Shown here: positions 1 through 39,449 of the stretch, piece after piece
How positions within the stretch are numbered: position 1 is the first letter of the stretch
Layout: each line of letters begins with the position of its first letter
From: Selenomonadales bacterium
GTDB taxonomy: Bacteria > Bacillota > Negativicutes > Sporomusales > UBA7701
Reading direction: 5' to 3'
Assembly (NCBI GenBank): GCA_029975165.1
Contig: JARKPR010000071.1
Coordinates: 1 to 39,449 of the forward strand
Length of the DNA stretch: 39,449 nucleotides
Made by a program: the position numbers and the translations under genes
The notes under the pieces: model-generated
What the model saw: only the letters and a program-made list of their open reading frames with translations
Databases searched by the model: none
What the model was told of the DNA's origin: nothing

Positions 1-141
1 GTAGGCTACGAATTCCGCGCCGCCCGATTTGGACAGCAGCAGCGTGATGGCCGCCGTCAGCGACGTCTTCCCGTGGTCGACGTGGCCGATCGTGCCGATA
101 TTGACGTGCGGTTTGGTCCTCTCGAATTTCTTCTTTGCCAT
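1..141 (-). CDS. tuf: Elongation factor Tu, N-terminal part (runs off the left edge)
   Basis: EF-Tu is the GTPase that delivers aminoacyl-tRNA to the ribosome. The 47 visible codons begin [16 protein letters not shown] and carry the G1 P-loop GHVDHGKTS at about residues 20-28, diagnostic of EF-Tu. The ATG at 141 is preceded by the Shine-Dalgarno GGAGGG. The gene is transcribed leftwards out of the window. A terminator of the upstream gene (264-291) separates it from that gene, so it should have its own promoter in 142-263; I found no convincing -35/-10 pair there. In many clostridia a tuf copy sits between the tRNA cluster next to sigH and rpmG-secE-nusG, so those genes probably follow (inference). 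Confidence 0.95.
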
Positions 142-263
142 ATTTCTTTCCCTCCTTAACCCCTAGTGGCTGCACAAGGTAACTACACTAGTATTTTACA
201 AAACAAGGGTATTCTATTAACGACTGGCAAATTCCTGCTCACTCCGGGCGGAGATGCGGACAC

Positions 264-291
264 AAAAAAGCCCCGCCGTTTCCGGCGAGGC
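264..291 (-). terminator. Intrinsic terminator of the PrcB-domain gene
   Basis: On the minus strand a GC-rich stem (270-278 with 283-291, one mismatch) is followed by six T (264-269). It lies 45 nt past the stop of the gene at 337-1302. Confidence 0.85.
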
Positions 292-336
292 TCCAGGCTA
301 CCGGCAACACCGCAGATGGGGCCTTATCGGCGACCG

Positions 337-1302
337 TCAGCGCGGCACGATAGTATACGTCACAAGCACCGTCCCGTACTGGTCCGTGAACGCGATGCGG
401 ACCGGGGAGGCAAAATTCAGCATCGTGCGGTCCAGCGTCAAATAATCGTCCGCCTTCGTCGCCGTCGTATCGCCGCTCTGCGGGCTCTTGGTCCGCACCG
501 TCACCGTCAGGTCGTTGCCGTTCCTCACCACCTTGGCGATGCCCACCCCGTACCCCTGCGGCGCCACCGAGCCCACCCGGGCAAACAGCAGCATCTGCCG
601 GGAAAAATTCGTCCCATCGAGGACGGCGGCGGGGATGGCGCTGTCCGTCCCGGTCGTCCGCGGGTCCTGCAACGCGACGCCGAACGTCATATCCGCCGGA
701 TAATTAGCTTGGCGCCAGCTCCAGGAATCGAAGGCGTTCGTCTGGAAGACCGTATTCTGGTTGGCCGGGGCGATCGGGCCGACCAGCGCCGCGCCCGGGA
801 AGAAGCTGGCCGGCGTATAAGTCGCCGGGCGGTTCCTGTCGCCGATGCCGCGGATGGTCGTTATCCGCCACGAGCCGCCGGCGCGCTCCAGATCGACCTT
901 GAAGGTCTGGCCGTTGTGCACAACCCGCACCGTCGCCCGGTTGCCCGTTTTCGCCAGCAGCGAAAACGAATCCCTGGTGGCGTTGAAACCATACTTGGCG
1001 GCGTTCGCCATCACCACCTGCACAGGGCTCTCCATTTCCCAGCGGTCGCGGTCCCGTCCCCGGTCGCGGTCGCGATCCCGGTCGCGGTCCTTCTCCTTCG
1101 CCTGGTCGCCCTGGTTCTTATCTTTGGCCGTCGCCGCGTCCGCCGCGCTTTCCGCCACCGACTGCGGCGCGGCGAACACCTTGGCCACCGGGAACCCGTT
1201 CAGCAGCGCCGTCGACATCACCCCCGCCACTGCCACCGCCGCCGCCATCTTCTTATACCGGCGCCGCAGCCGCCTTCTCTTCGTTGTTGTTGTCGTCTGC
1301 AT
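337..1302 (-). CDS. Secreted or anchored PrcB-domain protein with Arg-Asp repeat linker
   Basis: 321 aa. A basic N-terminus (TKRRRLRRRYKK) is followed by a hydrophobic segment at about 19-44 ending FAAPQS, which reads as a signal peptide or signal anchor. Next comes a charged linker with about seven RD dipeptides (residues 72-87). The C-terminal third (about 235-300) resembles the PrcB C-terminal family: a GYGVGIAKV strand, then a P-x-x-GD turn, then a DDYLTLDR strand. That family is known from a protease-complex subunit of Treponema and from many secreted Firmicute proteins of unknown role. The ATG at 1302 has GGGAGGGG 8 nt upstream. It lies between the tRNA operon terminator and tuf and appears monocistronic. 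The domain call is from pattern only; the function is unknown. Confidence 0.75.
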   Translation of the reverse strand: MQTTTTTKRRRLRRRYKKMAAAVAVAGVMSTALLNGFPVAKVFAAPQSVAESAADAATAKDKNQGDQAKEKDRDRDRDRDRGRDRDRWEMESPVQVVMANAAKYGFNATRDSFSLLAKTGNRATVRVVHNGQTFKVDLERAGGSWRITTIRGIGDRNRPATYTPASFFPGAALVGPIAPANQNTVFQTNAFDSWSWRQANYPADMTFGVALQDPRTTGTDSAIPAAVLDGTNFSRQMLLFARVGSVAPQGYGVGIAKVVRNGNDLTVTVRTKSPQSGDTTATKADDYLTLDRTMLNFASPVRIAFTDQYGTVLVTYTIVPR

Positions 1303-1402
1303 TTATCCCGCCCCTCCCATCGATGTTTTCTATTTTAGTCTTCGCCGGAGACGAGGGAGAGTTGCAAAGTATTTATTGGCAGTTACGGCCCCCCATGCGC
1401 AC

Positions 1403-1434
1403 AAAAAAAGCCCCCGCTACTCCTAGCGGGGGCT
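1403..1434 (-). terminator. Intrinsic terminator of the tRNA operon
   Basis: An 11-bp perfect stem (1409-1419 with 1424-1434) is followed on the minus strand by seven T (1403-1409). It lies 12 nt after the tRNA-Met CCA end. Confidence 0.92.
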
Positions 1435-1445
1435 TGTCTGCCTTA

Positions 1446-1522
1446 TGGTGGCGGCGCACGGATTTGAACCGCGGACCCAGCGGGTATGAACCGCTTGCTC
1501 TAGCCAACTGAGCTACGCCGCC
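1446..1522 (-). tRNA. tRNA-Met(CAT), elongator
   Basis: 77 nt with encoded CCA. The anticodon arm is AGCGG / TTCATAC / CCGCT. The normal G1-C72 pair and the absence of the GGG/CCC anticodon-stem pattern of initiators make this the elongator tRNA-Met. It is the last gene of the five-tRNA operon. Confidence 0.95.
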
Positions 1523-1529
1523 ATAAAAA

Positions 1530-1605
1530 TGGAGCTGATGACCGGGATTGAACCGGTGACCTTATCCTTACCAAGGATACGCTCTACCGACTGAGCTACA
1601 TCAGC
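1530..1605 (-). tRNA. tRNA-Thr(GGT)
   Basis: 76 nt with encoded CCA. The anticodon stem TATCC/GGATA encloses loop TTGGTAA, anticodon GGT. It is 7 nt from the following tRNA-Met in the operon. Confidence 0.95.
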
Positions 1606-1613
1606 ACTTTCAG

Positions 1614-1639
1614 CGGCCGGCGGCATGAACCGCCGGCCG
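1614..1639. repeat. 10-bp perfect inverted repeat between tRNA-fMet and tRNA-Thr
   Basis: Arms 1614-1623 and 1630-1639 pair perfectly around a 6-nt loop. There is no T-run on the transcribed minus strand, so it is more likely a processing hairpin in the tRNA precursor than a terminator (inference). Confidence 0.6.
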
Positions 1640-1648
1640 TTTATTGAT

Positions 1649-1725
<77 letters not shown>

Positions 1726-1760
1726 ATGTTAAAATGTGGGTCACCGTAAGTTGTGGTAAG

Positions 1761-1846
1761 TGGTGGAGGGGGGTGGATTCGAACCACCGAAGGCGATAGC
1801 CGGCAGATTTACAGTCTGCTCCCTTTAGCCACTCGGGAACCCCTCC
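1761..1846 (-). tRNA. tRNA-Tyr(GTA)
   Basis: 86 nt with encoded CCA and the long variable arm of class II tRNAs. Anticodon stem GCAGA/TCTGC encloses loop CTGTAAA, anticodon GTA. Confidence 0.95.
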
Positions 1847-1857
1847 ATATTATGCTG

Positions 1858-1933
1858 TGGAGCTGGCGAAGGGAATCGAACCCCCAACCGCGGGTTTACA
1901 AAACCCGTGCTCTGCCGATTGAGCTACGCCAGC
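1858..1933 (-). tRNA. tRNA-Thr(TGT)
   Basis: 76 nt with encoded CCA. Anticodon stem CGGGT/ACCCG encloses loop TTTGTAA, anticodon TGT. It is the first gene of the operon, 30 nt after the -10 box. Confidence 0.95.
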
Positions 1934-1963
1934 GAAGACTTGCGTCGTTTAGTGACAAAAGTT

Positions 1964-1992
1964 ATTATATAATAACCCCATCTTTATGTCAA
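1964..1992 (-). promoter_or_regulatory. Consensus sigma-A promoter of the tRNA operon
   Basis: On the minus strand TTGACA (1987-1992), a 17-bp spacer and TATAAT (1964-1969), perfect in both hexamers and spacing. It drives the Thr-Tyr-fMet-Thr-Met tRNA operon. Confidence 0.93.
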
Positions 1993-2124
1993 TAGCCCAA
2001 CGCGATTTCCTGGCGAAGTTCATCAGGCTTGTTCCGCCTGACGAGATATAAGTTTATCACACCTCCGGCCGATCCGCAAGTGGTAACTGATGGATATTGC
2101 GGCGGCATTTATCGCCGGCCGCGC

Positions 2125-3327
2125 TCAGGCCCGCAGCGTGAACACGCTTATCTCCGGCGGGCACCCCAGCCGGAAGGGCAGCCAGTGGCCCGCCCCGCTC
2201 GAAACATAACCGTAGACGCCGTTCTCGCGGAACATGCCGCGGATATAATGCTGAAACCGCAGCAGCGGCACCCCGCCGATCACCACCTGGCCGCCGTGGG
2301 TATGGCCGGTCAGCGTCAGCGGCACCTTGGCCGCGAAACCGTCAAAAAGAAAATCCGAATGATGGGCGATCAGCACGCGCACCGCCTCGGGCGGCACGTT
2401 GCGGCTGGCAGCCTGGAAGCACTGCTCCCGCCGGTCAGCGCTCACGCCCAGGCTGCGGCGGCCGACGACAGCCGCCGACGGGTAATCGACCCCCAGCAGG
2501 TAAAGCGGCCGGCTGCCCGGCACGATCAGGGCGTTCTCATCGGTGAGGATCTTGATCCCCTGCCGCTCCAGCTCGGCGCGGATCAGCCCCGGATTGCGGA
2601 AATACTCGTGATTGCCCATACAGAAATACACGCCGTGCGGGACGGTCGCCTGCAAGGCCGCCAGGCGGGCGACCGCCGGCTTGAGCAGGGCCAGGTCGTC
2701 GATCAAATCGCCGGTCATGACCACCAGGTCCGGTTTCTCGGCCGCCAGACGGGTGAGCACGGCATCGAGCCGCGCCACGTCGACATACGGCCCCACATGC
2801 GTATCACTCACCTGGCCGATCCTGAAGCCCTCGAGACCGGCCGGCAGCCCGGGCACGGCGACTGCATGGCGCACCACCGCCAGCTCGGTCTGCGCCCCCA
2901 GCACCCCCTGCGCGCCCGTCCCGAACGCCACCAGCGGCACCGCCGCCAGCGTCCGGTGCAAGAAGACGCGGCGCGTCATCCCCGGCCCCGCCGGCCCGTC
3001 GTTCCCGGCCGGCCCCTTCTTCACCAGCAGCCGGTCGGCCACGAACAGCAGCGGCTGGAGGACGAGGAGGCAGAGCTGCCCCACCAGCCACGCCAGCGCG
3101 AAATACACCAAATATACATACGCCCCGTCTTCGAAAACCGGCATCGGCGGGCGCTGGCGCCAGCCGAGCAGCGGCACCAGCACGGCCGTCGCCGTCAGCG
3201 CCGCATACGCCAGCTTCACCTGCCAGGTCCGGTAAAAAAGAAACAGCCGCGCCAACAGCCGATAATTCAGCCAACTGATGATGACAAACGCGAAAAGCAC
3301 GAAATACATCGAAGTAAAAAAGCGCAT
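2125..3327 (-). CDS. Membrane-anchored calcineurin-like metallophosphoesterase (YkuE/YaeI type)
   Basis: 400 aa. About four hydrophobic segments lie in residues 5-100, followed by a Tat-like TRRVFLHRTLA stretch near 118 and a metallophosphoesterase domain from about 165 to the end. All metal-binding blocks are present: SDTH (174-177), GDLIDD (206-211), GNHE (238-241), a His-His pair (about 322) and GHTHGG (341-346). The family hydrolyses phosphoesters with two metal ions; YaeI/YkuE members act at the membrane, and LpxH-like or UDP-pyrophosphate roles are possible but not shown. The ATG at 3327 is chosen because GGAGG lies 5 nt upstream; an in-frame ATG 18 nt earlier has no ribosome site. Monocistronic. 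Confidence 0.9.
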   Translation of the reverse strand: MRFFTSMYFVLFAFVIISWLNYRLLARLFLFYRTWQVKLAYAALTATAVLVPLLGWRQRPPMPVFEDGAYVYLVYFALAWLVGQLCLLVLQPLLFVADRLLVKKGPAGNDGPAGPGMTRRVFLHRTLAAVPLVAFGTGAQGVLGAQTELAVVRHAVAVPGLPAGLEGFRIGQVSDTHVGPYVDVARLDAVLTRLAAEKPDLVVMTGDLIDDLALLKPAVARLAALQATVPHGVYFCMGNHEYFRNPGLIRAELERQGIKILTDENALIVPGSRPLYLLGVDYPSAAVVGRRSLGVSADRREQCFQAASRNVPPEAVRVLIAHHSDFLFDGFAAKVPLTLTGHTHGGQVVIGGVPLLRFQHYIRGMFRENGVYGYVSSGAGHWLPFRLGCPPEISVFTLRA

Positions 3328-3452
3328 ATTGCCTCCGGGAATCAAATCTATATATTATATTTTAGACGCCTGGCCGGCGAATACCTCTTGGAACATCCCG
3401 CCTATTATTGCGCCGCCGTCATAGCCGCGCAAGCATAACCATTATCCCCAGG

Positions 3453-3475
3453 CCCGCTTCATACTATGAAGCGGG
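3453..3475. repeat. 10-bp perfect hairpin in the divergent intergenic region
   Basis: Arms 3453-3462 and 3466-3475 with a 3-nt loop. No T-run follows on either strand. It lies between the divergent metallophosphoesterase and lipoprotein genes; function unknown. Confidence 0.5.
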
Positions 3476-3606
3476 GCCCTAGCTTGTAGACAGCCCGAGC
3501 CCCTCATATTCCCAGCCCCTTCGCCGTTACCTCCGCCCGCCGGCGGCGTTCAATAGGGTGCGGCGGAAACCGCAGACCGCGCTAAAACAACCTACAGGAG
3601 GTCCTG

Positions 3607-4056
3607 ATGAAAACCATCCGCGCCAGCAAAGCCTCCGGCCTTCTCGCCGCCGTGCTGCTGTCGGCAGCCTTGCTTCTCGGCGGCTGCGTGAGCACCACCC
3701 CCACCGGCTCCCCCGCCTCGCCCTCCGTGCCGTCCGGCCCGGCGACCGGCGCCGGGGAGACCAAGGTCGTGTACAACTACGGCGACACCGGCAAAGTCCG
3801 GCTGTCCGCCAACAACCTCGTCCTCAAAGTCGGCGACAAGCTCATCCTCCAGCCGGCCGCCGGCCTGACGAAAAACACCCGCTTCAAGTCCGCCGGCAAA
3901 TACTTTATCGGCGACATCATGAAACAGGAAGCCGACAAGCCGAACAGCGGCCAGGTGGTCTTCACCGCCGTCAAAGCCGGCAAGGGCCAACTCCAGGTGA
4001 TCCCGGACACGGACAAGGTCGACCGGGCCGTCGACCTCTGGGTGACAGTCGAGTAA
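3607..4056 (+). CDS. Small lipoprotein of unknown function
   Basis: 149 aa. A type II signal peptide is visible: basic KTIRASK, hydrophobic core, lipobox LLGGC with the lipid-modified Cys at about residue 27. A Ser/Pro/Thr/Gly-rich linker follows (28-50), then a roughly 95-residue beta-rich domain with VRLSANNLVLKVGDKL and a C-terminal AGKGQLQVIPD...VDLWVTVE strand pattern. This resembles Ig-like or chagasin-type domains of secreted proteins, but no family is recognised with confidence. The ATG has AGGAGG 6 nt upstream. An inverted-repeat element begins 18 nt after the stop, followed by three hairpins. Confidence 0.8.
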   Translation: MKTIRASKASGLLAAVLLSAALLLGGCVSTTPTGSPASPSVPSGPATGAGETKVVYNYGDTGKVRLSANNLVLKVGDKLILQPAAGLTKNTRFKSAGKYFIGDIMKQEADKPNSGQVVFTAVKAGKGQLQVIPDTDKVDRAVDLWVTVE

Positions 4057-4074
4057 TCTTTGCCCGCTACCAGG

Positions 4075-4226
4075 GGAATTGCCTACGAAGTCCATCTGCG
4101 GCTTTATCCCTGCGGCCGCTTGCTGGCGTACGTCCCATGTACGCGGCCGGGCGCTGGCGCCATCCTGGGCCGTCGTCGCGGCGCGTCCTCGCGACGCCTC
4201 GCACCTGGAGCTTCGCAGACAATTCC
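4075..4226 (+). repeat. 3'-end inverted-repeat element, copy A
   Basis: Outer arms 4075-4090 and 4211-4226 match at 14 of 16 positions as inverted repeats (GGAATTGYCTRCGAAG). Inside the left arm is CCATCTGCGGC, inside the right arm GCACCTGG, and near the centre GCGTACGT...GTACGC. These inner blocks recur in copies B (9045-9227) and C (19820-19939). The element starts 18 nt after the lipoprotein stop codon. Confidence 0.75.
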
Positions 4227-4244
4227 GGCAACCCAAGAAGCGAA

Positions 4245-4269
4245 AGAGACCATATTGGTTACGGTCTCT
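4245..4269. repeat. 7-bp inverted repeat (AGAGACC/GGTCTCT)
   Basis: Perfect 7-bp arms at 4245-4251 and 4263-4269, 11-nt loop; the first of three consecutive hairpins after element A. Confidence 0.6.
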
Positions 4270-4273
4270 CCAA

Positions 4274-4333
4274 GAGTGCAGACAAAACCCGCTTTCAGGC
4301 CGCAAGGCTAGGAAGCGGGTTTTGTTTGCACTC
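4274..4333. repeat. Long 23-bp hairpin
   Basis: Arms 4274-4296 and 4311-4333 pair over 23 consecutive positions on the plus strand, two of them G-U, around a 14-nt loop. No T-run follows the stem, so it is not a canonical terminator, although it could block transcription or protect an mRNA 3' end. Confidence 0.75.
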
Positions 4334-4335
4334 TG

Positions 4336-4367
4336 ACGGGAACATACCCTTTCAGGTATGTTCCCGT
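4336..4367. repeat. 13-bp perfect hairpin
   Basis: Arms 4336-4348 and 4355-4367 are exact inverted repeats around loop CTTTCA. It starts 3 nt after the preceding 23-bp hairpin, and both share the string CTTTCAGG at the loop. Confidence 0.75.
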
Positions 4368-4481
4368 ACAAGGGGAATCAGGCAAGGCGTACCACAGCGA
4401 AGCTGGCACCGCGGCTCCGGCGGCGGCGTTTATAGCTACAAACGGCAATATAGGCCCAGTACTATTAATATTGACAATTCT

Positions 4482-5843
<1,362 letters not shown>

Positions 5844-5923
5844 AATATTTTATTCATTATGTCGACATATTGCTTCTAGAATAATTATGTTATCTAGCTG
5901 GAACAGCTGCCGACGACGACCAT

Positions 5924-6085
5924 ATGCTGAAGAACCTATTATAGCAGCTTGGTAAAGAAATACCGCAAGGAACAGTGGTCACGGCAGAACTTCTTGGCCA
6001 TCTGACAACAGAAAATGCCGCAGTATTGTCTCATGAATTCCATGCGCAATCATGCCACTCTATTCTCTCCGTGGCGCGGTCCTGA
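5924..6085 (+). pseudogene. Possible remnant of a small gene (in-frame TAG)
   Basis: An ATG at 5924 opens a frame of 53 codons ending TGA at 6083-6085, broken by TAG at codon 7 (5942-5944). The rest reads like natural protein (QLGKEIPQGTVV...HLTTENAAVLSHEFHAQ). Base composition matches the neighbouring collagen gene rather than the GC-rich chromosome. No family recognised; it may be chance. Confidence 0.25.
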
Positions 6086-6204
6086 AGCCTTGGAAGTATA
6101 TGGTTATAGGTATCCCGGTGTCATGGCTATCGTACTATGCCCCAGGCGCTCCCGAACGGCTTGAGGTCGATCGTTCTTTGCTGTCGGCACCATGACGGGA
6201 ACAC

Positions 6205-6251
6205 AAAAAACAAGCCCCGTCGGCCGTTTTGCGGCGGCGGACGGGGGCTTG
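6205..6251 (-). terminator. Intrinsic terminator of the alpha/beta hydrolase gene
   Basis: A long GC-rich stem, imperfect in the middle (about 6211-6225 with 6237-6251), is followed on the minus strand by six T (6205-6210). Confidence 0.85.
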
Positions 6252-6301
6252 CCATGCGTTTATTGTCATTTCGGGTGGGATTACCGTCTTTCTTTCGTTA
6301 T

Positions 6302-7186
6302 CTATTTACTTTTCGCAAAAGCCCCGCGGAGCTTGTCCACCATCAGGCGCCCCGCCTCCTCCGCCGCGGCCGGCGCCCCGAAGTGGGTAAACGCGTGATA
6401 GCAGCCGGCGAACACCCTGTACGCCGTATCCACCCCCGCCGCCTCCAGGCGCGCGGCGTACCGGCCCTGCTCCGGGCGGAGCGGGTCGTACTCGGCCGAA
6501 ATGACCAGCGCCGCCGGCAGCCCGCCGAGGTCGCCGGCCAGCAGCGGCGAAACGAGCGGCTTGTAAATGTCCGCCGGCGTATTGTAATAGCAGGCGGTGA
6601 AAAAATCCCGCGTCTTCGGCGTCAACAGCTTATCGGCCGTCGGCGGGTCCTTGTACGGGTCGATGGTCAGATCGAGGGGCGGGTAGTTCAGCACCTGAAA
6701 AACAAGGGAAAACTCGCCCCGTTCCTTCGCCAGCAGGCAAAGGGCCGCCGCCAGGTTGCCCCCGGCGCTGAAGCCGCCGACGGCGATCCGCGCCGGGTCG
6801 GCGCCCAGCGCGGCGGCGTCGCCGCGCACCCAGCGGACGACATCGTAGCACTCCTCCAGGGCCACCGGGAACTTGTGCTCCGGCGACAGCCGGTAATCCA
6901 CGTTGACCACCAGGCAGCCCGCCCCGTCGGCGATCCGCCGGCACCACTTATCGTCGTCCTCGGCGCTGCCCATCACGAATCCGCCGCCGTGCATGCTGAC
7001 GAAAATGGGCAACGCCTCCGCCGGCCCGCCGGCCGGACGGTACAGCAGCACGCGCGTATCGCCCGCCCCCGTCGGCACCGTCCGCTCCTCCGCCCCGCCC
7101 TCCGGGACGCGGCCCTGGCGTGCGGCGAAATTCTTCCGCGCGTTTATCGCCATCTTGGCCATCTTGACCATATCGAAGCCGCTCAC
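6302..7186 (-). CDS. Alpha/beta hydrolase, hormone-sensitive-lipase (Aes-like) family esterase
   Basis: 294 aa, probably a cytoplasmic carboxylesterase for short acyl esters. Visible marks: oxyanion-hole motif HGGGF (66-70), nucleophile elbow GFSAGG with Ser140, acidic residue Asp234 in EYDPLRP, and catalytic His264 in CYHAF. Length is normal for the family. It starts with GTG at 7186, with GGGGG 7 nt upstream. It follows uppP on the same strand after 28 nt and probably shares its transcript; a terminator follows at 6205-6251. The physiological substrate cannot be told from sequence. Confidence 0.9.
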   Translation of the reverse strand: MSGFDMVKMAKMAINARKNFAARQGRVPEGGAEERTVPTGAGDTRVLLYRPAGGPAEALPIFVSMHGGGFVMGSAEDDDKWCRRIADGAGCLVVNVDYRLSPEHKFPVALEECYDVVRWVRGDAAALGADPARIAVGGFSAGGNLAAALCLLAKERGEFSLVFQVLNYPPLDLTIDPYKDPPTADKLLTPKTRDFFTACYYNTPADIYKPLVSPLLAGDLGGLPAALVISAEYDPLRPEQGRYAARLEAAGVDTAYRVFAGCYHAFTHFGAPAAAEEAGRLMVDKLRGAFAKSK

Positions 7187-7214
7187 ACTCTGACCCCCTA
7201 TCGGCGCGGAACGC

Positions 7215-8012
7215 TCACCGCATGAAGAAATACCAGTACGACACCGCGGCCAGCACGAAGCGATAATAGGCGAACGACGCCAGCGTCGAGCGGTTGAGGA
7301 ACCGCAGGAACCACACGATGGAAAGATAGGCGACGACGAACGACACCGCGAAGCCGATGGCGATCATCACCAAGTCGTCACGGCTGAACTTACTCAACGC
7401 CTTCAGCAGGTCGTACAAACACGCCATAAACATCAGCGGCACGGCGACGATGAACGAGAACTCGGCCGCCGCCGTGCGGTTCATGCCGAACAGCAGCCCG
7501 CCGGCGATCGTCGAACCGGAACGCGAAAAGCCCGGCCACAGCGCCAGGATCTGGAACAGGCCGACGAAGAACGCCTGGGCGATGGTCATATCCTCCACCT
7601 CGCGGGTCACCGGCCGCTTGGCCGCCCACTCGGCGGCCAGCATCAGCACCGCCCCCGCCACCAGGCCGATAATGACCGTGAACGGCGAAAAGAGATACGC
7701 CTTTATCGGCCCGTGGAGCAGGAACCCGACGCCGGCCACCGGCACGATGCCCGCGGCCACGTGCCAGGCCGACAGGCCGGCGGTGCTCGTGATCCTCCGC
7801 ACGTCCATCATCCGGTAAAACTTGTCGCGATAGAGGATGAACACCGACAGGATGGCCCCCAGCTGGATGAACACCTCGAAGACGCTGGCCTTCTCACCCT
7901 CGAAGCCCAGCAGCGACCCGACCAGGATCATATGGCCGGTCGACGAAATGGGCAAGAACTCGGTCAGCCCTTCCACGATGCCGATTATCACCGCTATTAC
8001 ATATTCGTTCAA
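7215..8012 (-). CDS. uppP: Undecaprenyl-diphosphatase
   Basis: 265 aa polytopic membrane protein (BacA family) that dephosphorylates undecaprenyl diphosphate to recycle the lipid carrier of peptidoglycan and other envelope polymers; overproduction gives bacitracin resistance. Both signature blocks are present: EGLTEFLPISSTGH (14-27) and PGFSRSGS (160-167), with about eight hydrophobic segments. The start is TTG at 8012, chosen because GGGGGG lies 8 nt upstream. A sigma-A-like promoter lies at 8049-8076. The esterase gene follows 28 nt downstream. Confidence 0.95.
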   Translation of the reverse strand: MNEYVIAVIIGIVEGLTEFLPISSTGHMILVGSLLGFEGEKASVFEVFIQLGAILSVFILYRDKFYRMMDVRRITSTAGLSAWHVAAGIVPVAGVGFLLHGPIKAYLFSPFTVIIGLVAGAVLMLAAEWAAKRPVTREVEDMTIAQAFFVGLFQILALWPGFSRSGSTIAGGLLFGMNRTAAAEFSFIVAVPLMFMACLYDLLKALSKFSRDDLVMIAIGFAVSFVVAYLSIVWFLRFLNRSTLASFAYYRFVLAAVSYWYFFMR

Positions 8013-8048
8013 ACGAAAATCCCCCCAACATTGGACACACTATTATAC

Positions 8049-8076
8049 ATTATATACCATCATTACCCAAATTCAA
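8049..8076 (-). promoter_or_regulatory. Sigma-A-like promoter of uppP
   Basis: On the minus strand TTGAAT (8071-8076), a 16-bp spacer, TATAAT (8049-8054). A second overlapping TATAAT lies at 8042-8047 with TTGGGT 17 bp upstream. Confidence 0.75.
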
Positions 8077-8243
8077 GCGTCCCGGCATATTTATCGCCAG
8101 GCCGCCCGCACATCCCCATCATATTCCGCGCAACCGCACGGTATGCGCCACAGCCCCGCGCAGGACGAGCCCGCCGCACTGCGGTTCGCCAACGTCCGTC
8201 ATATCTGCCCCCTTCCTTCGCCGCCCGCCGGCGAACTCCTCCG

Positions 8244-8948
8244 TCAATGCAGGAACGAGCCGTTCTCGGCCACATCCTCCCTGACCACGTGCAGCTGCCC
8301 CTCCCGGTCCATAAAGGCTACGAAAACCTCCTCCAGCCGCTCGCCGTACCGCCCGCGGAACTCCTCGATCTGCCCGGCGGAAAAACCGAGCTTCGATAAA
8401 GCCGCCTCCTGCAGCTCCCCCTCAAGCACCACCGGCACCAGCACGCGGTTGGGCGCCACTTCCCGCCCCAGGCGTCTGGCGGTGAGCGGCAGATACTCCG
8501 CCTTCTTCAGCACGCTCAGCCGGCCGGTCGGCTCGAGGATCGCCAGCTCCACCTCGGTAATGTCGAAAACATCCTTCTCCCGCAGCATCTGCAGCAGCAT
8601 CTCGGCCGTCATCCGCGCCCCCCGCAGATTGGCCTTGATGAGCTGGCCGTCCTCCACCACCACCGTCGGCGCGTAATTGATACGGGTGTACACCCCCCGG
8701 TACTTCATACTGATCCAGCTGACCGCGACCTGGGTCGCCCCGAGCACCACCAAAGCGGCCAACGCATGCCCCAGCTCGATGCGCGGATCGGCGATGCTCG
8801 CCCCGGCCACCGTCCCGGCGGTGATCGACATGGCGAAATCGAGCGGCGTCAGGTCGGCCATCTGGCGCTTGCCGGCCACCAGCCAGATTGTGACCAGCAC
8901 CGCCATCGTCGCGACAACGGTAAAAACGATCGAACCCAGCTCTCCCAT
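8244..8948 (-). CDS. YetF/DUF421 family membrane protein
   Basis: 234 aa. Three N-terminal hydrophobic segments (about 5-25, 37-55, 60-80) are followed by the two-part soluble DUF421 domain with the typical APTVVVEDGQLIKANLRGAR block and EVELAILEPTGRLSVLKK. Members include YetF, YrbG and YcaP; several are sporulation- or germination-linked in Bacillus, but no biochemical activity is established. The ATG at 8948 has GGAGG 7 nt upstream. It is on the same strand as uppP, 231 bp before it, but uppP has its own promoter, so they are probably separate units. Confidence 0.9.
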   Translation of the reverse strand: MGELGSIVFTVVATMAVLVTIWLVAGKRQMADLTPLDFAMSITAGTVAGASIADPRIELGHALAALVVLGATQVAVSWISMKYRGVYTRINYAPTVVVEDGQLIKANLRGARMTAEMLLQMLREKDVFDITEVELAILEPTGRLSVLKKAEYLPLTARRLGREVAPNRVLVPVVLEGELQEAALSKLGFSAGQIEEFRGRYGERLEEVFVAFMDREGQLHVVREDVAENGSFLH

Positions 8949-9003
8949 GTCCGCACCTCCCGTCGAAAGTAGTGTAGACCGCTCTACCGCTCTTTATAAA
9001 CGC

Positions 9004-9027
9004 AAAAAAAGGACGACATTGTCGTCC
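9004..9027 (-). terminator. Intrinsic terminator of the peroxiredoxin transcript
   Basis: 7-bp stem GGACGAC/GTCGTCC (9011-9017, 9021-9027) followed on the minus strand by seven T (9004-9010). Repeat element B lies between it and the peroxiredoxin stop. Confidence 0.88.
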
Positions 9028-9044
9028 CTTTTCCCGTCATGCCG

Positions 9045-9227
9045 CGGCCGTTCAGAATGCCCCAGGTGCAAGGCGCACCGGAAGATGCGCGGTACCGTTT
9101 CCTCCGCGACCAAGTATGCATACATGGTTTGCAGAGAAAAGGTGTAACAGCATCGCAAGCGTACTCGGCACGTACGCTAGCAAGCATCTGAGGAGCAACG
9201 CAGCAGATGGGGCATTATCAACGGCCG
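9045..9227 (-). repeat. 3'-end inverted-repeat element, copy B
   Basis: 183 bp with terminal inverted repeats of about 24 bp (CGGCCGTT...AATGCCCCA on both ends). Read on the minus strand it contains CCATCTGCTGC, GTTGCTCCTC, AGCGTACGT...GTACGCT and CGCCTTGCACCTGGGGC, the same order as copies A and C. It begins 11 nt after the peroxiredoxin stop and ends 17 nt before the terminator stem. Confidence 0.85.
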
Positions 9228-9238
9228 TAACGTTTCGG

Positions 9239-9775
9239 CTACAAGGTCCTCTCGCCCGGATGCCAGTCGATCGGGCACAAGCCCCCGCTCTGCAGCGCCT
9301 GCAGCACCCGGAGCGTCTCGTCGACGCTGCGGCCGACGTTGAGGTCGCTGACCACCGCATAGCGCAGGATGCCCTCGGGATCAATGATGAACAGGCCGCG
9401 CAGGGCGATGCCCTGCTCATCGATCAGCACCCCGTAGCTGCGGGCCACCTCCTTGGTAATGTCGGACGCCAGCGGATACTCCAGGCCGCCGAGCCCGCCC
9501 TCGGCTGGCTGCGTCCTGACCCACGCCCGGTGGCTGTACACGCTGTCCACGCTCGCCCCGAGAATCTCGGCCCCGGCGGCGCGGAAATCGGCGAGGCGCG
9601 CGTTGAAACCGCGGATCTCGGTCGGGCACACGAAGGTGAAATCGAGCGGATAGAAGAAGAGGACGAGCCACTTCCCCTTGTAATCGGCCAGCTTGGCGAC
9701 ATGATCGAGGATATCGATGTTCTTCGTCGTCGGCATGGCAAAATCGGGCGCTTTTTGACCAACTTTGGCGGTCAT
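9239..9775 (-). CDS. Typical 2-Cys peroxiredoxin (AhpC/Prx1 class)
   Basis: 178 aa cytosolic thiol peroxidase reducing H2O2 and organic peroxides. Peroxidatic Cys50 lies in FTFVCPTE, the resolving Cys at about 167 lies in GGLCPIDWHPGE, so this is the dimeric 2-Cys type; its reductant (AhpF, thioredoxin) is not in the window. Length is typical. The ATG at 9775 has GGGAGG upstream. Directly before the Shine-Dalgarno is the AT-rich palindromic operator at 9791-9812, nearly identical to one before rubrerythrin, suggesting joint peroxide or iron control (PerR/Fur type, inference). Repeat B and a terminator follow. Confidence 0.95.
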   Translation of the reverse strand: MTAKVGQKAPDFAMPTTKNIDILDHVAKLADYKGKWLVLFFYPLDFTFVCPTEIRGFNARLADFRAAGAEILGASVDSVYSHRAWVRTQPAEGGLGGLEYPLASDITKEVARSYGVLIDEQGIALRGLFIIDPEGILRYAVVSDLNVGRSVDETLRVLQALQSGGLCPIDWHPGERTL

Positions 9776-9790
9776 ATGTATTCCTCCCTA

Positions 9791-9812
9791 TTTAATAATA
9801 ATTATTATCTAA
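9791..9812 (-). promoter_or_regulatory. PerR/Fur-like operator before the peroxiredoxin gene
   Basis: On the minus strand TTAGAT then AATAATTATT, an exact 10-bp palindrome, ending just before GGGAGG. It matches 16 of 19 positions with the rubrerythrin operator at 35431-35450. A TATAAT (9818-9823) lies just upstream. Confidence 0.6.
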
Positions 9813-9878
9813 TATTTATTATACGACACGCCCAAGAAAAATCCTCCTGCGCGCAAAAAATAATTTTCCTTTTCCGGC

Positions 9879-9917
9879 AAAAAAAATACACGCCGGGGTT
9901 CGTACATAACCCGGCGT
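9879..9917 (-). terminator. Intrinsic terminator downstream of the BrxF-like gene
   Basis: Stem ACGCCGGG/CCCGGCGT (9890-9897, 9910-9917) followed on the minus strand by a T-rich run (eight T at 9879-9886). It lies about 90 nt after the stop of the gene at 10010. Confidence 0.8.
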
Positions 9918-9920
9918 ACT

Positions 9921-9990
9921 TGTCAGATGTCCTGTCAGACCATTTGTCAGGCCATTTGCCAGACTTTTCGTCCGTATTTGTCAGCGGCAA
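9921..9990. repeat. Short 12-bp tandem repeat (TGTCAGnnnnnn)
   Basis: Four consecutive 12-bp units start at 9921, 9933, 9945 and 9957 (TGTCAGA/TGTCAGA/TGTCAGG/TGCCAGA), and a further TGTCAG occurs at 9979. It lies between the BrxF-like gene and its terminator. Confidence 0.6.
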
Positions 9991-10009
9991 AGGTCAGATA
10001 TTCCAGCGC

Positions 10010-10471
10010 TCAGCCGATCTCGATAACCTTCAGGTCGCCGGCCGGAAAACGCTTGGCCGGCAGCCCGGGCTCGGTGAAGGCCAGCTTGCCGTCCGCGTAC
10101 TCGCCCGGCCAGGCGGCGACGATGGCGTGCTTCCTGCCCAGCTGGCGCAGCAGCACCAACGGGTCGAGGTTGAGCATCGGCGTGAACATCACCTGGACGT
10201 TGTCGAGCAGGATGACCTCGGCCCGCTCGGCCTCCAGCAGCTTGTCCATCAGCCGCGGCGCCTCCTGCGGCCGCGCCTTCGGCACCAGCTCCAGCAACTC
10301 GTCGGTCACCAGCTCCCGGCAGTCGACGTAGCGCCAGCCGCGGTTGAGGCCGAGCTCGCGCATGATCTTGCTCTTGCCGCTCCCCGGCTTGCCCACGAGC
10401 AGCACCAGTTTTTCCTGCGAGCCCTTCAGCTCCTGGACATAATCCACGACCATCTGGATGGCTATCGGCAT
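10010..10471 (-). CDS. BrxF-like P-loop ATPase, outside any BREX locus
   Basis: 153 aa, compact P-loop protein. Walker A GKPGSGKSK at about 27-35, Walker B VILLDNVQ at about 86-93, and a C-terminal VAAWPGEYADGKL...TEPG block. This order and the WPG block recall BrxF, the small P-loop subunit of type III BREX phage-defence systems. None of the other BREX genes (brxC, pglX, pglZ, brxH) is nearby, so it is either an orphan relative with another role or a family member outside defence. The ATG at 10471 has GGAGGGG 8 nt upstream. An 85-nt gap separates it from the upstream 105-aa gene on the same strand. Family call from memory, moderate certainty. Confidence 0.7.
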   Translation of the reverse strand: MPIAIQMVVDYVQELKGSQEKLVLLVGKPGSGKSKIMRELGLNRGWRYVDCRELVTDELLELVPKARPQEAPRLMDKLLEAERAEVILLDNVQVMFTPMLNLDPLVLLRQLGRKHAIVAAWPGEYADGKLAFTEPGLPAKRFPAGDLKVIEIG

Positions 10472-10556
10472 GGCCTAGGCCCCTCCCCCGCACCGCAAAA
10501 TGTGCTGTAAAATATTCGGCAAGGTATGATAAAATCCTCCCCCAAAAGACAAAAAA

Positions 10557-10874
10557 CTACGTCGCCGCCGAAACGATCGCCCGCGCGTTGACGGCGCCGA
10601 CCGGCGGCCGGTGGTCGACGAGCAGTTGCCGGCAGGGCAGGATGAATTTCGCCGCGTACTCGTCGCGCCGATAGCAGAAGAACTCGTCGGGCACGATATA
10701 GACGATGAGGTCGATGTCGTCGACCGAGAACGACCCGCCCGCGAACTCGACCGTCAGGTCGTGGGGGGTGGCGAACGTCAGCCGCGCCCCGACGCGCTGG
10801 TTGGCGATCACCTCCGGCGAGACGGCGGCCACCGCCTCAGGGTCGCCCTGCGGCGACTTGATGACGAAATCCAT
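10557..10874 (-). CDS. Conserved-looking small protein, function unknown
   Basis: 105 aa, acidic, no membrane segment or signal peptide. It shows alternating beta strands (GARLTFATPHDLTVEFAGGSFSV, DLIVYIVPDEFFCYR) and a C-terminal LPCRQLLVDHRPPVGAVNAR. Two Cys are isolated. I do not recognise a family. The ATG at 10874 has GGAGGGG 7 nt upstream, which supports real coding. It lies just upstream of the BrxF-like gene on the same strand and is divergent from the zinc-ribbon gene at 10995. Confidence 0.7.
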   Translation of the reverse strand: MDFVIKSPQGDPEAVAAVSPEVIANQRVGARLTFATPHDLTVEFAGGSFSVDDIDLIVYIVPDEFFCYRRDEYAAKFILPCRQLLVDHRPPVGAVNARAIVSAAT

Positions 10875-10953
10875 CGCATTTCCCCTCCGTCAGCATAACT
10901 CCGGGCAGCGGCGGCAATAACATACTTTTATGGGCACCCCGGCCGGACAAGTG

Positions 10954-10962
10954 TGTTATAAT
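10954..10962 (+). promoter_or_regulatory. Extended -10 promoter (TGTTATAAT)
   Basis: TGn followed by TATAAT (10957-10962), 32 nt before the start of the zinc-ribbon gene. There is no good -35, as expected for extended -10 promoters. Confidence 0.65.
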
Positions 10963-10994
10963 CATCTTGACCCGACACGAAGGGAGCGAACATC

Positions 10995-11348
10995 ATGGAG
11001 AAATTCACCTGCGGCTGCGGCCGGGCCGTGCGCGACGTGTACTACAAAAACGGCGAGTACATGTGCGGCAAGTGCTTCTGGCAGGGCAGCGACAACCCGT
11101 ACGACTATCTCATCAACCTGCTGGCTTCGAAAGGGCTCATCATCACGTTCCGCAACGAGCCGGTGCTGGTGATGAAGCAATTCAGCGCCGACGACGACCG
11201 CGAAGCCGCCATCCGCCCCGACGAAAACTGGGTCATCGTGGAGGGCGACGATTTCTGGCTGAACTATTCGGCCTCGCCCGAGAACCTGCGCGCCTACATC
11301 ACCGACTACGGCAAGAGCGACGAGGGCTGCGAAAGCAAAGAGGACTGA
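10995..11348 (+). CDS. Small zinc-ribbon-like protein, function unknown
   Basis: 117 aa. The N-terminus has a likely zinc site: Cys6-x-Cys8 and Cys24-x-x-Cys27, spaced like a short ribbon (FTCGCG...YMCGKC). The rest is acidic and has no recognisable domain (IRPDENWVIVEGDDFWLNY...). The ATG has GGGAG 8 nt upstream and an extended -10 promoter lies at 10954. It is convergent with sigH, sharing the bidirectional terminator at 11355-11384. No function can be assigned. Confidence 0.75.
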   Translation: MEKFTCGCGRAVRDVYYKNGEYMCGKCFWQGSDNPYDYLINLLASKGLIITFRNEPVLVMKQFSADDDREAAIRPDENWVIVEGDDFWLNYSASPENLRAYITDYGKSDEGCESKED

Positions 11349-11354
11349 AACCGC

Positions 11355-11384
11355 AAAAAACGACACCCGCGGGTGTCGTTTTTA
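11355..11384. terminator. Bidirectional terminator between the zinc-ribbon gene and sigH
   Basis: Perfect palindrome ACGACACCCG/CGGGTGTCGT (11360-11379) with an A-run on one side and a T-run on the other, serving both convergent genes. Confidence 0.92.
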
Positions 11385-11388
11385 ACTA

Positions 11389-12132
11389 TCAATCGTCGGC
11401 CGCGTCGTAATCGTCCAGCAATTCGTCCTGCAGTTCCTTGTTGAGGTTGGCCAGCCCCTTATACATGCTGCCGACCTCGCTGTCGTCGGCGCGGTTGTCG
11501 AGGTAGCGCTCCAGTTTGCGCTTGACCCGCTGCAGGGCGTTGTCGATCGACTTGACATGGCGGTCGAGCTCCACGGCGATCTCCTGGTAGGACTTGCCGT
11601 CGAGGTAGGACATCAGCACTTTCCATTCGAGGTCGCTGAGGATCTCCCCCATCTTCTCCTCGATGTCGACGAACTCCTCGCGGCTGATGACCAGCTCCTC
11701 GGGGTCGGAGATCTTCGAACCCGACAGCACGTCGAGCAGGGTGCGGTCGGAATCTTCGTCGTAGATGGGTTTGTTGAGGGAAACGTACGAGTTCAGGGGG
11801 ATATGTTTCTGGCGGGTGGCGGTCTTGATGGCGGTGATGATCTGGCGGGTCACGCACAGCTCGGCGAAGGCGCGGAAGGATGAGAGCTTGTCGTTGCGGA
11901 AATCGCGGATCGCCTTATAAAGCCCGATCATGCCCTCCTGGATGATGTCCTCGCGGTCGGCGCCGATGAGGAAGTAGGACCTGGCCTTGGCGCGGACGAA
12001 ATTGCGGTACTTGTTGATCAAATACTCCAGTGCGACCGTGTTGTCGTTGTCCTTGGCGTCGATTACGATGTCTTCGTCGGTCATGTTTTCGAAGCAGCTA
12101 TAAAGATCGCGTTGGGTATTAGCCCGCATCAT
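11389..12132 (-). CDS. sigH: RNA polymerase sigma factor SigH (transition/early sporulation)
   Basis: 247 aa. Sigma-70 family: region 2 with YFLIGADREDIIQEGMIGLYKAIRDF, linker, and region 4 helix-turn-helix (LSDLEWKVLMSYLDGKSYQEIAVELDRHVKSIDNALQRVKRKL). The strings RDLYSCFENMTDED and SYVSLNKPIYDEDSDRTLLD are characteristic of sigma-H of sporeformers, which switches on genes at entry to sporulation. The ATG at 12132 (or 12129) is chosen because GGGGG lies 4-7 nt upstream; a longer frame to 12195 has no ribosome site. It is transcribed from a consensus promoter at 12226-12254 through a leader with two palindromes. The C-terminus is extended and acidic. Confidence 0.95.
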   Translation of the reverse strand: MMRANTQRDLYSCFENMTDEDIVIDAKDNDNTVALEYLINKYRNFVRAKARSYFLIGADREDIIQEGMIGLYKAIRDFRNDKLSSFRAFAELCVTRQIITAIKTATRQKHIPLNSYVSLNKPIYDEDSDRTLLDVLSGSKISDPEELVISREEFVDIEEKMGEILSDLEWKVLMSYLDGKSYQEIAVELDRHVKSIDNALQRVKRKLERYLDNRADDSEVGSMYKGLANLNKELQDELLDDYDAADD

Positions 12133-12173
12133 ATCGCCCCCACTCTTCAACTTGCCGGCCGTAAAAAGAAAAC

Positions 12174-12205
12174 GCACTAAATCGCTTAGTGCCACAATAT
12201 ATTGT
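12174..12205 (-). promoter_or_regulatory. Two palindromes in the sigH leader
   Basis: GCACTAA/TTAGTGC (12174-12180, 12186-12192) and the exact 12-mer ACAATATATTGT (12194-12205) lie between the sigH -10 box and the start codon. They could be a repressor operator or an mRNA hairpin. Confidence 0.5.
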
Positions 12206-12225
12206 ACATGCCACTTTCATCCCAA

Positions 12226-12254
12226 ATTATAACCCACCCCCGCCACTTAGTCAA
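12226..12254 (-). promoter_or_regulatory. Sigma-A promoter of sigH
   Basis: On the minus strand TTGACT (12249-12254), 17-bp spacer, TATAAT (12226-12231). The predicted start near 12219 gives a leader of about 87 nt. Confidence 0.9.
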
Positions 12255-12393
12255 GCTATTCTTGGGGGCCGCAAACCGTCCCGGACCGCGGCGCAGCGCC
12301 GCCAGGAGCTTCCTCCCGCCCTGCCGGACAGCGGCGGCGGCGACGATGACAACCCCATTAATCTTTATGCGCCATGGCCCGCAAGAATGTCCG

Positions 12394-13773
12394 TTAATTT
12401 TGCCGGCTCTTCTCCGGGGCCGGCGCCGCGCTTCTTTGGGAGAACGGCGGCAGCTTCGTCCCCACCTTGACGATCGTGTTCTCCGGCAAATACCGGTCCC
12501 TGGCCAGCGTCTCCCGCCTGATCTCCCGGCCGCCGGCGCTCACCACCCGCAGCGTGGTCACCTCGTACCCCGGCTTGCCCTGCTTGTCCACCCTGGTCTC
12601 GCCGAGAAAGAGCTCCGGGTCCTGTTTTTTGACGACCGCCGGCGGGATGACCTGGCGGTCGGCCGCCACGACCTCGACGGCGACCGGCAGCGGCTCGCGG
12701 CCGACGATGCCCACCTTCAGCTTGTCCTTGACCGTTTCGGCCAGGATGATGACCGGCGCGCCGGTGTCGTTGGCGAACTTGAAATCGAGCACCCCGTACG
12801 CGACGGTGGCGTCGCGGCCGAGGCTGACGTAGCCCAGCGGCTTGGAGTGGTTGGTCCGTTCGACGATCGTCAGGTTGGCGAGCAGGACGGCGTTATAGAG
12901 GGTCGAGGACACCTGGCACACGCCGCCGCCGATGCCGGGCACGAACTCGCCGCCGACGATCTCCAGCGCCTCCTTGAAGCCGTGCTCGCGGTCGCGGGGC
13001 CCCACCACCTGATTGAAGGAAAACACCTGGCCGGGGTAGAGGATATAGCCGTTGATCCGGCGGGCCGACAGGCGGATGTTGGCGGAGCGGTTGGCGTCGG
13101 CGGCATCGAAGGCGGTGGTGAACGACGACCAGATCTCCTTGATGCCTGTCTGGCGGAGGTCGGCGACGGTCACGGCCGGATAGATGGGCGTCACCGGCAG
13201 CGGCAGTTCGCTGACGTCGCCGGCGCGCAGCGCCTGGAGGACGAGCGGCTTGGCCGCCGCCACGTTCAGCTTGCGCCCCTGCTCCTGGGGCACGATGCCG
13301 CCTTCCTCCAGGCTGATGGCGGCGTTGCGCGGCGGCCGGTCGATGGTCTCCTGCCAGGCTGCCAGCAGGGCGGCCAGCTTGGCGTCGTCGTACCTGACCC
13401 GGGCCGGAATCACGTAGCCCTCGCGGCGGGCGGCGACGATGCTTTGCAGCCGTTCCCACGGCGAACCGCGGCGGCCGTAGGCGAACGCCTCGTCCGCGGT
13501 GGCCTCGGCGTCGAGGTCGTAGTCGATGCTGGCCGCGTCGAGGGGAAAGGAGGTGTCGCCGTAATAAACGACGACATGGCGGCGCCCGTAATCCTGCCGC
13601 CAGGCCGTCAGCAGCTGGACGAGTTCGTCCCGGCCGAGGCCGCCCACGGCCACGCCTTCCACGGCCACGCCCGCGCAGACCGCGCCGCCGATGAGCGGGC
13701 GCGCGGCCACGGCGACGGCCATAACGAGCGCGACGATGACGAAAGCTGCGACCAGCCGGGTTTTACGCGTCAC
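12394..13773 (-). CDS. VanW-family protein with peptidoglycan-binding-4 and G5 domains
   Basis: 459 aa, exported: signal anchor at about 8-25. Residues about 35-200 form the repeated region with PG_binding_4-like pattern; VanW domain about 205-340 with the signature GGGVCQVSSTLYNAVL and FSFNQVVGPR; C-terminal G5 domain about 375-440 (QDPELFLGETRVDKQGKPGYE). VanW proteins are cell-wall associated; G5 binds cell-wall polysaccharide; an enzymatic role is not established here. It starts with GTG at 13773, 4 nt past the rlmB stop, with AAGGGAG upstream, so it is cotranscribed with rlmB. It occupies the position normally held by rae1 before sigH. No clear terminator follows. Confidence 0.92.
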   Translation of the reverse strand: MTRKTRLVAAFVIVALVMAVAVAARPLIGGAVCAGVAVEGVAVGGLGRDELVQLLTAWRQDYGRRHVVVYYGDTSFPLDAASIDYDLDAEATADEAFAYGRRGSPWERLQSIVAARREGYVIPARVRYDDAKLAALLAAWQETIDRPPRNAAISLEEGGIVPQEQGRKLNVAAAKPLVLQALRAGDVSELPLPVTPIYPAVTVADLRQTGIKEIWSSFTTAFDAADANRSANIRLSARRINGYILYPGQVFSFNQVVGPRDREHGFKEALEIVGGEFVPGIGGGVCQVSSTLYNAVLLANLTIVERTNHSKPLGYVSLGRDATVAYGVLDFKFANDTGAPVIILAETVKDKLKVGIVGREPLPVAVEVVAADRQVIPPAVVKKQDPELFLGETRVDKQGKPGYEVTTLRVVSAGGREIRRETLARDRYLPENTIVKVGTKLPPFSQRSAAPAPEKSRQN

Positions 13774-13777
13774 AAGG

Positions 13778-14515
13778 TCATGTCTCCCTTTGCCTGTATA
13801 CTTCGTACAACAGCAGCGAACACGCTACTGAGGCGTTCAGCGAACTTATTTTGCCCCGCATCGGGATGCGCACGACGAAATCGCACGCCTCTCTCGCCAG
13901 CCGGCCGAGGCCGCGGCCCTCGCCGCCCACCACCACCAGCACCGGGCCTTTGAGGTCGGCCTGATAGTACGGCTTGTCGCCCTCCATGTCCGCTCCCACC
14001 ACCCACAGGCCCTCCTTTTTGAGGGCCTCGATGGCCTGGACGACATTGCCGACTCGCGCCACCGGCACGTACTCGACCGCCCCGGCCGAGGTCTTGGCGA
14101 CGGTGGCCGACAGCGGGGCGCTGCGCCGCTTGGGGATGAGGACGCCGTGCACGCCGGCGGCGTCGGCGGTGCGGAGGATGGCGCCGAGGTTGTGCGGGTC
14201 CTCCAGCTCGTCGAGCAGCACGAGGAAGGGCGGCTCGCCCAAGGCCCGCGCCTTGGCGAGGATGTCCTCCACCTCGGCGTAGGCCACCGGCGGCACCATG
14301 GCGACGACGCCCTGGTGGCGCACGCCGCCGGCGATCTCCGCCAGCTTGGCGGCTTCCACCTCCTGGACGACGAGGCCCCTGGCCCGCGCCTGGCCGACGA
14401 TCTCCCGCAGCGAACCCTGCCGATCGCCTTTGGCCACCAGCACCTTGTTGACCGGCCGGCCGCTCTTCAGCGCCTCAAGGACGCTGTTGCGTCCGGCGAC
14501 GAACTCCTCGCTCAC
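13778..14515 (-). CDS. rlmB: 23S rRNA (guanosine-2'-O-)-methyltransferase RlmB
   Basis: 245 aa SpoU/TrmH-family enzyme that 2'-O-methylates G2251 (E. coli numbering) in the peptidyl-transferase region using SAM. N-terminal L30e-like substrate domain (about 1-75) and the three SpoU motifs of the trefoil-knot domain: NLGAILRTADA (109-119), GGEGRGL (197-203) and IPMRGKISSLNASVA (217-231). Starts with GTG at 14515. The gene follows thyX but a hairpin with a short T-stretch (14583-14608) lies between them. YacO/RlmB is next to mrnC in Bacillus, as here. Confidence 0.93.
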   Translation of the reverse strand: MSEEFVAGRNSVLEALKSGRPVNKVLVAKGDRQGSLREIVGQARARGLVVQEVEAAKLAEIAGGVRHQGVVAMVPPVAYAEVEDILAKARALGEPPFLVLLDELEDPHNLGAILRTADAAGVHGVLIPKRRSAPLSATVAKTSAGAVEYVPVARVGNVVQAIEALKKEGLWVVGADMEGDKPYYQADLKGPVLVVVGGEGRGLGRLAREACDFVVRIPMRGKISSLNASVACSLLLYEVYRQRET

Positions 14516-14582
14516 GTTCCTGCCCCCTCGGCCACAAGCGGTGGCCTTATATTTTTGCCCGAACGGCGGGCGATTATGAGTA

Positions 14583-14608
14583 CAAAGAAACCGGGGCTAC
14601 CCCCGGTT
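14583..14608 (-). terminator. Weak terminator or attenuator at the thyX stop
   Basis: Perfect 8-bp stem AACCGGGG/CCCCGGTT (14589-14596, 14601-14608) overlaps the thyX TAA and is followed on the minus strand by TCTTTGT. The weak U-tract suggests partial read-through into rlmB. Confidence 0.65.
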
Positions 14609-15287
14609 ATTGCTTATTCTGCAGCGCCGCCAAGCGGCCGCATGACAGGTCGCCTTCTTCGCAAACGCCGCGCGTCACGCACGTCGGCCCGGCCTTGGAA
14701 AAAAGGTGCGGCGCGGCCTTGCGGACCTCGGCCAGCATGGCCTCGGCCAGGCGGCGGATCTCCCACTGGGCCCGCGAACAGCAGCGCAGCTCGAAGAAGT
14801 GCAGCAGCGAGCGGGCGTTCATGGTGACGACGATCTTGGTTTCGGTGGCGTTGGCCAGCACGTAGCGGGCGTCCTCCTGGTGGACGCCGAGGGCGGTCAG
14901 TTCGTCGTACGCGGCCCTGATGTCGCCCATGAGGGCGGCGAACCTGGCCGCCGCCTGGGGGTTGGCCGCCACGGTCGGCGGCACTATGTACTCGAAGTCG
15001 TGTTCCTTGACGTAGCGCTGCGACTGCTGCGAATAGGAGGCGATGCGGTGGCGGACCAGCTGGTGGGTGAGCACCCGCGACACGCCCTCGACCGCGAAGG
15101 TGAAGCTGGCGTGCTCGAAGGTCGACAGGTGCCCCATTGCGACGATCTTGTCGACCAGCTTGGCAACCTGCGCGGGCGACAGCTTCTCGGCCAGCTGCTC
15201 GGCGCCGGCCGCCGAGTAGCACAGGCGGGCCGACATGGCCACCGTGCGCTCGGGGTCGGGGGTATGGCAGATCAGTTTTACTTTCAT
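14607..15287 (-). CDS. thyX: Flavin-dependent thymidylate synthase ThyX
   Basis: 226 aa. Makes dTMP from dUMP with methylene-tetrahydrofolate, NADPH and FAD, as a homotetramer. The ThyX motif RHRxxSxxxxSxRY is complete at residues 79-92. [12 protein letters not shown] and the C-terminal [13 protein letters not shown]...AQWEIR block are also typical. Its ATG overlaps the mrnC stop by 4 nt (ATGA), so the two are translationally coupled. A folate-conserving alternative to ThyA; no thyA is in the window. The Cys-rich C-terminal tail ([15 protein letters not shown]) is seen in clostridial members. Confidence 0.96.
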
Positions 15288-15781
15288 TGCTCTTCGCCGC
15301 CTTCATCCGGATTCGCTAATTTCCGGGAAATAACGACAAACGCCTCGCCGGCGAGCGACGCCAAACGGGCTTCTTCGCCGCTGAGGTACAGGTAGCCGAG
15401 CAGGGCCTCGAACCCGGTGCTGGCGCGGTAGTCGCCCACCGAGGCGCTCTTCGGCACCGTCGACTTGGCGTTGCGGCCCCGCCGCACCACGGCCAGCTCG
15501 TCCTCGCTCAACGCGCCTTCCAGCGCCCGCAGCGCCCGGGCCTGCAGGGTGGCCGAGACCATCCTCGCCCCGTAGCCGTGCAGCACCCGCACCCGGTTCT
15601 GCTCGAAGGCCAGCAGCCGCGTCCGCACATAGAGGTTGAAGAAGGCGTCGCCGACGTAGGCCAGCACCAGCGGGGGCAGCGCCCGGGCGTCGGCGGCGGC
15701 GAAGCGGGGCCGCGGCGCGCCGTCGGCGCCCACGTCGCCGAACGTCCGGGCGGCCAGCAGCTCGTATTGGTCAAACTTCAC
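15284..15781 (-). CDS. mrnC: Mini-ribonuclease III
   Basis: 165 aa RNase III-like domain without a dsRNA-binding domain; in Bacillus it matures 23S rRNA ends. Catalytic acidic residues sit in [14 protein letters not shown] (Asp45) and [14 protein letters not shown] (Glu125), with the [13 protein letters not shown] loop between. Starts with GTG at 15781, which overlaps the cysS stop by 11 nt; AGGTGG lies 7 nt upstream. The longer open frame to 15928 is antisense-free but inside cysS and not coding. Part of the cysE-cysS-mrnC-thyX operon. Confidence 0.93.
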
Positions 15782-17240
15782 GTTTCTTCCACCTTGCTCC
15801 CTGGGGCGAATCCTCGATGCCGTAGCCCAGCTCGCCCAGCCGGTCGCGGATGCGGTCGGCGGTGGCCCAGTCCTTCTTCTGGCGGGCCTCCTGGCGGATC
15901 TCGACGATGAAGTCGAGGAGGGCGGCAACGGCGGCGCCGCTGTCCGGCGCGGCGGCGACCACGTCGGGGGCGCCGGTCCGCTCGGCCACCAGCAGGCCGA
16001 GGATGTCGGCCTGCTCGTAGTAGATGGTCTGCACTGCGGCTAATGCTTCGCCGTCCGCCGGCGCTTTCCCTGCCATGACGGCGCTGTAGTAGATGTTGAT
16101 CTCCTTGGCCAACCCGTGCATGACGCTGATGGCCAAGGCGGTGTTGAAATCGTCGTCCATGGCGGCGTCGAAGTCGGCGCGCGCCCGGGAGGCGGCCGCC
16201 AGCAGCGCCTGGGAGGCGTCGCTCGCCCCCCGCGCCACGGTGGTATTGGCGAGGTACTTCATATTGTCGATCGCCGTCCGCAGCCGCTCCAGGCCTCGGC
16301 CGGCCTCGGCCAGCTGCTCGTCGCTGAAGTTCAGCGGGCTGCGGTAGTGGGTGGCAAGGATGAAGAAGCGCAGCACCTCCGCCGGGTAGTGGGCGAGGAT
16401 ATCCTTGACGAGGAAGAAGTTGCCGAGCGACTTGGACATCTTCTCCTCGTTGACGGTGATGAAGCCGTTGTGCAGCCAGTAGCGCACGAAGGGGCCGCAG
16501 CCGGCGCAGGCCTCGGACTGGGCGATCTCGTTCTCGTGGTGGGGGAAGATGAGGTCGCTGCCGCCGCCGTGGAAGTCGAAGCCGTGGCCGAGGTACTTGG
16601 CCGCCATCGCCGAGCACTCGATGTGCCAGCCCGGCCGGCCCGGCCCCCAGGGGCTCGGCCACGACGGCTCGCCCGGCTTGGCGCTCTTCCAGAGGGCGAA
16701 GTCCATGGGGTGGCGCTTGCGCTCGTCCACCTCCACGCGCGCCCCGGCCTTCATGTCGTCGAGGCTGCGGCCCGACAGCTTGCCGTAGCCGGCGAACTTC
16801 TCCACGCTGAAGTAGACGTCGCCGTCCACCACGTAGGCGAAGCCCTTGGCGACCAGCTTTTCGACCATGGCGATGATGTCGCCCATGTGGTCCGACACCG
16901 TCGGGTAGAGGTGGGCGCGGCGGATGTTGAGCTTATCCATCACCTCGAAGTACGCCTTGATGTAGCGGCCCGCAATCGCGTCCCAGGTCACGCCCGCGGC
17001 GTTGGCGGCGGCGATGATCTTGTCGTCGACGTCGGTGAAGTTCTGCACATGGTAGACGGCAAGGTCCTTATGCTCCAGATAGCGGCGGATGACGTCCCAG
17101 GTGACGAACGGGCGGGCGTTGCCGATGTGGGGGTGGTTGTAAGGGGTCACCCCGCAGACGTACATATTCACCTTGCCCGGTTCGACCGGCCGGAACTCTT
17201 CCTTGCGCTTGGTCAGGCTGTTATAAACTTTCAGGCCCAC
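15771..17240 (-). CDS. cysS: Cysteinyl-tRNA synthetase
   Basis: 489 aa class I synthetase charging tRNA-Cys. HIGH motif is HIGN (38-41), KMSKS at 267-271. Zinc ligands are visible as Cys29, Cys209, His234 and Glu238. C-terminal DALR helical domain (about 350-430) and a short anticodon-binding tail. It starts with GTG at 17240 within the cysE gene (20-nt overlap), with AGGAG 10 nt upstream. As second gene of the cysE operon it is under the Cys T-box at 17944-18211, as in Bacillus. Confidence 0.97.
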
Positions 17241-17904
17241 GGTTCTTCAGCTCCTCTTCTAACTGGACCACCCGCTGCTCCAGCCGCGCCAGGTGGCGGT
17301 GGAGGCAGAGCAGCATCTCGCCCTCGGGGTCGGGAAGGTTGTCGTGATTGAGGTCTATATTCGCCGCCTCGTCGCTCAACACCTTGTTGCCGTCCTTGAC
17401 GACCACCTTGCCGGGGATGCCGACGACGGTGGAATTGGGCGGCACGGCGTGCAGCACGACCGAGCCGGCGCCGATCTTCGAATTGTCGCCGACGGTGAAC
17501 GAGCCGAGCACTTTGGCGCCGGTGGCGACGACGACGTTGTTGCCGATGGTCGGGTGGCGCTTGCCCCTCTCCTTGCCGGTGCCGCCGAGCGTCACCCCCT
17601 GGTAGAGGGTCACGTTGCTGCCGAGCTCGGCCGTCTCGCCGATGACCACGCCCATACCGTGGTCGATGAACAACCCTTCGCCTATTTTTGCGCCGGGGTG
17701 GATCTCGATGCCGGTAAGGAAGCGGGCCAGGTTGGATATCATCCGCGGCAGCAGCACCCAGCCCTTGAGGTGCAGCCAGTGGGCCAGGCGGTAAAACCAG
17801 ATGGCGTGGAGACCGGGGTAGCAGAGGATTACCTCCAGCACGCTCTTCGCGGCCGGGTCGCGGTCGAAGACCGACTGGACATCTTTTTTCAGGCGCGCGA
17901 ACAT
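17221..17904 (-). CDS. cysE: Serine O-acetyltransferase (EpsC type)
   Basis: 227 aa. Transfers acetyl from acetyl-CoA to L-serine, the first step of cysteine synthesis. A short alpha-helical N-terminal domain (1-60) precedes a left-handed beta-helix of hexapeptide repeats (about 65-175). Catalytic Asp81-His82 lie in [13 protein letters not shown] and a second His117 in [10 protein letters not shown]-terminal leucine-rich heptad helix (about 195-220, [15 protein letters not shown]) extends beyond the usual end and may oligomerise. Regulated by the upstream Cys-specific T-box; overlaps cysS by 20 nt, so synthesis and charging of Cys are coupled. Confidence 0.95.
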
Positions 17905-17943
17905 ATTGTTCCCCTCTCTTGCATCAGGATTGCGGTTCCATGC

Positions 17944-18211
17944 AAAAAAGCCGCCGCCTCATCAGAGACGGTGGCCCGTGGTTCCACTCTGCTTCGGGCG
18001 CGCTCGCGCCCCTCAGGCGGCCGGATAACGGCGGCCGGCCGGGAACGGCATACTCGCTTTCCGCCGCCCTGCTCGCGGGTGCATTTCGGCCGCGCCGTAC
18101 CCGGTACCGCTCTCAGCCTGCGGCGGTACCTCTCTGCCGGGCGGTGTGCGCCTACTTCTCCCGTTCAACGCATATCCCAGTATTTTGATAGGTTTTATAA
18201 TATATGGCCAT
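17944..18211 (-). ncRNA. T-box leader, cysteine-specific, before cysE-cysS
   Basis: On the minus strand the conserved T-box AGAGTGGAACCACGGG lies at 17975-17990 and is followed by an 11-position terminator stem (17950-17960 with 17965-17975) and six T (17944-17949). Stem I contains AGTA and the specifier loop GAAATGCACC, specifier TGC at 18083-18081, a Cys codon. The antiterminator bulge TGGA would pair with an acceptor end UCCA; U is the known discriminator base of tRNA-Cys, an independent match. Uncharged tRNA-Cys should allow read-through into cysE. The 5' end is set from the promoter at 18219-18248. Confidence 0.92.
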
Positions 18212-18218
18212 CATCCTC

Positions 18219-18248
18219 ATTATACAGGGGGACAAGAAGCGCTGTCAA
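18219..18248 (-). promoter_or_regulatory. Sigma-A promoter of the cysE operon
   Basis: On the minus strand TTGACA (18243-18248, overlapping the gltX stop), 18-bp spacer, TATAAT (18219-18224). Confidence 0.88.
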
Positions 18249-19702
18249 ATGGCTTTTAGCGTCTTTTCCAGCCGCGCCAGCACCCGGTCTTTGCCCAGCA
18301 GCACGATCAGGCGGATGAGGTCGGGGCCGTGGGCCTGGCCGGTCAGGGCGATGCGGACAGGCATGTAGACCTTGTTGCCGCCCAGCTTGAGGTCCTTGAC
18401 GATGCCCTTGAGCACGCCCTTGACGGCCGCGTCGTCGAGGGCCGGGAGGGCGGCCAGGCGCTCGCGGAAGGCGGCCATGACCGGCGGGATGTCGGCGTCG
18501 CGGAGGATAGCCGCCGCCTCGTCGCTCTCAAAGGCGACGTCGTCCTTGAAGAAGACGGCGAGATGCTCGGCGGCCTGGGCGGCGTAGCTGATATGCTCCT
18601 GCACGACGGCCACCGCCTGCTCCAGCCAGGCCCGCTCGTTGCCGGAGAGCGGCAGGGTGACGTAGCCGGCCGCCGCCAGGTGGGGCAGGGCGAGCTCGGT
18701 GATGACGGCCGGGCCGGCGGCGCGGAGGTAGTGGGCGTTGAGCCAGTTGAGCTTGTCGACGTCGAACACGGCCGGATTCTTGGCCACCCGGTCGAGGGAA
18801 AAGCGGCTGATCAGCTCCTCGCGGCTGAAGATCTCCTCTTCCCCTTCCGGGGCCCAGCCGAGGAGGGCGAGGAAGTTGACGATCGCCGCCGGCAGGTAGC
18901 CGAGGCACTTGTACTGCTCGACGGAGGTGGCGCCGTGGCGCTTGCTCATCTTGGTGCGGTCCTTGCCGAGGATGAGGGAGATGTGCCCGAACGCGGGCAG
19001 GGGGAAGCCGAGCGCCTCGTAGATGACGATCTGCCGCGGCGTGTTCGAGAGGTGCTCCTCGGCGCGGATGACGTGGGTGACGCGCATGAGGGCGTCGTCG
19101 AGCACGACGGCGTAGTTGTAGACCGGGATGCCGTCCGACTTGACGATGACGAAGTCGCCGACGCCGGAGGATTCGAAGCTGACGGTGCCGCGGACGAGGT
19201 CGTTGAAGATGATCGCCTTGCCCTCCGGCACCCGGAAGCGCACGGTCGGCTTGCGGCCTTCGGCGGCCAGCCGCCGGCGGTCCTCGTCGCCCAGGCAGCG
19301 GCAGCGGCCGCCGTAGCGGGGCGTCTCGCCCTTGGCGAGCTGCGCCTGGCGCTCGGCCTCCAGCTCGTCCTCGCTGCAGTAGCAGTGGTAGGCGTGGCCG
19401 GCAGCCAGCAGCTTGGCGGTGTATTCGCGGTACAGGCCGAGCCGTTCGGTCTGGCGGTACGGGCCGTAGGGGCCGCCGACGTCCACGCCCTCGTCCCAGT
19501 CGATGCCGAGCCAGCGCAGCGCTTCTTTGATATTTTCCTCCGACTCGCGGCTCGACCGCTCCAGGTCGGTGTCCTCGATGCGGAGGATGAACTTGCCGCC
19601 CTCCCGGCGGGCCAGCAGCCAGTTGAACAGGGCCGAGCGGGCGCCGCCGATGTGGAAGGGGCCGGTCGGGCTGGGGGCGAATCTCACGCGCAGTTCATTC
19701 AT
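18245..19702 (-). CDS. gltX: Glutamyl-tRNA synthetase
   Basis: 485 aa class I synthetase charging tRNA-Glu; in Firmicutes lacking GlnRS it also charges tRNA-Gln. HIGH variant HIGG at 17-20, KMSKR at 251-255. A zinc-type site CYC (107-109) and CRC (134-136) is visible. Length is normal. The ATG at 19702 has GGAGG 9 nt upstream, with a promoter at 19740-19768. cysE follows but is separated by its own promoter and T-box. Confidence 0.97.
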   Translation of the reverse strand: MNELRVRFAPSPTGPFHIGGARSALFNWLLARREGGKFILRIEDTDLERSSRESEENIKEALRWLGIDWDEGVDVGGPYGPYRQTERLGLYREYTAKLLAAGHAYHCYCSEDELEAERQAQLAKGETPRYGGRCRCLGDEDRRRLAAEGRKPTVRFRVPEGKAIIFNDLVRGTVSFESSGVGDFVIVKSDGIPVYNYAVVLDDALMRVTHVIRAEEHLSNTPRQIVIYEALGFPLPAFGHISLILGKDRTKMSKRHGATSVEQYKCLGYLPAAIVNFLALLGWAPEGEEEIFSREELISRFSLDRVAKNPAVFDVDKLNWLNAHYLRAAGPAVITELALPHLAAAGYVTLPLSGNERAWLEQAVAVVQEHISYAAQAAEHLAVFFKDDVAFESDEAAAILRDADIPPVMAAFRERLAALPALDDAAVKGVLKGIVKDLKLGGNKVYMPVRIALTGQAHGPDLIRLIVLLGKDRVLARLEKTLKAI

Positions 19703-19739
19703 ATGTAAACCTCCTCAAAGGCTGTCCTTTTCTTTTAGT

Positions 19740-19768
19740 ATTTTAATCCATAATACGATATTACGCAA
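19740..19768 (-). promoter_or_regulatory. Promoter of gltX
   Basis: On the minus strand TTGCGT (19763-19768), 17-bp spacer, TAAAAT (19740-19745), directly after the terminator at 19771-19803. Confidence 0.75.
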
Positions 19769-19770
19769 AC

Positions 19771-19803
19771 CAAAAACAAAAATGCACCTGCGAGCGCAGG
19801 TGC
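19771..19803 (-). terminator. Intrinsic terminator upstream of gltX
   Basis: Stem GCACCTGC/GCAGGTGC (19784-19791, 19796-19803) followed on the minus strand by ATTTTTGTTTTT. It ends the transcript containing the small secreted protein and repeat element C. Confidence 0.88.
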
Positions 19804-19819
19804 CCCGTCGAATTGTGCC

Positions 19820-19939
19820 AGGCCGTTCAGAGGCCCCAGATGCAAGGCGCACCGGAGGCTGACACCGGAAGCGTACACGAACGTACGCTGAGGATGGCAG
19901 CCGAGGAGCAACGCCGCAGATGGGGCCTATCAACGGCCT
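19820..19939 (-). repeat. 3'-end inverted-repeat element, copy C
   Basis: 120 bp with about 22-bp terminal inverted repeats (AGGCCGTT...AGGCCCCA on both ends). On the minus strand it reads CCATCTGCGGC, GTTGCTCCTC, CAGCGTACGTTC..GTACGC, GCGCCTTGCATCTGGGGC. It begins 6 nt after the stop of the 93-aa gene and ends 16 nt before the terminator stem. Confidence 0.85.
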
Positions 19940-19945
19940 GCAAAG

Positions 19946-20227
19946 TTATTGATTATAAACCTTGAGCAGGAACATGCCGCTCGCCATATCCGGCACGACC
20001 ACCGTCGTATTCGTCCCGGCGGGGCCGGACACCGGCTGGGCGCCGTCGCTGATGATCCGCAGCCGCCAGACGACGCGGTCGTTGTACCACAGCTCGCCGG
20101 TGGCGGTGCCGTCCTCGTGGCGGCTGACGGCGACGTTCACGCTGAACCCGGCCGCGCTCGCCGGCAGCGGCGCCGATAAGCTCAACAATATCAGCAGGCT
20201 ACAGAGCAATCTGGCCATAACGTTCAC
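19946..20227 (-). CDS. Small secreted protein, function unknown
   Basis: 93 aa. Signal peptide with hydrophobic core ARLLCSLLILLSLSAPLP and a likely cleavage after ASA (about residue 25). The mature part is about 68 residues and beta-rich (GFSVNVAVSRHEDG...WRLRIISDG...TVVVPDMASGMFLLKVYN), reminiscent of a fibronectin- or invasin-like strand pattern but not assignable. GTG at 20227 (GGAGG 3 nt away) or ATG at 20218 (12 nt). It lies after ispDF on the same strand with a 78-nt gap, then repeat C and a terminator. Confidence 0.75.
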   Translation of the reverse strand: MNVMARLLCSLLILLSLSAPLPASAAGFSVNVAVSRHEDGTATGELWYNDRVVWRLRIISDGAQPVSGPAGTNTTVVVPDMASGMFLLKVYNQ

Positions 20228-20305
20228 ACACCTCCGCTACCCATATATGCTCGCGAGCCGAGGCATGTGCATAGTATGCGCCAACTTTTCGCTTTTATGC
20301 GCCCG

Positions 20306-21472
20306 TCATCGGGCCGGCACAATCGTGGCCGCGGCCTGGGCGGCGATGCCTTCGCCGCGGCCGGCGAACCCTAAGCCCTCGGTGGTCGTCGCCTTGACGT
20401 TGACCTGCCCGGCGGCGATGCCGAGCGTGGCGGCGATGTTGGCGTTCATGGCCGGGATGTGGGGCGCGAGCTTGGGCTTTTCGGCGATTATCACGGCGTC
20501 GATGTTGTGCACGCGCCAGCCGGCGGCGGCCAGCTTTTCGCCGACGATGGCCAGCAGCTTGAGGCTGGAAATCCCTTTGTAGGCCGGGTCGCTGTCCGGG
20601 AAGTGGCGGCCGATGTCGCCCAGGGCCGCCGCCCCCAGGAGGGCGTCCTTGACGGCGTGGAGGAGGACGTCGGCGTCGGAGTGGCCTGCAAGGCCGCGTT
20701 CGCAGGGGATGTCCACGCCGCCCAGGATGAGCGGGCGGCCCGCCACCAGGCGGTGGACGTCGTAGCCGGTACCGATTCTCTGCATGCTCTGCCCCTCGCT
20801 CCCCAGCAGCGCCCGGGCCGTCGCCAGGTCCTCCGGGGTGGTTATCTTCAGGTTGCCGTAGCTGCCGGGGACGATCTTGACCTTGTGGCCCAGCCGCTCG
20901 ACCAGGGCGGCGTCGTCCGTCGCCAGCACGCCGTCCCGCGCCGCGGCCGCGTATGCCGCGCGCAGCAGGCCGGCGGCGAACGCCTGGGGCGTCTGCATGG
21001 CCCACAGCGTGCTGCGCTCCAAGGTGGCGACGATACAGCCGCCGGCGTCGACCGTCTTGATCGTGTCCTTGACCGGCACGGCCACCACGGCCGCCCCGTG
21101 GTCGCGGGCGGCGGCGACGGCGGCGCCGACCGTGGCCGGCGCGACGAGCGGCCGCGCTCCGTCGTGGACGAGGATGATTTCGCTCGCCGCCGGGACGGCG
21201 GCCAGGGCGTTGGCCACAGAGTGCTGGCGCTCGCGGCCGCCGGCCACCACCCGCCAGCCCCTGTCCAGCCTCAAGCCGGCCAGCAGGCTTTCCATTGCGG
21301 CCTCTTCTCCCGGCGCCACCACGACAACAAAAAACGCCACTTTGGGGCAAGCCGCCAGGGCTTTGATACTGTACGCCACCACCGGACCATCAAGAAGGGG
21401 AATAAACATCTTGTTTATTCCCCTGTCCATTCTTTTGCCTTGTCCGGCGGCGGCAATAATTGCCGTCACCAT
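20306..21472 (-). CDS. ispDF: Bifunctional IspD-IspF (MEP isoprenoid pathway)
   Basis: 388 aa. Residues 1-228 are IspD, coupling MEP to CTP (nucleotide-binding [11 protein letters not shown] at 5-15, [15 protein letters not shown]). Residues about 230-388 are IspF, forming the cyclodiphosphate (GYDVHRL and the metal site [13 protein letters not shown]). The two enzymes act at steps 3 and 5 of the pathway. In Bacillus they are separate adjacent genes; the fusion is common in alpha-proteobacteria and found in some Firmicutes. The ATG at 21472 has GGAGA upstream, 24 nt after yacL, so both are likely one transcript from 22633-22662. Confidence 0.95.
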
Positions 21473-21496
21473 GCCAGATTCTCCTTTACAGCGGAT

Positions 21497-22603
21497 TCAC
21501 AGCGCTTTCGGTTTGGCGAAAATCATGCGGCCGGCCGCCGTTTGCAGCACCGACGTCACCAGCACGCCGATGGTCTCGCCGATATGGCGCTTGCCGCCGT
21601 CGACGACGATCATCGTGCCGTCGTCCAGGTAGGCCACTCCCTGGCCGAATTCCTTGCCGTCCTTGACGACGTGCACGACCATCTCTTCGCCGGGCAGCAC
21701 GACCGGTTTGACCGCGTTGGCCAGCTCGTTGATGTTGAGCACCGGCACGCCCTGCAGTTCGGCGACTTTATTGAGGTTGTAGTCGTTGGTCACGATCTTG
21801 CCCTTGACCAGTTGGCCCAGCTTGACCAGCTTGGAGTCCACCTCGGCGATGTCGTCGAAGTCGCGGCTGTCGATCTGGACGTACATCCCCAGTTCCTTCT
21901 GGACGCGGTTGAGGATGTCCAGGCCGCGGCGCCCGCGGTTGCGTTTCAGCAGGTCGGAGGAGTCGGCGATATGCTGCAGCTCTTCGAGGACGAACCCCGG
22001 GATGAGCAGCGTGCCCTCGATAAAACCGCTTTTGCAGATGTCGGCGATCCGTCCGTCGATGATGACGCTCGTGTCGAGGATCTTGTACTGGGCGATGTTG
22101 GAAGCCTTATCCTTGCCTTTGTCCCTGCTGAGCCACGGGACCATGGCGAAGAGGCTGAACAGCTCTTCCCGCTTGCGGATGGCTACGTTGATGCCGATAT
22201 AGCCGAGGACGATGCTGATTATGCCGGGAATATATTTGCCAACTATGGGGATCGGCAGGAATGCGGAACCCAATAAATTAGAAATTATAAGTCCGACGGC
22301 TAAACCCAGGGAACCGGCGATTACGTCGTACACAGGCATCTTGTTCAGCCTGGCTTCCACCCAGTAGGTGAACTGCCATAACCGTTTGATGATGAAGGGT
22401 GCCAGCAGGTAGCCGATGAATCCGCCCACCGCCGCGCCGAGGGCGAAGGATACGATGGTCGCGACGGTTATGCCGAAGATGCCGTAGCGAAGCAGCTCGG
22501 GATTGACGAAGGTCGCCAGGATCGGGATGATGCGGTCGGCTAAAACCAGTCCGGCCACTGCTGCAAGGACCGTGATCACGAATCTTAGGGCCTTATCAAG
22601 CAA
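21497..22603 (-). CDS. YacL-type membrane PIN/TRAM domain protein
   Basis: 368 aa. Four hydrophobic segments in 1-145, then a PIN ribonuclease-like domain (about 177-290, with acidic residues in ILDTSVIIDGRIADI, EELQHIAD, TNDYNLNKVAE) and a TRAM RNA-binding domain (about 295-352). The domain order is that of Bacillus YacL, of unknown target. Start is TTG at 22603, with GGAGG 7 nt upstream. First gene of the yacL-ispDF unit. Conserved position between disA/carD and ispD. Confidence 0.94.
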   Translation of the reverse strand: MLDKALRFVITVLAAVAGLVLADRIIPILATFVNPELLRYGIFGITVATIVSFALGAAVGGFIGYLLAPFIIKRLWQFTYWVEARLNKMPVYDVIAGSLGLAVGLIISNLLGSAFLPIPIVGKYIPGIISIVLGYIGINVAIRKREELFSLFAMVPWLSRDKGKDKASNIAQYKILDTSVIIDGRIADICKSGFIEGTLLIPGFVLEELQHIADSSDLLKRNRGRRGLDILNRVQKELGMYVQIDSRDFDDIAEVDSKLVKLGQLVKGKIVTNDYNLNKVAELQGVPVLNINELANAVKPVVLPGEEMVVHVVKDGKEFGQGVAYLDDGTMIVVDGGKRHIGETIGVLVTSVLQTAAGRMIFAKPKAL

Positions 22604-22632
22604 TATTTCACCTCCTTATCGGTCACTATTAA

Positions 22633-22662
22633 ATTATAATAGACTTGGGGGCTCTCCGGCAA
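22633..22662 (-). promoter_or_regulatory. Promoter of the yacL-ispDF unit
   Basis: On the minus strand TTGCCG (22657-22662), 18-bp spacer, TATAAT (22633-22638). Confidence 0.8.
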
Positions 22663-22713
22663 GCGTTAAAATACATTTAATGGAAATTTTACCTTAGTTT
22701 ATCCCGCGCCGAC

Positions 22714-22741
22714 AAAAAAAATACGTCAGTTGCCTGGCGTA
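22714..22741 (-). terminator. Intrinsic terminator of carD
   Basis: 8-bp stem with one mismatch (22722-22729, 22734-22741) followed on the minus strand by eight T. It overlaps the carD stop codon. Confidence 0.88.
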
Positions 22742-23220
22742 CTTTCGTGAAACAGACCGTCTATCCAGGCCTCGACGCTGCACAGATCCTTATTGCAGGC
22801 CAGCACCAGCTCGCTGACGAGAATCTGCCTGGCCGTATCGAGCAGCCGCCTTTCGCCGGTGGACAATTTCTTGATCCGGTCCTGCAGCATTAGGTTGCGG
22901 ACAACCTCCGCCACCTCGTAGATATTGCCGCTCTTGATTTTCGTCAGGTTGGCGTTGAATCGTCGGTTCCAGTTGGCGTTCGTCGGGCAGGGCGCGGTGC
23001 GGAGGACGTCGATGACCTTGGGAACCTCCGGCTCGCCGATCACGCCGCGCAGGCCCACGCTGTCGGCGTTTTTCAGCGGGATCATCACCCGCATGCCGCC
23101 GTAGGGCATGGTGAGAATATAGTAGAGCTGCCGCTGACCGAGAATCTCGTGTTCTTCGACTGCTTCGATTACCCCGGCACCGTGCATGGGGTAAACAACC
23201 TTGTCCCCGATCATCAACAT
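22726..23220 (-). CDS. CarD/CdnL family RNA polymerase-binding regulator
   Basis: 164 aa. N-terminal Tudor-like RNAP-interaction domain (about 1-60: GDKVVYPMHGAGVIEAVEEHEI, YYILTMPYGGMRVMIPL) and a helical C-terminal domain (about 65-155: NRRFNANLTKIKSGNIYEVAEVVRNL, ...LSTGERRLLDTARQILVSEL). CarD proteins stabilise open complexes, often at rRNA promoters. The ATG at 23220 has GGAGG 7 nt upstream. It has its own promoter and terminator. Commonly located beside yacL/ispD in clostridia. Confidence 0.95.
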   Translation of the reverse strand: MLMIGDKVVYPMHGAGVIEAVEEHEILGQRQLYYILTMPYGGMRVMIPLKNADSVGLRGVIGEPEVPKVIDVLRTAPCPTNANWNRRFNANLTKIKSGNIYEVAEVVRNLMLQDRIKKLSTGERRLLDTARQILVSELVLACNKDLCSVEAWIDGLFHESTPGN

Positions 23221-23248
23221 TGCGGCACCTCCAATAGCGTATGCGTAT

Positions 23249-23278
23249 AGTATAGCATATTTTTTATACCCCTGTCAA
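23249..23278 (-). promoter_or_regulatory. Sigma-A promoter of carD
   Basis: On the minus strand TTGACA (23273-23278), 18-bp spacer, TATACT (23249-23254). Confidence 0.88.
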
Positions 23279-23341
23279 AATTAAATATTTTAACACAGCC
23301 TTCCGTTTCTTGTCAATGAATGATTTACGAAAATGCCGGCA

Positions 23342-23371
23342 TTGACAATGACGGAACGGTGTTTATATAAT
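23342..23371 (+). promoter_or_regulatory. Sigma-A promoter of the 131-aa gene
   Basis: TTGACA (23342-23347), 18-bp spacer, TATAAT (23366-23371), divergent from the carD promoter. Confidence 0.9.
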
Positions 23372-23396
23372 AAGCCTAAAGCGAGGTGTTGGCCGA

Positions 23397-23792
23397 GTGG
23401 ATGACAAGTGTTGCGAGGAATTCCAGACGACGGTGGACGAGTGCCTCATCCGCCATCGCAGCGTTCTCGATGTTCTCACCAAATACCAGGAAGCGTCGGC
23501 CCGGGTCAACCGCGCCTTCGCCAAAGCCGTCACCGAATGCGGCTGCGTGGAAATCAAGGCCGGCCGCCAGCAGGCGCCAGCCGAAACCCAATACAGCGAC
23601 CTGAAGAACTTCGTCTCCTCCCACCTCTCCGGCGAGCCCTGCGATCACTGCAAGGAGGTCATCGTCAACGAGTTGGGGCGCAGCCTGTTCTACATGGCGG
23701 CACTGTGCAACCTCGCCGGACTCGACCTCGGCGAAGTGCTGCGCCAGGAGCATCGCAACATCACCACTTTGGGCATCTTCCACCTGTCATAA
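23397..23792 (+). CDS. Conserved clostridial protein of unknown function
   Basis: 131 aa, helical, cytosolic, with seven Cys: CCEEF near the N-terminus, ECGC in the middle and PCDHC at about 82-86. The CxC and CxxC pairs suggest a metal or redox site. I recall close relatives next to carD in Moorella-type clostridia (sometimes labelled DUF1573-containing), with the same RHRSxLDVL...ARVNRA and GRSLFYMAALCN blocks. Starts with GTG at 23397, AGGTG 8 nt upstream. It has its own consensus promoter and terminator, divergent from carD. Confidence 0.8.
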   Translation: MDDKCCEEFQTTVDECLIRHRSVLDVLTKYQEASARVNRAFAKAVTECGCVEIKAGRQQAPAETQYSDLKNFVSSHLSGEPCDHCKEVIVNELGRSLFYMAALCNLAGLDLGEVLRQEHRNITTLGIFHLS

Positions 23793-23803
23793 CGGTTGGC
23801 CAG

Positions 23804-23834
23804 AACCGCCGCGGAAGCGCGGCGGTTTTTATTT
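23804..23834 (+). terminator. Intrinsic terminator after the 131-aa gene
   Basis: 10-bp perfect stem AACCGCCGCG/CGCGGCGGTT (23804-23813, 23818-23827) with loop GAAG and a T-run. Confidence 0.93.
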
Positions 23835-23884
23835 TGCCTGCGGCCCTTGCTAACATAAACTTTGCCGGTTAAGGACACGCTAGA

Positions 23885-23892
23885 CATATAAT
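23885..23892 (+). promoter_or_regulatory. Possible sigma-E-like -10 (CATATAAT) before the SpoIIP-type gene
   Basis: CATATAAT 24 nt before the start codon fits the sigma-E -10 pattern (CATAnnnT) expected for a spoIIP gene. No matching -35 is evident; TTGCCG lies 19 bp upstream of the TATAAT reading, so sigma-A use is also possible. Confidence 0.35.
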
Positions 23893-23915
23893 TCCTCTTC
23901 TGGCGAGGTTACGTC

Positions 23916-25073
23916 ATGACCCGCATTGCCGTCATCCTGGCGCTTCTCCTCTGCATCGCCGCTCCGGCTGCTGCGGCGGAGCCGTTCACCGGCCCCGAGC
24001 TCAGCGACGGCTATATGACCGTAGTCGACGAAAACGGCCGCGTCATCCTGGAAACCGGCCTGGCCGTCCACCCCGGCGACGGGTTCGTCGCCGCGGACAA
24101 CCGTTTCTACGAGGTGCGGGCGGTCGAAGGGACGCTCGCCAGGGCCCGCTTCGTCCGCGACGAGCCGCCGCCCCTGGCCGCCATGTCCAGGCCTGTCCAG
24201 GCGCCGGTGCCGCCCGACATCCTGCCGGGGCCGCCGGCCGGCAGCCCCGCCGAGCCGGCTAGGATAGAGCCGCCCAGTCCGGCCCCGCCCAAGCAGCTTG
24301 TCGCCGTCTACTACACCCATAACGACGAATCGTACATCCCCACCGACGGCGCGGCGACCATCCCCGGGAACGGCGGCATATACCGCGTCGGCGACGCGTT
24401 CGCCCAGCGCCTCGTCGCCCTCGGCTACGCGGTCGAAAACGACCAGACCCGCCACGACCCCCACGACGCCAACGCCTACCAGCGTTCGCGCCGCACCTTC
24501 AAACGCCTGCTCGAGCAAAGCCCGGCCACCCTGTTCGACATCCACCGCGACAGCGCGCCGCGCAGCGCCTATCAGCATGCAATCGACGACCAGCCGGTCG
24601 TCAAGCTGCTCCTCGTGGTCGGCCGCCAGAACCAGAACCGCGAGGCCACCATGAACTACGCCAAACAGATCAAGGCCGCCGCCGACGGCAAATATGAGGG
24701 CCTTATCCGCGGCATCTTCATCGCCCACGGCAACTACAACCAGGACATGAACCCGCAGGCGATGCTCGTCGAGTTCGGCACCCAGTACAACACCCGCGAG
24801 GAGGCCGAACGGAGCGCCGCCCTGTTCGCCGACCTCGTGCCCCTCTTCCTCGCCCCGGCCGCAGCCGGCCCCGCCGCCGGTACCGCAGACCCGCCGCCGG
24901 CGCCGCCCGGCGGGTACTGGCGCGACATCCTCACCATCGCCGGCTTCCTGGCCGCCGGCATTGCCGGCTTCCTGTTCGTCAGCACCGGCAGTTGGCGGGA
25001 AGCCAAACGGAAGCTGGCCCGCTTCCGCCGTTTCGAATTCGTCAACTTCCTCGGCAGAAAGCGCAAAGACTGA
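23916..25073 (+). CDS. SpoIIP-type N-acetylmuramoyl-L-alanine amidase
   Basis: 385 aa. Signal peptide 1-21 (cleavage near AAA-EP), a small N-terminal beta domain (31-80), a Pro-rich linker (84-126), the SpoIIP amidase domain (127-315) and a C-terminal membrane anchor (about 337-357). Zinc/catalytic residues: His135 in YYTHNDESY, His210 in FDIHRDS, Glu286 in MLVEFGTQYNT. SpoIIP cleaves stem peptides from glycan during septal thinning and engulfment in sporulation. Atypical: the anchor is C-terminal, after a secretory signal, and the N-terminal domain recurs in the next gene (residues 50-100). ATG at 23916, GCGAGG upstream; the next gene follows after 16 nt. Confidence 0.85.
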   Translation: MTRIAVILALLLCIAAPAAAAEPFTGPELSDGYMTVVDENGRVILETGLAVHPGDGFVAADNRFYEVRAVEGTLARARFVRDEPPPLAAMSRPVQAPVPPDILPGPPAGSPAEPARIEPPSPAPPKQLVAVYYTHNDESYIPTDGAATIPGNGGIYRVGDAFAQRLVALGYAVENDQTRHDPHDANAYQRSRRTFKRLLEQSPATLFDIHRDSAPRSAYQHAIDDQPVVKLLLVVGRQNQNREATMNYAKQIKAAADGKYEGLIRGIFIAHGNYNQDMNPQAMLVEFGTQYNTREEAERSAALFADLVPLFLAPAAAGPAAGTADPPPAPPGGYWRDILTIAGFLAAGIAGFLFVSTGSWREAKRKLARFRRFEFVNFLGRKRKD

Positions 25074-25089
25074 CAGGGAGGGACCGGCC

Positions 25090-25437
25090 GTGGTCGCCAA
25101 ACGGCAGCTGTTCATCGTCATCGCCGTCGCCGCCTTGCTCGTCGGCGGCCTCGTGGCTTTCGGGCTGCTCCACCTGCTGCCTTTGGGCCTCCTGCCCATC
25201 CAGCAGAAACCCGAACAGGCGCCGCAGAAGGCGCACGACTACTATATCATCATCGACGAGGAAAACGGGCGTACGCTCATGACCGTCCCCATCGTCGCCA
25301 GCGTCGGCGACGAACTCATCACCGACGAGAACAAACGCTACCGCGTCGTCAGGGTGGAAGAAAACCGGGCTTACGCCCGGTTCGTCGAAAACGTCGATCT
25401 GCAAAAATACCGTCAGGAAGAAAAAAAGAAGGAATAG
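25090..25437 (+). CDS. Small membrane protein sharing a domain with the SpoIIP-type amidase
   Basis: 115 aa. One N-terminal transmembrane segment (about 7-30), then a 50-residue domain (50-100: YYIIIDEENGRTLM...VGDELIT...YRVVRVE...AYARFVEN), then a charged KE-rich tail. The domain aligns with residues 31-80 of the upstream amidase with conserved D-E-N-G-R, GD, N-x-x-Y-x-V and AR-F-V. Start GTG at 25090 with GGGAGG 8 nt upstream; it lies 16 nt after the amidase and is surely cotranscribed. It ends 10 nt from the convergent disA with no visible terminator. Likely acts with the amidase at the membrane (inference). Confidence 0.8.
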   Translation: MVAKRQLFIVIAVAALLVGGLVAFGLLHLLPLGLLPIQQKPEQAPQKAHDYYIIIDEENGRTLMTVPIVASVGDELITDENKRYRVVRVEENRAYARFVENVDLQKYRQEEKKKE

Positions 25438-25447
25438 TCCGTGGCCC

Positions 25448-26524
25448 TCACGCGTGACGGTCGAGGAGAGCCTGCTCCCGCAGGCGCTTCAGGCCGTCTT
25501 TTATCGTTTTCGCGCGGACCTCGCCGATGCCTTCGACCTCGTCGAGTTCGTCGATGGTGGCGGCATACACCCGCTTGAGGGTCTTGAAATGGCTGACAAG
25601 GTTTTCGATCACCGGCATCGGCAGCCGGGGAACGCGGCTCAAAAGCCTGTAGCCCCGCGGCACGACCGGTACGTCGATGGCGTTGGGGGTGACGCCGTAG
25701 CCGAGGATGCGGCAGACGTTATAGGGGTCGAGGTTCTCCTCGGGGATGGCCCCCAGCTGCTCGCGCACCGCCTCGTGGGTCTTGATGTCGGCGCTCACGC
25801 AGTAGTCGCTGATCAGCAGCAGGACTTCGTTGTCTTCGGGGGTCAGTTCTTCGAGCTGCATGCTGATCAGCCGGCCCTCGCTGCCGAGCTCGATGATGTT
25901 GCGCTGGATCTCGGCGGCGATGCGGCTGGCATGCTCGGCCCGGATGATGACCGCCGCCACGTCGCTGAGCGTGGCCAGATCCTCGAATTCCAGGGCGCTC
26001 AGCGTCGTCAGCCCTTCCGTAAGCACCGACTTGTACTTCTCCAGCGTCTGCAGGGCCTGGTTGGCCCGGCTGAGGATGACGGTGATGTCCCGGAGGGTGT
26101 AGCGGACATTGCCGAGGTAAACGGTGATGACGTTGCGGCGCTGCGAGATGGCGATGACCAGCGCGCCCGTCTGGCGCGCGACCCGCTCGGCCGTGCGGTG
26201 GCGGGTGCCGGTCTCCGACGTCGGCACCGCCGCGTCGGGGACGAGCTGGGCGTTGGCGTACAGTATCCGCTTGGCATCCGTGGACAGCACCAGCGCGCCG
26301 TCCATCTTCGCCAGCTCGTAGAAACCGGCCGGCGAAAACTCACAGTTGAGGGCGAAGCCGCCGTCGACCACCGCCATGACGTTGGCGTTGTCGCCGATCA
26401 CCACCAGGACCCCCATTTTGGCGCGCAGGACGTTCTCCAGCCCTTCGCGGAGCGCGGTGCCGGGAGTCAAGTACTTGAGCGTCTTGATGAATCGCGTGTC
26501 CCACAATTCCCGCATCTTCGTCAT
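25448..26524 (-). CDS. disA: DNA integrity scanning diadenylate cyclase DisA
   Basis: 358 aa. Octameric enzyme making c-di-AMP from two ATP; binds branched DNA and signals DNA integrity during sporulation. DAC domain 1-145 with DGA (75-77) and RHR (108-110, in GTRHRTAERV); helical spine; C-terminal helix-hairpin-helix DNA-binding domain (about 290-350, ATIDELDEVEGIGEVRAKTIKDGL). Its ATG (26524) overlaps the radA stop as ATGA, so the two are coupled. A longer frame to 26944 is a shadow. Confidence 0.97.
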   Translation of the reverse strand: MTKMRELWDTRFIKTLKYLTPGTALREGLENVLRAKMGVLVVIGDNANVMAVVDGGFALNCEFSPAGFYELAKMDGALVLSTDAKRILYANAQLVPDAAVPTSETGTRHRTAERVARQTGALVIAISQRRNVITVYLGNVRYTLRDITVILSRANQALQTLEKYKSVLTEGLTTLSALEFEDLATLSDVAAVIIRAEHASRIAAEIQRNIIELGSEGRLISMQLEELTPEDNEVLLLISDYCVSADIKTHEAVREQLGAIPEENLDPYNVCRILGYGVTPNAIDVPVVPRGYRLLSRVPRLPMPVIENLVSHFKTLKRVYAATIDELDEVEGIGEVRAKTIKDGLKRLREQALLDRHA

Positions 26525-27882
26525 GTCATGACCGCCTCCATCGCCTCCACTACGTTGCTTGCGCCGATTATGGCCAGCCCGGCCGGGCGGGCCTTGAGGC
26601 CGGCCATGTTGCCGGCCGGGACGACCACCCGTTTGAAGCCGAGGGCGGCCGCCTCCCGCACCCTGAGGTCGACGCGGGAAATCATCCGCACCTCGCCGGT
26701 CAGGCCGACCTCGCCCATCACCGCCGTCGCCGGGTCGATCGCCAGATTGCGGAAGCTGGCCGCCAGCGCCAGGCAGACCGCCAGGTCGGCGGCCGGCTCG
26801 TCGATGCGGATGCCGCCGACGGCGTTGACGTAGGCGTCCTGGTTGCCGAGGGCCAGGCCGACCCTCTTTTCCAGCACCGCCATCAGCAGGACCAGCCGGT
26901 TGTAGTCGAGCCCGGCCGCCATGCGCCGCGGCATGCCGAAGCACGTCGTGCTCACCAGGGCCTGGATCTCGATCAATAGCGGCCTCATCCCCTCCAGGCA
27001 GGCCAGCACGACCGAGCCGGGCACGCCCTGAGGCCTCTCGGCCAGCAGCAAGGCCGAGGGGTTTTCCACCTGGGCCAGGCCGGTCTCTTCCATGCTGAAC
27101 AGGCCGCTTTCCGTCGTCGCCCCGAAGCGGTTCTTCATCGCCCTGAGCACTCGGAAAGCGTAGCTTCTTTCCCCCTCGAAATACAGCACTACATCCACCA
27201 TATGCTCGAGGAGGCGCGGCCCGGCGATGTTGCCGTCCTTGGTGACGTGGCCGATGATGACGACCGGGACGGCGCTCTCCTTGGCAAAGCGGAGCAGGCG
27301 CCCGGTCGACTCGCGCACCTGGCCGACGCTCCCCGGCGCGGACGGCAGGTCGGGGCTGAACATCGTCTGGATGGAGTCGACCACCACCAGGGCGGGAACG
27401 ATCGCCTCGGCCTGGCCGACGATTTCGTCGAGATTAGTTTCTGTCATAACCAGCAGATTATCATTCATTTTGCCGAGGCGTTCGGCCCTGAGCCGCGTCT
27501 GCGCCGCCGACTCCTCGCCGGAAACGTACAGCACCTTGCTGCCGGCCGCGCTCAGGCCGCCGGCCACCTGCAGCAACAGCGTCGACTTGCCGATGCCCGG
27601 GTCGCCGCCCAGCAGCACGAGCGAACCGGGGACGATGCCGCCCCCGAGCACGCGGTCGAATTCTTCTATCCCCGTCGTCAGGCGGGGCAGGCCGGCGGTG
27701 TCCACCGCCGTTATCGGCCGCGGCTTGGCCGGCGGCAGGCAGCGCCCAGCCGCCGGCGCCGTCTTGGCGACGGGCTCCTCGACCATGCTGTTCCAGGCGC
27801 CGCAGCCGGGACAGCGGCCCAGCCACTTCGGGGAATCGTGGCCGCACTCCTGGCACACGAAGTTGATCTTCGCCTTGGGCAC
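26521..27882 (-). CDS. radA: DNA repair protein RadA
   Basis: 453 aa branch-migration helicase that assists RecA. N-terminal C4 zinc finger (Cys10, 13, 24, 27), RecA-like ATPase with Walker A GDPGIGKST (93-101), RadA-specific KNRFG (250-254) and a C-terminal Lon-protease-like domain (about 280-450). Starts with GTG at 27882, AAGGGG 10 nt upstream. A strong terminator (27921-27956) separates it from clpC, so radA-disA needs its own promoter; CATAAT at about 27909-27914 on the minus strand may be its -10. Confidence 0.97.
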   Translation of the reverse strand: MPKAKINFVCQECGHDSPKWLGRCPGCGAWNSMVEEPVAKTAPAAGRCLPPAKPRPITAVDTAGLPRLTTGIEEFDRVLGGGIVPGSLVLLGGDPGIGKSTLLLQVAGGLSAAGSKVLYVSGEESAAQTRLRAERLGKMNDNLLVMTETNLDEIVGQAEAIVPALVVVDSIQTMFSPDLPSAPGSVGQVRESTGRLLRFAKESAVPVVIIGHVTKDGNIAGPRLLEHMVDVVLYFEGERSYAFRVLRAMKNRFGATTESGLFSMEETGLAQVENPSALLLAERPQGVPGSVVLACLEGMRPLLIEIQALVSTTCFGMPRRMAAGLDYNRLVLLMAVLEKRVGLALGNQDAYVNAVGGIRIDEPAADLAVCLALAASFRNLAIDPATAVMGEVGLTGEVRMISRVDLRVREAAALGFKRVVVPAGNMAGLKARPAGLAIIGASNVVEAMEAVMT

Positions 27883-27920
27883 TTACTAGTGGCCCCTTTC
27901 TATTTTTCCATTATGGGAGG

Positions 27921-27956
27921 AAAAAAGGTACTTAGCTTGCCGCTAAGTACCTTTTT
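27921..27956. terminator. Strong bidirectional-looking terminator after clpC
   Basis: About 15-bp stem (27922-27936 with 27942-27956; core GGTACTTAGC/GCTAAGTACC) flanked by A-run and T-run. It ends the ctsR-mcsA-mcsB-clpC transcript before radA. Confidence 0.93.
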
Positions 27957-27984
27957 CGCGATATTCCGCGCATTTCCTGCCGAT

Positions 27985-30441
27985 TTAGCTTTTTTTGCTG
28001 AAAGTCAGCTGACCGTTTTCGTCGGCGTCGACCACCACCGTAGCGCCGGCCGCCGCCTCGCGGCGGAGCACCATCTCGGCGATGTTGTCCTCGACCATCT
28101 TCTGGATGGCCCGGCGCAGCGGCCGCGCCCCGTAGGCGTAGTCCTTGCCCTCGGTCAGCAGGCGGGTCTTGGCCTTGTCTCCCACCTCGAGCCCGAGGCC
28201 GTTGGCCTGGAGCCGCTTGGCCACGTCCCGCAGCATGATGTCCACGACCTCTTTCAGCTCTTCGTCGCTCAGGCTGCTGAAGACGATGATCTCATCGACC
28301 CGGTTGAGGAACTCCGGCCGGAAGGTGCGGCGCACCTCGTCCATGACGCGGCGCTTGGCCGCCTCCCTGTCCTCGGCCTCCGTGCCGGCCATGAAGCCGA
28401 CCGTGCCGCTGTCCTTGAGATGCTTGGCCCCGGCGTTCGAGGTCATGATGACGACGGTGTTCTTGAAGTCGACCACGCGGCCGTGGCTGTCGGTCAGCCG
28501 CCCGTCCTCGAGGATCTGCAGGAGAATGTTGAACACGTCGTAGTGGGCCTTCTCGATCTCGTCGAAGAGGATGACCGAGAACGGCTTGCGGCGCACGGCG
28601 TCGGTCAGCTGGCCGCCCTCGTCGTAGCCGACGTAGCCGGGGGGCGAGCCTACCAGGCGGGAGACGGTGTGCTTCTCCATGTACTCCGACATATCGAGGC
28701 GGATCATGGCGTTCTCGTCGCCGAACAGCGCCTCGGCCAGGGCCCTGGCCAGCTCGGTCTTGCCGACGCCGGTGGGGCCGAGGAAGATGAAGGAGCCGAT
28801 GGGGCGCTTGGGGTCCTTGAGCCCCGAGCGGGCGCGCCTTACGGCGCGGGCCACGGCCTCCACGGCCTCGTGCTGGCCGACGACGCGCTTGTGGAGCACC
28901 TCTTCGAGCTTGAGCAGCCGCTCACTTTCCTCCTCCGCCAGCTTCCGGACCGGGATGCCGGTCCAGCTGGCCACCACCTGGGCGATATCCTCGCCGCCGA
29001 CGGTGATGCGGTCGTTGCCGGTCTGCTTCCATTCCTTCTGCTTGTTGTCCAGCTCTTCCTGGATCTTCTTCTCGTCGTCGCGGAGGCCGGCGGCCCGCTC
29101 GTACTCCTGGGCGGCTATGGCCGCCTCCTTCTCGGTGCGCGTCTTCGTGAGCCGTTCCTCGATCTCCTTGACGTCGGGCGGGGTCACGTAAGCCTTCAGC
29201 CTTACCCGTGAAGCCGCTTCGTCCATGAGGTCGATGGCCTTGTCGGGCAGGAAGCGGTCGGAGATGTAGCGGTGGGAAAGCTTCACGGCCGCCTCGATCG
29301 CCTCGTCGGTGATCTGGGCGCGGTGGAAAGCCTCGTATCTGTCGCGCAGGCCCTTGAGGATGGCGACGGCCTCATCCTCGGTCGGCTCGCCGACCAGGAT
29401 GGGCTGGAAACGGCGCTCGAGGGCGGCGTCCTTCTCGATATGCTTCTTGTACTCGTTGAGGGTCGTGGCGCCGATGGCCTGCAGCTCGCCGCGGGCCAGG
29501 GCGGGCTTGAGGATGTTGGCGGCGTCGATGGCGCCCTCGGCGGCGCCGGCGCCGATCAGAGTGTGCAGCTCGTCAATGAACAGGACGATGTTGCCGGCGC
29601 GGCGGATCTCATCCATGACCTTTTTCAGCCGTTCCTCGAACTCGCCGCGGTACTTGGTGCCAGCCACCATTGAGGCCATGTTCAGCGACACGACGCGCTT
29701 GTCGCGCAGCGTCTCCGGTACCCTGCCGTCGATGATCTTCTGGGCGAGGCCCTCGGCGATGGCCGTCTTGCCGACGCCGGGCTCGCCGATCAGCACCGGA
29801 TTGTTCTTGGTGCGGCGGCTGAGGATCTGGATGACGCGCTCGATCTCGTTCTCGCGGCCGATGACCGGGTCGATCTTGCTCTCGCGGGCCAGCTTGTTGA
29901 TATCGCGGCCGAATTCCTCCAGGGTGGGGGTGTTGGTGGCCTGGCCCTTGCCGGCAGCCTTGGGGGCCGCGCCCGGCTGATGGGGCTGCGGGGTCGGGCC
30001 CTGCATGGCGAACCCGCCGAGCAGCTCGATCACCCGCTGGCGCACCTGATTGATGTCGGCGCCCGTGCTCACTAGCACCTGGGCCGCCACCCCCTCGCCC
30101 TCGCGGATGAGGCCGAGGAGAAGGTGCTCGGTGCCCACGTAGTTGTGGCCGAGGCTCTGCGCCTCTTCCACCGACAGCTCGATGACCTTCTTGGCCCGCG
30201 GCGTGTAAGCGAATTCCTCCGTCTTCCCTTCGCCGCGGCCGATGGCGCTTTCCACCTGCGCGCGGACGGAATCGAGATTTATATTCATGGTCGCGAGCGC
30301 CTTGGCGGCGACCCCCTCGCCTTCGGCGAGCAGGCCCAGCAGCAGGTGCTCGGTGCCGATATATCCGTGGCCGAGGCGGCCGGCTTCCTGCTGGGCCAGG
30401 ACCAGCACCTTGCGGGCCCGTTCGGTGAATCTGTTAAGCAT
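27985..30441 (-). CDS. clpC: ATP-dependent Clp protease ATPase subunit ClpC
   Basis: 818 aa Hsp100 unfoldase partnering ClpP. Two Clp_N repeats (about 4-145), AAA-1 with Walker A GEPGVGKT (219-226) and Walker [13 protein letters not shown]-type middle domain (about 425-460), AAA-2 with Walker A GPTGVGKT (about 550) and a C-terminal D2-small domain. Recognises McsB-phosphorylated arginine on substrates. ATG at 30441 overlaps the mcsB stop by 8 nt, with GGAGGG upstream. Last gene of the CtsR-controlled operon; a Gln/Pro-rich linker (147-170) joins Clp_N to AAA-1. Confidence 0.97.
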
Positions 30442-31510
30442 TTGCTTTTCCCTCCTTCAATTTTTCCCTTATGAGCTGTGCGCGCAGCCGGTCGCGTTCC
30501 CCGGGTTCGATGGCGCTCCGGCCGGCGATTTTCTGCAGGAAGTTGGGCCGGGTGGTGACGAGCAGCTCGTTGAACACGGCCGCGTCCGGGCCGGCGATCA
30601 GTTTCAGGTCGATGCCCAGCCTCACCTCGCTGAGCAGGTTCAGCGCCTCCTGGCCGGATATCGTCCGGGCGTAGCGCAAAATGCCGTAGGCGCGCCACAC
30701 GCGGTCGGCGAGCGCGTCCGGCGACGAGGCCGCCAGGGCGTGCCTGGCCGAGCGCTCCTGCTCGACCACCTGCAGGGCAATCGCCTGCAAATTGTCGATG
30801 ATCTCCTGCTCGCTGTGGCCGAGGGTGAGCTGGTTGGAAAGCTGGAAGATGTTGCCCGTCGCCTCGCTGCCTTCGCCGTATAGGCCCCGCACCGCCAGGC
30901 CGAGCTGGGTGGCGGCCGTGACGATCCGGTTCATCTGGCGGCTGAGGACGAGCGCCGGCAGGTGCATCATCACCGACGCCCTGAGGCCGGTGCCGGCGTT
31001 GGTGGGGCAGGCGGTCAGGTAGCCCGCCCGCTCGCCGAAGGCGAAGGTATTCTTCGCCTCCAGCACGTCGTCGACGCGGTTGGCGAGGGCGAGCGCGGCC
31101 GGCAGGCCGAGCCCCGGCACCATGCACTGGATGCGCAGGTGGTCCTCCTCGTTCACCATGATGCTGACGGCGGCGTCGTCGCGGACGACGAGGGCGCGGT
31201 GGCCCGCCTCCTCGACATGGTGAGGGCTGATGATATGCTTCTCCACCAGGACGTTGCGGTCCGGCGGCGGCAGTTTGTCCATTTCCACGAACATGTATAC
31301 GTGCTTGTCGGCGGCGCTCAGGTCGCCGACCGATTTGCGGACCGCGTCGGCCACGGCGGCCAGGTCGTCGCCGGCGGCGCGGCCGGGGAAGGGTATCCCC
31401 TCCAGGTTGCGGGCCAGACGGACGCGGCTGGTGAGGACGATGTCCCCGTCCGGCCCGCCGCCCGCCATCCACGGCGTCAGCGGCTTGTCCAAAAGGTCTT
31501 CTATCGACAT
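30434..31510 (-). CDS. mcsB: Protein-arginine kinase McsB
   Basis: 358 aa phosphagen-kinase-fold enzyme that phosphorylates arginines, tagging proteins for ClpCP and inactivating CtsR. ATP-binding arginines lie in [10 protein letters not shown] (27-36); the catalytic block [22 protein letters not shown] (about 165-186) holds the conserved Cys. Length and order are typical. The ATG at 31510 follows the mcsA stop after 4 nt; clpC overlaps its end by 8 nt. Confidence 0.97.
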
Positions 31511-31514
31511 GGTC

Positions 31515-32030
31515 TCACCCCTTTTCAGTGTTCAGTTGCCCTTCGAGGGCCTTGATCTCGTCGCGCACCTTGGCGGCCTGCTCGTACTCCTCGCAGCCCA
31601 CGTGGCGCTCGAGGTCGGCCTTGAGCTGGCGGAGCCGCTGACGGAGGGCCAGCTTGCCGCCGCCCCGCTTCGGCACTTTGCCGGTATGGCTGCCGGAGCC
31701 GTGGATGCGGCGCAGCAGCGGCTCAAGACGGTCGCCGAACGCGGTGTAGCACTCCCCGCAGCCGATCTTGCCGCTGCGGCTGAAATCGCCGAACGTCATC
31801 CCGCAGCCCGGGCAGGCCGTTTCGGCCCTCTGCTGGGGCAGGCCGGCGGCGCCGCCGCCCATCATGCCTTTAAGAAAATCCTGAATCGCGAACTGGCTGT
31901 CGGCGGTGAAGGACAGCTCGCCTGCCTTCTCGGCGCAGACCTCGCACAGGTGCCTCTCCGTCTTCTGGCCGTTGTTTATCTTCGTGATATGCACGCTGGC
32001 CTGCCTCTCCTTGCAGTCGTCGCACAGCAT
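31515..32030 (-). CDS. mcsA: McsA, zinc-binding activator of McsB
   Basis: 171 aa. Four CxxC pairs (3/6, 29/32, 73/76, 91/94) form two zinc sites, followed by a C-terminal UVR domain (about 128-165, LKADLERHVGCEEYEQAAKVRDEIKAL). McsA activates McsB and tethers it to CtsR. The ATG at 32030 has GGAGGG upstream; it follows ctsR after 21 nt. Confidence 0.96.
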   Translation of the reverse strand: MLCDDCKERQASVHITKINNGQKTERHLCEVCAEKAGELSFTADSQFAIQDFLKGMMGGGAAGLPQQRAETACPGCGMTFGDFSRSGKIGCGECYTAFGDRLEPLLRRIHGSGSHTGKVPKRGGGKLALRQRLRQLKADLERHVGCEEYEQAAKVRDEIKALEGQLNTEKG

Positions 32031-32051
32031 AACTATTCCCTCCCTGTTCTC

Positions 32052-32501
32052 CTACTCCACGAAATCCGTCAGCCGCCTGAGCAGCGACCGCAGGATCGCG
32101 GCCCGCTCGGCCGCGGTCATCCGCCGTCCGGCCGTCTGGAAAAAGTGCTGCATGATGCCGGCCTCGCGCTCGCTCAACATCCCGTGCAGCCGCAGCCGCT
32201 CGATCGTCTGCTTGGCTTCGTCGGGCCGGATGCTGTCGCCGACCTGGCGGGCGGCGTCCTCGTAGACGATCTGCCGCACCGGCACGCGGACGATGCGGAT
32301 ATACCCGCCCGACCCTCGCCGCGACTCGACGATGAAGCCCCGCTCGACCGTGAAGCGGGTCGTCAGCACGTAGCTGATCTGCGACGGGGCGCAGTTGAGC
32401 TCGTCGGCCATCTCGTTGCGCTTGAGCACGGCCACCTGACGGTCCTCGTCCGCCAGCCGGCTGAGGATGAAGCTCTCGATTATATCGGCCAGATTTCCCA
32501 T
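32052..32501 (-). CDS. ctsR: Transcriptional repressor CtsR (class III heat-shock genes)
   Basis: 149 aa dimeric repressor. Winged HTH in 1-70 (SDIIESF-like NLADIIESFIL, NEMADELNCAPSQISYVLTTRFT, GFIVESRRGSGGYIRI with the DNA-reading glycine-rich wing RGSGG) and a C-terminal four-helix domain with the McsB-sensitive region. The ATG at 32501 is chosen because GGGAG lies 8 nt upstream; a longer frame to 32585 overlaps its own promoter. Heads ctsR-mcsA-mcsB-clpC and likely represses itself via the heptads at 32541-32578. Confidence 0.96.
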   Translation of the reverse strand: MGNLADIIESFILSRLADEDRQVAVLKRNEMADELNCAPSQISYVLTTRFTVERGFIVESRRGSGGYIRIVRVPVRQIVYEDAARQVGDSIRPDEAKQTIERLRLHGMLSEREAGIMQHFFQTAGRRMTAAERAAILRSLLRRLTDFVE

Positions 32502-32540
32502 ACTACCAACTCCCGATTTGACTATACAACTCTTTGATAT

Positions 32541-32585
32541 TTTGACCTTTGGCCTTAGTATATCTGACTTTTTGACTTTTATCAA
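32541..32585 (-). promoter_or_regulatory. ctsR promoter with two CtsR heptad operators
   Basis: On the minus strand TTGATA (32580-32585), 17-bp spacer, TATACT (32557-32562). The spacer itself is a CtsR-like tandem heptad (AAGTCAAA-AAGTCAGA, 32563-32578) and a second pair GGCCAAA-GGTCAAA lies at 32541-32554 just past the -10. The consensus half-site is GGTCAAA. Confidence 0.88.
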
Positions 32586-32658
32586 GAGGAACTGCCAAAA
32601 ATTTTCCTTGGGTTGCCAGGGGATAGGATACTAGGGGCAGTACGTGCCCGACAGACTT

Positions 32659-32708
32659 GGCGGAGAGAGACCCTTGCGGAGGCGCCGGAGTAAGGGTCTC
32701 TCTCCGCC
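32659..32708. repeat. 17-bp perfect inverted repeat downstream of the RlmI-type gene
   Basis: Arms 32659-32675 and 32692-32708 (GGCGGAGAGAGACCCTT and complement) with a 16-nt GC-rich loop. It begins 6 nt after the stop of the gene at 32714. No T-run follows, so it is not a standard terminator. Confidence 0.75.
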
Positions 32709-32713
32709 GCCAG

Positions 32714-33895
32714 CTACAGTACTTCAAGTACGAGGAACTTCAGGTAGTTGGTCTCCGGCGCGGCCGGCAGGATTGGGTGGTCCTTCGCCTGCGTCCGGTA
32801 CTCCACCTGGCGCACCGTCCGCCGGGCGTCGCGGGCAGCGTCGAGGACGATGGCGGCGAAGAAGTCGCGGTCGATGTGGTACGAGCACGAGCAGGTGACG
32901 AGGAAGCCGCCGGGGCGCACCAGCTTCAGGCCGCGGAGGTTTATCTCCTTGTAGCCGCGGGCCGCGCCCTCGATGCCGCCGCGGTTTTTGGTGAACGCCG
33001 GCGGGTCAAGGATGACGACGTCGTATTGCCGGCGCGCGTCCGACAAGGCGCGGAGAATGTCGAAGGCGTTGGCCGTCTGGAACTCGCACTTATCCTCCAC
33101 GCCGTTTAGGGCGGCGTTGCGGACGGCCAGCTCCACCGCCGGCGCCGAGATGTCCACGGCGCTGACTTGGGCCGCGCCGTAGCGGGCGGCGTGCACGGCG
33201 AACGAGCCGGTGTGGCAGAAGCAGTCCAGTACCTCGGCGCCGGCGACGAAATCCTTCAGCATAGTGCGGTTCTCGCGCTGGTCGTAAAAAAAGCCCGTCT
33301 TCTGGCCGTTCTCGATGTCGGCGTAAAAGGGCAGGCCGTTCTCCCGCACCTCGATGAGGGTGGGGAATTCGCCCCGCAGGTAGCCCTTGCGCTGGTCGAG
33401 CCCCTCGAGCTCGCGCACCGGCACGTCGTTGCGCTCGTAGATGCCGGCGGGGGCGAACATCTCCGCCAGCAGCTCCACGATCATATCCTTATATATATCG
33501 ATGCCGAGGGCCAGCGTCTGCATGACGAGGTACGGCCCGAACTTGTCGACGATCAGGGCGGGCAGGAAATCGGCCTCGCCGAAGACCAGCCGGCAGTACT
33601 CCGGCTCGGGGCAGAAGCGCTGCCGCCATTGCCAGGCGGCGGCGAGGCGCCGCTTGAAGAACTCGCGGTCGATCGGCTCCTGCTCGCGGCTCAGCAGGCG
33701 GACGATGATCTGGGAGCGGGGGTTGATGTAGCCGCGGCCGATGAAACGGCGGCGGAAGTTATACACGTCGACGATGTCGCCGGGGTCGAAGCCGCCCTCG
33801 ATGGCGTCGAGCTCGCTCTGGTACACCCAGGGATGGCCGCCCTCCACGCGGTGCTGGGCTCCCTTGCGCAGGATAATTTTCGCTTTCGCTTCCAT
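32714..33895 (-). CDS. Class I SAM-dependent rRNA methyltransferase (RlmI/RlmK family)
   Basis: 393 aa. N-terminal PUA domain (about 1-75, ILRKGAQHRVEGGHPWVYQSEL), an EEHEE-like middle (80-180) and a Rossmann methyltransferase domain with motif I LDCFCHTGSFAVHAA and the catalytic/substrate motif LDPPAFTKN. E. coli RlmI makes m5C1962 in 23S rRNA; the target here is inferred. ATG at 33895 (GAGG about 10 nt upstream) preferred over a 15-codon longer frame. It is 4 nt after the membrane hydrolase gene, so one transcript. Confidence 0.92.
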   Translation of the reverse strand: MEAKAKIILRKGAQHRVEGGHPWVYQSELDAIEGGFDPGDIVDVYNFRRRFIGRGYINPRSQIIVRLLSREQEPIDREFFKRRLAAAWQWRQRFCPEPEYCRLVFGEADFLPALIVDKFGPYLVMQTLALGIDIYKDMIVELLAEMFAPAGIYERNDVPVRELEGLDQRKGYLRGEFPTLIEVRENGLPFYADIENGQKTGFFYDQRENRTMLKDFVAGAEVLDCFCHTGSFAVHAARYGAAQVSAVDISAPAVELAVRNAALNGVEDKCEFQTANAFDILRALSDARRQYDVVILDPPAFTKNRGGIEGAARGYKEINLRGLKLVRPGGFLVTCSCSYHIDRDFFAAIVLDAARDARRTVRQVEYRTQAKDHPILPAAPETNYLKFLVLEVL

Positions 33896-33899
33896 ATAG

Positions 33900-34427
33900 T
33901 CAATTCCTCTCTTTGTGCTTTTGCCACCAGTGATAGACAAGGTAGGCCGCCGTCAGGGCCATGAGCGTGCCGTTGACAAGCTTGAACTCGCGGGCGAAAT
34001 ACGCCGGCTCCCAGTAGGACACCGGGCTGTGCACCGCCAGCAGCGACAGCGGATACAGATAGAAGTTCGCGTGGGCGGCGTGGGTGATGCCGTCCAGCAG
34101 CAGGTGCGTGCCCCAGCCGACGACGAACGCCTGCGCGTGCCTGAGGACGGGCAGGAGCGTCAGCCCGAACGCCGCCCCCCAGAAGACCACCGAATGCCCG
34201 GTCAGGTCGATGTACATCGCCCAGGGATACTGCGGCAGGTAGGTCATGAACGTCGTCGGCGACAGGCCCATAAGCTCGCGCCAGCCGAGTTCGCCCTTGG
34301 CGGCCAGAAGAACCAGCAGCACGCCGTATATGTAGTCGGGCAGCATCGACCCGGCGACGAACTGCCAGACCCGGGGATGCCGCCGGGAGAAGAAATACAG
34401 CCAGAAGCCGTGGTGAAGAGTGAACAT
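33900..34427 (-). CDS. Integral membrane protein, metal-dependent-hydrolase-like (YdjM type)
   Basis: 175 aa, about five hydrophobic segments. His/Asp residues at membrane edges recall the YdjM/DUF457 family of putative membrane metal-dependent hydrolases: FTLHHGFW at the start, DLTGHSV at about 74-80 and GWGTHLLLDGITHAAH at about 104-119. Activity not established. ATG at 34427 with AGGTGG upstream. Heads a two-gene unit with the RlmI-type gene. Confidence 0.75.
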   Translation of the reverse strand: MFTLHHGFWLYFFSRRHPRVWQFVAGSMLPDYIYGVLLVLLAAKGELGWRELMGLSPTTFMTYLPQYPWAMYIDLTGHSVVFWGAAFGLTLLPVLRHAQAFVVGWGTHLLLDGITHAAHANFYLYPLSLLAVHSPVSYWEPAYFAREFKLVNGTLMALTAAYLVYHWWQKHKERN

Positions 34428-34825
34428 CGGCCACCTCGCGCCTGTTTACCCTTATTGTGCGCGGCGGCCGCCAAGGTATGCCGGCAACTGCCCCCGTCGC
34501 CGACAAAAAAGGTTCTTTGCCTGTCACACTCTCTGGCAAGATTTTACTACGCCGCCCGGCCTCCGCGCAAGATAATACGGGCTCCGCGCCGGAGCGGACC
34601 GGCTCGGCGGAAATTTTTTCGGCGGATTTGAAAAATACCCTTTACATTCATGTCCAAGAGACTTATAATGAAAAACTGTATAAAGCATATAATAATGGGA
34701 GGAAGACAGCTAATCCATTTAGATTATGCCGCTTTTCATCAAAATCAACCGGATTTTCGGCCGATTTTGCGGAAAAGAGGATGTTTAAAGGGGTGCTCTA
34801 CCACCAGGCAAAGGGGCGATGCTTG
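34428..34825. other. Intergenic region with the speD promoter and leader
   Basis: 398 bp between divergent genes. The right part holds the speD promoter (34641-34669) and a leader of about 150 nt containing a 43-codon open frame. The left part has GC-rich inverted repeats near 34580-34620 and no recognised element. Confidence 0.6.
34641..34669 (+). promoter_or_regulatory. Sigma-A promoter of speD
   Basis: TTTACA (34641-34646), 17-bp spacer, TATAAT (34664-34669); predicted start near 34677. Confidence 0.85.
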
Positions 34826-34826
34826 A
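34695..34826 (+). other. Possible upstream ORF in the speD leader
   Basis: An ATG at 34695 opens 43 codons ending in TGA at 34824-34826, overlapping the speD ATG (TGATG). The start has no Shine-Dalgarno, so translation is uncertain; coupling or regulation of AdoMet decarboxylase is only a possibility. Confidence 0.3.
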
Positions 34827-35278
34827 TGAAAGTTATTGGCAAACATATCACGGTCGACATGTATGGCTGCAGCTTCGAACGCCTCGACGACCTCGAATTC
34901 ATCAAAACGGCCATGCATACCGCGGTACGCGAAGCCAACATGACTCTTCTCGACTTCTCCTACTATAAATTCGAGCCGCAAGGCCTGACCGCCCTGGCCC
35001 TACTGGCCGAAAGCCACATGAGCATCCATACATACCCCGAGCTCGGGTATGCGGCGGTGGATGTCTTCACCTGCGGCGACCACAGCCGCCCCGACAAGGC
35101 GGTCGCCATCCTCAAGAACTTCCTCAAGCCGGAAAAGACGAAGATCACCAACATCAAACGCGGCGATTTCGGCTCGGAAAACGATATGAAACCGAAAGTC
35201 AAGGTCAGCATGACCCCCCTGCGGCGCGTCCGCACCACCGGCGCCAGGGTCCTCAGCTTCCTCTCCCGCGCGAAATAA
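34826..35278 (+). CDS. speD: S-adenosylmethionine decarboxylase proenzyme (SpeD/SpeH)
   Basis: 150 aa pyruvoyl enzyme giving decarboxylated AdoMet, the aminopropyl donor for spermidine. Self-cleavage site ES-HMSIHTYPE with Ser63 becoming pyruvate, catalytic His68 and Cys83 in DVFTCGDH. The C-terminus has a basic tail of about 25 residues (KPKVKVSMTPLRRVRTTG...) longer than most class 1b enzymes. ATG at 34826 with AAGGGG 9 nt upstream. Monocistronic, with promoter and terminator. No spermidine synthase gene is in the window. Confidence 0.95.
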   Translation: MKVIGKHITVDMYGCSFERLDDLEFIKTAMHTAVREANMTLLDFSYYKFEPQGLTALALLAESHMSIHTYPELGYAAVDVFTCGDHSRPDKAVAILKNFLKPEKTKITNIKRGDFGSENDMKPKVKVSMTPLRRVRTTGARVLSFLSRAK

Positions 35279-35290
35279 GCGACGCAGCAA

Positions 35291-35320
35291 CAGTCCGGCA
35301 CCTGCCGGGCTGTTTTTATT
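35291..35320 (+). terminator. Intrinsic terminator of speD
   Basis: 9-bp stem (35291-35299, 35304-35312; one G-U) followed by five T and ATT. Confidence 0.9.
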
Positions 35321-35396
35321 GGTCCTCAATCTTGCCTCATGCTGCATAAAAGCGGGCGCGGCGGAAAAAATACCTTTGCGATATGGAAAAATATAC

Positions 35397-35425
35397 TTGA
35401 CAAGGCGCACGAAATCAATAATAAT
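35397..35425 (+). promoter_or_regulatory. Sigma-A promoter of the rubrerythrin gene
   Basis: TTGACA (35397-35402), 17-bp spacer, AATAAT (35420-35425). The -10 lies inside the left half of an inverted repeat (35414-35423 with 35441-35450). Confidence 0.8.
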
Positions 35426-35430
35426 ATCTA

Positions 35431-35450
35431 TTAGAAAATAATTATTGATT
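35431..35450 (+). promoter_or_regulatory. PerR/Fur-like operator before rubrerythrin
   Basis: TTAGAA then AATAATTATT palindrome, immediately before GGAGG. Nearly identical to the peroxiredoxin operator at 9791-9812. Its right half ATTATTGATT also forms a perfect 10-bp inverted repeat with 35414-35423 around the -10 box. Confidence 0.6.
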
Positions 35451-35462
35451 GGAGGACTTTTA

Positions 35463-35954
35463 ATGAGCACCGACCAAAACCTTGCCGCCGCCTTTGCCGG
35501 CGAATCCCAGGCCAACCGCAAGTACCTCGCCTTCGCCAAGCAGGCCGACCTGGAAGGGTTCCCGCAGATCGCCAAGCTGTTCCGCGCCACCGCCGAGGCC
35601 GAGACCATCCATGCCCACGCCCACCTCAAAGCTATGGGCGGCATCAAGTCGACGGCCGAAAACCTCCAAGCCGCCGTTTCCGGCGAAACCTACGAATTCA
35701 GCGAAATGTACCCGCCGTTCATCAAAGAAGCGGAAGCCGAAAACAATGCCGCCGCCGTCCGCACCTTCAAGCTGGCCAACGAGGCCGAGAAGATCCATGC
35801 CGGTCTGTACAAGAAGGCGTTCGCCAACCTCAACAATAAAGAAGTCTACGACGTCTACCTCTGTCCCGTCTGTGGTCACGTCGCCGAAGGCGCGCTGCCC
35901 GACGCCTGCCCCATCTGCGGCGCCAAAGCGGCCGCCTACAAGAAAATCGACTGA
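35463..35954 (+). CDS. Rubrerythrin
   Basis: 163 aa non-heme di-iron peroxidase of anaerobes, reducing H2O2. N-terminal four-helix ferritin-like domain with the diiron carboxylates (Glu in AGESQANRKY, EAETIHAHAH, EAEAENNAA, EAEKIHAGL) and a C-terminal rubredoxin domain with CPVCG and CPICG (about 133-150). ATG at 35463 with GGAGG 7 nt upstream; an earlier in-frame ATG is not supported. The promoter carries an operator shared with the peroxiredoxin gene. Terminator at 35972. Confidence 0.97.
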   Translation: MSTDQNLAAAFAGESQANRKYLAFAKQADLEGFPQIAKLFRATAEAETIHAHAHLKAMGGIKSTAENLQAAVSGETYEFSEMYPPFIKEAEAENNAAAVRTFKLANEAEKIHAGLYKKAFANLNNKEVYDVYLCPVCGHVAEGALPDACPICGAKAAAYKKID

Positions 35955-35971
35955 CCAATACCCCCTCTTCG

Positions 35972-35994
35972 CCGCGGCTCGCCGCGGTTTTTTT
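35972..35994 (+). terminator. Intrinsic terminator of rubrerythrin
   Basis: CCGCGG/CCGCGG stem (35972-35977, 35982-35987), loop CTCG, seven T. Confidence 0.92.
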
Positions 35995-35996
35995 CT

Positions 35997-36026
35997 TTGT
36001 AATAATCTTCCACTGTGTATTATAAT
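35997..36026 (+). promoter_or_regulatory. Sigma-A promoter of the CsgG-like gene
   Basis: TTGTAA (35997-36002), 18-bp spacer, TATAAT (36021-36026), starting directly after the previous terminator. Confidence 0.85.
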
Positions 36027-36062
36027 ATTGTTTAGTAACATAAACACTTAGGAGGTAGCTTG

Positions 36063-37004
36063 ATGAAGGGCGTTATCGCAAGACCCGCAGCATGGCTGCT
36101 GGGCGGCGCGTTCCTGCTGGCGGCCCTGTGCCTGCCCCAGACCGCGCTTGCGGCCGAAGCCGCCCCCGGCGGCTTACGCTACACCGTCACCGTGTCAAAA
36201 TTTGAAAATCGGTCTAACTGGGCCGGTCAATGGGCACTCGGCGACGCCTGGGGGATGGTGATGACCGATATCCTCAACCAGAGCGGCCGCTTCATCGTCC
36301 TCGGCGAAAAAGATATGCGCATTGAAGCCATGCAGGAGCAGGACTTCGCCGCTTCCGGCCGTACCGCCCAGGGCGCCAAGGCTCCGGTTACAGGCCAAAT
36401 GACCCCGGCCCAGCTTTTGGTCAAAGGCGCCATCACCCACGCGCAGGAGACCGGCCGCAGCGGCGGCGGCATCTCCCTCCACGGCATATCCGTCGGCGGC
36501 GGCGGCGGCAAGGCCGAAATCAACGTCACCATGTACATCGTCGACTCCACCACCGGCATGGTGATGGCGTCCACCAGCGTCGTCGGCAAATCCACCAGCA
36601 GCGACCTCGGCCTCCACTACTCCGGCCACGGCTGGTCGGGCGGCTACGCCAACTTCCAGAAGAGCAACATGGGCAAAGCCGTCGAGGACGCCGTCTCCCA
36701 GGGCGTGCAGTGGATGATCGGCCAACTGCCCAAGGTCCCCTGGCGGGGCGAAGTCGTCATGGTCCAGAACGGCAGCGTTTACGTCAACCGCGGCGCGCGC
36801 GAGGGCGTCACCCCCGGTATGACCTTCGTCGTCGGCAAAGCCAACATCATCCGTGACCCGAGCACCGGCGAGGTCCTCGACGAAAGCGTCGAAGAAGTTG
36901 CCCGCCTCCAAGTGTCGACCGTCAAGGAAAAGCTTTCCATCTGCGACGTCGTGAGCGGCGACCCCGAGGCGGTATCCAAAGGCATGATGATCCAGAAGTT
37001 CTAG
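36063..37004 (+). CDS. Secreted CsgG/HfaB-family protein
   Basis: 313 aa. Signal peptide 1-31 (LAALCLPQTALA-AEA). Residues about 40-210 match the CsgG/HfaB fold: VTVSKFENRSNW, MVMTDILNQSGRFIVLGEKDM, LLVKGAITHAQETG, AEINVTMYIVDSTTGMVMAS, AVEDAVSQGVQWMI. The C-terminus (about 235-313) resembles the FlgT C-terminal SH3-like domain (VYVNRGAREGVTPGMTFVV). CsgG forms a curli secretion pore in diderms; this lacks a clear lipobox and no curli genes are near, so a general envelope role is more likely. ATG at 36063 with AGGAGG 7 nt upstream. It would fit an outer-membrane-bearing Firmicute. Confidence 0.85.
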   Translation: MKGVIARPAAWLLGGAFLLAALCLPQTALAAEAAPGGLRYTVTVSKFENRSNWAGQWALGDAWGMVMTDILNQSGRFIVLGEKDMRIEAMQEQDFAASGRTAQGAKAPVTGQMTPAQLLVKGAITHAQETGRSGGGISLHGISVGGGGGKAEINVTMYIVDSTTGMVMASTSVVGKSTSSDLGLHYSGHGWSGGYANFQKSNMGKAVEDAVSQGVQWMIGQLPKVPWRGEVVMVQNGSVYVNRGAREGVTPGMTFVVGKANIIRDPSTGEVLDESVEEVARLQVSTVKEKLSICDVVSGDPEAVSKGMMIQKF

Positions 37005-37020
37005 CTTCTGATTGCGTAAG

Positions 37021-37050
37021 AAAGGGCGGCTGCCACGCAGCCGCCCTTTT
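37021..37050. terminator. Bidirectional terminator between the CsgG-like gene and gerW
   Basis: 13-bp perfect stem AAAGGGCGGCTGC/GCAGCCGCCCTTT (37021-37033, 37037-37049) with T-run on the plus strand and A-run on the other side. Confidence 0.92.
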
Positions 37051-37427
37051 TATTCCTTCTTCTCGTCCGTTATCTCGGCCTTCTTGTCCTTCTTCAGTCC
37101 CTCCAGCACCTCCGGCACCAGCTCGATCAGCCGGTCCAGCGGCGCGGCGTTCTTCAGCTTCATCACCTGCACCTGGCCGGCGCGGACGACGATAACCGCC
37201 GCCGCCGAAATCCTCGCCCCGGCGCCGCCGCCGGCCCCCTCGCCGCGCTCGCCCTTGTCCGGGCAAGTGCCTCCGCCCGTACCGGCGCCGAACGTGATGT
37301 CCACCACCGGTATCAGCGTCACGTCGCCGGCCGTGATCGGGTCGCCGAACACTGTCTTGGCCTGCAGCATCTTCTCCAGGTGATCGAACAGCACCTTCAT
37401 CGAATCGGTTATGTTTGCACCAGACAC
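37050..37427 (-). CDS. GerW/YtfJ-family sporulation protein
   Basis: 125 aa. YtfJ family: a conserved GDPITAGDVTLIPVVDITFGAGTGGG segment followed by a glycine-rich patch and AAAVIVVRAGQVQVMKL. In Bacillus it is a spore protein (GerW) needed for normal germination. C-terminal Lys-rich tail. Starts with GTG at 37427 with GGGAGG upstream. It overlaps the upstream DUF2953 gene by 19 nt; the DUF2953-ytfJ pair is a usual sporulation arrangement. Confidence 0.92.
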   Translation of the reverse strand: MSGANITDSMKVLFDHLEKMLQAKTVFGDPITAGDVTLIPVVDITFGAGTGGGTCPDKGERGEGAGGGAGARISAAAVIVVRAGQVQVMKLKNAAPLDRLIELVPEVLEGLKKDKKAEITDEKKE

Positions 37428-38032
37428 TTTTTCCTGCCTCCCATCCGTTTGTTTATTACCCTGCGTACGAAATAGCCTATGAAAAACCGCAGCACCGGCA
37501 CCGCCGCCCGCACCGGGCGAACGGTCGCCGCCATTGCCGCGTGCCCATACCAGCCCGCATGCAGGAAGTCGGGCTCGGCCCTGAGCCCCGCCAGAGCCCC
37601 GGCGCCGCGGGCGGCACAGTACAGGGCATGCAGCCAGGCGGTCGTCGCCGGGTCCTCGCAGCCGTAGCGGAGGTCGCCGCGGACATTCAGCCTCATGGCC
37701 GCCCACAGGCCGCTTAGAAGCTTCAGCACGGCCTGCCGTTCGCCAGCGGCCAGCCTGCCCCAGTGCCTCAGCGCCGCGTCCCGCCGCCCGGCCGCCCGGT
37801 CGCCCGCGGCCTTCGCCGCCGCCGGCGCCAGCATGCGGCGAAACCGCCCGCAGGCCCAGTAGCGGCCGCCGTCGTCGCGGCCCAGGCGTACCAGGCCGCC
37901 CAAGGCCGACGCCTCGGCGCGCCAGTGCGGCCGCCCTTCGCCCGCCAGGCCGGCCTCCAGCCGCACCGGCAGGATGAAAGCAGCGGCAACTGCCGCCACA
38001 AGCACGGCCATCACGGCCAGCACCCACTCCAC
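37409..38032 (-). CDS. DUF2953 membrane-anchored protein
   Basis: 207 aa. N-terminal hydrophobic anchor (2-22), then a basic, Ala/Arg-rich domain. Family marks: LRYGCEDPATTAWLHALYCAARGAG and EPDFLHAGWYGHAAMAATVRP near the C-terminus, with a final amphipathic helix RFFIGYFVRRVINKR. Function unknown; the gene commonly precedes ytfJ/gerW in spore-formers. GTG at 38032 with GGGAGG 7 nt upstream. Confidence 0.88.
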   Translation of the reverse strand: MEWVLAVMAVLVAAVAAAFILPVRLEAGLAGEGRPHWRAEASALGGLVRLGRDDGGRYWACGRFRRMLAPAAAKAAGDRAAGRRDAALRHWGRLAAGERQAVLKLLSGLWAAMRLNVRGDLRYGCEDPATTAWLHALYCAARGAGALAGLRAEPDFLHAGWYGHAAMAATVRPVRAAVPVLRFFIGYFVRRVINKRMGGRKKCLVQT

Positions 38033-38100
38033 GGCATCGCCTCCCGATGTTGATGCTTATCCATTCGTCATCTCCTGCCGGCTTACCTGCATAACGTCGA

Positions 38101-38122
38101 AGCCCACCTGTCCGGGTGGGCT
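38101..38122. repeat. 8-bp inverted repeat (AGCCCACC/GGTGGGCT)
   Basis: Arms 38101-38108 and 38115-38122, 6-nt loop, no T-run. Between the divergent DUF2953 and TPR genes. Confidence 0.5.
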
Positions 38123-38293
38123 ATAGGTAGCGGCAAAAGCGCCTTGGAATAAGAACTGTCTTCCTGCTACTCTTCACGATCCGCAGTCGGCAGTAAGTGT
38201 CCTTGCCTTGGCGAAACGCCTTCTCCGTCCGGCAGGAAACCCGTCATTAAATGTAAAATATAGATAAAAAACATACTAAGAAGGCGGAACGGC

Positions 38294-39292
38294 ATGACTA
38301 CCACGACACAGGCAGCGCGGCCCACGGCCGGATTCGGACTGCTCTTTCTCTTCATCGCCCTGCTTTGGTTCGCCTGCGTCACCCCGGCAGCCGCCCAAAC
38401 TCCCCAAACCGCCCAATACTACTTCGAACGCGGCAACACTTATTTCGAAAGCCGCCAATACGATACCGCCATCGCCGACTACACCCAAGCCATTGCCCTC
38501 GACCCGACACTGGTCAAGGCCTACAACAACCGTGGCAACACCTACAGGATCAAGGGTGAAATAATTAAAGCCCTCGAAGACTATGCCAAGGCCATCTCAA
38601 TCGACCCCACCTTTGCCCCCGCCTACTACAACCGCGGCCTGACATACGACATCAGCCGCACCTTCGGCTATGGCCCGGCAATTCAGGATTACACCGATGC
38701 CATAGCCGCAGACCCGAAGCTTGCAGCGGCATATCTCAACCGCGGCATCATCTATGCCAAGCAAAAACAACATGACCTAGCGATTGCCGACTTCGTGCAG
38801 GTTATTTACCTTGTCCCACAAGACAGCAGAGCCTACCGGAATCGTGCCATCGTTTACCGTGAAACCAGCCGGTACGACCTTGCCATCGCCGACTTCACCC
38901 AGGCCATCGCCCTCGACCCTAAGGATATCGAGCTCTACTGCCGCCGAGCGGACGTTTACGCCGACATGGAGCAATTTGCCGAGGCTTTAGACGGCTTTGT
39001 CCAGGCAATGGCCATCGACCCGAAATACACGCCGGCATATTACAATCGTGGTCTTGTATATGTCAAAATGAAGCAGCACGAAAAAGCTATCGCCGACTTT
39101 TCCCACGCCATCGCCCTCGACCCTAAACATTATGGCGCCTGGTACAACAAAGCCCTCTCCTGCGAAGTTATCGACCTCACACACGAAGCGGTCGATGCCT
39201 ATCGCCAGTTTATCGCCATCGCGCCGCCACGGTATTATGGTCGCATCGAAGAGGCCAAACGGCGCCTCGTGGCCTTGGGTCAACAACCATAA
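38294..39292 (+). CDS. Secreted tetratricopeptide-repeat protein
   Basis: 332 aa. Signal peptide about 1-35 (LLFLFIALLWFACVTPAAA-QT) followed by eight TPR units of 34 residues from about 40 to 320, with the usual W/Y-x-x-R-G-x-x-Y...A-I-x-D-Y/F...A-I-x-L-D-P pattern. TPRs bind other proteins; the partner is unknown. ATG at 38294. Codon and base use are slightly AT-richer than neighbouring genes. Followed by a terminator shared with the convergent rRNA operon. Confidence 0.9.
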   Translation: MTTTTQAARPTAGFGLLFLFIALLWFACVTPAAAQTPQTAQYYFERGNTYFESRQYDTAIADYTQAIALDPTLVKAYNNRGNTYRIKGEIIKALEDYAKAISIDPTFAPAYYNRGLTYDISRTFGYGPAIQDYTDAIAADPKLAAAYLNRGIIYAKQKQHDLAIADFVQVIYLVPQDSRAYRNRAIVYRETSRYDLAIADFTQAIALDPKDIELYCRRADVYADMEQFAEALDGFVQAMAIDPKYTPAYYNRGLVYVKMKQHEKAIADFSHAIALDPKHYGAWYNKALSCEVIDLTHEAVDAYRQFIAIAPPRYYGRIEEAKRRLVALGQQP

Positions 39293-39305
39293 CTAGACAA
39301 ACAGC

Positions 39306-39340
39306 AAGAACCCCCGTTCGTTGCCCGAACGGGGGTTCTT
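39306..39340. terminator. 15-bp hairpin terminator between the TPR gene and the rRNA operon
   Basis: Perfect arms 39306-39320 and 39326-39340 around loop TTGCC, located just after the 5S 3' end on the minus strand. The T-tract is weak on both strands. Confidence 0.75.
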
Positions 39341-39349
39341 GGTATATAA

Positions 39350-39449
39350 CCGGCGACTACCTATCCTCCCAGGCCGTTACCAGCCAAGTACTTTCGGCGT
39401 ATGTGGGCTTAACTGCCGTGTTCGGTATGGGAACGGGTGGATCCCCACA
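39350..39449 (-). rRNA. rrf: 5S ribosomal RNA (5' end beyond the window)
   Basis: The minus strand reads CCACCCGTTCCCAT, ACCGAACACGGCAGTTAAGC, GTACTTGG...GGCCTGGGAGGATAGG and ends GTCGCCGG, the conserved 5S rRNA core and 3' end. About 15-18 nt of the 5' end lie outside. It marks the 3' end of an rRNA operon entering from the right. Confidence 0.95.

Follow-up and report, generated by a model that had tools for sequence, protein, structure and literature searches.

The DNA analysed here, referred to as the window, is the whole stretch of 39,449 nucleotides that makes up positions 1–39,449 of contig JARKPR010000071.1 from a Selenomonadales bacterium. Its forward strand carries a pair of genes separated by 16 nt (25073 to 25090). 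The first (23916–25073, +) encodes an amidase of 385 aa that was assigned to the SpoIIP type from PF07454, TIGR02867, and its position in a tree; because it bears an additional domain, it is called SpoIIP-B here, a label of our own. The second (25090–25437, +) starts with GTG and encodes a small, single-pass membrane protein of 115 aa. The amidase opens with a predicted signal sequence (residues 1–21; 23916–23978, +), whose boundary was placed by eye with the aid of an AF2 helix at residues 2–14 and hydropathy. A five-stranded domain (residues 29–82; 24000–24161, +), delimited by BLASTP, profiles, and AF2, is followed by the SpoIIP catalytic domain (residues 124–307; 24285–24836, +) with the motifs H-x-D-E (H135), D-x-H-R-D (H210), and L-x-E (E286). 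AF2 and hydropathy place a C-terminal membrane helix at residues 334–357 (24915–24986, +), which leads into a basic helical tail. The small protein consists of an N-terminal membrane helix (residues 2–29 in the AF2 model; 25093–25176, +) and a second copy of the five-stranded domain (residues 49–101; 25234–25392, +), the latter again delimited by BLASTP, profiles, and AF2.

According to Pfam, the pair is flanked by CarD, PIN-TRAM, and IspD genes on one side and by DisA, RadA, and ClpC genes on the other, RadA and ClpC having been identified by domain hits and gene order. A terminator-like stem of 12 pairs with a T-rich tail (23802–23829, +) closes the unannotated gene immediately upstream and separates it from the putative amidase operon. 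A sigmaF/sigmaG-like promoter follows at 23853–23882 (+), composed of ACATA (23853–23857), 15 nt, and GGACACGCTA (23873–23882), and scores 11/13. The unannotated upstream gene (23397–23792, +; ~131 aa) is preceded by a perfect sigmaA promoter match (23342–23371, 12/12) and has relatives at 23 of 46 loci, a set that included both pair and lone loci; its best Pfam match had an E of 0.16, and one relative had no Pfam match at all. A sigmaA-like site of at least 10/12 precedes this gene in 19/22 loci (2.7 expected).

The catalytic domain (residues 124–307) scored well above the family thresholds, with 185 bits against a cut-off of 24.4 for PF07454, and the amidase reached 165.1 bits against 123.15 for TIGR02867. 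Across 22 aligned members, H135, D137, E138, the D-x-H-R-D motif around H210, and E286 are invariant, and H135 and H210 are 75 residues apart. For Clostridium difficile SpoIIP, two essential histidines are described, H142 and H222 (PMC6221140). Judged by motif and spacing, H135 and H210 may be their counterparts. The nearest solved folds that Foldseek returned for the amidase model were Amidase_3-type enzymes, namely AmiB–EnvC (8c0j, E 6.8e-6), CwlD–GerS (7rag, 1.4e-5), and LytH–ActH (7tj4, 3.9e-4).

Homology of the two domains

The initial annotation had proposed that the amidase and its neighbor have a domain in common, and a profile comparison of the two copies was set beforehand as the refuting test. 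In a single-pair BLASTP comparison, residues 22–82 of the amidase aligned with residues 40–101 of the small protein (20/62 identical, 32%; E=1e-8). A profile of 31 domain-bearing amidases, drawn from 30 pair loci plus the other copy in the window's own genome, matched that of 30 small proteins in hhalign (probability 98.8, E 1.4e-16, 53 columns); with the 30 pair amidases alone the probability was 98.7, against at most 4.0 for 50 column-shuffled small-protein controls. The AF2 models show five strands in the same order in the amidase (34–37, 43–47, 56–59, 63–71, and 74–82) and in the small protein (52–56, 62–66, 75–77, 82–90, and 93–101), with mean pLDDT values per ten-residue block of 85–94 (residues 31–80) and 89–95 (residues 51–100), respectively. 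In an alignment of 22 domains of both kinds, G26, D27, and A47 are invariant, and Y5, Y37, A49, and R50 are nearly so. At the level of sequence and predicted structure, the homology of the two domains is confirmed. The competing explanation, an ordinary SpoIIP paralogue beside an unrelated small membrane protein with a similarity born of chance or low complexity, draws on the shortness of the domains (~52 aa) and their modest pairwise identity, but is refuted for practical purposes by the profile match with its shuffled controls, the common strand order, and the invariant residues.

Neither Pfam nor NCBIfam has a family that passed its threshold over the region common to the two window proteins, the sole overlapping weak match being to EcoRI (PF02963; E 0.091; 12.3 bits, where 22 are required). 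Searches of Pfam with 25 small homologues gave a best E of 0.013 (DUF4330, 3/25), and a PDB sequence search with the domain profile yielded a single chance-level match (E 0.59). Structural comparisons with the shared domain returned a weak best E of 0.061 from Foldseek and, from VIA, a best Z of 6.7 (rmsd 2.0 over 52 residues, to MrfA), which is below the stated trust level. These matches, mostly to ribosomal proteins, MrfA, and MnmA, were rejected as indications of a known family or fold. A new fold is not claimed, a missing match proving nothing.

SpoIIP-B as a branch of the SpoIIP family

The genome that contains the window (4.19 Mb in 100 contigs, 96% complete) encodes three SpoIIPs: one on contig C11 that has no five-stranded domain and comes after a gene read as gpr, a domain-bearing one on C20 that adjoins a gene read as DUF1614-like, and the window amidase. 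It also holds four SpoIID-family matches (contigs C36, C26, C68, and C2) and one SpoIIM match; co-occurrence with these partners and with a canonical spoIIP, a check suggested with the original proposal, is therefore observed in the genome itself.

A tree computed from the catalytic domain only and read as unrooted, with the window protein included, separates 46 domain-bearing rows by a 100/100 branch from 34 canonical ones, of which 19 come from genomes beyond the class. The window amidase is not among the canonical, gpr-linked SpoIIPs, and the 16 pair-type rows group together with 100/98 support. Two earlier trees built without the window amidase agree with this result, namely a quick one of 81/117 rows (a random subsample plus all phylum-wide canonical rows) and a careful one of 79 rows from which the long or partial sequences L171 and L093 had been dropped.

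The separation extends to membrane attachment. By hydropathy, a C-terminal membrane helix is present in 60/60 domain-bearing and 0/51 canonical SpoIIPs. An N-terminal hydrophobic stretch was found in 60/60 and 43/51, respectively, values that were taken on stop-to-stop frames and at the N terminus may include bases before the true start. The helix and hydropathy counts show the predicted build of SpoIIP-B to be a signal sequence, the five-stranded domain, a linker, the amidase domain, a second linker, and a C-terminal anchor. The secretory signal and C-terminal anchor first noticed on the window amidase are thus borne out by hydropathy and model, the anchor as a branch-wide trait. The suspicion that the domain is foreign to classical SpoIIP held as well, as it occurs in 0/31 canonical SpoIIPs in the class and 0/20 across the phylum.

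The small protein or its domain has a match in 54 of the 200 class genomes, and SpoIIP is present in 55; compared by eye, the two lists coincide except for G095 (72% complete). The search of wider genomes with a domain profile, proposed at the outset, found matches in 201 of 299 phylum genomes, all 201 of them SpoIIP-positive, against 254 genomes that match PF07454. At least two SpoIIPs are present in 197/201 domain-bearing genomes and a single one in 4/201. Exactly one is found in 47/53 SpoIIP-positive genomes without the domain, and two in the other six (G206, G218, G251, G266, G270, and G460). According to the description of TIGR02867, most spore formers reportedly have two SpoIIP-family members. 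The domain lies N-terminal of SpoIIP in 29/29 phylum loci outside the window's own genome; these loci of the second type (L065–L093) were fetched by the domain, and this figure is no measure of its frequency in SpoIIP, the frequency among SpoIIP genomes resting on the 299-genome counts. Judged from these comparisons, the domain is an N-terminal module and the hallmark of an apparently old second SpoIIP branch, with a reach beyond this gene pair. Of the original idea of a domain tied to the pair, its presence in both proteins stands, and its confinement to them gives way to the phylum-wide distribution.

Outside the class, the small-protein profile matched open frames shorter than 200 aa in at least four genomes (G411, G387, G200, and G349), and stand-alone small proteins look rare there among the matches listed. 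One genome, G006 (96% complete), has the small protein and one SpoIIP match, with no domain-bearing SpoIIP found; the latter may be missing from the assembly because the small gene is at the very edge of its contig (L133).

Promoter-like sites and gene neighborhoods

Upstream regions were scored against GYATR-N17/18-CATNMTA, taken as the sigmaF/G consensus, and against sigmaE and sigmaA consensus strings. A site of the form GYATR-N14/15-GGNCATNMTA scored at least 11/13 within the 130 nt before the pair amidase in 17/21 loci, compared to 0.4 in shuffles, with the qualification that the motif was first spotted by eye, that its GG extension was derived from these same upstream regions, and that, because the loci are related, promoter hits here and below are not independent and expectations are no significance tests. 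The plain consensus without GG was found at a score of at least 9/11 in 17/21 loci (4.8 expected). The window site scores 9/11, or 11/13 with GG, its mismatches being the first -35 base and one -10 base. With a single spacer allowed, 14 and 15 nt gave 7 and 10 matches in 21 loci, and 13, 17, and 20 nt gave 6, 6, and 5; given the matches at other spacers, the promoter spacing is not sharply defined.

No site of at least 11/13 was found before the control genes disA (0/21), radA (0/19), ispD (0/22), and CarD (0/15) or the unannotated upstream gene (0/22). The same was true of the small gene inside the operon (0/20), of SpoIIP itself within its other cluster (0/19), and of IspH-S1 (0/10), YIEGIA (0/9), and DUF512 (0/14). 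Where no amidase is present, the small gene is immediately preceded by such a site in 4/9 loci, each time at 12/13 (expectation 0.12 at 11 and 0.00 at 12); lone small genes elsewhere show no excess (1/11, 0.34 expected). Since the site precedes the amidase gene and is missing from the small gene's own upstream region, the two proteins are probably made together; a single sigmaF/G-type promoter-like site probably drives both genes in the forespore. SigmaE and sigmaA promoters were rejected for the pair, their scores being equal to those of shuffles. The first sigmaF and sigmaG patterns, which were poorly chosen, were also discarded (12.0 compared to 11.2 and 11.9 compared to 11.6 in shuffles).

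Before canonical spoIIP, the sigmaF/G-like site occurs at the expected level (1/30, 1.08 expected), and a sigmaE-like site of at least 13/15 is present in 12/30 (1.6 expected). The sigmaF/G-like site also precedes DUF1614 in 6/16 loci (0.16 expected), and DUF1614 likely heads the other SpoIIP-B operon. Counting against the promoter reading, the PIN-TRAM gene (21497–22603, -), which was meant as a control, also scores: its upstream region has the sigmaF/G-like site in 14/23 loci (L095–L118; 0.36 expected) and scores for sigmaA too (7/23, 1.7 expected), and the PIN-TRAM protein is possibly under developmental control.

Neighboring genes were called by a longest-frame rule, which missed the window pair and the window's upstream open reading frame, and neighbor-gene clusters were named from one representative each. 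The small gene lies beside a domain-bearing SpoIIP gene on the same strand in 30/30 class loci, which were chosen as the top 30 matches to the small protein of the window. Of 24 disA-locus records (L094–L118 without L117), 20 have both genes, and four have the small gene without the amidase (L110, L111, L114, and L116). At loci L131–L136 the small gene stands alone at a CarD/RadA locus; five of these are amidase-free (L131, L132, and L134–L136), and L133 ends at a contig end, with upstream DNA too short to exclude an amidase. Searches by tblastn with the window amidase and with pair-type, second-type, and canonical catalytic domains found no catalytic domain at ten lone-small-gene loci and recovered it at three control loci; stop-to-stop frames were also checked. 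The amidase-free loci suggest that, within the class, the amidase gene was either inserted or lost.

Other arrangements of the small gene were also seen. Lone paralogues of the small protein (L122, L123, L125, and L130) lie near clusters of an ArsR-type regulator and a heavy-metal P-type ATPase, named from L122 representatives, and perhaps reflect a further role of the domain under metal stress. In Sporomusa malonica and G103, a further domain-bearing SpoIIP gene elsewhere is again followed by a small gene (L117, 4977–5195; L128), for which the called frame is 73 aa and the start looks disturbed.

Twenty loci of the other domain-bearing SpoIIP, one of which (L148) is poorly called, cluster with DUF1614 (16/20), DUF512 (14 loci), DUF3189 (11), and YIEGIA (9), with a Der-like GTPase in 15/20 and an IspH-S1 fusion nearby in 12/20.

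The domains of the small proteins score on average 61.0 bits against 29 phylum-wide SpoIIP-B domains, compared with 44.1 bits for the 30-row profile of their own operon partners and 44.9 for second copies from the class, a thin profile of five rows with two identical sequences. The window's small protein scores 37.4 bits against the C20 copy and 26.4 against the neighboring amidase. The small protein's domain thus resembles other SpoIIP copies at least as much as it does that of its operon partner, and it is not a recent copy of its neighbor's domain.

Possible role of the pair and comparison with known systems

With a probability of roughly 0.6, we infer that SpoIIP-B is a forespore-side amidase subfamily and that the small protein, as a stand-alone copy of its docking domain, is the likely partner. 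In this model, SpoIIP-B would have been duplicated into the disA locus in Negativicutes, ahead of the gene for a protein that appears to be little more than a membrane helix and the same domain as the amidase. Both genes would be expressed in the forespore, and canonical spoIIP has sigmaE-like, presumably mother-cell, sites. The signal and the C-terminal helix predict that the amidase's domains lie outside the cytoplasm and its basic tail inside; the domain of the small protein would likewise be outside, with its basic N terminus inside. Taken together, these topologies would have both domains facing the same way from a shared membrane, probably that of the forespore; tethered there, they would occupy the space between the two cells. 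The stand-alone domain may bind SpoIIP-B, or the same docking site, and in this way the small protein could position or gate the amidase as it cuts peptidoglycan from the forespore during engulfment. For a domain carried by two membrane proteins that are expressed together, a direct meeting, or one common site, would be the simplest function. The stronger form of the initial proposal, an obligate two-component amidase, is weakened by the loci with the small gene alone (4/24 plus five), which make such an enzyme less likely, and by the lack of special closeness between partner domains.

The main rival is ligand binding without contact. The domain would be a module for peptidoglycan, lipid, or another envelope component, the two proteins would bind independently and never touch, and the small protein would serve the forespore envelope as a structural element or an anchor. 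Such a module would account for a small-protein domain that is not specially close to its partner's, and the amidase-free loci and lone paralogues point to uses of the small protein's own. However, the genes remain adjacent and on one strand in all 30 of the best class loci, with a promoter-like site before the amidase only, and no match of sequence or fold to a known ligand-binding family was found in Pfam, PDB, or Foldseek searches, a negative that says little either way. Binding without contact is a serious possibility on this evidence, with perhaps half the likelihood of the partner model. It is less probable still that the small protein is an inhibitor or decoy that occupies the SpoIIP-B docking site (e.g., on SpoIIM or SpoIID) and limits recruitment. 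Stand-alone copies of docking domains can act in this manner, and the two domains are predicted to project from the same side of one kind of membrane; yet the small gene comes after the amidase at a 16-nt gap, as for a subunit gene, and helper and inhibitor are not separated by any result here.

Models of engulfment usually assume one SpoIIP, which works from the mother cell, and Bacillus subtilis has one SpoIIP. A broader and distinctly tentative scenario for endospore formers would have two ancient and differently anchored SpoIIP branches, a canonical one made by the mother cell and SpoIIP-B made by the forespore, cut septal and engulfing peptidoglycan from both sides, with the diderm Negativicutes having doubled SpoIIP-B under a tethered copy of the docking domain. 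If the second branch is forespore-made in many endospore formers, B. subtilis would be the exception and a part of the machinery would have escaped notice. Comprising one domain, two proteins, and one probable operon, the pair is a compact system in which this question can be tested. The domain itself can serve as a sequence signature for annotation, as it has no Pfam or NCBIfam model at cut-off in the window's two proteins.

Searches of the open-licence literature found no description of the domain, the gene pair, the topological split between branches, or the stand-alone domain protein; the domain, the branch split, and the stand-alone protein go unmentioned in the accessible portions of PMC7924749, PMC3533761, PMC6221140, PMC5898192, PMC9600426, PMC3789822, PMC7438776, and PMC12700454. 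The idea of a forespore SpoIIP is itself not new, since Bacillus anthracis is cited in PMC3789822 as having two spoIIP genes split between sigmaF and sigmaE, and the likeness to the genomes considered here is one forespore-type and one mother-cell-type spoIIP per genome. A neighborhood of SpoIIP with YIEGIA/yphB and arCOG02159, the last of which we take to correspond to DUF1614, is also in print (Biochimie 2015, PMC5898192). Many other SpoIIP-B copies lie within it, with DUF3189, DUF512, and the Der-like GTPase nearby; in the portion of that report available, the N-terminal domain, the second SpoIIP branch, and the stand-alone domain protein are not mentioned, and the window pair sits elsewhere, by disA–radA–clpC.

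Compared to SpoIIP as defined by PF07454 and TIGR02867, the engulfment amidase of the DMP complex, the window protein has a catalytic domain above both cut-offs, with H135, D137, E138, the D-x-H-R-D motif, and E286 invariant in the aligned members, and domain-bearing copies are likewise confined to SpoIIP-positive genomes. To the canonical form, SpoIIP-B adds the N-terminal five-stranded domain, the C-terminal membrane helix, a forespore-like promoter, and a separate branch. The AmiB–EnvC, CwlD–GerS, and LytH–ActH complexes resemble the window amidase as its nearest solved folds, and each was solved with a separate partner protein. To our knowledge, none of these partners carries a domain homologous to one on its amidase. 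The window pair differs from them in that the small protein and the amidase have a homologous domain.
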